A stretch of DNA of 41,959 nucleotides from an uncultured Pseudomonadota bacterium (GTDB lineage: Bacteria; Myxococcota_A; UBA796; SXON01). The stretch lies in the NCBI GenBank assembly GCA_903921785.1, contig CAIXRH010000247.1:1-41959 (forward strand). The letters run 5' to 3'. Every line of letters starts with the position of its first letter. The stretch's first letter is position 1. Positions 1 through 41,959 of this stretch are shown here, piece by piece. A model generated the notes under the pieces. The model had not been told where the DNA came from. It saw nothing but the letters and a program-made list of their open reading frames with translations, and did no database searches. A program made the position numbers and the translations under genes.

Positions 1-230
1 CCCCGGTCGCGCCCCCGGCCGCGGCGGCTCCCCCGGCGTCCCGCGGCGCCGCGACTCGACCGGCCCCGGCCGCCCCCCGCGCGCCTGCCGAAGCCAGCGA
101 CGTGTCGGCTCCCCAGGCGACGAAGGGGAGCGGCGCCACCCTCCCGCTCATCGCCGCCGGGGTGGTGGGGGTGGTCGGCATCCTGATGATCCTGGTCGCG
201 CTGGCCTGGATCTTCCTGGGCTCTTCGTGA
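1..230 (+). CDS. C-terminal fragment of Pro/Ala-rich tail-anchored protein
   Basis: Only the last 75 codons are inside the window; the reading frame is open from base 3 and enters from the left edge. The visible part is a long Pro/Ala/Arg-rich, probably disordered stretch followed by one hydrophobic segment (about residues 49-72 of the fragment) and the short tail LGSS. This is the layout of a C-terminally anchored membrane protein with a flexible linker. The TGA at 228-230 overlaps the GTG start of the next gene (GTGA), which implies translational coupling with the TPR protein and RNase Z-like gene downstream. The N-terminal functional domain is outside the window, so I cannot name a function. 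Confidence 0.6.
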   Translation, partial: PVAPPAAAAPPASRGAATRPAPAAPRAPAEASDVSAPQATKGSGATLPLIAAGVVGVVGILMILVALAWIFLGSS

Positions 231-999
231 GCGACGACCGGGCCGACGGCCCGGGGTGGAGCATCCAGCCCGAAGCCCAGATCGCGGTGCTCGTGGCCCA
301 GGCGCGCCAGATGGTGCTCGACGGCGACTACGAAGCGGCCGTCGGCCTCGCCGAGGAGCTGCTCGACGCCCACCCGGACGACACCGAGATGCTCCTCCTC
401 CTCGCCGATCTGGCGCCGCGCTACGGGCATCCCGAGGTCGGAGTGCTCGCGGCGCTCCAGGTGCGCGAGCTCGGCGGAGACGTGGCGTCGGTGGAGGCCG
501 CCGCGCTCTACGCGACGTGTGAGCTGGAAGAAGCGCTGACGTCCGCGGAGGAGCGGCTCCGCGCCGCCCCCGAGGACGCGCGCGCCCACGCCGTGCGGGG
601 ATGGTGCTGGAGGTCGTCGGGCGCACGGCCGAGGCGGACGAGGCGCTCGCCCGCGCCCATGCGCTCCGCCCCGACGCGTACCCCCTCCCCTTTCCGATGG
701 CGGACGACGACTGGGAGCCGATGCTCCTCCGTGCGATGAGCCACCTGGAACCCGAGGAGCGCAGCCGCATCCAAGGCTGGGAATTCGAGTGGGCCCCGGT
801 GCCGTCGGTGGAGCTGCTCCAGACGTTCCCCCAGACGTTGCCCCCGAGCACCTTCGCGATCGCCACGGCGGGCGACCCGCCGCGATGTCGGCTCTACACC
901 CGCAACCTCGCGCGGGGCTGCGCCGACGAAGACACGCTCCTCGACCGGCTGATCGACGCCCTCCGCGAGCAGGACGAATACCTCCAGGATTCGCTTTGA
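227..999 (+). CDS. TPR-type protein, apparent frameshift near base 600
   Basis: Two frames together make one plausible protein of about 257 residues. The frame starting GTG at 227 gives helical TPR-like sequence (DGDYEAAVGLAEELLDAHPD and similar) up to about base 598. After that it turns into Arg/Ser/Pro-rich nonsense, while the +1 frame continues the TPR pattern (MVLEVVGRTAEADEALARAH) to the TGA at 997-999. Adding one G to the GGGG run at 597-600 would join them seamlessly. The last ~90 residues resemble the small zincin-like metallopeptidase family found in myxobacteria, but no HExxH is present where it would be expected. The stop overlaps the TTG start of the next gene. It could be a sequencing error, a decayed gene or a real shift. 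Confidence 0.6.
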
Positions 1000-1736
1000 A
1001 GCTGACGATCGTGGGCTCGGGGACCATCCTCCCCGACCCCGACCGTGGCCCCTGCGCCCTGCTCATCGAAGCCGCCGGCCTCCGCGTGCTGGTGGACGGC
1101 GGCAGCGGCACCCTCCGCACCCTCACGAAGCTCGGCCACGATCCTCGGGAGCTCGACGCCCAGGTGCTCAGCCACCGCCACCTCGACCACGCGGGGGAGC
1201 TCCCGAGCCTGCTGTTCTTGCACAAGGTGGCCCGGCGACGGCGGCCGTTCCCCATCTTCGGCGGCGGCGGGCTCACGACGCTGATCGAGAGGATCGAAGC
1301 GGCGTTCGGCGAGCTCACCGCGGACTACGGCGCGCCCGTGACCGAGCTCTCGCTCCGCGGGCCCGATGGGGTCGCGCTGGCGCCGGGGCTGCGCCTCTCC
1401 ACGGCACCCGCCGTCCATAAACATGGTGCCTTGCACCTCGCCTTCGAGGCGGACGGCCACCGGGTCGTCTTCTCCGGCGACACCGGCCCGAGCTCGGCGC
1501 TCACCCAGCTCTGCCGCGGCGCCGACCTGCTGGTCACCGAGTGTGCGTACGCCACCCCTGGTGAGGACCACCTCTGCGCGGCGGAGATCGCGGCGATGGT
1601 GGCCGAAGCCCGGCCGGCGCGGGTGGTGCTCACCCACCTCTACCCCGACGTGGACGAATCGACGGCGCTGGCGACGATCGCAGCGACGGGGGTGCGGGTA
1701 GAGCGCGGCTTCGACGGGTGGAGTTGGGAGGGCTAG
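996..1736 (+). CDS. RNase Z-like metallo-beta-lactamase fold hydrolase
   Basis: A 246-residue MBL-fold protein. The start is TTG at 996, which overlaps the preceding TGA and has AGGA about 6 nt upstream; the product then begins MKLTIVGSGTILPD, the usual first strand of the family. The metal ligand motif HRHLDH lies at residues 60-65, followed by a VHKHG histidine, SGDTG (bridging Asp) and a late THLYP histidine, so all expected metal-binding positions are present. The layout and length match the RNase Z/ElaC-like group more than lactamases. A tRNA 3'-processing nuclease or a related phosphodiesterase are both possible; the tRNA-binding exosite arm is not obvious. It is the third gene of a tightly overlapping operon. 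Confidence 0.8.
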   Translation: MKLTIVGSGTILPDPDRGPCALLIEAAGLRVLVDGGSGTLRTLTKLGHDPRELDAQVLSHRHLDHAGELPSLLFLHKVARRRRPFPIFGGGGLTTLIERIEAAFGELTADYGAPVTELSLRGPDGVALAPGLRLSTAPAVHKHGALHLAFEADGHRVVFSGDTGPSSALTQLCRGADLLVTECAYATPGEDHLCAAEIAAMVAEARPARVVLTHLYPDVDESTALATIAATGVRVERGFDGWSWEG

Positions 1737-2116
1737 TCGGGCGGAGGTCGAAGAGAGAGGGTCCCACCTCCCGTCCCTCCTCCAACGTCGGCCAGCCATG
1801 ACAGGCGTCGGCGAAACAACTCAACCATATTTCGTTAGAGTACCCAAACCACTACCCTTCTCCCTCCGGGAGAAGGTGGCGCAAAGCGCCGGATGAGGGG
1901 AATCACAGCGCCCCGAATCCCGCCAGCTCCACCGCGCGCCGCCGCGACGACCGCAAAACGAAACCCGATCGGCCTGACCCCCGGTCGCGCGCCCGCCTCC
2001 GCACGACCCCAGGCGACCGGGAGGGAGCAGACCGGTTGCCCGGGGAGGCTTGCCCGTGCAAAAAATCTACGTCGTTCCTGCTGGCTCATCCGCCCGGCCA
2101 GGCCCGCCTCGACCCC
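1737..2116. other. 380-bp gene-free interval
   Basis: This lies between the 3' ends of two convergent transcription units. It holds a less GC-rich patch at about 1801-1855 and the REP-like double hairpin listed separately at 1857-1890. The rest is GC-rich sequence in which I see no gene, RNA or promoter. A run of six A (plus strand) near 2059-2064 gives a T-run for the leftward transcript ending at 2117, but no convincing stem precedes it. Confidence 0.5.
1857..1890. repeat. REP-like double hairpin
   Basis: Two perfect stem-loops lie side by side: CTTCTCCC-TCC-GGGAGAAG at 1857-1875 and GGCGC-AAA-GCGCC at 1878-1890, followed by GGATGAGGGG. This two-hairpin layout with a trailing GGATGAGGG is that of intergenic REP-type palindromes of many Proteobacteria. 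It could also act as a bidirectional terminator between the convergent genes at 1736 and 2117. Confidence 0.6.
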
Positions 2117-2686
2117 TCACCACGCCCACAGAAACCCGATCGGCACCAGCGCCCCCGCAGCCACGATCCACTTCCCTCGGCCCAACAACCCCGTTTTTCC
2201 GCGGAGCATCAGGATCCCGCCGATCGAGAGGTACAGCAGCAAGACCGCGTAGGCGTCCGCTACGTAGGTCCACACACCCTTGAGGCGGTTGAGGTGCAGC
2301 GCGTTGGCCTGGAAGAGCCCGGCCCGCGGGGTGACCCGCTTGAGGCGGCCGTGGCCCGTCGCCGGGTCCACCGACACCTCGCCGCCTTCATCGAGGAAGA
2401 CCTTCAGCTCCGTCGGCGAGACGTGGTGGTGCCCGCGCACCTCGGCCGGATCGAGCTTCAACGCCGCGACGATCTGGGCCTCCGCGGCGTTGAGGTCCGT
2501 CACGTCCACCGGGCCGAGCTCCACCTCCGCGGTGGTGATCGCGTAGGTGGGGTTCCAGTCGTCGGTGTGGTTCACGGCGAGGCCGCTCACCGCGTAGAGC
2601 ACAGTGAGGACCGCCACAAAGTAGCCGACGTCCCGGTGGGTGACCCGGTTGAGCCGGAACCAGTCGGGGCCGGCGGCCCGGGCCAC
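2117..2686 (-). CDS. PepSY-associated TM helix protein
   Basis: A 189-residue membrane protein. It starts at GTG 2686, one base after the stop of the DUF4920 gene, so the two are co-translated. There is a first membrane segment at about residues 20-38, a soluble region of about 100 residues (HHHVSPTELKVFLDEGG and following), and two further hydrophobic segments near residues 141-161 and 172-189. This order is typical of the PepSY-associated TM helix family of short proteins. Members are thought to be membrane partners of redox or metal-related systems, but no catalytic role is established. The soluble part with HHH and acidic residues would face the periplasm if the N-terminus is cytoplasmic. 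Confidence 0.75.
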   Translation of the reverse strand: MARAAGPDWFRLNRVTHRDVGYFVAVLTVLYAVSGLAVNHTDDWNPTYAITTAEVELGPVDVTDLNAAEAQIVAALKLDPAEVRGHHHVSPTELKVFLDEGGEVSVDPATGHGRLKRVTPRAGLFQANALHLNRLKGVWTYVADAYAVLLLYLSIGGILMLRGKTGLLGRGKWIVAAGALVPIGFLWAW

Positions 2687-2687
2687 G

Positions 2688-3224
<537 letters not shown>

Positions 3225-3260
3225 CGGGACTCCGCGAATGGGCGGCGTCTATTCGGGCGC

Positions 3261-5810
3261 CTACCCCTCCGCCAACCTCCGCAGCCGATACAGCTCCTCC
3301 AGCGCCGCTCGGGGCGTCAACGCATCCGGATCGACCTCGAGGATCGCCGCGCGGACCGGGTCCAGGAGCGGCTCGGCAGGCGGCGCCGCCTCCAGCGCCG
3401 GCTCGGGCGCGGGGCCGCCACCGAACAAGGAGAGCTGCGTGGACTCCGCCCGCGGCCGCTTCTTCTCCAGCTGTTTGAGCAGCTTCGTGGCCCGGGTGAC
3501 CACCGCGGGCGGAAGGCCCGCCAGCCGCGCACACTGGATGCCGAAGCTCCCCGGCGCCGGTCCGTCGCGGACCACCCGGAGGAAGGTGATCTTGTCGCCG
3601 CTCTCGGCGACCGCCACGTGCATCGCCCGCGCCCGGTCGTTGCTCTCGGTGAGCGCCGCGAGCTCGTGGTAGTGCGTAGCGAAGAGGGTGCGCGCCTTCA
3701 CCCGGTCGTGGAGGTCCTCGGCGACGGCCCAGGCGATGGCGAGGCCGTCGTAGGTGCTGGTGCCGCGGCCGATCTCGTCGAGCAGCACGAGGCTCCGGGA
3801 GGTGGCGCCGGCGAGGATGTTCGCGGTCTCCCCCATCTCGACCATGAACGTGCTCTGGCCACGAGCGAGGTCGTCGCTGGCGCCCACGCGGACGAACAGC
3901 CGGTCCACGAGGCCGATGCGCGCCTGCCGCGCCGGCACCGGGCAGCCGATCTGCGCCATCACCACGGTGAGGGCGATCTGCCGCATGAGCGTGCTTTTCC
4001 CTGCCATGTTCGGCCCGAAGAGCAGCACGAGCCGCGCCCGGTCGCCGAGGCGCAGATCGTTGGGCACGAAACGTTCGTCCCGCCGCGCCGCCTCCACGAC
4101 GGGGTGGCGGGAGCCGAGGAGCTCGATCTCCCGGGAGTCGTCCAGCGTCGGCCGCGCCCAGCGGTGGACGGCCGCCAGCTCCGCGAAGGTCGCCAGCACG
4201 TCCAGCTCCGCGACCCCGCGGGCGATCGCCTGCAGCCGGGGCACATGCTCGCCGACCCGCACCCGCAGCGCGCGGAAGTGTTCTCCTTCGAGGCGGATGC
4301 GCTTCTCGTCTGCCCCCGACACCGCCTCCTCGTGCTCCTTGAGCTCGGGGGTGATGAACCGCTCACCGTTGGCGATCGTCTGCTTGCGGTGCCACGCGGG
4401 CGGCACCTTGTGCAGGTGCGCCTTGGTGACCTCGATGTAGTACCCGAAGACGTCGTTGTGACGGACCTTCAAGGAGCCGATGTCCGTCTCCCCGCGGAGG
4501 CGCTCCTCCATCTCGGCGATCGCGCCCTTCACGTCGGTGGCGAGGCGGGCGAAGCGGTCGAGCTCGGGGTCGGCGCCGGGGCGGATGAAGTGGCCGTCGT
4601 CCATCCCGGCCGGGGGCTCCTCCACGAGCCAGAACAGGATGTCGGCCGCGACGTCGGGGCAGAGGTCCTCGGGGAGGCGCCCGCGGAGGCGCGGGTCCTC
4701 CAAGAAGGCGGTGAGCGCCTCGATGCGCTGGAGGCTCAGGCCCATCGCCACCAGTTCCCGTGGCCCTCCGAGCCCTTGCGCCACCTTTGCGCAGATCCGT
4801 TCGAGGTCGGCGACCTGCCCGAGCAGCGGCAGCACCGAGCCTCGCAGCCCCGGAGCGAAGGCTTCCACGGCGTCGAACCGCTCGTTGAGCGCGGCGACGT
4901 CCACCAGCGGGTTGGCGAGCCAGTCGCGCAGGCGGCGGCCGCCCATGGGGGTCTGGGAGCGGTCGAGCAGGCCGAGGAGCGTGCCCTTCCGGCCGGTGCC
5001 CCGGAGCGGGCGGAAGAGCTCCAGGTTCCGCACGGTCGCCTCGTCGAGGCCGAGGGTGCTGCCGACGCGGAACGTGCGGAGGGCGGTGATGTTGCGAAGA
5101 TCGGCCTTGAGCGCGTCGGCGGCGTAGCGGAGCGCGGCGGAGGCGGCGCCGAGGCCGGCGGTGAGCGTGTCGGTGCCCGCGCCGAAACGGCGGGCGAGCT
5201 CCGGGCGATCGGGGCGGACTTCCTCGATCACGGTGGTGCACACCTCCCCGAGCATCGCGCGGAGCTCGGGGCTGTCGGCGCCGCGGGCGACGATCGCCTC
5301 CCGGGGACCATGCCGGGCCAGCTCGCCGCCGAGCGCGGCGAGGTCCGCCACGTCGGCGGCGCGGAAGTCGCCGGTGGAGGCGTCGAGGAAGGCGAGGCCC
5401 CAGGCGCCGGGGACCCCGGTGATCGCCACGAGGAAGCTCGACTCGTGCGCCTCCACCCCGTCGGCCGCGAGGCCGGGCGTGAGCACCCGCACGATGTCCC
5501 GCTTCACGATGCCCTTGGCCGCCTTCGGGTCCTCGATCTGCTCGGCGATCGCCACCTTCTTCCCGAGGTCGAGGAGGCGGCGGAGGTAACCTTCGGCCGC
5601 GTGCCAGGGCACGCCGCACATCGGCAGCGGGTCGGGCGTGTCGCGGTCGCGGGTGGTGAGGGTGAGCTCGAGCGCGGCGGCGGTCCACACCGCGTCTTCG
5701 CCGAAGAGCTCGTAGAAGTCGCCCATCCGGTAGAAGAGCAGCGCGTCGGGGACCCGCGCGCGGAGCTCGCGGTACTGCCGGAGCATGGGAGTGTCGGAGG
5801 AGGCGGCCAC
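3261..5810 (-). CDS. mutS: DNA mismatch repair protein MutS
   Basis: An 849-residue MutS, close to the 853 of E. coli. GTG at 5810 is chosen as start because it places the mismatch-probing Phe-Tyr-Glu ([12 protein letters not shown]32/E34) near the family position; the frame stays open further upstream into the divergent kinase but there has no similarity. The Walker A is GPNMAGKST (599-607), Walker [17 protein letters not shown], and the late motif THYHEL is present. QLSLF at about 792-796 fits a sliding-clamp-binding peptide, and the C-terminal ~40 residues look like the helical tetramerisation region. It binds mispaired DNA and starts excision repair. No mutL is in the window. The DUF4920 and PepSY-TM genes follow on the same strand. 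Confidence 0.97.
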
Positions 5811-5949
5811 GGTCCGCCGGGTATCAAGGCGCGGGGGCGGGTGGGGGGGCAAGGCGGGGCACCGGCACGCGCCGCTCATGCCGAACGTCGGGCCGTCCGA
5901 TCGGGTGGCGCAGGTCGGGCTGCGGCTCCGCGCCGACCGCAGGACGTCC

Positions 5950-8907
5950 ATGCACCCCGATCTCCCGCGCCCCCCCGGACTCCGCTCCCTCGTCGCCCGC
6001 GGCTTCCTCACCTCGTCGCTGATCCCGTTGGTCACGATCGAGCTCGTGCTCATCGTGCTGTACTTCTCGATCAACGCCTACAACGAAGCGCAGAACCGGG
6101 CCGCCCTGGAGCGCGAGGTGTCGGATAGCCTCACCGAGATCGCGAACGGCGTGGCCGAGGGCATCGACGCGCGCACGGCGGAGGTGGCCCGGGACGCGCT
6201 CGCGCTCCGCGACATCACCGAGTCGTTCTACGCGAACCCGGATTGGCGTCCGCCCCACGGCACCGAGGCCGCCCGCTTCACGCTGGCGCCCAGCGGAGTC
6301 TACTACAAGGTCAACGACAACGGAGGTTCTTCGGTCTTCTACGGGGCGCGCACCGCGATGGGCGAGGCCGAGCGGGACAAAGCCGCGCGCTCGGAGCTGC
6401 TCGACCCCGCTTACCGAGCCGTGGAGCGGGCCTCCGACGATATCGTGGCGGTGTACCTCAATACCTACGACGAGATGAACCGATACTACCCGTTCATACC
6501 CGACGTGACCTCGCAGTACGACGCGATGTTGCACATGGAGGACTTCAACTTCTACTACCTCGCGGATGCCGCCCACAACCCGACCCGCGGCGCGGTCTGG
6601 ACCGGCACCTACCTCGACCCCGCCGGCAAGGGGTGGATGAACTCGTGCATCGTGCCGGTGTACCAGGGCGACCACCTCGAAGGGGTCCTGGGGATCGACC
6701 TCACCACCGAGACGATCGTCAGCCGCATCCTCGCCACGCAGCTCCCTTGGGACGCCGAGCCGATTCTCGTGGACGAAGACGGCACCGTGCTCGCGATGCG
6801 CCCCGGCCTCGAGGCCCGCCTGGGCCGCACCCGGATCGACTACGGGGACAAACCCCTCACCGCGGAGGTCCTCGACGAGTTCAACCTCCTGAAGTTGCCG
6901 GACGCCGCGGTGGCCTCCGCCTTCGAACGCCTCCTTCGCGGCTCGGTGGGCTCGGGTCGGCTCACCCTGGACGGCGGCGACTACCTCATGCTCAAGTCGC
7001 CGATCCCCCAGACCGGCTGGACCCTGGTGCTGGCCGCAGACGAAGACGCGGTTTTCGCCCCGGTCGTCCAGCGCGCCGCCGAGACGCGCGAGATCGGCTT
7101 CGCCGCCATCGGCGTGATGTTGATCTTCTACCTCGCCTTCTTCCTCCTCTTGTGGCGGAAGTCCACCGCTCTCGCGTCGCAGATCGCGGCGCCCATCGAC
7201 ACCCTGTCCCGCGCGACCTCTCACCTCGCGCGCGGCGAGGACGTCGGCCCGCTCGCCCGGGTCAACATCGACGAGATCGACCAGCTTTCCTCGAACTTCG
7301 AGCGGATGCGTGCGGACCTCGATGCGACGCGCCAGCGCCAGGACGAGGCCATCGCCGCCGCGGAAGCCTCGGCCGCCGCCCGCTCGCAGTTCCTTGCGAA
7401 CATGAGCCACGAGATCCGGACGCCGCTCAACGGGATCCTCGGCATGGGCGATCTCATCCTCGGGAGCTCGCTCACCCCCGAGCAGCGCCGCTTCACCGAG
7501 ACGATCCGTCGTTCCGGCGAGGTCCTGCTCGCGGTGGTCAACGACGTGCTCGACCTGTCCAAGATCGAGGCGGGCCGAATGGAGGTGCAGGCCGCCCCCT
7601 TCGATCCGCGCGCGCTGGTGGAAGACCTCGCCGGGGTCTTCGGGGCCGAGGCGAAGCGGAAAGGCCTCCAGTTCAGCCTCGCGCCGGTCGTCGGGCTCCC
7701 CGCCGGCGTCTCCGGCGATGAATTCCGCTTGCGGCAGGTGCTCTCCAACGTGCTCGCGAACGCGGTGAAGTTCACGGAGGCAGGCCAGGTCTCGTTCGGT
7801 GTGGAAGCCGAGCCCGCCGATCGGGGCGACGTACGGCTCTCGTTCTGGGTCGCCGACACCGGCATCGGCATCGAAGCGTCCCGGCTCGGATCGATCTTCG
7901 ACAGCTTCGTCCAGGGGGACGGCTCGATCTCTCGACGCTTCGGCGGCACCGGCCTCGGGCTGACGATCAGCAAACGGTTCCTCGACCTGATGGGCGGGAC
8001 GCTCACCGTACAGAGCGAGGCCGGCCGCGGCTCCACGTTCCGCATCCGGCTCACGCTCCCACGCGCCGTCGTGACCGTGAGCGCGCCTCCGGCGGCCGCT
8101 CCGGACCTCGGCGGGCTGCGGGTCCTGGTGGCCGAGGACAACCCGGTGAACCAGGAGTATGTGTGCACCCTGCTCCGGCGCCAGGGGGGGGTGGTGACCG
8201 CGGTGGGCGACGGCTACGCCGCCGTGGAGGCGTGGTCCTCGGGGCGGTTCGACGTCATCCTGATGGACTGCCAGATGCCGGGGATGGACGGGTTCGCGGC
8301 CACCGCCGAGCTCCGGCGCCGCGAGGGCGACGGTCCGCGGACGCCGATCGTCGCGCTCACCGCCCACGCCCTCCAGGGGTACGCGGACCACTGCCGCGCC
8401 CAGGGCATGGACGACTACCTGAGCAAGCCGGTGTCGCCCGCGCAGCTCGCCGCGTGCCTGAAACGCTGGATGCGCCCCTCGGGGGCCGAGGAGCCGTCGC
8501 CGGCGCCACTCGATGTCCCGCCCGTCGCCGTGGTGGACGCCCGACCTCCGCTCCGCCTCGCGCCGCCCCTGGCGATCGACCGCGACGCCGTCCTGGAGCG
8601 CTGCATGGGCGACGCCGCGCTGGTCCAGGAGCTCCTGGGGATGCTCGACGATCAGGCGCTGCAGATGCTGGAGCGGGTGGAGCGTGCCTTCGAGGCGGAC
8701 GACATGCCCGCGCTCCGGGACGCTGCCCACACGCTCAAGGGCGGCGCAGCCGAGCTGTCCGCCGGTCCACTCCGCGAAACAGCGTACGAGGTCGAGCGCG
8801 CCGCCCGCGCCGCCGATCGGGACACGCTCCTCCGGGCGATCCCGGAGTTGAAGGAGGCAGTGCGGACGTTCCACGAGGGCATGCTCGGGGAGCAGGCGGT
8901 GGCCTGA
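5950..8907 (+). CDS. Hybrid sensor histidine kinase with receiver and Hpt domains
   Basis: A 985-residue inner-membrane phosphorelay protein. The ATG at 5950 ([11 protein letters not shown]) puts a short arm before the first membrane helix ([16 protein letters not shown]); an in-frame start further left would overlap mutS. Then come a large periplasmic dCache-like sensor (about residues 45-375), a second membrane helix, HAMP, HisKA with [10 protein letters not shown] (His487), a HATPase domain with the N box (NVLANAVKF), DTGIGI and [11 protein letters not shown], a receiver ([13 protein letters not shown], Asp773) and a C-terminal Hpt domain (AAHTLKGGA, His927). All phospho-acceptors are present, as in BarA/ArcB-type kinases. 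No response regulator gene is adjacent, so the output is unknown. It is divergent from mutS with a 139-bp gap. Confidence 0.93.
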
Positions 8908-9054
8908 TCCTCCGGCGGATTCACACGGCGCCTCGCTACGCGCTCGGCGACCTCGTCGCCCCCGCTACGGATCGTCGCAACGATGCTGCCCGTTGTCGCG
9001 ATCGCGCCCGCCACGGCCTCCTCCGCGGGGCACACCGCGTGCAATGCCCGGCGC

Positions 9055-9504
9055 ATGCTCCTCCTCGTCGCCGCCGCCCTCGCCGAATGCCCCTGGACCG
9101 AAGACACCCTCACCGCCACCGGCCTCGCCGCCATCGCGAACCCCCTGCGCTGGGACGCCACGGACGACAAGGGGCAGCGCCTCGACCCGGAGGCGCTGGA
9201 CGAGGCCCTCAGCCACCGTCGCCCCTGGCACCTGCACCGCGCGCTCCTCGACACCCGACCCTACGATCTGCTCGTCACCCTGTTCGACGGGCACCAGGAC
9301 GTGCGGACGAACCTCGCCGTATGGGCGGACGGTCCCCGGCTCGTGCTCGCGTGGCGCGAGCACACCCTGTTCGACGAACGCGAGGTCTACACCGAGAACA
9401 AGGTCGTGATCTGGGGCCTCGTCGATCGCCAGGCCGTGGCATACGAGGCGATCATCCTCCCGGACCACCGACTGTACGCCGGGTTCAGCGAAACATGCCG
9501 TTGA
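9055..9504 (+). CDS. Small exported protein, pentahaem cytochrome partner
   Basis: A 149-residue protein I do not recognise. The ATG at 9055 gives MLLLVAAALAE, a very short signal like others in this window. A start at 8983 in the same frame would add 24 residues ending in NARR and give a more classical signal, so the start is uncertain. The mature part is alpha/beta-like, with conserved-looking Trp and Asp residues and an internal strand-rich stretch (RLVLAWREHTLFDEREVY) but no cysteines after the signal. Its TGA overlaps the ATG of the pentahaem cytochrome by 10 nt, so the two are translationally coupled and probably act together in the periplasm. Confidence 0.6.
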   Translation: MLLLVAAALAECPWTEDTLTATGLAAIANPLRWDATDDKGQRLDPEALDEALSHRRPWHLHRALLDTRPYDLLVTLFDGHQDVRTNLAVWADGPRLVLAWREHTLFDEREVYTENKVVIWGLVDRQAVAYEAIILPDHRLYAGFSETCR

Positions 9505-10463
9505 TCTATGCCATCTTCGGGCTCGCCCCCCTCGAGCACGCGCTCGACACGGAGGCGGAGCCGGCTGCGATGCGCGCCGCCGCGTGCGGCGAGTGCCACG
9601 CGGCGCAGTACGCGGACTGGTCGGCCTCCCGCCACGCGAGCGCTCACTCCAACTCGATCTACCAGGCCGGGTTGGCGGCCGAGCCTCAGCCGTTCTGCGT
9701 CCGCTGTCACGCGCCGCTCCGGGAGCAGGGGGAGGAGGTCCTCCGCAACCTCGACTGGTACCAGTCCTGGGGGCCGCACGCCGAGCCGGGCCCCGCGCCC
9801 ACGTTCGAGGCGGAAGACTTCGCGCACGAGGGGGTCACGTGCGCCACCTGCCACCTCCGCGGCGGGACCATCCTCACCCCCACCGAGACCCACGCCCTCC
9901 ACCCCACCCGCGCGGCGCCGCTCCGCGACCCCGAGCTGTGCGCCATCTGCCACGAATTCCCCTTCGTCTCCGAGGGGAAGTACGCGACCTCGGCGCTCAT
10001 GCAGAGCACGTTCTCGGAGTGGCGGGCGTGGGGCGGCGCCGAGACCTGCCAGACCTGTCACATGCCCGGGGGGCGGCACCTGTTTCGCGGCGCGCACGAC
10101 CAGGCGTGGCTGCGCCAGTCGGTGTCGGTGGAGGTGGGGCGGAGCACCTGGACGATCCGCAGCGTCGGCGTCGGCCACTCCTTGCCGACCGGGGACCTGT
10201 TCCGGCACCTCACGTTCGAGGTGGAGCGCGGCGGAAAATGGCAGGTCAAGGCGTGGATCGGGCGGACGTTCCGCACCGTGCGGGAGGGAGGGTTGCTCAC
10301 CCGCGTCCTCGACGCAGACACCAGCTTGAAGCCGGAGGTTCCCCTCGTGATCCGCGGAGCACCGGGGCGCTGGCGCCTAGTGTACCACTACGGCTCCGCC
10401 ACCGACGAAGCGCGGGGCCTCGTCCCGATCGACGACCTCGTGGTGATCCTCGCGGAGGGGTGA
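9495..10463 (+). CDS. Pentahaem c-type cytochrome (c554-like)
   Basis: A 322-residue exported protein with five CxxCH haem-attachment motifs: CGECH (31-35), CVRCH (68-72), CATCH (116-120), CAICH (149-153) and CQTCH (185-189). The first is followed by AAQYADWSASRHA, the signature of the cytochrome c554/c' family. The C-terminal 120 residues carry no haem motif, but VGVGHSLPTGD matches the conserved GHxxPTG element that helps form a haem site in these proteins. The first ~15 residues are a weak signal. It probably carries electrons in the periplasm; donor and acceptor are not visible. The start at 9495 overlaps the gene before it. Confidence 0.85.
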   Translation: MPLIYAIFGLAPLEHALDTEAEPAAMRAAACGECHAAQYADWSASRHASAHSNSIYQAGLAAEPQPFCVRCHAPLREQGEEVLRNLDWYQSWGPHAEPGPAPTFEAEDFAHEGVTCATCHLRGGTILTPTETHALHPTRAAPLRDPELCAICHEFPFVSEGKYATSALMQSTFSEWRAWGGAETCQTCHMPGGRHLFRGAHDQAWLRQSVSVEVGRSTWTIRSVGVGHSLPTGDLFRHLTFEVERGGKWQVKAWIGRTFRTVREGGLLTRVLDADTSLKPEVPLVIRGAPGRWRLVYHYGSATDEARGLVPIDDLVVILAEG

Positions 10464-10491
10464 CGACGGTCGCCATCGACCGGCCCGCGGA

Positions 10492-11730
10492 CTACTGCGC
10501 CCGGAGCACCGTCCGCGTGTAGTCGTGGTAGGCGACGAAGTCGGGCTCGAACTCGGCGTCCCCGGCGCTGCCTTCGCGCGCTTCGAGCAGCTCCATCGAG
10601 TCGACATGGCCCTTGTCGTCCCAGTGGACGCGCACGATCGTGCCGACCGTCGGGTCCCCAGGCGTGCCGAGCCAGGCCTGCGTCAGCCGCCCCTCGGTGT
10701 AGCACAGCAGATACTCTGCCTTGAAGGTGTATATCCCGCGTTCTTCGAAGACATGTTGGGCGGTCCAGTTCAGGTCGGTGTCGCCACGCACCGTGCTGAT
10801 CGTGGTCTGGCCCGATTCGCCGTGCCACTCGTCGGAGTGGACCGCGCCCCGCTGAGAGGCGACCTCCCCCGTCGCCTCGAACCTTGAGAAATCGCTAGTC
10901 CGCAGGAGGTTCGGGAACGGCACCGGGCTCCCGCTGGCTTCCGAGCCCCCGATCCGGTCAAGGGGGTAGAGCCCCTCGGGCCAGCGGATGGGCCGGGTCA
11001 CCTGGAGCCGGTACCGAGGGTCCGCGTCGTCGTTCTCCCGGCGCCGCTGCTGCAGCTCCCGCGCCGCGGCGGCCCACTCCGCCCCGATCATGGGCGTCCG
11101 CGTCGCCGAGAAGCGGCTCGACGCGAAGGGATAATCCGCCGGGAGGCTCGCGAAGTATTTGGCCTCCTCCACGCGCTCCTTCACCCACGCGTCGAGCTGC
11201 GCCTGCTTCGCCGCCTCCGCGGCGGCGTTGTAGGGCACGTCGGAGTCGACGCGCACCTCCACGTCCGAGAGACAGGTGTCGAGGTACTTCGTGCCCGGGT
11301 ACGTCGAGTCGATCGTCAGGGTGATCCCGCGCATCGGCAGGCCGCCGTTGTCGATCGTGACCTCCTGCCAGCCCAGGGTGTGGGTGAGCGTCACCGTCTT
11401 CTCCACGCCGCCGTGCACGCGGATCCGCACCTCCTGGGGCGCCCCGTTCGCCTTGAACAGCGCCTCGGACTTCTGGTAGCCGTTGCGGATGCGTAGCGTC
11501 ACCGTGCGTACCGACGCGACGGCGCTCGTCGTCCAGGTGATGGCCTGGCCGGCCCCGTCGCCGTCGACCCCTTCGACCCACGCGGTCGCGGGGTTGCCGT
11601 CCAGCACGTAGTTGGGGTGGTAATTCTCTTCGTACTTCGCCCAGTTGCTCGTGAGGTAGCTGGTGGCATCAGCGGAAGCGGCGCGCAGCACGTGCGCGTC
11701 CTGGGCGAAGGCGGCGGCGAGGAGCAGCAT
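10492..11730 (-). CDS. Exported protein with N-terminal discoidin-like domain
   Basis: A 412-residue exported protein. The frame is open far upstream, but only as antisense to the MopE-like gene. ATG at 11730 gives a short signal (MLLLAAAFAQ) followed by a domain starting TSYLTSNWAKYEENYHPNYV and LDGNPATAWVEGV, the signature of the NADase-type glycan-binding, F5/8C-like fold. That domain covers about residues 15-150. The remaining ~260 residues are not recognised; they begin with an Ala/Gln/Glu-rich helix and end in a beta-rich stretch with WDDKGHVDSMELLEAREG. It probably binds carbohydrate or protein at the cell surface. TACCTT lies 6 nt before ATG and no ribosome-binding site is seen. It is convergent with the cytochrome gene (28 bp apart). 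Confidence 0.75.
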   Translation of the reverse strand: MLLLAAAFAQDAHVLRAASADATSYLTSNWAKYEENYHPNYVLDGNPATAWVEGVDGDGAGQAITWTTSAVASVRTVTLRIRNGYQKSEALFKANGAPQEVRIRVHGGVEKTVTLTHTLGWQEVTIDNGGLPMRGITLTIDSTYPGTKYLDTCLSDVEVRVDSDVPYNAAAEAAKQAQLDAWVKERVEEAKYFASLPADYPFASSRFSATRTPMIGAEWAAAARELQQRRRENDDADPRYRLQVTRPIRWPEGLYPLDRIGGSEASGSPVPFPNLLRTSDFSRFEATGEVASQRGAVHSDEWHGESGQTTISTVRGDTDLNWTAQHVFEERGIYTFKAEYLLCYTEGRLTQAWLGTPGDPTVGTIVRVHWDDKGHVDSMELLEAREGSAGDAEFEPDFVAYHDYTRTVLRAQ

Positions 11731-11736
11731 GGCGCC

Positions 11737-11742
11737 AAGGTA
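11737..11742 (-). promoter_or_regulatory. Putative leaderless -10 element
   Basis: TACCTT (minus strand) ends 6 nt before the ATG at 11730. It fits TANNNT, there is no ribosome-binding site, and the spacing would put transcription start at or next to the start codon. Confidence 0.3.
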
Positions 11743-11759
11743 GCCCGGACGCGGGTCCG

Positions 11760-11805
11760 CGCCCGCCCTCGCCCTTCTCGCCGCGATCGCCCCTCGACCG
11801 CCAAC
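11760..11805 (-). repeat. Dispersed intergenic repeat, copy E
   Basis: A 46-bp core, read on the minus strand: GTTGGCGGTCGAGGGGCGAT, then a GC stretch, then CGAGAAGGGCGAGGGCGGGC. It matches copy D (15495-15540) at 40 of 46 positions. To its right the similarity with D continues through CGGCAAGCCGACGA (about 11815-11829). It faces copy A across a 9-bp stem. Confidence 0.7.
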
Positions 11806-11834
11806 GCCGACTGAACGGCAAGCCGACGAAGCGC

Positions 11835-11881
11835 CGCCAGCCCTTCGACAGGCCCTCGACGAAGCTGCAAAGGGGCTGGCG
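11835..11881. repeat. 9-bp inverted repeat between two repeat copies
   Basis: CGCCAGCCC (11835-11843) and GGGCTGGCG (11873-11881) form a perfect 9-bp stem around a 29-nt loop, midway between copies E and A. The whole 11760-11955 block is thus an imperfect long palindrome in the gap between the divergent genes at 11730 and 12016. Confidence 0.6.
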
Positions 11882-11891
11882 ACGCGAGACC

Positions 11892-11955
11892 GGCCTTCCC
11901 CCTGGACCCGTCGGCGATCGAGGAGCCGCGGGGGCGAGAATGGGCGGGTGGGGCG
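11892..11955 (+). repeat. Dispersed intergenic repeat, copy A
   Basis: Starts GGCCTTCCCCCTGGACCC and continues into the core GTCGGCGATCGAGGAGC and CGAGAATGGGCGG. The leading 18 bp are shared almost exactly with copy B (33153-33170), so A and B belong to one longer sub-type of the family. Confidence 0.7.
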
Positions 11956-12015
11956 CGGGGACCGCGATAGACCGCCCGGCAGCCGCCCCCCCCCCGCCTT
12001 CCCCGGAGTTGCCCC

Positions 12016-15000
12016 TTGTACGTGCTCCTGCTCCTCGCCTGCCCCGTCACCACCCCCGACTCCGCGACCGAAGCCTGCGACGACGTCACCGTCTTCGGCG
12101 ACTACGACGGCGACGGGTTCGGCGACGACGAGGCGGTCGCGACGGTGTCCAGTTGCGACGTGCGGCCGGTCGGGTACGTGGACGTAGGCGGCGACTGCGA
12201 CGACCGGGACGCCGCGATCGCCCCCGGCGCGACCGAGACCTGCAACGACACGGACGACGATTGTGACGGCACCGTGGACGAGGACGTGGCGACCTCCACG
12301 TTCTTCCCCGACCGCGACGGCGACGGCTACGGCGACGACACCGCGCCGGTGTCCGCGTGCGCCGCGCCCGCGGGCACCGTCGCCGACGGCGGCGACTGCG
12401 ACGACACCGACGGGGGCGTCCACCCCGGCGCCGTGGAGGTCTGCGACGGCGTCGATCAGGACTGCGACGGCGTCGCGGACGCTGCTGCCCCGGACGCGCC
12501 CGCGTGGTACGCCGACACCGACGGCGACGGCTTCGGTGACGTCGCGAGCGTGGCCGCGGCCTGCGACGCCCCCTCCGGCTACGTCGCCGACGCTTCCGAC
12601 TGCGACGACACCGACGGCGCCGTCTCCCCCGCCGCCACCGAGCTCTGCAACGGCACGGACGACGACTGCGACGGCGACATCGACGGCGGCGCCGCCGACG
12701 CCCTCACCGCCTGGCCCGACACCGACGGCGACGGCTTCGGCGACCCGGCCGCCCCCGTGGCCACCTGCGCCCTCACCGACGGCCTCGTCGCCGACGCCAC
12801 CGACTGCGACGACCACGCCGCGGCCACCTTCCCTGGCGCCCCCGAGACCTGCGACGGCGCCGACCAAGACTGCAACGGCACCGTGGACGACGACTACGCC
12901 CTGGACGCCGCCACCTGGTTCGCCGACCTCGACGGCGACGGCTACGGCGACCCCGCCGCCACGACGCTCGCCTGTTCGGCGCCGGCCGGCTTCGTGGGCG
13001 CGTCCACCGACTGCGACGACACCGAGTCCACGACCAGCCCCGGCGAGCCCGAGCTCTGCGGCGACGCCGTGGACAACAACTGCGACGGCGCGATGAACGA
13101 AGGCTGCACGCTGTCGCACTGCGGCGGCATCGCCGCCGACGAGACCTGGGGCACCGGGTACACCCACGAGGTCACCTGCCCGGTGTACGTGCAGGGTTCG
13201 GCCGCGCCGACGCTCACGATCGAAGACGGCGTGACGGTGGAGATGGGCAGCGGCACGGCGATCTACGTGGGCTACACCGAGAAGGGGCGCCTGGTGGCGG
13301 ACGGGTCCACCTACGGGATCACCTTCACCTCGGCGCTCGGCTCCCCCCTCCCCGGCGACTGGTCCTACCTCTACTTCGGCACGCAGGACCGGCAGTCTTC
13401 GCTCACCGGCGTCACCGTGGAGTACGGCGGCCAGGGGCTCACGCCCTCCATCTACGTCTGGGGCAACGCCGGCGGCTACGCGCTGACGCTCGACGGGGTG
13501 ACCGTGCGGGACGGCGCGGGCGACGGCGCGTACTTCTACCTGGGCAGCTACCCGGCGGTCACCGGGAGCACCTTCGCCGACAACGCCGGCTACGGCGTGG
13601 AGAGCCTCGGCGCGTTCGCGGTGCCCTTCACCGACAACGTGCTCACCGGCAACGCCGAGCCGCTCTACGTCTACGGCAGCCAGGTGGACCAGCTCGACGC
13701 GTCCAACGACTTCACCGGCAACACCACCGACCTCATCGTGGTCGGCGGGGACACGCTCAGCGCCGACGCCACCTGGGTCGACGTGGGTGTGCCGTACCTC
13801 GTGATGGGGTCCCAGTTCGTGGAGGGCAGCACCGGGCCCACGCTGACGATCGACGCGGGCACCGAGGTGCAGTTCGCCGCGGGCGTGGGCATCGAGGTGG
13901 CGCGGCACGCCGCCGGGAGCCTCCGGGTGGCCGGCACCGCGGCCGACCCCGTCACCCTCACCGCGTACAACCCGGTCGGCGGTGACTGGATGGGGCTTTT
14001 GTCCTGGGGCGCGAGCACGTTTTCGGTGGACCACGCCGACGTCTCCTACGGCGGCAACGGCGGCGCCGGCTGCATCGGCAACACGCTCACCACCGGCCCG
14101 GCGATGCTGGTCGCCAACTCCACGATCCACCACTGCGATGGGCCCGGTTTCTACGTAACCGGCACCGGCATCCTCTCGGTGCTCGACAGCGAGGTCTACG
14201 ACAACCAGGGCGCCGGGGTGGAGACCGCCTGGCTGGGCTCGGTCGCCGCGATCTCCGGAACGACGTTCACCGGGAACCACGACGAGCCGCTGGTCATCGA
14301 CGCAAGCAGCCTCCCGGCGATGGGCCCCGGCAACGTGATGACCGGCAACGGCGTGGACGAGGTGCTCCTCGACGGCGGCACCCTCACCGCCGACGCCACG
14401 CTCTACGACTACGGCGTGCCGTGGCACGTCACCGCCGACGTGACCGTGGCGTCTTCCTCCCGTCCGGTCCTCACCGTCGAGGACGGCGTCGACGTACAGT
14501 TCGATCCCGGCGCCGGGCTCACGATCGGCTCCCCGGCGAACCCCGGCACCCTCGACGTGCAGGGCCCCACCACCGGCGTCCGCTTCACCACCTCCGAGCT
14601 CACCCCCGGCGCGGGCGATTGGGACGGGCTCACCCTCACCTACGGCAGCGGCGGCTCCACGATCACCGGGTTGGAGCTGGAGTATGGCGGCGGCAACGGC
14701 TACGGCGGGCTCGTGCTCTGGGGCTCGGGCAACGAGGGCCTCGACGTGACCCTCGACGGCCTCGATGTCCACGACAGCACCAACGACGGGCTCTACGGCA
14801 CGAACGCCTACGTCTCGCTGGTGGACTCCTCGATCGCCGACAACGCCGGCGACGGGGTGTGGGTCAGCGGGTACACCGGCGGCGTACGCTCGCTCGCCGG
14901 CAGCTCGATCCTCGACAACGGCGGCACCGCCCTCACGATGGACGCCGGCTCGATCTTCGCCGGGGACCTCACCGGCCTCGCCGTCAGCGGCAACGGCTCG

Positions 15001-15480
15001 GACGTCTTGGCGTTCCCCGGGTACACCTACAGCGGCACCCACACGCTCCACGACCTCGGCTTCCCCTACGCGGTCCTCGACGACCTCACCGTCTCCAGCG
15101 GCTCCACCCTCACGGTGGACCCCGGCGTGGAGCTCCAGTTCGCCGACAGCGTGAGCCTCCGGGTGAACCAGGGCGTCCTCGCCGCCGACGGCACACCGGC
15201 CGATCCCATCGTCTTCACCTCCGCCCAGGCGAGCCCCGCGGCCGGCGACTGGGACGGGATCTATGTCTACAACTCCCCGACGTCGGTCCTCGATGAGGTC
15301 GAGGTGCGCTACGCCGGCGACAACGGCTACGGCGGGGTGGTGTGCGACTGGGCCGACTTCACCTTGACCAACGCCGAGATCGCCGCATCCTCCACCTGGG
15401 GGCTCTACCGCCGCCCCGGCTGCTCCGGCAGCTACGGGACGGTGGCGTACAGCGGCAACGCCTCGGGGACGATGTACTGA
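12016..15480 (+). CDS. MopE-like Cys/Asp-repeat and beta-helix surface lipoprotein
   Basis: A 1154-residue secreted lipoprotein. TTG at 12016 is the first possible start in frame and gives MYVLLLLAC, a lipobox after only eight residues. Residues of about 20-370 hold five repeats with the pattern DCDD...PGA.E.C....D.DCDG, alternating with five DGDGxGD calcium-loop segments. These are the metal-binding repeats annotated as MopE-like in Myxococcota. The remaining ~780 residues are Gly/Thr/Ser/Asp-rich and form about four large super-repeats, each starting with a GxPY/GVPW...LTVxxGxxVxF strand set and containing GDWxG and YGGxxG, as in right-handed parallel beta-helices. Probable role: surface adhesion or structure, possibly metal-dependent. 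The upstream gap carries repeats E and A. Confidence 0.85.
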   Translation: MYVLLLLACPVTTPDSATEACDDVTVFGDYDGDGFGDDEAVATVSSCDVRPVGYVDVGGDCDDRDAAIAPGATETCNDTDDDCDGTVDEDVATSTFFPDRDGDGYGDDTAPVSACAAPAGTVADGGDCDDTDGGVHPGAVEVCDGVDQDCDGVADAAAPDAPAWYADTDGDGFGDVASVAAACDAPSGYVADASDCDDTDGAVSPAATELCNGTDDDCDGDIDGGAADALTAWPDTDGDGFGDPAAPVATCALTDGLVADATDCDDHAAATFPGAPETCDGADQDCNGTVDDDYALDAATWFADLDGDGYGDPAATTLACSAPAGFVGASTDCDDTESTTSPGEPELCGDAVDNNCDGAMNEGCTLSHCGGIAADETWGTGYTHEVTCPVYVQGSAAPTLTIEDGVTVEMGSGTAIYVGYTEKGRLVADGSTYGITFTSALGSPLPGDWSYLYFGTQDRQSSLTGVTVEYGGQGLTPSIYVWGNAGGYALTLDGVTVRDGAGDGAYFYLGSYPAVTGSTFADNAGYGVESLGAFAVPFTDNVLTGNAEPLYVYGSQVDQLDASNDFTGNTTDLIVVGGDTLSADATWVDVGVPYLVMGSQFVEGSTGPTLTIDAGTEVQFAAGVGIEVARHAAGSLRVAGTAADPVTLTAYNPVGGDWMGLLSWGASTFSVDHADVSYGGNGGAGCIGNTLTTGPAMLVANSTIHHCDGPGFYVTGTGILSVLDSEVYDNQGAGVETAWLGSVAAISGTTFTGNHDEPLVIDASSLPAMGPGNVMTGNGVDEVLLDGGTLTADATLYDYGVPWHVTADVTVASSSRPVLTVEDGVDVQFDPGAGLTIGSPANPGTLDVQGPTTGVRFTTSELTPGAGDWDGLTLTYGSGGSTITGLELEYGGGNGYGGLVLWGSGNEGLDVTLDGLDVHDSTNDGLYGTNAYVSLVDSSIADNAGDGVWVSGYTGGVRSLAGSSILDNGGTALTMDAGSIFAGDLTGLAVSGNGSDVLAFPGYTYSGTHTLHDLGFPYAVLDDLTVSSGSTLTVDPGVELQFADSVSLRVNQGVLAADGTPADPIVFTSAQASPAAGDWDGIYVYNSPTSVLDEVEVRYAGDNGYGGVVCDWADFTLTNAEIAASSTWGLYRRPGCSGSYGTVAYSGNASGTMY

Positions 15481-15494
15481 GCGGAGGCCGGCGG

Positions 15495-15540
15495 CGCCCG
15501 CCCTCGCCATTCTCGCCACGGCCGCTCCTCGACCGCCGAC
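15495..15540 (-). repeat. Dispersed intergenic repeat, copy D
   Basis: On the minus strand the core reads GTCGGCGGTCGAGGAGCGG, a short spacer, then CGAGAATGGCGAGGGCGGGC. To the right follows GTCGGC-AA-GCCGAC, a perfect 6-bp hairpin, and CGAGGC, also seen beside copy E. It lies 15 bp after the MopE-like gene. Confidence 0.7.
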
Positions 15541-15628
15541 GCCGGCCGGTCGGCAAGCCGACGAGGCCCCCCCACCCCTTGGAACCGCAACGGCTTCGCG
15601 CCACCCCGAACGCACGGACGAGAGGAGG

Positions 15629-15634
15629 TTAGCC
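15629..15634 (+). promoter_or_regulatory. Putative leaderless -10 element
   Basis: TTAGCC lies 8 nt before the ATG at 15643. An AGGAGG at 15623-15628 is 14 nt from the ATG, too far for a normal ribosome-binding site. Confidence 0.25.
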
Positions 15635-15642
15635 GGCCGGCG

Positions 15643-16125
15643 ATGTCCCTCCTGGTCTGGCTCGCCTGTGCACCCGCGCCCGTCCCCGCGGACTGCACGC
15701 CGGCGACGGCGGCCGACGTCCGCACGCGCGCCGGCGACTACTACCGGTGTGTGGACCGCACGCTCCAGGACGGCGCGGGCTGTGGCCGGGGCGGATACCC
15801 GCTCGGTTTCGGCGCGAAGTACGCGGACCGTTCGTTCTTCGAGACCTGGGATGGGCTCAGCCCGGCGGGGCAGGACTTCTTCGTCGCCGTCTCCCCCTGC
15901 CTCCAGGCCCGGATGGCCGAGTCCATTGAGCCGGGCAGCACCTGCGACGCCGTATGGGAGCTCGGCTTCTCCACCCACGCCGACTGCTACGTCGAGAGCG
16001 GGTTCTGCGACCTCCCCACCGACGATCTACTTGCGATCAACGCCATGTTCGACGACGCCGACCGGGAGCTCCCCGAGTTCGGCGACCAGACCTCGGACGT
16101 GCTCGCAGCGTGCGCGGCACGGTAG
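15643..16125 (+). CDS. Cys-rich lipoprotein of unknown function
   Basis: A 160-residue lipoprotein. ATG 15643 is the only usable start in this frame and gives MSLLVWLAC, so the lipidated Cys is residue 9 and there is no basic residue before it. The mature part has about eight further cysteines (for example ADCTP, YRCVDR, GAGCGRG, VSPCLQ, STCDAV, ADCYV, GFCDL), consistent with several disulfides in a periplasmic or surface domain. I do not recognise the family. It follows the MopE-like gene on the same strand with repeat D between them and is convergent with the haem lipoprotein at 16180. Confidence 0.65.
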   Translation: MSLLVWLACAPAPVPADCTPATAADVRTRAGDYYRCVDRTLQDGAGCGRGGYPLGFGAKYADRSFFETWDGLSPAGQDFFVAVSPCLQARMAESIEPGSTCDAVWELGFSTHADCYVESGFCDLPTDDLLAINAMFDDADRELPEFGDQTSDVLAACAAR

Positions 16126-16179
16126 CCAGCGGCCCGAGCGGAGCCGGAGGATGGAACCGCGGGCGACAGGATCGCCGCC

Positions 16180-17325
16180 CTACCGGCAGCCGCCGACCTC
16201 GGCCGGCGCGAACGTCTCCCCGGGCACCTGCTCCCGCACATTGGAGAGCGTTCGAATCGCGCTTGACCACGGCGCCGCCGCGTCGACGTCGGCGCGCCGG
16301 TAGCGACCGGTCCAGCCCAGCTCGTCGAGCGACTCCGTCCCCTCCCCCAACACCGCGACGACCTCGGCCTCGGTCATGCCCCACTCGCGCGCCACGCGGG
16401 CGGCGTCGGGGAGGAGGAACCCCTCCACCAGCCGCTCCCCCGACTCGTGGACCACCGGGGTGGCGTACGCGATGCTCGTGGCCAGGGACGCGCGGTAGTC
16501 CTCGATCAACGCCTGGTCGGCGTCGCGCCGGGTGATCCACGCGGCGTAGTCGAGGTAGCCGGGCGCGGAGGCGTTGGCGGAGGTGCCGGCCTCCAGGGTG
16601 GCCTCGTGACACCACGCACACTTCCCCGGCGTGCCGGCCGGAGACGCCGTGGCCGCGGGGAGGAGCGCGCCGTCCGCGCCGTAGACGGCGTAGCGGAACT
16701 GCCCGTTGGGCATCACGTCCACGGTCTCGGCCTCCACCGGAGCGAAGTCGCCGGTGACCAGGCTCCCCTCCCCCTCCTCGGCGAACATCGCGATGGTGCT
16801 CCAGTCGGCGGCGGCGTCCGGGAGCGTGATCCGGCGTTCCCCGGAGGTGAGCAGGGAGGTGGTGACCGCGTACACCACCGACTCGACCGGGCGGGTGGCG
16901 CGCCAGTCCGCGAGGGTCGCGCAGGCGCCGGTCGCGGCGAGGTACCGCCAGGGTTCGTGGAGGGAGCGGAGGAGGAAGCGGCCGAGGTCGTCGCTCCCGG
17001 TGCCGGGGTGGGCCTCCAGCTCCGCTGCAGTGATCTCCAGCACGTTTCGGGCCGGGTCGGGGAGCGCGAGCGCGTCGAGGTCGAGGCGGAAGCGGACCCG
17101 GTCGGCGGCGACCTCGTCCACGAGCAGCGCGCCGTCGGGCGGCGGCAGCGCGCCCAGCTGCGAGAGCGCCCAGTCGAGCCCGGCCGCGGCGTCGGCCCAG
17201 GTCTCCTGCGGCTCCGAGCGGTACCAGGTGAGCGGGACGAGCCCGGACGACCGAGCCGAATCGTCGCGAACGTCGCCCACGGCGTCGCCCGGCCCGCAGC
17301 CCAGGAGGTGGATCAGCAGCGGCAC
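16180..17325 (-). CDS. Mono-haem c-type lipoprotein of unknown function
   Basis: A 381-residue lipoprotein. GTG at 17325 gives MPLLIHLLGC; no earlier start exists in frame. One haem motif, KCAWCHEA, lies at 236-240 late in the protein, preceded by a beta-rich stretch (PNGQFRYAVYGADGALLP). The N-terminal two thirds show no domain I can name. The position of the haem motif after a large unknown domain resembles cytochrome-like proteins that seem to carry a single haem in an oxidase or sensor context, but this is only an analogy. It is the last gene of a three-gene operon: 4 nt after the B3/B4 gene and 21 nt plus one gene after the TPR gene. Confidence 0.65.
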   Translation of the reverse strand: MPLLIHLLGCGPGDAVGDVRDDSARSSGLVPLTWYRSEPQETWADAAAGLDWALSQLGALPPPDGALLVDEVAADRVRFRLDLDALALPDPARNVLEITAAELEAHPGTGSDDLGRFLLRSLHEPWRYLAATGACATLADWRATRPVESVVYAVTTSLLTSGERRITLPDAAADWSTIAMFAEEGEGSLVTGDFAPVEAETVDVMPNGQFRYAVYGADGALLPAATASPAGTPGKCAWCHEATLEAGTSANASAPGYLDYAAWITRRDADQALIEDYRASLATSIAYATPVVHESGERLVEGFLLPDAARVAREWGMTEAEVVAVLGEGTESLDELGWTGRYRRADVDAAAPWSSAIRTLSNVREQVPGETFAPAEVGGCR

Positions 17326-17329
17326 CGCC

Positions 17330-17956
17330 TCAGCGCGGCGTGACGCGCGAGGTGACCGCGCCGAGCTCGATGAGCATCGACTCGTACCAGGTGGTCGCGC
17401 GCGTGACGCGCTCCTCCTCGCCGACCACGCCCCAGATCACGGTGAGGGTGCGCCGGGTGCCGTCGTGGGTCTTCGTACGCTGGGCGTCCTTCACGGCGTT
17501 GGCGCAGGGCCCATCGACGTCGTGGAGGCAGAGGAGCCCGCCGATGTCGATGGTCTGCCCGCTCGCGTTGAACACGTAGGTGGCGCCGGGCGGCGCGAGG
17601 CCGATTCGAAACGGAGGGACTGCCCGCTCCGCGTCCACCACCGAGATCGGCAGCCCGCTGTGCAACGAGACGACGTTGCAGATGTCCACCAGCGGGTTGA
17701 TCGACGCGAGCACGCCCTCGGTCGCGGCCCGGAGCAGGTACTCGCTCGCCGGTTTGCTGCGGCCGGTGGGCTTGAACCCGCCGACGCGTAGGAGGTCGCG
17801 CACCTTGGCCCTGAGCGCGTCGTCCGCGCTCAGGGGCACCAGCGCATCCGCCGCGAGGCACGACGTGAGCCACTCCGGCGAAGGCCCGAGGGGGCCAGGG
17901 AGCTCCGCGAGGAGGATCGAGGCGTGGAGCAGGGGGTGAGGGTCGATCACCAACAT
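17330..17956 (-). CDS. B3/B4 tRNA-binding domain protein
   Basis: A 208-residue cytoplasmic protein matching the stand-alone B3/B4 domain otherwise found in the beta subunit of phenylalanyl-tRNA synthetase (COG3382). The family signature is easy to see: GFKPTGRSKPASEYLL, INPLVDICNVVSLHSGLPIS, YVFNASGQTIDIGGLLCL and DGPCANAVKDAQRTKTHDGT, ending in RTLTVIWGVVG. Stand-alone members are thought to deal with mischarged tRNA or amino acids, but few have been tested. The start at ATG 17956 is 21 nt downstream of the TPR gene and the stop is 4 nt upstream of the haem lipoprotein gene, so this housekeeping-type domain is in an operon with proteins of a different kind. Confidence 0.88.
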   Translation of the reverse strand: MLVIDPHPLLHASILLAELPGPLGPSPEWLTSCLAADALVPLSADDALRAKVRDLLRVGGFKPTGRSKPASEYLLRAATEGVLASINPLVDICNVVSLHSGLPISVVDAERAVPPFRIGLAPPGATYVFNASGQTIDIGGLLCLHDVDGPCANAVKDAQRTKTHDGTRRTLTVIWGVVGEEERVTRATTWYESMLIELGAVTSRVTPR

Positions 17957-17977
17957 CCGCGTCTCGTACTCCCGCGC

Positions 17978-19258
17978 TCAGGCGAGCGCCACCGCCCGCC
18001 CCATCCCCAGCTCCCGGCGGGTCAGCCGCGGCGAGAGCGCCACCACCGGCGCATCCGGGTTCGCCGCCTTGTGGCGGAGGCTCATCGCGAGGGAACGGCG
18101 CTTGGGATCGAGCACGGCCCGATCGAGCTCCGCGCGCGCGGCGGCCACATCCCCGGCCCGGAAAACCGCGCCGACGAGCAGCCGCCACGCGAGGTCGTCC
18201 GCCACGCCCGCCCCCAGCAGCTTGGATGCCGCCGCTCCGGCGCCGGCTTCGCCCGCCACCGCGGCGAACCACCGCGCATACGCCGCGAACAAAACCTGCG
18301 ACCGCTCGTGCGTCTCCACGAGCCACTCCGCGGCTTCCCGGGCCACCTCCACGATCGACGGGTCCTGCGTGCCGAGCGCGCAGAGCAGCTGGCCGACGTC
18401 GTCCGTCCGCGCCGCGTCGCCCGAGCCCCGGGCGCCGTTCCACGCGCTCCGGGCGAGCGCCAGCGCTGGCCGGCCTTCGTGGACCAGGGCGATGAGCTCG
18501 TCGAGCTCCAGCTCGGCGGCCAGCAGCGGGTGCCGATCCGGCACGCGCGCCCAGTCGGGCTCTGTCGCGAGGTAACTCTGTGGAACTCCGGAGGTGCGGA
18601 GCAGCGCCAGCGCGGAGCCGGGCACCGCGGCCACCGGAGGGTCGAACAACGCCCGGCGGTCCAGCCGCTCGGCGCTCACCCACCCGTTGGCCCGCAGCGG
18701 CATGAGCGCGAGCGCATCCCGCACCGCCACCGTGTCCCCGCGCCGGGAGGGGCGCTGCTGCACCCGCAGCGAGGCCTTCACGACGTCGGGCATCGCCAGG
18801 AACCGCCGCCAGTGCCGCGCCTCCCCGTGCGTGGGGCAGGACTGGAGCGCTTCTTCAATCATGCTCCAGGCGCGGGTGAGCTCACGGGAGCTGAGGTACA
18901 TCGCGGCGAGGTCGCAGTAGCTGTCCGCGCGGAGGCCGGGATCGGCCTGACGTTCGGCCCGGCGTTCGGCGCGGGCCCGCCCGTCGGCGTGGAGCCAGAT
19001 CGCGAGGTTGTCGACCTCCTCGCCGCCATAGACCTGGGCGCGGTCCCACGCCCGCAGCGCCTCCCCCGGGCGCCCGAGCAGGGCGTAGGCGCGCGCGGCC
19101 ACGGCCCAGGCGTCGCCGCGGCGGTACAGCGGCTCCTGGTCGATGCGCACGACGCGCCCCTCGAAGCAGTCGGGGCAGAAGCTCGCCCCGAAGTAGAGAT
19201 CGAACCAGGGAGAGAAGGTGTCGGAGTCGGGAAGGCACTCGGTGGCAGTGGCACGCAT
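17978..19258 (-). CDS. TPR-like repeat protein with N-terminal CxxC
   Basis: A 426-residue protein, mostly alpha-helical, with TPR-like pairs (RGDAWAVAARAYALLGRPGEA, SYCDLAAMYLSSRELTRAWSM and others). The N-terminus carries FCPDCFEGR, a CxxC that could bind zinc or be redox-active. ATG 19258 is preferred; ATG 19294 in the same frame would add 12 residues. There is no signal peptide or membrane segment, so it should be cytosolic. It is the first gene of the operon with the B3/B4-domain protein and the haem lipoprotein. Its role is probably a scaffold for protein-protein contacts; partners unknown. Confidence 0.65.
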   Translation of the reverse strand: MRATATECLPDSDTFSPWFDLYFGASFCPDCFEGRVVRIDQEPLYRRGDAWAVAARAYALLGRPGEALRAWDRAQVYGGEEVDNLAIWLHADGRARAERRAERQADPGLRADSYCDLAAMYLSSRELTRAWSMIEEALQSCPTHGEARHWRRFLAMPDVVKASLRVQQRPSRRGDTVAVRDALALMPLRANGWVSAERLDRRALFDPPVAAVPGSALALLRTSGVPQSYLATEPDWARVPDRHPLLAAELELDELIALVHEGRPALALARSAWNGARGSGDAARTDDVGQLLCALGTQDPSIVEVAREAAEWLVETHERSQVLFAAYARWFAAVAGEAGAGAAASKLLGAGVADDLAWRLLVGAVFRAGDVAAARAELDRAVLDPKRRSLAMSLRHKAANPDAPVVALSPRLTRRELGMGRAVALA

Positions 19259-19384
19259 CGGATAGAACCTCAGGAGCGCCTCCCGCCGGTGCATCCGGCG
19301 TGCCTACGGCACAACGCCCACTTTTCCCTCGCCGCCCGACGGCCGTCCGCCACCCCTCGCCGACAGCCGTCACCCGGAGCCCCC

Positions 19385-20815
19385 GTGTCCCCTCTCCTGC
19401 TCCTCGCGTCGCTGGCCCACGCTTCCTGCCAGCTCATGCAGACCGCCACCGCGACCGGCACCCGGCTCGACCTCACCGCCAACGCCGAGCCGCTCTCCTG
19501 CCGGCGCATCACGCTGCGCACCCCCACCGAGACCCCGAAGGTGGAGGTCCGCATCGGCAAACGCCGCCCGCCCAAGGACCACGTGCGGGTCACCCCCGGG
19601 CAGGTCGAGATCGGGCTCCCGGAGCTCCTCCCCGGCGACACCGCCACGGTGGACGTGAGCGTCCCCGGCGACAAGCTGGAGGTGATCCTCGGCACCCCGC
19701 CCGCGCCCGCGCCCACCGCGGCCGAGACCCACGTCACCTGGACCGTGGAGCTCAACGCGAAGCACCCCGGCTGGGGCTTCGCCGACCCCGCGTTCGCCGC
19801 GACACACAAGGAGATCGCCACCCTCGGCCCGGACGGGCACCGCACCGAGGAGGAGCGCGGGGCGGCGCCGCAAGGCACGCTGACCCTCGCCCCCGGCTCG
19901 TTCACCCTCCACATCCCCGGTGCCCACCTCTACGGCACCGGCAGCGCAGACGTGCAGGTCACCCACCTGAGTGACGGTCTCCGCTTCGATGCGCCGAAGG
20001 GCGGGGAGGCGCGGTGGATCGTGCTCTCCGTCGTCGGCGCCGGGGTGATCCCGGACTCCGACACCTACATCTCCGGGATCGACTGGCGCTTTCGCCAGGT
20101 GAGCCTCCCCGAGCCGGCGATCCCCGCCCGCCTCGCCTCGGTGACCGACAAGCTGGAGCTGGCCCAGGCGCTCTACGACGAGGTCCGCGGGCCGGTCGAC
20201 GGTTGGTTGCCCGGCCCCGACGCGCTCCACCCCCGACAGCTCAACCGGGCATGGCGCTCGGGCTGGCTCACGCCGGTGGAGCGCGGCCTGGTCCTCGACC
20301 GGATGCTGATGCAGGGCCGCATCGTCAGCGCCTGGGCGCTCACCGGGAGCGCCCCCGACCCGCTCACCCTCACCGGGTTCGACCACATGCTCCTCGCCGC
20401 CCAGCTCGGCGAGCGTGAGGTCCTGCTCGACCCCGCGTGCGCCGCCTGCGCGTTCGACGAGGTGTCCACGAAGGTGGTCGGCAAACCCGCGTTGGGCGCC
20501 ACCCGGGTGGTGCCGCTCTCGCCGGGCACCCTGGAACGCACGATCAAGCTGGTCGGGACGGAGTTCCAGGTGCACGTCAAGGCCACCGGCGCCGGCGCCC
20601 TCTGGCTACGCGAGGCGGTCTGGGGCCTCAGCGACGCGCGGCGGGACGCGGTGCTCGGGGAGCACCTCGGCCTGGAGGGCGCGAAGATCGCGGCGACCAC
20701 CGGACTGGACGAGCCCGGCGCGCCGGTGGAGCTCGACCTCACCGGCGAGCGCTCGCCAAAGCCGCTGTTCTCCGACACCGAGGCGCCGTGGATCGGGGGA
20801 TGGGCGGACCTGTGA
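19385..20815 (+). CDS. Exported protein with transglutaminase-like domain
   Basis: A 476-residue exported protein. GTG 19385 gives the short signal MSPLLLLASLAHAS; the frame is open further left but only antisense to the TPR gene. The first ~270 residues are beta-rich, with no family I can name. Around residues 295-375 the pattern resembles the transglutaminase-like fold used in DUF3857-type proteins: a helix (LVLDRMLMQGRIVSAWAL), then FDHMLLAAQ with the expected His and LLDPACAAC with the expected Asp. The residue normally supplying the catalytic Cys seems to be in GWLTPVER, without Cys, so it may be a non-catalytic relative. It is followed after 104 bp by the GGDEF-EAL gene on the same strand. 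Confidence 0.65.
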   Translation: MSPLLLLASLAHASCQLMQTATATGTRLDLTANAEPLSCRRITLRTPTETPKVEVRIGKRRPPKDHVRVTPGQVEIGLPELLPGDTATVDVSVPGDKLEVILGTPPAPAPTAAETHVTWTVELNAKHPGWGFADPAFAATHKEIATLGPDGHRTEEERGAAPQGTLTLAPGSFTLHIPGAHLYGTGSADVQVTHLSDGLRFDAPKGGEARWIVLSVVGAGVIPDSDTYISGIDWRFRQVSLPEPAIPARLASVTDKLELAQALYDEVRGPVDGWLPGPDALHPRQLNRAWRSGWLTPVERGLVLDRMLMQGRIVSAWALTGSAPDPLTLTGFDHMLLAAQLGEREVLLDPACAACAFDEVSTKVVGKPALGATRVVPLSPGTLERTIKLVGTEFQVHVKATGAGALWLREAVWGLSDARRDAVLGEHLGLEGAKIAATTGLDEPGAPVELDLTGERSPKPLFSDTEAPWIGGWADL

Positions 20816-20919
20816 GGCGCCCCCCTCACGGCTTCCCCGAATGGTCAAGAATCTCCCACGCGGGGCGCGCCGGTCGTGTCTCTACTTGCACGCTCGACAT
20901 TCCCGAGCCACGATCGGGT

Positions 20920-23007
20920 GTGACCTCCTCCGCAGCTGTCGACCGCTTCTTCCAGGTCGCCATCGAGAACGTCTCCGACGCCATCGAGGTGACGGACGCC
21001 ACGGGGCATTTCGCCTACGTGAACCCCGCGTGGGAGCGGCTCACCGGGTACAGCGCGGCCGAGGCGGTTGGGAAGACCCCAAGGTTGCTTCGGAGCAACT
21101 ACCACTCCGAAGAATACTACGACGACGCCTACCGATCGGTCGTGGAGCAGGGGGCGTGGAGCGGCGAGCTGGTGAGCCGCCGGAAGGACGGGAAGCTCAT
21201 CTTCACGCTGGTCTCGCTCACCAGCGTCTACGATCCCGACGGTCGAGCCCGCCACCGGGTCGCGGTACGGCGCGATCTGACGGGAGAGCTCTCGCGAATC
21301 CGTGAGCACGCCGATCGATTTGCGCTCGCCATGCTCGCCACCCGCGATGGGCTCTCGGACTGGGACATCGCCACCGGGGAGGTGTTCACCTCGGAGCGCT
21401 GGAAGGAGATCACCGGCGTCGATCACGCGCCGGCCGAGCTTGCCCAGTGGTTCCAGGCGGCGCTCCACCCCGACGACGCAGGCCGGTTCGGGGCGGAGCT
21501 CTCCCTCCACCTCGAAGGTCGGGACCGCTTCTTCGAGGCCGAATTCCGGATGATCCGCCCCGACGGTGCCGTGGTGCACCTCGAGCACCGGGCGATCACC
21601 GTGCGGGATGACGAAGGGAACGCCGTGCGCGTGGTGGCCGCGCTCGCCGACGTCACCGAGCGAAAGGCCACCGAGCGGAGGTTGTTCCACGGCGCCACCC
21701 ACGACGGATTGACCGACCTTCCGAACCGGTCCCTCTTCGTGGATCATGTCCGCGCCGCGATCGGCCGGGCGAGCCGGGTGGATGGCCCGGCGTTCTCCCT
21801 GCTCTACATCGACCTGCGCCACTTCAAGAGCGTCAACGACGCGTACGGCCACGCCGCGGGCGACGCGCTCTTGCGGTCGATCGCGCGCCGCCTCCAGGCG
21901 ACGGTTCGCCCCGGCGACAGCCTCGCGCGGCTCGGCGGCGACGAGTTCGCCGTGCTCCTCGACGGCGTGGTCTCGGAGGACGTCGCCGACGCAGCCGCGC
22001 GGCGAATCCTCCGCCAGCTGGAGCGCCCCCATGAGATCGATGGGTCTAACCTGGTGATCTCGGCAACGATCGGCGTCACTCTCGGCGACGCCCACTCCGA
22101 CGTCGACCAGCTCGTACGCGCGGCAGACTCGGCGATGTACGAAGCCCGGCGCTCGGACCGCCACCCCGTCGCCCTCTCGACCGACGGGACCGCCGCCGCC
22201 AGCCACCGCCGCGCTCGGATGGTCGGCGCCCTTCGCGACGCGCTCGCGGCCCGGGCGATCGACGTGGTGTACCAGCCGATCGTGCGCGTCCGGGGCAACG
22301 GGCTCGTGGGCGCCGAAGCCCTCGCGCGGTGGACCCACCCGGAGCTCGGCGTGGTCCCCCCCTCGGAATTCGTACCCCTGGCGGAAGAGTCGCAGCTCGC
22401 CGGCCGCCTCGGCGCGGTGGTGCTCGAGCGCACCCTCGACGACCTCGGCCGGTGGATCGAAGATGGCCTCATCGGCCCGGACTTCGTGGTGCACGTCAAC
22501 GTGAGCCCCCACCAGCTGCTCGACCCGCGCCTGCTCAGCCACCTCGCCCGGCTCAGCGCGGCGGGGCGCCTGCCTCCGGGACGCCTCTGCCTGGAGATCA
22601 CCGAGACCGCGCTGGTAGGCCGCCCGGAGGCCGTCGTGCAGACGATCGAGGCGGCGCGGGCCTACGGCGTCACCTTCGCCCTCGACGACTTCGGCACCGG
22701 CTACTCCTCGCTCTCGCACCTCCGCCGTTTCGCCGTCTCCACCGTGAAGATCGACCGTAGCTTCGTGATGCAGCTCCCCGGCGACCCGGTGAGCCGCGAG
22801 ATCGTCGCCGGGCTGCTCACGATGACGCGCGCGCTGGGCATGTCGGTCGTCGCGGAGGGCGTGGAGGGAACCGAGCACGAACGCTGGCTCGACGACCTCG
22901 GCTGCCACCTCGCGCAGGGGTACCTCTACGCGAAGCCGGCCCCGGTCGCCGCGTTCAACGCCTGGGTTCGGGAGAACCAACAGCGGACCGGCGTGCCGGT
23001 GGCCTGA
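20920..23007 (+). CDS. PAS-PAS-GGDEF-EAL cyclic-di-GMP enzyme
   Basis: A 695-residue protein that makes and/or breaks c-di-GMP. GTG 20920 is the only reasonable start: the frame upstream overlaps the previous gene and has no other start close by. Two PAS domains (about residues 5-125 and 130-255, the first with FAYVNPAWERLTGYSAAEAVG) lead into GGDEF (LGGDEF, 339-343) with an intact RxxD inhibition site (RPGD) five residues before it. The EAL domain starts at GAEALARW (466-468) and keeps LDDFGTGYSSL and VAEGVEG. Both catalytic signatures look intact, so a bifunctional or switchable enzyme is likely. There is no membrane segment; PAS input is presumably cytosolic. A PilZ-like protein that may read c-di-GMP is encoded at 32216. 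Confidence 0.92.
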   Translation: MTSSAAVDRFFQVAIENVSDAIEVTDATGHFAYVNPAWERLTGYSAAEAVGKTPRLLRSNYHSEEYYDDAYRSVVEQGAWSGELVSRRKDGKLIFTLVSLTSVYDPDGRARHRVAVRRDLTGELSRIREHADRFALAMLATRDGLSDWDIATGEVFTSERWKEITGVDHAPAELAQWFQAALHPDDAGRFGAELSLHLEGRDRFFEAEFRMIRPDGAVVHLEHRAITVRDDEGNAVRVVAALADVTERKATERRLFHGATHDGLTDLPNRSLFVDHVRAAIGRASRVDGPAFSLLYIDLRHFKSVNDAYGHAAGDALLRSIARRLQATVRPGDSLARLGGDEFAVLLDGVVSEDVADAAARRILRQLERPHEIDGSNLVISATIGVTLGDAHSDVDQLVRAADSAMYEARRSDRHPVALSTDGTAAASHRRARMVGALRDALAARAIDVVYQPIVRVRGNGLVGAEALARWTHPELGVVPPSEFVPLAEESQLAGRLGAVVLERTLDDLGRWIEDGLIGPDFVVHVNVSPHQLLDPRLLSHLARLSAAGRLPPGRLCLEITETALVGRPEAVVQTIEAARAYGVTFALDDFGTGYSSLSHLRRFAVSTVKIDRSFVMQLPGDPVSREIVAGLLTMTRALGMSVVAEGVEGTEHERWLDDLGCHLAQGYLYAKPAPVAAFNAWVRENQQRTGVPVA

Positions 23008-23056
23008 CGTAGATCGGGTCAAGGGGCGGCCCGGGTGCACCGCCCAGCCGACCCGC

Positions 23057-23105
23057 ATCGGCGGCGGTCGAGGAGCCGCCGGGGTGAGAATGGCGAGGCT
23101 CGGGC
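23057..23105 (+). repeat. Dispersed intergenic repeat, copy C
   Basis: Core CGGCGGTCGAGGAGCCGCC, then TGAGAATGGCGAGGCTCGGG. It is a slightly more divergent member of the family at 11760, 11892, 15495 and 33153, located 50 bp after the GGDEF-EAL gene. Confidence 0.6.
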
Positions 23106-23180
23106 CGAAGCCGCCACCGCGGCGCCGCCGACGCCGGTCACGGCTGGCCCACATTGGGCTCGCGAGGGTGGGGAAAGTGA

Positions 23181-23221
23181 GCCGATCCGAGCGCGAGCGT
23201 TCGCGTAGCGCTCGCATCGGC
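23181..23221. repeat. Long hairpin in convergent gap
   Basis: GCCGATCCGAGCGC (23181-23194) and GCGCTCGCATCGGC (23208-23221) pair over 14 positions with one mismatch and a 13-nt loop. No T-run follows on either strand, so it may act as an RNA 3'-end stabiliser or a weak terminator for the rightward transcript. Confidence 0.5.
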
Positions 23222-23238
23222 GGCCGGAGGGGGAACGG

Positions 23239-23313
23239 AAAAGGGCCCCGAAGGGGCAAAACGGCCCCGAAGGGGCAAAAGGGCCCCGAAGGGGCAAAAC
23301 GGCCCGAAGGGCC
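23239..23313 (-). terminator. Four tandem intrinsic terminators after atp operon
   Basis: Read on the minus strand, leaving the atp operon, there are four consecutive stem-loops. The first is GGCCC-TTC-GGGCC and the next three are GCCCC-TTC-GGGGC, each followed by C or G and TTTT. The three identical units form an exact 19-bp tandem repeat (23243-23261, 23262-23280, 23281-23299) apart from one alternating base. Each is a GC stem plus U-tract, the classic intrinsic terminator. The plus strand lacks T-runs, so direction is leftward. Confidence 0.85.
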
Positions 23314-23349
23314 CTTTCGGGAAGAGGCCGGCGCCGAAGCGCCGCCGCC

Positions 23350-23604
23350 CTACACCGCCTCGCAGCTCTCGGTGAGGATCGTCACCCGGTCGGGGCCCGC
23401 TTCCGCGAAGCCCACGCCCACCGTGAACCGCACCTTGCCTTCGCCCGTGTGAACGGTGACCGGGCCGGGGACCAGCGTCGTGAGGTACGGGATGTGCTTG
23501 GGCAGCACCCCGAACTCGCCGAGCGCGCCCGGCGCCTGCACCGAGTCGGCCTTGCCTTCCCACGCCACCTTGCGGGGCGTGACGATGCGAACGTCGAGCG
23601 CCAT
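23350..23604 (-). CDS. atpC: ATP synthase F1 epsilon subunit, short form
   Basis: An 84-residue protein matching only the N-terminal beta-sandwich of epsilon (MALDVRIVTPRKVAWEG, then PGALGEFGVLPKHIPYLTTL and FTVGVGFAEAGPDRVTILTE). The usual C-terminal helical hairpin, which makes most bacterial epsilon subunits 130-140 residues long and can inhibit ATP hydrolysis, is absent; the stop is followed immediately by the terminator region, so nothing is left to encode it. It links gamma to the c-ring. It starts 3 nt after the beta stop, with GGAGG inside the end of atpD as ribosome-binding site. Confidence 0.93.
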   Translation of the reverse strand: MALDVRIVTPRKVAWEGKADSVQAPGALGEFGVLPKHIPYLTTLVPGPVTVHTGEGKVRFTVGVGFAEAGPDRVTILTESCEAV

Positions 23605-23607
23605 GGC

Positions 23608-25107
<1,500 letters not shown>

Positions 25108-25962
25108 CTAGAGCGCTTCGGCGCCGGAGATGATCTCGATGAGCTCGCGGGTGATCGCGGCCTGACGGGAACGGTTGTACTCGATCGTGAGACGGTCGAT
25201 GAGGTCGCTCGCGTTGCGCGTCGCGTTGTCCATCGCCGTCATCTGGGAGGCGAAGAAGCCCGCCTCGTTCTCCAGGAACGCCTGGAGGAGGATGGTGCGG
25301 AGGTACAGCGGCAGAAGCGTGCCGAGGATCTCCGCGCCGTTGGGCTCATACGTGTAGTCGACCGACGCGGCCTCCGTCGCGGTGATCGCGAGCGGGAGCA
25401 CCTTGCTGATCGTGGGGATCTGGGTGAGCGTGCTCTTGAACGCGTTGTAGCAGACGTACGCTTCGTCGAACTCGCCGGCTTCGAAGCCGTTGGTGAGGAA
25501 GTCCGACATCGCCTGCACGGTGCCCTGGAACCGGGCAGAGACGATGCCGTTCTCATTCACCGAATCCCAACCACGGGTCCTGAGGAAGTCCCGGGGCTTC
25601 TTGCCGAAGGTGCGGAGGATGATCTCCTTGCCCTCGGCGCGCTGCGCCTTGAGGAACTCTTCGACCCGCCGGTCGCGGTTGCTGTTGAAGCCCCCGCAGA
25701 GGCCGCGATCCGAGCCCACCACACACACCGCCACGCGGACGACGGCCTGGCGGGACGTGAGGAGCGGATGCTCCACATCGCCCGCGCCCGCGGCCACCCG
25801 CTGGATGGTGGACGTCAGCGCCTGCTGGTACGGACGCGCGTTGGTGGCGGACTCCGTGGCCCGACGCAGCTTCGCCGCCGCGACCATCTTCATGGCGTTG
25901 GTGATCTGCCGGGTGGACTTGACCGACGCGATGCGCGTGCGGATGTCACGCAACGAAGCCAT
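25108..25962 (-). CDS. atpG: ATP synthase F1 gamma subunit
   Basis: A 284-residue rotor-shaft subunit. The N-terminal helix (MASLRDIRTRIASVKSTRQI, followed by TNAMKMVAAAKLRRA) and the C-terminal helix (MDNATRNASDLIDRLTIEYN, followed by RSRQAAITREL) are the paired coiled-coil of gamma; the middle contains the conserved SDRGLCGGFN. The length is normal for bacteria (about 285-290). AAGGAG lies 6 nt before the ATG, a strong ribosome-binding site; the gap to alpha is 9 nt. It converts proton-driven ring rotation into beta-subunit conformational change. Confidence 0.97.
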   Translation of the reverse strand: MASLRDIRTRIASVKSTRQITNAMKMVAAAKLRRATESATNARPYQQALTSTIQRVAAGAGDVEHPLLTSRQAVVRVAVCVVGSDRGLCGGFNSNRDRRVEEFLKAQRAEGKEIILRTFGKKPRDFLRTRGWDSVNENGIVSARFQGTVQAMSDFLTNGFEAGEFDEAYVCYNAFKSTLTQIPTISKVLPLAITATEAASVDYTYEPNGAEILGTLLPLYLRTILLQAFLENEAGFFASQMTAMDNATRNASDLIDRLTIEYNRSRQAAITRELIEIISGAEAL

Positions 25963-25971
25963 GGGTGCTCC

Positions 25972-27501
<1,530 letters not shown>

Positions 27502-28056
27502 CTATCCGAGTGCGGTGGTGGCGAGGGTGACCTGGAGCGTCTCCAGGCGGGTACGAAGCGAAGCGTCGAACAGGCGGCTGCCGACCCGGGCGACCATGCC
27601 GCCGAGGATGGTCGGGTCCACCTTCGTTTCGAGGACCACCTGCTTGCCGGTGGCGGTGGAGAGCGCCGCGGTGATCTCGGCCTGGAGGCCGGAGGAGGCC
27701 GGGGCGGCGGTGGTGACGGTGGCGCGCACGCGGTTGGCGAGCGTATCCGCCAACGCGCGGTACTCCCGAGCGATGTCGGGGAGGGCGGCGAAGCGGTCCT
27801 TGTCCGCCACGAGGCGGACGAAGTTGCTGAAGAGCGGACCCGCGCCGACCTTGGGGAGCACCGCTTCGAGCACGCCGCGGCGCTCGACCGCGGTGAAGCC
27901 CGGGTTGCCCATGGCGCCGAGGAGCTGGCTGTCGTTGGCGAGGCAGAGCTCCACCAGCGCGTCGAGCTGCGCGCCCACCGCATCCACCGAGCTGGACTCT
28001 TGGGCCAGCTCGAGGATCGCCTTGGCGTAACGACGAGCGAGAGAACCTTCGATCAC
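27502..28056 (-). CDS. atpH: ATP synthase F1 delta subunit
   Basis: A 184-residue delta (OSCP-type) subunit. It begins MIEGSLARRYAKAILELAQE, the conserved N-terminal helix that binds alpha, and ends in the b-binding region with DPTILGGMVARVGSRLFDAS. The length is normal (about 178-185). ATG overlaps the stop of b by 4 nt (ATGA), the usual coupling between peripheral-stalk genes. It fastens the b/b' stalk to the top of F1. Confidence 0.95.
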   Translation of the reverse strand: MIEGSLARRYAKAILELAQESSSVDAVGAQLDALVELCLANDSQLLGAMGNPGFTAVERRGVLEAVLPKVGAGPLFSNFVRLVADKDRFAALPDIAREYRALADTLANRVRATVTTAAPASSGLQAEITAALSTATGKQVVLETKVDPTILGGMVARVGSRLFDASLRTRLETLQVTLATTALG

Positions 28057-28691
28057 GCCTCACCTCCCACCGGCTTGCGGAGCGCGCCGAGGAACTCGCC
28101 CTGGAGGCGGGCCTGATCCTCGGGGGTGACATTCTGCTTCACGATCTCCCGGGCGAGGCCGGTGGCCTGCTCGACCACCTCCCGCCGGATCTCGTTGCGC
28201 GCGCGGAGCGCCTCTTCGCGGATGGTGCGCTGGGCGGTGTCGCGGATGCGCACCGAGTCGGCTTCAGCGCGCTCGCGGATGCGCTCGGACTCGGCCTCGG
28301 CCTCGTGGGCCGCCTCGGCCTTCATCTCTTCGATGCGGCGATCGAGCCCGGCGAGGCGGGCTTCGATCTCGTGGTAGCGCTTGTCCGCCTCGTCCTTGAG
28401 GCGAGCGGACTCGTCCAGATCGCGGCGGACGGCGTTCGCGCGGTTGCCCAGGGCGTCCATGATCGGGCGCCGGGCCGCGAAGAACAGCACCAGGATGAAG
28501 AGGACGAGGTTGACGGACTGGAGGGTGAGCAGCTTCGCGTCCGGACCGGACTCGTGGCCTCCCTCTTCGGACGCCGCGCCTTCGTGGGCGGCCGCTTCGT
28601 GAGCCGCACCTTCCGGTGCCGCAGCTTCGGCGCCCGCGGCGCCCTCGTGGCCTTCCTGGGCCCACGCTTCCCCGACGAACAGGCCCATCAC
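28053..28691 (-). CDS. atpF: ATP synthase Fo b subunit
   Basis: A 212-residue peripheral-stalk subunit. Before its membrane helix (LLTLQSVNLVLFILVLFFAARRP, about residues 54-76) it has an unusual ~53-residue N-terminal part: a hydrophobic stretch GLFVGEAWAQ followed by an Ala/Glu/His/Gly-rich tract (EAAAHEGAASEEGGHESG). Similar low-complexity leaders occur on some b subunits of other Proteobacteria and may be periplasmic or cleaved. After the helix comes a long charged coiled coil to the end. The start can be GTG 28691 or ATG 28688, both overlapping the b' stop. With b' it forms a heterodimeric stalk. Confidence 0.92.
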   Translation of the reverse strand: MMGLFVGEAWAQEGHEGAAGAEAAAPEGAAHEAAAHEGAASEEGGHESGPDAKLLTLQSVNLVLFILVLFFAARRPIMDALGNRANAVRRDLDESARLKDEADKRYHEIEARLAGLDRRIEEMKAEAAHEAEAESERIRERAEADSVRIRDTAQRTIREEALRARNEIRREVVEQATGLAREIVKQNVTPEDQARLQGEFLGALRKPVGGEA

Positions 28692-29131
28692 GCCTCCACC
28701 GACAACGGACGACCGAGGGTGCTCGAGGCCATGTCGCCCGCGAGCTGCCGCGCCATGCGGCCCACCTGCTCCCGCGCCAGGGCGGCTTCGCCCTGGAGCA
28801 CCGCCACCTCATCGGCGATCATCTTGTCGGCCTCGGCGCGGGCCTGGGCGACGCGCTTGGCGTGGACCGCCTGGGCATCCGCCCGCTTCTGGGCGCGGAA
28901 GTCGGCCACCTCGGTGCGGGCGCGGGTGAGCGCGGCCTCCCACTGCTGCAGCTTGAGCGTGGCCTTCTCCTGGAGGGCCTCCGCCTTGCGCCGCTCGCCG
29001 ACCGTCGCTTCACGACGCGCGCGAAGGTAGGCCAACATGGGCTTGAAGAGAATGAAATGCAGCCCCGCGATGACCGCGAAGAAGGGGAGCACCTGAAGCC
29101 CGACGAGGATCGGGTCGGGGATGATGTTCAT
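28688..29131 (-). CDS. atpF': ATP synthase Fo b' subunit
   Basis: A 147-residue stalk subunit and the first gene of the operon. ATG 29131 gives MNIIPDPILVGLQVLPFFAV, an N-terminal membrane helix with the typical FKPMLAYL exit, then a charged coiled coil (RREATVGERRKAEALQEK and onward) ending in MASSTLGRPLSVEA. It is shorter than b and has no N-terminal extension, which is why I call it b'. There are no a, c or I genes upstream; instead the divergent methyltransferase starts at 29261, so the rest of Fo must be elsewhere. GGTGGA just before the ATG may serve as ribosome-binding site. Confidence 0.9.
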   Translation of the reverse strand: MNIIPDPILVGLQVLPFFAVIAGLHFILFKPMLAYLRARREATVGERRKAEALQEKATLKLQQWEAALTRARTEVADFRAQKRADAQAVHAKRVAQARAEADKMIADEVAVLQGEAALAREQVGRMARQLAGDMASSTLGRPLSVEA

Positions 29132-29247
29132 CGTCCACCGGGAAGAGGGTCGCGCAACTATGCTGGCGGCTGGTCTCGGGCAAGCCGATTTGCCCACCCA
29201 GACGCCCGCACGGGCGGCCGGCGGGCGGGCATCGGCGACGCGACCGG

Positions 29248-29253
29248 TTACCC
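29248..29253 (+). promoter_or_regulatory. Putative leaderless -10 element
   Basis: TTACCC within CCGGTTACCCG ends 7 nt before the ATG at 29261. No ribosome-binding site is seen upstream of that ATG. Confidence 0.25.
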
Positions 29254-29260
29254 GCCGGGC

Positions 29261-30301
29261 ATGAAGCGGCGCTTGCTCGACTGGCTGGCCTGCCCGGCCT
29301 GCGGGACCCCCGATCTCCACCTCAGCGTGGCGAAGTCCGAAGCCCAAAAGGTGTACGCAGGGCATTGGGAACCCGGCGAGCTCCCGGCCGGTGCGGACTC
29401 CGCGACCCTCGAAGAGGTGATCGAGGGCACCCTCCGCTGCCGGGGCTGCGCCGCCACCTACCCGATCCTCGACGGCATCCCCCGGATGATGGGCCCGGAC
29501 AGCCCCGCGGGCGCCGCCACCGGCCACCGGTGGACCGAGTTCGACCAGGCCGTGCCCGAGTTCGAGAAGAACTTCCTCGATCTCGCGAGCCCCCTCACCC
29601 CGAACGACTTCACGGGCAAGCTCGTGCTCGACGCCGGCTGCGGCTTCGGCCGGCACGCCCGCTTCGCCGCCCGATACGGCGCGGAGATCGTGGCGATCGA
29701 CAACTCGGCCGAGGCGGTCGCGTCGTGCCAGGCCAACCTCCAGGGCGCCGTGCGCTCGCACGTGATCCAGGGCGACGTCGACCGGCCCCCCTTCCGCCGC
29801 GGCATCTTCGATCTCGTCTACAGCTACGGCGTGCTCCACCATGTGCGGGACGCGAAGGCGACGTTTCGCACCCTCGGTGAGCTGGTCCACCCCAGCGGCA
29901 GGTTGTCGATCTGGGTGTACGGGCCGCGCCAGGGCACCACGCGGGTGGCCACGGGCGCGCTTCGCGGCGCCGCCGCCGCGATGACGCCCGAGCAGCTCCA
30001 CAGCTTCTCCCGCGCGATCGCCCGGGGGCTCCGCGTCTTCTCCCACACGCCGTACCGCGTGCTCGGCCCGATCCCTCCCTTCGGAAGCCTGCTCTCGCAC
30101 CTCCCGGTCCACGACCACCACCGCTGGCCGTTCGACGTGGTGGTGGCCGACATCTACGACCGCCTCCGGGTGCCGGTCACCGGGTACTTCACCGGAGAGG
30201 AGGTCGAAGGCTGGTTCGCAGACGCAGGCTACGCCGACATCCGGGTGTCCCGGCGGGTGGGAAACACCGAGAGCTTCCGGGGCCTCGGCACTCGGCGCTG
30301 A
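29261..30301 (+). CDS. Zn-ribbon class I SAM methyltransferase
   Basis: A 346-residue protein with two parts. Residues of about 1-80 are a Trm112-like zinc ribbon: MKRRLLDWLACPACGTPDLH with a second pair CRGC and then YPILDGIPRM. From about residue 125 follows a Rossmann methyltransferase: VLDAGCGFGRHARFA (motif I), IVAIDNSAEAV (acidic loop), IQGDVDRPPF and FDLVYSYGVLHHVRD (motif IV region). The C-terminal extension (HDHHRWPFDVVVADIYDRL) matches methyltransferases of polyketide, lipid or glycan clusters. The substrate cannot be told from sequence. ATG 29261 is selected because the ribbon starts there; the open frame to the left is antisense to atpF. It is divergent from the atp operon (129 bp). 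Confidence 0.85.
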   Translation: MKRRLLDWLACPACGTPDLHLSVAKSEAQKVYAGHWEPGELPAGADSATLEEVIEGTLRCRGCAATYPILDGIPRMMGPDSPAGAATGHRWTEFDQAVPEFEKNFLDLASPLTPNDFTGKLVLDAGCGFGRHARFAARYGAEIVAIDNSAEAVASCQANLQGAVRSHVIQGDVDRPPFRRGIFDLVYSYGVLHHVRDAKATFRTLGELVHPSGRLSIWVYGPRQGTTRVATGALRGAAAAMTPEQLHSFSRAIARGLRVFSHTPYRVLGPIPPFGSLLSHLPVHDHHRWPFDVVVADIYDRLRVPVTGYFTGEEVEGWFADAGYADIRVSRRVGNTESFRGLGTRR

Positions 30302-30323
30302 CGCGGGCGCGTCGGCGGCGCGC

Positions 30324-30368
30324 GCCGACGCTGGTCCCGGCTCGCGACGGTCGAGGAGGGCCGGGAGG
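30324..30368 (+). repeat. Intergenic repeat, second sub-type, copy F
   Basis: 45 bp: GCCGACGCTGGTCCCGGCTC, then GCGACGGTCGAGGAGGGCC and GGGAGG. It matches copy G (38151-38195, opposite strand) at 40 of 45 positions and shares CGGTCGAGGAG with the A-E copies. It lies between the convergent methyltransferase and OmpA-like genes. Confidence 0.65.
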
Positions 30369-30432
30369 GGGAACCCCCCGAATTCGTCCGCGACCGGGAG
30401 GTTGGCCCCGGCTCAGCGCCGATCGGCTCCGC

Positions 30433-31416
30433 TCAGAGCGGCTTCCACGACGCGCCCGGCACGCCCGAGCCCGACGGCGGCGGGTTCGCACCGACGAGGT
30501 ACAGCGCGCGGCGATTGCCGGCGTTGTCCACACCGTCTCCCGTGGGGAACGCCAGGAAGGACTCCCCGAAGCCGTAGTAGAAGATCGGCCCGCCGTAGCC
30601 GTGGCCCTTGAACCAGGTGGCGATGGCACGGGCGCGGCGCTCGCTGAGGTCGCGGTTGTGGCCGCCGTCGCCCACCGTGTCCGTGCAACCGCCGACGAAG
30701 AGCTTCACCTTCACGATCGCCCCGTACTTCACCAGGATGTCCTGGATCTGGGCGAGCACGGCGGTGAGCTTCCACTCCTGATCCTGCGCGATGACGTCGC
30801 TGTCGCTGGCGAAGAGCACGTCGTCGTGGGGGATGTCGAGGAACCACGGGGAATAGGTGAAGCCGGAGTAGCCGGTGTTGTTGCGCAGGGTCACGTCGAG
30901 GAGGACGACGTCGTTGGGGTTGCCCACGAAGGGCACCGCCACCTCGCCGGGGCCGCCGTCCATCGGCACCACGCGCTTGTCGAGCACCTCCTTGCCCACG
31001 CCGTACGCCGTGACTTCGGCTTCGAGCACGCGCCCCGACACCTGCACCGACACCGTCTTCTTCTCCAGATCGGCCTCGGCGTGGCTCAGGTCGACGTGCA
31101 GGGGCACCTGGTAGGTCCAGGACACCGGCACGTCCTGCTCGACCACATCCCCATCCACGAAGCCGGCGCGCACAAAACACGTGGCCGTGGTGATCGCCTC
31201 GTTGTGGGGGAACTTCACCGTGACCTGGGCGCCGGCCGCCACCGAGCCCTTCTCGAGCTCGATGTGCTTGCCGCCGACCTCGCAGTTGACGTAGAGCGTC
31301 TTGACGTTGCGCGACGGGGTGAGGAAGAAGGCCGGGTTCTCCTTCGGACCGGGCGCGGGGGTGACCCCAAAGCCGAGGTCCTGGGCGAGCGCGACGTGGA
31401 GTAGGGTGAGGATCAT
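30433..31416 (-). CDS. Exported OmpA-like domain protein
   Basis: A 327-residue exported protein. ATG 31416 is the first possible start and gives MILTLLHVALAQ, a 12-residue signal without Lys or Arg. The first ~200 residues are beta-rich, with VTVKFPHNEAIT and YQVPLHVDLSHAEAD, resembling an Ig-like or assembly domain rather than an outer-membrane barrel. The C-terminus is an OmpA-family peptidoglycan-binding fold: VKLFVGGCTDTVGDGGHNRD, followed by LSERRARAIATWF, and finally GDGVDNAGNRRALYLVG. It probably anchors to the cell wall; the TG..D..YN signature is varied (TDTVGDGGHNRDLS). The ATG is preceded by AGGGGG and GATAAG. Confidence 0.8.
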   Translation of the reverse strand: MILTLLHVALAQDLGFGVTPAPGPKENPAFFLTPSRNVKTLYVNCEVGGKHIELEKGSVAAGAQVTVKFPHNEAITTATCFVRAGFVDGDVVEQDVPVSWTYQVPLHVDLSHAEADLEKKTVSVQVSGRVLEAEVTAYGVGKEVLDKRVVPMDGGPGEVAVPFVGNPNDVVLLDVTLRNNTGYSGFTYSPWFLDIPHDDVLFASDSDVIAQDQEWKLTAVLAQIQDILVKYGAIVKVKLFVGGCTDTVGDGGHNRDLSERRARAIATWFKGHGYGGPIFYYGFGESFLAFPTGDGVDNAGNRRALYLVGANPPPSGSGVPGASWKPL

Positions 31417-31480
31417 GTGCCCCCTTATCGACTGGCGGCCGCAGGGACACGCGATGCTGTCAACGGGTTCCCCGAGGCGC

Positions 31481-31486
31481 TACACT
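31481..31486 (+). promoter_or_regulatory. Putative leaderless -10 element
   Basis: TACACT ends 6 nt before the ATG at 31493. A CTGTCA about 18 nt further left could be a weak -35. If the alternative start at 31454 is used, this is just coding sequence. Confidence 0.25.
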
Positions 31487-31492
31487 GCGGCC

Positions 31493-32137
31493 ATGATCTT
31501 GCTCCTCGCCACGCTCGCCTGCAGCACCTCCACCGACTCCGGCATCGACCAGCCCGCGGACACCGCCGACTCCGCGGCCGACACCGCCGACACCGCGGTC
31601 GACACCGGCGGCGACACCGCCGACACCGGGGACACCGAAGACACCGCGCCCGTGCTCAAGGACGTGCGCGACGAGATGCTCCGCAACGCCGACGCCTGCC
31701 TCGTGATCGGCGGCCACAACGACGTGCCGGCGGCGCAGGTGTACTACTGGGGCGAGTTCACCGGAGACGCCACCGACGGGTGGACCGGCGAAGAGGTCTG
31801 GTACTACTTCGGGAATCCGAAGTGGGTGGAGCACGGGCTCGAGGACTGCGAGGTGCACTTCACCGTCACGGCGGGGGCGGGGAACACCGGCGCCTGCGGC
31901 TCGTGCGACGTGGGGCTCATCGTCCGTGCCCAGGTCGACCTGTCGACCACCACCTGCAATGCCGCCCAGTACGCCGGCTATGAGACGATGGAGGAGCCCT
32001 ACGCGGTGGAGCTCCTCGGCGACGGCTCGGCCGACTGGGCCTTCCCGGGGAGCGGGGAGGTCTTCGGCCACGGCTACTGGGTCGACGGCGCGATGAACTA
32101 CCTCTCCGACGGCGGGTGCGAGCTGCCGGTCGACTGA
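31493..32137 (+). CDS. Asp-Thr-Ala-Asp lipoprotein of unknown function
   Basis: A 214-residue lipoprotein. ATG 31493 gives MILLLATLAC (Cys10). A start at 31454 in the same frame would give a more ordinary signal with SPRRYTAAMILLLATLAC, so this one is not certain. After the Cys come ~45 residues of repeats of D-T-A-D (DTADSAADTADTAVDTGGDT), a low-complexity spacer common to lipoproteins of this window and of Myxococcota. The globular part has several cysteines (DACLVIG, EDCEVHF, GACGSCDVG, TTTCN, GGCELP) and aromatic-rich strands, suggesting disulfide-stabilised beta structure. No family is recognised. It is divergent from the OmpA-like gene (76 bp). Confidence 0.65.
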   Translation: MILLLATLACSTSTDSGIDQPADTADSAADTADTAVDTGGDTADTGDTEDTAPVLKDVRDEMLRNADACLVIGGHNDVPAAQVYYWGEFTGDATDGWTGEEVWYYFGNPKWVEHGLEDCEVHFTVTAGAGNTGACGSCDVGLIVRAQVDLSTTTCNAAQYAGYETMEEPYAVELLGDGSADWAFPGSGEVFGHGYWVDGAMNYLSDGGCELPVD

Positions 32138-32215
32138 GGGTGGCGACTCGACTAGGGGACACTCCGGAGCGAGGGGCGGCGGCGTCGGACCGATCGACGG
32201 GGTGTCGAGGTCCTC

Positions 32216-33106
32216 ATGTTGCCCTGCTCCGCCACCCACGCCGTCGGGCGCACGACGACCCCCGGGTCGTTGTCCGTCCGCGATGGACACCTCCGGATCG
32301 ACTCCGTGGCCCATCGCGCCGCGGAGGCGCTGGAGCTTCCCGTCGAGCAGGTCCTCACGCTCATCCCCCTTTCCGACGGGCTGCTCCTCGAGACCCGCAC
32401 GGCGATCGTGCGGCTGCGTGCCTCCGAGCCGCAGACCCTCATCCGCGCGGTGCTGGCCGCGGTGCTCGATCCTTGCCACGCAGCGGGGGTGGTGGCCGAG
32501 GACACCGGTCAGGAGCTGATTTTCGGGACGATCGTGTGCGGCGACGGGGTGAGCTTCCATCCCCGGGAGGGCACCCGGCACGCGTGGCACCACCTGACCG
32601 AGAGCCACGTGGTCGACACCGACCCGGACGGACGCCTCCGCCGGGTTCGGATGCACCGTCAGGGCGGCGAGCCCGTCCTCCTGACGTTCGGCGGGGTCGA
32701 GCGGCCTGGCCTGGACGCGCCTCCGCGGGTGCAGGGGGTGGAGCGGCGCGGGGGCGTGCGGATTCGCGCGTTCCCCCGGGTGACCGGGACCCGCCGCGGG
32801 CGGACCGGACCCCTCCCGCTGGGCGCCGCGGAGGTGATCGATGTGTGTCGATGGGGGATGGCCCTGCTGGTTCCTGCCAACGTGGCGGTCGGCGAGAAGC
32901 TCGATCTGGTGGTGACGCTCCCCCCGGAAGCCGGTCGGACTGCGCAGTCGTTCTCGCTCAGCGGCACGGTCGTCAACGCCGCGTCCCACGGGCGACGCTG
33001 CCGGGTGGGGCTACATGTGCCTGGATCGGAGATGAGCGCCTTGTTCTCCGAGATCGAGCGGGAGATGCTCCGCACACGCTCGGCGGCGCGGCGGTCCGAG
33101 GGCTGA
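32216..33106 (+). CDS. PilZ-like domain protein, probable c-di-GMP receptor
   Basis: A 296-residue cytosolic protein. The C-terminal ~120 residues look like a PilZ domain: RAFPR at 184-188 fits the RxxxR motif, and 21 residues later DVCRWG (209-214) takes the place of (D/N)xSxxG with Cys for Ser, followed by a beta pattern (EKLDLVVTLPPE, GTVVNAASHGRRCRVGLHV). The N-terminal ~170 residues are unassigned; they mix helices and strands (TLIRAVLAAVLDPCHAAGV). c-di-GMP binding is inferred and depends on the variant second motif working. GAGG 5 nt before ATG may be the ribosome-binding site. A c-di-GMP enzyme is encoded 9 kb to the left. Confidence 0.65.
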   Translation: MLPCSATHAVGRTTTPGSLSVRDGHLRIDSVAHRAAEALELPVEQVLTLIPLSDGLLLETRTAIVRLRASEPQTLIRAVLAAVLDPCHAAGVVAEDTGQELIFGTIVCGDGVSFHPREGTRHAWHHLTESHVVDTDPDGRLRRVRMHRQGGEPVLLTFGGVERPGLDAPPRVQGVERRGGVRIRAFPRVTGTRRGRTGPLPLGAAEVIDVCRWGMALLVPANVAVGEKLDLVVTLPPEAGRTAQSFSLSGTVVNAASHGRRCRVGLHVPGSEMSALFSEIEREMLRTRSAARRSEG

Positions 33107-33152
33107 GCGCAGAGGACGAAACGACGTGGCGAAGGGCGGGTGGCGCTCCACC

Positions 33153-33217
33153 GGCCTTCCCCCCGGACCCGTCGGCGGTCGAGGGGCGACCGTCGGCGAA
33201 AATGGCGGGGCGGGCGG
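33153..33217 (+). repeat. Dispersed intergenic repeat, copy B
   Basis: GGCCTTCCCCCCGGACCC leads into the core GTCGGCGGTCGAGGGGCGAC and GGCGAAAATGGCGGGGCGGG. The leading block is nearly identical to copy A. It sits between the convergent PilZ-like gene and the FMN-binding gene. Confidence 0.7.
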
Positions 33218-33247
33218 ACGGGGCCGCGGGGACGCTCCGCGACCGCG

Positions 33248-33715
33248 TCAACTCACCCGCAGCTCGCGCTGGGCGCCGAAGCCCGCGGCGTTGTCGATCC
33301 AGGTGAAGGCCACCGGATCGAGCTGGTAGATCGCCGCCTTCGCCCACGCCTCGCGCACGCCCGCCGGCGCGCCCTCCCCTGCGAGAGTCGGGTACCGCGC
33401 TTCCAACGCCGCGCGGCCCGCGGCGGCTTCGGCCGGATCGTCGAGCCGCCGCGCCGTCCCCACGATCCGCACCCCGCGGATCGCGGCGAAGTCGGCGGTG
33501 TCCGGGGCGACGGTGGCAGAGACGCGAGGTGCTGAGGCGAGGTGCGTAGAGTGGCGGGTGCAGGGCTTGGACGTCCACACCAGCGCCAGTCCGCGCGTCG
33601 CGTAGAGCAATGACGTGGCGTGCGGCGCGCCGTCCCCGCCGACGGTCGCCAGCGTGACCACGTGGTGGCCCGCGAGGAAGCCCTCGATGGCGCGGCGGAG
33701 CGCGGCGTCGTCCAT
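33248..33715 (-). CDS. Pyridoxamine 5'-phosphate oxidase-like FMN-binding protein
   Basis: A 155-residue protein of the split-barrel flavin-binding superfamily. Features: MDDAALRRAIEGFLAGHHVV, TLATVGGDGAPHATSLLYAT (first barrel strands), TSKPCTRHSTHLASAPRVSA (FMN-phosphate loop) and RIVGTARRLDDPAE. It ends with the usual TWIDNAAGFG strand. The length fits the short 'general stress protein 26/PPOX' group rather than true PdxH, whose substrate residues are not apparent. It is probably a flavin- or F420-type reductase; substrate unknown. ATG 33715 is only 22 bp from the divergent lipoprotein ATG. Confidence 0.85.
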   Translation of the reverse strand: MDDAALRRAIEGFLAGHHVVTLATVGGDGAPHATSLLYATRGLALVWTSKPCTRHSTHLASAPRVSATVAPDTADFAAIRGVRIVGTARRLDDPAEAAAGRAALEARYPTLAGEGAPAGVREAWAKAAIYQLDPVAFTWIDNAAGFGAQRELRVS

Positions 33716-33722
33716 GCTCGGC

Positions 33723-33730
33723 CGTTAACC
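33723..33730. promoter_or_regulatory. Putative shared divergent -10 palindrome
   Basis: The 22-bp gap between two divergent ATGs contains GGCCGTTAACCGGCC. Read to the right, TTAACC ends 7 nt before ATG 33738; read to the left, TTAACG ends 7 nt before ATG 33715. No ribosome-binding site fits either start, and the gap is too small for two conventional promoters with leaders. Confidence 0.35.
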
Positions 33731-33737
33731 GGCCGGG

Positions 33738-34316
33738 ATGCTCTCCCTCCTCTTCGCCTGCGCCACCGCGACCGACCCGACCGACACCGCCACGGCAGGC
33801 GACACCGCCGACTCAGGCGCCGCCGGGCCCGTCGTCACCTGGTACACGGGCACCAGCGACGGCCAGACGCCCGACGGCAGCTACGTTCAGCCCACCGAGG
33901 GCCTTCTGTTCATCCGCACCCTCGACGCGACCGCGGGCACGATCACCGAAGAAGTGTGGAGCGAGGGCAAGCCGACGTGGAGCCACGACGTGCTGGTCCA
34001 CGCCGTCGACGCCGACGCGGGCACCTTCACCTCCACCTGGGTCACCGAAGACGGCACCCTGGGCATCGTGGGCGCGTTCGACGCCGGCGAACCCTGGGCG
34101 TGGACCGCCTGGCACAGCACCTCGACCTACAGCGACGGCGACTACCTGGGCACACGCATCGACTCCGCCGACACCGTGGACGACGCCGGCGCGGTGCACA
34201 CCACCAAGTCGATGTTCGACGCCGACGGCAAGGACCTCTGGGACATGGTCGAGCTCCTCACCCCGACGACCGAGGACGCGTTCAACGCCGCGCTCGCGGA
34301 GATCAAGGTGGAGTGA
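33738..34316 (+). CDS. Asp-Thr-Ala-Asp lipoprotein with very short signal
   Basis: A 192-residue lipoprotein. The start is forced: an in-frame TAA lies at 33726-33728 and no other start is between it and ATG 33738. The product is MLSLLFAC, so the lipidated Cys is residue 8 and the signal has no positive charge. After a ~20-residue spacer (TATDPTDTATAGDTADSG) comes a beta-rich domain with repeats of aromatic and Asp residues (VVTWYTGTSDGQTPDGSY, WAWTAWHSTSTYSDGDYLGT) ending DLWDMVELLTP. It has no further cysteines. No family is recognised; it may be a surface-exposed periplasmic domain. Confidence 0.7.
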   Translation: MLSLLFACATATDPTDTATAGDTADSGAAGPVVTWYTGTSDGQTPDGSYVQPTEGLLFIRTLDATAGTITEEVWSEGKPTWSHDVLVHAVDADAGTFTSTWVTEDGTLGIVGAFDAGEPWAWTAWHSTSTYSDGDYLGTRIDSADTVDDAGAVHTTKSMFDADGKDLWDMVELLTPTTEDAFNAALAEIKVE

Positions 34317-34363
34317 ACGCCCGGAAGCGCCGGCCCGGATAGGGGCCGGCGAGGCGATCGACC

Positions 34364-34948
34364 ATGCGAATCCACGAGCTGCTCAAGGTGCAGGCGGGGG
34401 ATGTTGGCGGCAACCCCGCGGCCGAGCCGGGCGCCCCCTCCATGTCGGAGGCCATCGACCGCAACATCGAGGCGATCGTCGCGCTCCGGCGCCGCGCAGA
34501 GCTGCGCAAGACCGGCCAGGATCGCCTCGCGGACCGCATCACCTGGCTGTCGGGGAGCATGCTGTTCCTCTACCTGCACGCGGGCTGGTTCGGCGCCTGG
34601 ATCGTGGTCAACTCTGGCGCACACCCGCTGTGGGGGTTCGACCCCTACCCCTTCGGGCTCTTGACGATGATCGTGTCCTTGGAGGCGATCTTCCTCTCGA
34701 CGTTCGTGCTCATCTCGCAGAACAAGATGGGCGAGGTCGCCGATGCCCGCGCCGATCTCGACCTCCAGATCGATCTGCTGTCCGAGTACGAGATCACGCG
34801 GATCCTCCGCCTGGTGGACGCCATCGCCCGCAAGATGGAGATCGCCGAGGCGCTCGACCCGGAGCTGGTCGCGCTGGAGAAGCGGACCTCCGCCGGGGAC
34901 GTCATGGATGAGATGGCGAACCGGCTCAAGGAGCGCCCCCCGGCGTGA
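34364..34948 (+). CDS. DUF1003 inner-membrane protein
   Basis: A 194-residue DUF1003 protein. After a ~55-residue cytosolic N-terminus come LADRITWLSGSMLFLYLHAGWFGAW, HPLWGFDPYPFGLLTMIVSLEAIF and LSTFVLISQNKMGEVADARADLD, the exact family layout of two membrane helices plus the conserved NKM...D.RADLD.Q motif. A helical coiled tail follows. Its molecular role is unknown. It lies 25 nt upstream of the helicase gene on the same strand and probably shares its transcript. Confidence 0.9.
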   Translation: MRIHELLKVQAGDVGGNPAAEPGAPSMSEAIDRNIEAIVALRRRAELRKTGQDRLADRITWLSGSMLFLYLHAGWFGAWIVVNSGAHPLWGFDPYPFGLLTMIVSLEAIFLSTFVLISQNKMGEVADARADLDLQIDLLSEYEITRILRLVDAIARKMEIAEALDPELVALEKRTSAGDVMDEMANRLKERPPA

Positions 34949-34973
34949 CCGGTCCGGTTAGCCTCCGCCGTCT

Positions 34974-37130
34974 ATGCCCCCAACGACTTTTCGTGGCCTC
35001 TCGCTGGATCGCTTCCAGTCCGAGTCCATCGCCGCGCTTGAAGCCGGCAACTCCGTGCTCGTCTGCGCCCCCACCGGAACCGGGAAGACCGTCATCGCCG
35101 ACTGGGCGGTGGAGCGGGCCCTCACGGCCGGCCGCGAGGTGATCTACACCGCGCCGATCAAGGCGCTGTCCAACCAGAAGTTCCGCGACTACTGCCGGCT
35201 CTTCGGCGAAGAGAAGGTGGGCCTCGTCACCGGGGACCTGGTGATCCGCCGCGACGCGCCCTGCAAGGTGATGACCACCGAGATCCTCCGGAACATGCTC
35301 CTCTCCGGCGAGGCGCTCACCGAGCTCGACACCGTGGTGATCGACGAGATCCACTTCCTCGACGACCGCGAGCGCGGCACCGCCTGGGAAGAGCTGCTCA
35401 TCTACCTGCCCGAGCGAGTGCAGATCGTCGGGCTCTCGGCCACCCTCCGCAACGCCCGGCAGTTCGCGGCCTGGCTCGGCTCCGTCCGCAACCGCTGGGT
35501 GGAGGTGGTGGAGGAGCACCAGCGCGCCGTGCCGTTGGACTTCTGGGTCGCCGACGTGAACATCGGCATCCTCCCGCCGCCCGAATTCAGCAAGCAGATG
35601 GCGAAGTTCGTCGGCACCCACGGCGGCGGGGCCGACGGGGGCGGCGGCGGTGACCGACACGAACGTCGGCACGGGCGCGAGCGGGAGCGGGAGCGTGGCC
35701 GCGATCGGCACGGGCGCCCCGACCGGCACGGGGGCGGCGGCGGCGGGCCGCGGGCGGCCATCACCACCCACCACGACATCTTCGACCTCTTGGAGCCGCA
35801 GGGCTACCTCCCCTACCTCTACTTCTGCTTCTCCCGCAAGAACGTGGAGAACTTCGCCCGGTCGCTCGGGCAGCGGCTCCGCAAGGGGCTCAACGACAAG
35901 GGGTCGCAGGCCGAGCTCATGGCCCGCCTCGACGACTTCCAGCACAAGGACACTTCCAACGTGATGGAGCCCGAGCTGCGGGCGCTCTACGAGAAGGGCA
36001 TCGGCTTCCACCACGCGGGGCTGCATGTGCAGCTCAAGGCGCTCGTGGAGGAGCTCTACGAGGCGAAGCTCATCCAGGTGCTCTACTGCACCAGCACGTT
36101 CGCGCTCGGCATCAACATGCCGGCCCGCACCGCCGTGTTCGACGGACTGCGCAAGTTCGACGGCCGCATGCTCCGCCCGCTGACCACCCGCGAGTTCATG
36201 CAGAAGGCCGGCCGCGCCGGCCGCCGCGGCATGGACACCGTCGGGCACGTAGTGGTGCGCACCGACCCCAACGAGTGGAGCTACAACGAACGTTCGTTGC
36301 AGAGCTACCTGCGTGGCGAGCCCGAGCCGGTCCGCTCCAGCTTCGCGCTGTCGTTCAACAGCATCGTGAACCTGCTCGATCGGCTCGGCCCCGCCCACCT
36401 CCGTGAGGTCGTCGAGAAGAGCTTCCTCGCCTGGTCCCTGCAGAACGAGGCCAAGCGCATGGAGCGCGACGCCGCGACCCTCGCCGGGCAGGCCGATCGG
36501 CGCAGCCAGAAGGAGGCGGAGAAGCTCACCCGCCGCGCCGAGAAGGCCCAGGAGCACGTCTGGGACGCCGTGCAGCACCGCTTCATCTTCCTTCAGTCGC
36601 ACGGGTACCTCGGGCCGAACCTGGAGATGCAGGCCGGCGCCAACGTGCTCAAGCACGTGCAGATCGAGGAGATCTTCGTCACCGAGATGCTGCTCGACGG
36701 CGTGCTCGAGGGCCTCGATCCCGCGCGGTTGTTCGGCGTGCTCTGCGCGGTGAACAAGGAGTTCGGCCGTGGTGTCCGCACCCGGCTCAAGCTCAAGGGC
36801 GAAGACCTCCAGGTCGTGCGCGCCTGCGAGGAGATCCGCCGTGGTGAGGTCGTCCGCGGCTCCGAGCAGCTCACCGGCAATGAGGTGACCTGGTGCCCGG
36901 ACATGATCCCGTTCGGGCGGCTCTGGGCCGAAGGCAAGAAGCTCTCCGAGCTTCTTGAGTGTCTGGAGTCCGGGGCCGACATCTCCGGCGACCTGGTCGG
37001 CGCCTTCCGCCGCGCGAAGGACCTCGTCGGCCAGCTCATGGACGTGTGGGCGGAGGAGAAGGACCGGGTGGCGGCGATGAAGAAGCTGCTCAAGGACGTC
37101 TCCCGCGACGAAGTGCTGGTCGTCGACTGA
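34974..37130 (+). CDS. Ski2-like DEAD/H-box RNA helicase with RG-rich insert
   Basis: A 718-residue superfamily 2 helicase. The Q-like start is LDRFQSESIAALEAGNSVLV; Walker A is APTGTGKT (32-39), motif II DEIH (124-127), motif III LSAT (154-157), then HHAGL (346-350), and motif VI region KAGRAGRRG (to 419). This is the Ski2/Mtr4-like order, with the family's HHAGL and GRAGRRG. Residues of about 215-260 are an inserted Gly/Arg/Glu/His-rich stretch (GGGADGGGGG, RERERERGRDRHGRPDRHGG) not found in the core fold. The C-terminal ~290 residues are helical with a coiled coil (EAKRMERDAATLAGQ). It probably unwinds RNA in processing or decay. It overlaps the next gene by one base (TGATG). Confidence 0.9.
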   Translation: MPPTTFRGLSLDRFQSESIAALEAGNSVLVCAPTGTGKTVIADWAVERALTAGREVIYTAPIKALSNQKFRDYCRLFGEEKVGLVTGDLVIRRDAPCKVMTTEILRNMLLSGEALTELDTVVIDEIHFLDDRERGTAWEELLIYLPERVQIVGLSATLRNARQFAAWLGSVRNRWVEVVEEHQRAVPLDFWVADVNIGILPPPEFSKQMAKFVGTHGGGADGGGGGDRHERRHGRERERERGRDRHGRPDRHGGGGGGPRAAITTHHDIFDLLEPQGYLPYLYFCFSRKNVENFARSLGQRLRKGLNDKGSQAELMARLDDFQHKDTSNVMEPELRALYEKGIGFHHAGLHVQLKALVEELYEAKLIQVLYCTSTFALGINMPARTAVFDGLRKFDGRMLRPLTTREFMQKAGRAGRRGMDTVGHVVVRTDPNEWSYNERSLQSYLRGEPEPVRSSFALSFNSIVNLLDRLGPAHLREVVEKSFLAWSLQNEAKRMERDAATLAGQADRRSQKEAEKLTRRAEKAQEHVWDAVQHRFIFLQSHGYLGPNLEMQAGANVLKHVQIEEIFVTEMLLDGVLEGLDPARLFGVLCAVNKEFGRGVRTRLKLKGEDLQVVRACEEIRRGEVVRGSEQLTGNEVTWCPDMIPFGRLWAEGKKLSELLECLESGADISGDLVGAFRRAKDLVGQLMDVWAEEKDRVAAMKKLLKDVSRDEVLVVD

Positions 37131-37603
37131 TGCGGGTCTGGGCCGTGCTCCGCCCCTGGGCCGACGCGACCCGCCCCCGCAACGCGGCAATCGCTGCGCT
37201 CCTGGTGGTGGCGCTCGGCGGCTGGTACGCGAAGCTGGCGATGGCCCTGGAGATCGGCTGGCGTCAGTACACCAGCGACCCCGACCGCTACGACGGCCAC
37301 CAGCTCACCTTCCCCTTGTGGGAGGTCACCGGCGTCCCCGACGCGAACCACTACCTCATCAGCAAGGTGGTGAAGGACGTACCCGTGGAGGGCGACAGCA
37401 CCGGGCTGAAGGTCGGCGACACCGTGAGCGTGATCGGCGACTTCTCGAAGGAGAAGTGGGCCGTCGTGCAGCGGCGCATCGAGGTGCACACCCTGCGGCG
37501 CTGGAAGGAGGCGATCGGGATCGCCGGGATCCTCGCCTGGGCGGTGGTCACCCCGCTGCTGTTCCGCTGGCGCGCCGGCCGCCTCGAGGAGCGCCGTGGC
37601 TGA
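37130..37603 (+). CDS. Small membrane protein with OB-like soluble loop
   Basis: A 157-residue protein that overlaps the helicase stop (TGATG). Membrane segments near residues 20-40 and 128-150 bracket a soluble domain of ~85 residues: DPDRYDGHQLTFPLWEVTGV, then KVVKDVPVEGDSTGLKVGDT and VSVIGDFSKEKWAVVQRRIE. The alternating strands and the VGDxVSVIGDF motif suggest an OB-like fold facing the periplasm, as in NfeD- or CcmE-like proteins, but I cannot assign it. It ends 8 nt after the start of the next gene. Confidence 0.7.
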   Translation: MRVWAVLRPWADATRPRNAAIAALLVVALGGWYAKLAMALEIGWRQYTSDPDRYDGHQLTFPLWEVTGVPDANHYLISKVVKDVPVEGDSTGLKVGDTVSVIGDFSKEKWAVVQRRIEVHTLRRWKEAIGIAGILAWAVVTPLLFRWRAGRLEERRG

Positions 37604-38081
37604 CCTGTTCACCCACACCTGCGTCGCGGTGCTCGCGCGCCTCCCCCAGCGCCACGCCCGCTGGGTCGCCACCTTCGTCGCCGGCACCTGCCTCCCCGAC
37701 ATCGCCCGCGTCCCGGCCATGGTGCTCACCAAGGCGCGGTGGACGGTGCCGGAGATCCCCGAGTGGAGCTGCTACGTGTGGGCGCCGCTGCACCTGCCGC
37801 TCGGCATCGCGGGCGGCAGCTACCTCGTGGCGCTGCTCTTCCCGGAGGTGCAGCGGCGGCGGGCGTTCGTAGAGCTCCTCCTCGGGGGCATGCTCCACCT
37901 CGCCGTGGACCTCACCCAGAGCCACTTCGGCATGGGCTACCTGCTCTTCTTCCCGTTCTCCGAGTGGGACTTCGAGCTCGGGTGGATCGGCAGCGAAGCG
38001 ACGGTGCTCATCGTGCCGTGGCTGGTGCCGCTCACGGCGGGGTTGGCGTGGTGGCGGTGGGGGCGACGGTCGGCGGGGTGA
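37596..38081 (+). CDS. YdjM-like membrane protein
   Basis: A 161-residue membrane protein, start GTG 37596 overlapping the previous gene by 8 nt. Three or four hydrophobic segments carry the scattered polar residues of the YdjM/DUF457 'membrane-bound metal-dependent hydrolase' group: FTHTCVAV at the start, GTCLPDIARVP, PLHLPLG and GGMLHLAVDLTQSHFGMGYLLFFPFS. The His and Asp residues (H7, D in LPDI, H and D in MLHLAVDL) are the proposed metal ligands. Biochemical activity has not been shown for most members. It is the last gene of the DUF1003-helicase operon. Confidence 0.65.
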   Translation: MADLFTHTCVAVLARLPQRHARWVATFVAGTCLPDIARVPAMVLTKARWTVPEIPEWSCYVWAPLHLPLGIAGGSYLVALLFPEVQRRRAFVELLLGGMLHLAVDLTQSHFGMGYLLFFPFSEWDFELGWIGSEATVLIVPWLVPLTAGLAWWRWGRRSAG

Positions 38082-38150
38082 GCGCGCCGCGGCACCGCGA
38101 CCTCACCGCCCCGCAAGTGCGAGCGGTCCGGTGGACGATTGGTGCGTTGA

Positions 38151-38195
38151 CCTCCCGGCCCGCCTCCACCGTCGCGAGCCAGGACCAACGTCGGT
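38151..38195 (-). repeat. Intergenic repeat, second sub-type, copy G
   Basis: On the minus strand: ACCGACGTTGGTCCTGGCTC, then GCGACGGTGGAGGCGGGCC and GGGAGG; 40 of 45 positions match copy F. It lies in the 276-bp gap after the YdjM-like gene, which otherwise shows no gene before the Fic remnant. Confidence 0.6.
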
Positions 38196-38357
38196 GGCGC
38201 CGCCGCGCGGCCGTCCGGAGGCGGGCGCGCGCCGCATCCAGCACCGTCCACCGGCCGACGCACATCGACGTTCCCCCGCACGCGCACTAAGTACGCTCGC
38301 GTTACTATTGACCCGCCCCACGAACGCCGACGTTCCTCGCGGCACGGAGAGCTCCAG

Positions 38358-38453
38358 ATGTCCCGCGTCACCGGCCGATACGAGACCACCGTCGCGGGCG
38401 GCGAGGCGGTTCGGGCGTTCATCCCCGCGCCGCGAGGGGACGGAAGTGGGTGA
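38358..38453 (+). pseudogene. Remnant of Fic-family gene (N-terminal fragment)
   Basis: ATG 38358 opens a 31-codon frame whose first 25 residues read like the start of Fic/DOC proteins: MSRVTGRYETTVAGGE followed by AVRAFIPAP, where intact genes go on with LPP. Here it turns into RGDGSG and stops at 38451-38453; nothing downstream on either strand looks like Fic (no HPFxxGNGR motif). So only the N-terminal clamp region is left. It marks the edge of the repeat-containing region next to the less GC-rich operon to the right. Recognition is from memory of family N-termini, not from a search. Confidence 0.6.
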
Positions 38454-38545
38454 GTGACGTTCACGTCGGCCTGGGCCACTCCTGCACGACCTCGCACGCC
38501 CCCACGGCGAGGCGGAAAGCACGAGGTGCTGAAGCCGATGCGCGG

Positions 38546-39505
38546 TCAGTACCAGCCTGGGTAGGAGTACGCGGCCCCGGTTCCCCAACAGAACAGCTCT
38601 CCTTCGGAGGTGAGCCCACAGACGCTGTTCCAACCACACGACATGCTCACCAGCGGTAGCGCAGGCGGGTCCACCCAATCTTCGTCACCCGTGGCCTCGC
38701 CATGACACTCCACCTGCCCCAAGGCCGATCGGGCGCACGTCGTCTCGCCCCAATAATCCGTGACACAGACATCCTGCCACTGCTGATCGCTCCAGGGGAG
38801 CTCGAGGGGGTCCAGGTGCGCGTTGTCGAGGCCCATGCTCCAGCACGAGACCCGTCCCTGGACGGTGACGGCACAGAGTTGGTTCTCGCTCATCGCCACG
38901 TTCGCGAACGGGCCTTCGGCCGTCTCGTGGGCATCGTAGTCCCCTCCCCACCAGGACTCCAACGACCCATCGGGGTAGATCACGGCCAGGGACGCCAACT
39001 CGTCCCCGTCCATGGCGACGGCGGACACCGCAGGGAGCGGGCGAACCACGTCCCCGTAGAAGTCCCACCAACAAACGAGCTCCGTCCCGCGTAGCCCGCA
39101 CATGGAGTCCAGGTTGGCAAAGAGTTCGTCGAGACCGATCGGCCCCGCTTCGTAGCCGAAGCTGCCATCCCCATCCACGTCGTAGATGTGGTCGCCCCAA
39201 CACACCGAAGCCTCATCCTGTCGCTCCGCACAGACGACAGGGCAGTCGACGCCGGTGTCCGAGAGCTCACGGCGTCGGCTCACGTCGACGTCGGTGAACG
39301 AACCGTGCGGAGGCGGCAGGCAGCGTTCACCCTGGTTCCAGCACTCCAGGCACCCATCGGCGTGGACTCCACAGATCCCATCACCGCCCACGTCCACGTC
39401 GATGAAGGGGTTGTCCGCGCCGCAGGGGGGCTCGGGCGGGTGTGGATTCCTCCCGGGCTCTGGCGCCGTGTCGCACGCCAGGAGCACGAGGAGCGTCAGG
39501 CCCAC
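38546..39505 (-). CDS. RCC1-like repeat lipoprotein
   Basis: A 319-residue lipoprotein. GTG 39505 is the only start in frame, giving MGLTLLVLLAC (Cys11), and overlaps the stop of the upstream propeller gene by 10 nt. After a Pro-rich spacer there are about six degenerate repeats of an RCC1/regulator-of-chromosome-condensation type: strands followed by C-G-x-x-x-x-G-x-x-x-C-W-G (ICGVHADGCLECWNQG, MCGLRGTELVCWWD, LCAVTVQGRVSCWSMG, VCGLTSEGELFCWGTG). Such repeats form beta-propellers; the paired cysteines probably make disulfides. The domain ends right at YSYPGWY. Its surface role is unknown. Confidence 0.8.
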   Translation of the reverse strand: MGLTLLVLLACDTAPEPGRNPHPPEPPCGADNPFIDVDVGGDGICGVHADGCLECWNQGERCLPPPHGSFTDVDVSRRRELSDTGVDCPVVCAERQDEASVCWGDHIYDVDGDGSFGYEAGPIGLDELFANLDSMCGLRGTELVCWWDFYGDVVRPLPAVSAVAMDGDELASLAVIYPDGSLESWWGGDYDAHETAEGPFANVAMSENQLCAVTVQGRVSCWSMGLDNAHLDPLELPWSDQQWQDVCVTDYWGETTCARSALGQVECHGEATGDEDWVDPPALPLVSMSCGWNSVCGLTSEGELFCWGTGAAYSYPGWY

Positions 39506-41067
39506 GCGAGCACCCGCACCGTGGGGAACTTCGACCGGAGAGAACCCGGTGCCGCCCCGAGCTTCTCCTCCACCGCGGCGGTGACGTCGTAGTAGCGCGT
39601 CTGCCCCCCGGAAAGGTCGATCAGGAAGGTTCGTGACGCCGTGACCGGCCAGTCGTTCGGATCTACGGAGGCGTCCTCCCCGGGATTCTCCGTACAGAAC
39701 ACGTCGGCGATCAGCAGGTCGTCACTGCCGCACCAATGGGCGTGCTTGTAGGTGAGCTTGCTGCAGTCACCCGAGGGCTGGAACGTCGACGGGAAGTCTG
39801 CGCCGTTCAGCGGGATGCGGGTGAACAGCTCTCGCTGATTCGACCAATGAGGGTCGTTTCGATCATACACGAAGAGCGCGCGTATCGAATGCACTCCCTC
39901 GCGGGCTCCCCCCTGTTCCTCCTTCTGACGCGTACAGAGCACCCGCTCGCCATCCGGGGAAAAGTCAGGGTGCTGGCACGACTTCATGCCATCCCCAAGG
40001 TCGAATTGGTCCGTCGCGAGCCCGCTCCCGGTCACCGAGTGCACGTGGGGCACGGGCTGTCCGTCCTGATGGGCGGAATCGCCGCCGAAGGTCACAAACT
40101 CGTTTGGATTGACGGGATTCACCCGTGGATTTCCAAAAGAGTACCCCGCGCCGTCGAAAAGAGCATCAGACTCGGCCGGACCCAGCAGCTTGATCGGTGA
40201 ACTGGAGGGCTTGTCCAGATACCACAAGGTGCGGTAGTCGTCGACCTTGTCCATCCCATTTGGGTCGAGGTCGCGAGAGGTCTCGAATAACACCAGGTCG
40301 TCGAACCACCACTCCGGCCACTGGGGCCGGTCCGAAGCCGCCTTGGCCTGGAAGGACGAGGTCTTCGTGGTGCCGTCGGCGGCCAGCAACATGATCTGGC
40401 TTGAATAGTCGGCGAGGGTGAGCGGGAATCGCCACTGGTAGGTACGCCGGAGATACACGAGGTCTCCCACGCTGTTCACGTCCGCCTCGACCGCGCCGTG
40501 ATAGTAGGCCTTGGCCCGCGATCCCGAGCCGGTCTGCGTGTACTCGCTGGGAACCCAGAGCTCCACGCTCCGTGCCCTTTGCGTGCCGACGTGCCACACC
40601 ACGCGGTAGATGGAGCAGGACCCCTCACTGTGGTGGTCGCACGAGTATTCTCCCCCCCACGCCACCACCCCTGCGGAGAGGAAGATCTCAAGCAGCCTCG
40701 GTTCGGGGTCTCGCGCGCCCGCGAGGATGCTGCCCGTCGTCATGGAGACGCCGCCCCAATCCGGACCGAACGCACCCGCAATCGGCCCACCGGTACTCCC
40801 GGCTGGCGGACCCACACCGGCCGCGACGAGTCGGTTCGCCGCCGCGAGCAGCTCGGCGTCGGGTGGCGGCGCCATCAACTGCGTCGCCACACCGAGCGCA
40901 TCCATCCCTGCTGGAACGATCGGCGCCGAGACCCCACCCCGGCCCACCATCCACACGTGCTCCGCTTCACCCCGAGAGATTCCACCCAGGGTGTCCGCGG
41001 CCGAGGCCGAACGCACCGCGTTGGCGAAGGACCGGCGCGCAGAGGCATGCACCGGATCGAGCCCCAC
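39496..41067 (-). CDS. TolB/PD40-like beta-propeller protein
   Basis: A 523-residue protein, start GTG 41067 two nt after the stop of the upstream gene; the frame is open further left but overlaps that gene. No clear signal peptide is visible; the N-terminus is Ala/Gly/Pro-rich (to about 115). From about 130 on there are repeated beta units with HPDFSPDGERVLCTRQKEEQ, a PD40-type blade, YRTLWYLDKPSSSPIKLLGP, FGNPRVNPVNPNEFVTFGGD and QPSGDCSKLTYKHAHWCGSD. It is probably a seven- or eight-bladed propeller used for binding. It sits between the duplicated-domain protein and the RCC1-like lipoprotein. Confidence 0.65.
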   Translation of the reverse strand: MGLDPVHASARRSFANAVRSASAADTLGGISRGEAEHVWMVGRGGVSAPIVPAGMDALGVATQLMAPPPDAELLAAANRLVAAGVGPPAGSTGGPIAGAFGPDWGGVSMTTGSILAGARDPEPRLLEIFLSAGVVAWGGEYSCDHHSEGSCSIYRVVWHVGTQRARSVELWVPSEYTQTGSGSRAKAYYHGAVEADVNSVGDLVYLRRTYQWRFPLTLADYSSQIMLLAADGTTKTSSFQAKAASDRPQWPEWWFDDLVLFETSRDLDPNGMDKVDDYRTLWYLDKPSSSPIKLLGPAESDALFDGAGYSFGNPRVNPVNPNEFVTFGGDSAHQDGQPVPHVHSVTGSGLATDQFDLGDGMKSCQHPDFSPDGERVLCTRQKEEQGGAREGVHSIRALFVYDRNDPHWSNQRELFTRIPLNGADFPSTFQPSGDCSKLTYKHAHWCGSDDLLIADVFCTENPGEDASVDPNDWPVTASRTFLIDLSGGQTRYYDVTAAVEEKLGAAPGSLRSKFPTVRVLAWA

Positions 41068-41068
41068 G

Positions 41069-41872
41069 TCAGCTCCGCCGCACGGCGATGATCGTGGTGA
41101 GGGTGGCTCGCCCGGGGGCGCTCCCCGCCGAAGACTGGCGATACGCCAGCCCCACCTGCACGAACATCTTGCTCCCGGCGGAGAGGGCAAGCTCACCGGT
41201 GCCGGTCTCCCCCACCGATGAGACCGGGTTGAGCCCCGCGAAGGCCTGCCAGCTCCCCGGGTTGTGGATGTTCGTCTCCGCCGTGCGGTACACCAGCGTA
41301 CACTCGAAGGCGTTGGCGATGTCGCTCACGATGAACACCGCGGCCACCTTCTCCACGTCTACCGCAGGGATCCACTCGGTCAGGCTCACGATGGAGTCGC
41401 TGGTGGTGTTGTAGACCAGGTACTCCCCCGTGACCGATGCGATCGCTCGGCCGCAGGACACCGGGGCGACCTGGACCTCGACGTCCGCCTGCCCGCTCAC
41501 CGGGTTGGAGCCGGACAGGTACGCCGCCACCCCGAACCGAACGAACATCTGACCCGCCGTGGCCGCGGAGATGTCCTGCTCGGCGGTGTTGGACTCGCCG
41601 GCTCCCACGTAGGGTCCGAGCCCGGAGATGAGCGAGTAGTTGCCGGCGTTGTCCGGTCGCGCCAGGGCGACCTGCATCGCAGGCTTCAGGTTGAGCGCGA
41701 CGGGGGTGGGACTCCCTCCGCCGGCCGTCTGCACGTTCTTCCGCTTGATGGTCAGGCGGACCTTGTCCATCCCGACCGCCGGGAGCCAATCGGTGAACGG
41801 TTCGAACTGCTCGGCGGTGGCGAACACGACCAGGCGGCGGGTGACGGGGCGCAACATGGAACCACAAGGCAT
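41069..41872 (-). CDS. Protein with two duplicated beta-rich domains
   Basis: A 267-residue protein of unknown function. ATG 41872 has GAAGAGG just upstream, a better site than the in-frame ATG at 41920. The protein is a tandem duplication: FTDWLPAVGMDKVRLTI...YSLISGLGPYVGAGES...AGQMFVRFGVAAYLSGS and, ~115 residues later, LTEWIPAVDVEKVAAVF...WQAFAGLNPVSSVGET...AGSKMFVQVGLAYRQSS. Both copies end in a strand running into V-R-R or C-G-R. There is no signal peptide and no membrane segment. It is the first gene of the three-gene operon with the two propeller proteins, which suggests a shared surface or assembly task. Confidence 0.6.
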   Translation of the reverse strand: MPCGSMLRPVTRRLVVFATAEQFEPFTDWLPAVGMDKVRLTIKRKNVQTAGGGSPTPVALNLKPAMQVALARPDNAGNYSLISGLGPYVGAGESNTAEQDISAATAGQMFVRFGVAAYLSGSNPVSGQADVEVQVAPVSCGRAIASVTGEYLVYNTTSDSIVSLTEWIPAVDVEKVAAVFIVSDIANAFECTLVYRTAETNIHNPGSWQAFAGLNPVSSVGETGTGELALSAGSKMFVQVGLAYRQSSAGSAPGRATLTTIIAVRRS

Positions 41873-41892
41873 CGGAACCTCTTCGTGTCGCG

Positions 41893-41920
41893 ACCCTACA
41901 CCGATTCCCGTCGAAATCAA
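41893..41920 (-). promoter_or_regulatory. Putative sigma-70-like promoter
   Basis: On the minus strand TTGATT (plus 41915-41920), a 16-bp spacer and TAGGGT (plus 41893-41898) stand 20 nt before the ATG at 41872, which itself has a ribosome-binding site. Matches to consensus are partial. Confidence 0.3.
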
Positions 41921-41959
41921 GGCGACCTCCCCAGCCCCCGCCCCCCCCCCCGCCCCCCG

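Follow-up and report, generated by a model that had tools for sequence, protein, structure and literature searches.

Four near-identical terminator-like hairpins in tandem behind an atp operon

Tandem terminators as such have long been known, and the two that stand in a row behind the highly used rrnB operon, T1 and T2, differ from one another. For most bacteria, a U-tract of only four U is short. A passage in PMC7843447 mentions a tandem TrrnB construct, and an excerpt of PMC12207403 gives U-tracts of 3-4 U in the first 10 nt for GC-rich Streptomyces. We analysed a window of 41,959 nucleotides (the whole stretch of DNA under study) from an uncultured, GC-rich bacterium in which four head-to-tail GC hairpins, each followed by UUUU, lie on the minus strand from 23313 down to 23239. 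With the intrinsic terminators of GC-rich bacteria, the array shares a GC stem, a short loop, a short U-tract (four U here) and a place just behind an operon; it differs from them in that the stem is only 5 bp long, the U-tract is set 1-2 nt off the stem, and there are four copies instead of one. Like rrnB T1-T2, the array would set two or more terminators one after another at the end of a heavily used operon, but here four near-identical units follow each other at 18-19 bp spacing and are evidently copies of each other. Among open-licence PMC papers, and with the search words used, no paper on terminators built of repeated units was listed. Most likely, the array is an ordinary transcription stop that local duplication has copied; it is unusual in its repetition without being a new kind of device. 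We consider it probable that it acts as a compound intrinsic (Rho-independent) terminator of the atpF-H-A-G-D-C operon, enlarged by local tandem duplication, and that it limits antisense transcription into a convergent PAS-GGDEF-EAL gene.

Position and repeat structure of the array

The array begins 36 nt past the stop codon of atpC, on the atp coding strand. atpC (23350..23604, minus strand; ORF and Pfam) is the final gene of the atp operon atpF-H-A-G-D-C (23350-28691, minus strand; ORFs and Pfam), and 342 nt separate it from the convergent PAS-GGDEF-EAL gene on the plus strand (20437..23007; a mechanical ORF with a provisional start, assigned by Pfam). The first-pass annotation had placed the hairpins behind the atp operon and convergent to a GGDEF-EAL gene, which the ORFs and Pfam matches bear out. 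This is the placement of an intrinsic terminator, past the last gene of a transcription unit and on its coding strand, with the next gene convergent. Read on the plus strand, the stems run into AAAA, and T1 has no more than TTT behind it, so that the array lacks the layout of a bidirectional terminator and could terminate only in the atp direction.

The coordinates, the strand and the layout of four units with GC stems and TTTT given in that annotation all agreed with the sequence. The unit transcribed first, T1 (23296..23313, minus strand), is a variant that reads GGCCC-TTC-GGGCC followed by GTTTT, with a 5-bp stem of -7.9 kcal/mol. T2 (23277..23295), T3 (23258..23276) and T4 (23239..23257), on the same strand, are alike in stem and loop, GCCCC-TTC-GGGGC, and end in CCTTTT, CGTTTT and CCTTTT, respectively. 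The units had been described as three exact 19-bp copies; T2 and T4 are indeed identical over 19 bp, while T3 differs from them by one base, a G for a C in the tail. Similarly, the loop had been read as TTC(G), of which TTC holds and the G does not, the loop of the 5-bp stem being a triloop. In T1, one stem pair is changed in both of its bases relative to T2-T4, and pairing is kept.

Tandem Repeats Finder (TRF) reported a period of 19 with 3.9 copies and 92% matches over 23239-23311, and a 13-bp dyad recurs at 19-bp spacing. Along the array, the tails CG and CC take turns (CG, CC, CG, CC). At lag 38 the sequence matches itself exactly over up to 29 bp (23239-23267 with 23277-23305), at lag 19 over no more than 18 bp. 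Since the exact repeat is longest at the 38-bp period, the likely and simplest history is local tandem duplication of a dimer, in which a two-hairpin block of 38 bp would have been doubled. A coding repeat was ruled out, since 3 does not divide the period and the ORFs that span the array are mechanical. No known RNA family was matched in the window by Rfam at gathering scores. Elsewhere in the window, a tandem repeat of period 204 bp (12192-13025, 4.1 copies) has a consensus that reads as Asp/Gly/Cys-rich coding repeats, presumably resembling the DCDG kind of metal-binding repeat proteins.

Terminator features, folding and chance expectation

The units had been called terminator-like in structure, and all four indeed carry a stem of five GC pairs (-7.9 kcal/mol each) with TTTT behind it. 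Together they form four hairpin-plus-TTTT units in 75 bp on one strand with no intervening gene, each a putative terminator. The UUUU begins 1-2 nt after the stem, and a strict consensus scan requiring at least 5 T in 8 accepted T4 only of the four. Over 22500-30500 the strict scan returned 2 terminators where shuffles gave 2.9, that is, no excess. A d'Aubenton-Carafa-type score put all four units below zero when the tail was taken to begin at the stem (-2.2 to -13.7) and above zero when it was taken to begin 2 nt further on (7.3 to 19.5).

We calculated equilibrium folds only, and termination is decided by folding during transcription. For transcripts ending just past the T1, T2 or T3 stem, the probability of the local hairpin was 0.09-0.97 depending on the start; for those ending past the T4 stem it came to 0.70 with one start and stayed under 0.01 with the other two. 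In longer transcripts, long-range pairs beat the local hairpins, above all the pairing of GAAAGGGCCC, which precedes T1, with the GGGCCCUUU that follows T2 or T4. In folds of transcripts up to T1, up to T2 and beyond, and of the whole array, the segment CCCGAAAG directly ahead of T1 (23314..23321, minus strand) contributes a GAAAG able to pair with T1 on its U-tract side (CGAAA.GGCCC...GGGCC.UUUUG) and also with GGGCCCUUU after T2 or T4.

As a sample of the genome we took the window plus 20 further stretches (353,653 bases, 69.7% GC, both strands), with three shuffles as control. The sample held 20 hairpin-plus-TTTT sites, including the 4 in the array, against a shuffle mean of 16.3; single sites of this kind are no commoner in this genome than chance. 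Four such sites cluster only in the array, the sole other real cluster in the sample is a pair (locus L112), and the three shuffles never placed two sites within 40 nt of each other, so the array is not a product of chance. Runs of TTTT are uncommon in this genome, with its 70% GC; three TTTT runs at 9-30 base spacing occur in only three other places, none with a GC hairpin beside every T-run by eye. The reversed-pattern control for this search carries no information, as the pattern is palindromic in reading order.

For weak hairpin-plus-T sites, 224 roughly called gene ends showed no enrichment (12 in sense, 13 in antisense, 11.0 in shuffles), so this genome seems to use few intrinsic terminators. 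Long stems (at least 9 bp, with at least 4 T) stood behind gene ends in 3 sense and 2 antisense cases against 0.0 shuffled, and strong-stem sites with tails similar to those of the array were found behind other genes, for example at L111 and L113. The genome also encodes a Rho-like protein, which scored 353.9 bits, under the family cut-off of 509.45. The lack of enrichment of weak sites, together with the Rho-like protein, would fit an array that chiefly stabilises the mRNA 3' end, with a stack of GC hairpins blocking 3'-to-5' exonucleases and Rho terminating further downstream. The closeness of the hairpins to the last gene and the shortness of their U-tracts would suit this role, which is itself compatible with termination. 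A stabiliser would not, however, need four TTTT runs set 1-2 nt past the stems in a genome where such runs are rare, and we regard stabilisation as an unlikely chief function.

Distribution in the genome and in relatives

A search of the genome for the 19-bp unit had been named beforehand as a check, and its matches were confined to the array: with up to 2 mismatches, the 19-mer gave 3 matches in the 7.48-Mb genome, all within the array, and not the many copies of a REP- or BIME-like repeat. With up to 1 mismatch, the unit occurred in 1 of 11 genus genomes, namely this one, and was absent from its 10 congeners; a general two-unit pattern, likewise with up to 1 mismatch, was found in this genome alone among 377 of the phylum. 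An order-level search of 63 genomes gave two chance-like matches at 2 mismatches (G036 and G017), and 72,556 plasmid and 50,697 phage records gave none. Given the single site in the genome and the absence from the congeners, the other phylum genomes and the plasmid and phage records searched, a dispersed or mobile repeat was ruled out at the sensitivity searched.

Looser patterns led to a similar picture. Three TTTT runs matched 21 of 22 genomes of the family, as expected for so loose a pattern, and no similar array was seen by eye among the matches listed. The pattern TTTT, CCCC-NNN-GGGG, TTTT was present in 6 of the 377 phylum genomes, and none of the 5 sites outside this genome repeats one unit. 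One of the five (L162, G058:C95:25470-25492) shows, by eye, a GC hairpin with ATTTTA and, immediately after it, GCCCC-TTT-GGGGC with TTTT. Unlike the array, it consists of two unlike hairpins in a row and is an ordinary two-part tandem terminator-like site. The earlier judgement that back-to-back duplication of a terminator is unusual therefore holds for this genome; it does not extend to tandem arrangement in general, which L162 and the known tandem terminators display.

atpC was found in 53 of the 58 genomes searched, this one included, and we read the region behind it in 29 relatives, none of which has the array there. Two members of the family (L019 and L020) carry one long hairpin with a GTTTTG tail that passes the scan, and a third (L022) looks alike by eye; four others (L031, L033, L034 and L037) show, by eye, a strong hairpin with a broken T-tract. 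The eight congeners read (L010-L017) have no passing site behind atpC and nothing conserved. Hairpins of the L019/L020 type thus mark the region behind atpC as a position at which putative terminators recur in the family, while the array itself appears private to the species, as judged from its one genome, no second having been found, and the atpC loci of the 29 relatives. Among the records met in this comparison, CAMBIK010000036.1, titled as a Klebsiella pneumoniae MAG, encodes an AtpC 79% identical to that of this genome and is probably mislabelled.

The near-identity of the units indicates that they are young, and this, along with the absence of the array from all congeners read, is what would be expected if only one or two units terminate and the rest are useless replication-slippage copies that have not yet decayed. 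The paired change in T1 speaks against such neutrality: because both sides of the stem pair changed and the unit still pairs, some selection is suggested, if by a single observation. We rate neutral copies as an improbable account of the array.

A dispersed element of about 208 bp, apparently non-coding, has a truncated copy 12 bp from the array, where positions 23174-23226 correspond to its right-hand 53 bp. This element has 27 matches in the genome and none in the 10 congeners; several matches lie at contig ends and some adjoin each other (contigs C239 and C213). Full copies occur, for example, in L002 (about 1310-1525), L005 and L007, and by eye the element holds several inverted repeats, such that our guess is that it is MITE- or REP-like. 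Rfam, run on three loci with the element, matched no family on it; the only other hits were 5S rRNA elsewhere in L007 and a sub-threshold match at L002 80-174, outside the element. Seven other copies that we viewed end on the right without such an array, and we take the neighbourhood of element and array as coincidence. A second short dispersed sequence, present in L005 and L002, matches window positions 23056-23099 at about 90% over 40 bp. It is very unlikely that the array consists of protein-binding sites or is itself a dispersed repeat element: the 13-bp dyad at 19-bp spacing and the true dispersed element nearby would suit this, but the unit occupies one genome site, one genus genome in 11 and, as a two-unit pattern, one phylum genome in 377, and the array is missing from the seven other element copies.

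A probable compound terminator and its significance

The compound terminator that we favour would work through repetition. A polymerase leaving atpC would transcribe a GC hairpin and then UUUU four times in 75 nt. With its 5-bp stem, its triloop and four U starting 1-2 nt past the stem, a single unit would be a modest terminator; read-through of one unit would meet the next, and the summed termination should thus be efficient, limiting antisense transcription into the PAS-GGDEF-EAL gene. The T-tracts in the atp direction only, 36 nt past the atpC stop, support this reading, as do the 5-bp GC stem kept in four of four units with the paired change in T1, and the unique four-site cluster in 353,653 bases with no clusters in shuffles. 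The hairpins of L019 and L020 at the same place, the similar-tailed sites at L111 and L113, and the short U-tracts usual in Streptomyces (excerpt of PMC12207403) are consistent with it. Against it stand the strict scan, which accepts one unit in four, the regional count not above shuffles, the negative score with the tail taken from the stem, the unenriched weak sites at gene ends, the favoured long-range pairs and the lack of conservation in eight congeners.

A further elaboration, that gain or loss of 19- or 38-bp units tunes antisense leak into the c-di-GMP gene and so couples growth-linked transcription to signalling, strikes us as a long shot; the odd copies might also fold in another way than the even ones, as CCCUUUU, with which the upstream GAAAGGGCCC can pair, closes the even units alone.

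If it terminates, the array would be a natural example, and a clean one, of how tandem copying strengthens a terminator where the genome is GC-rich and U-tracts are short, and a series of one to four units would measure how weak terminators add up; apart from that, it is ordinary operon punctuation.
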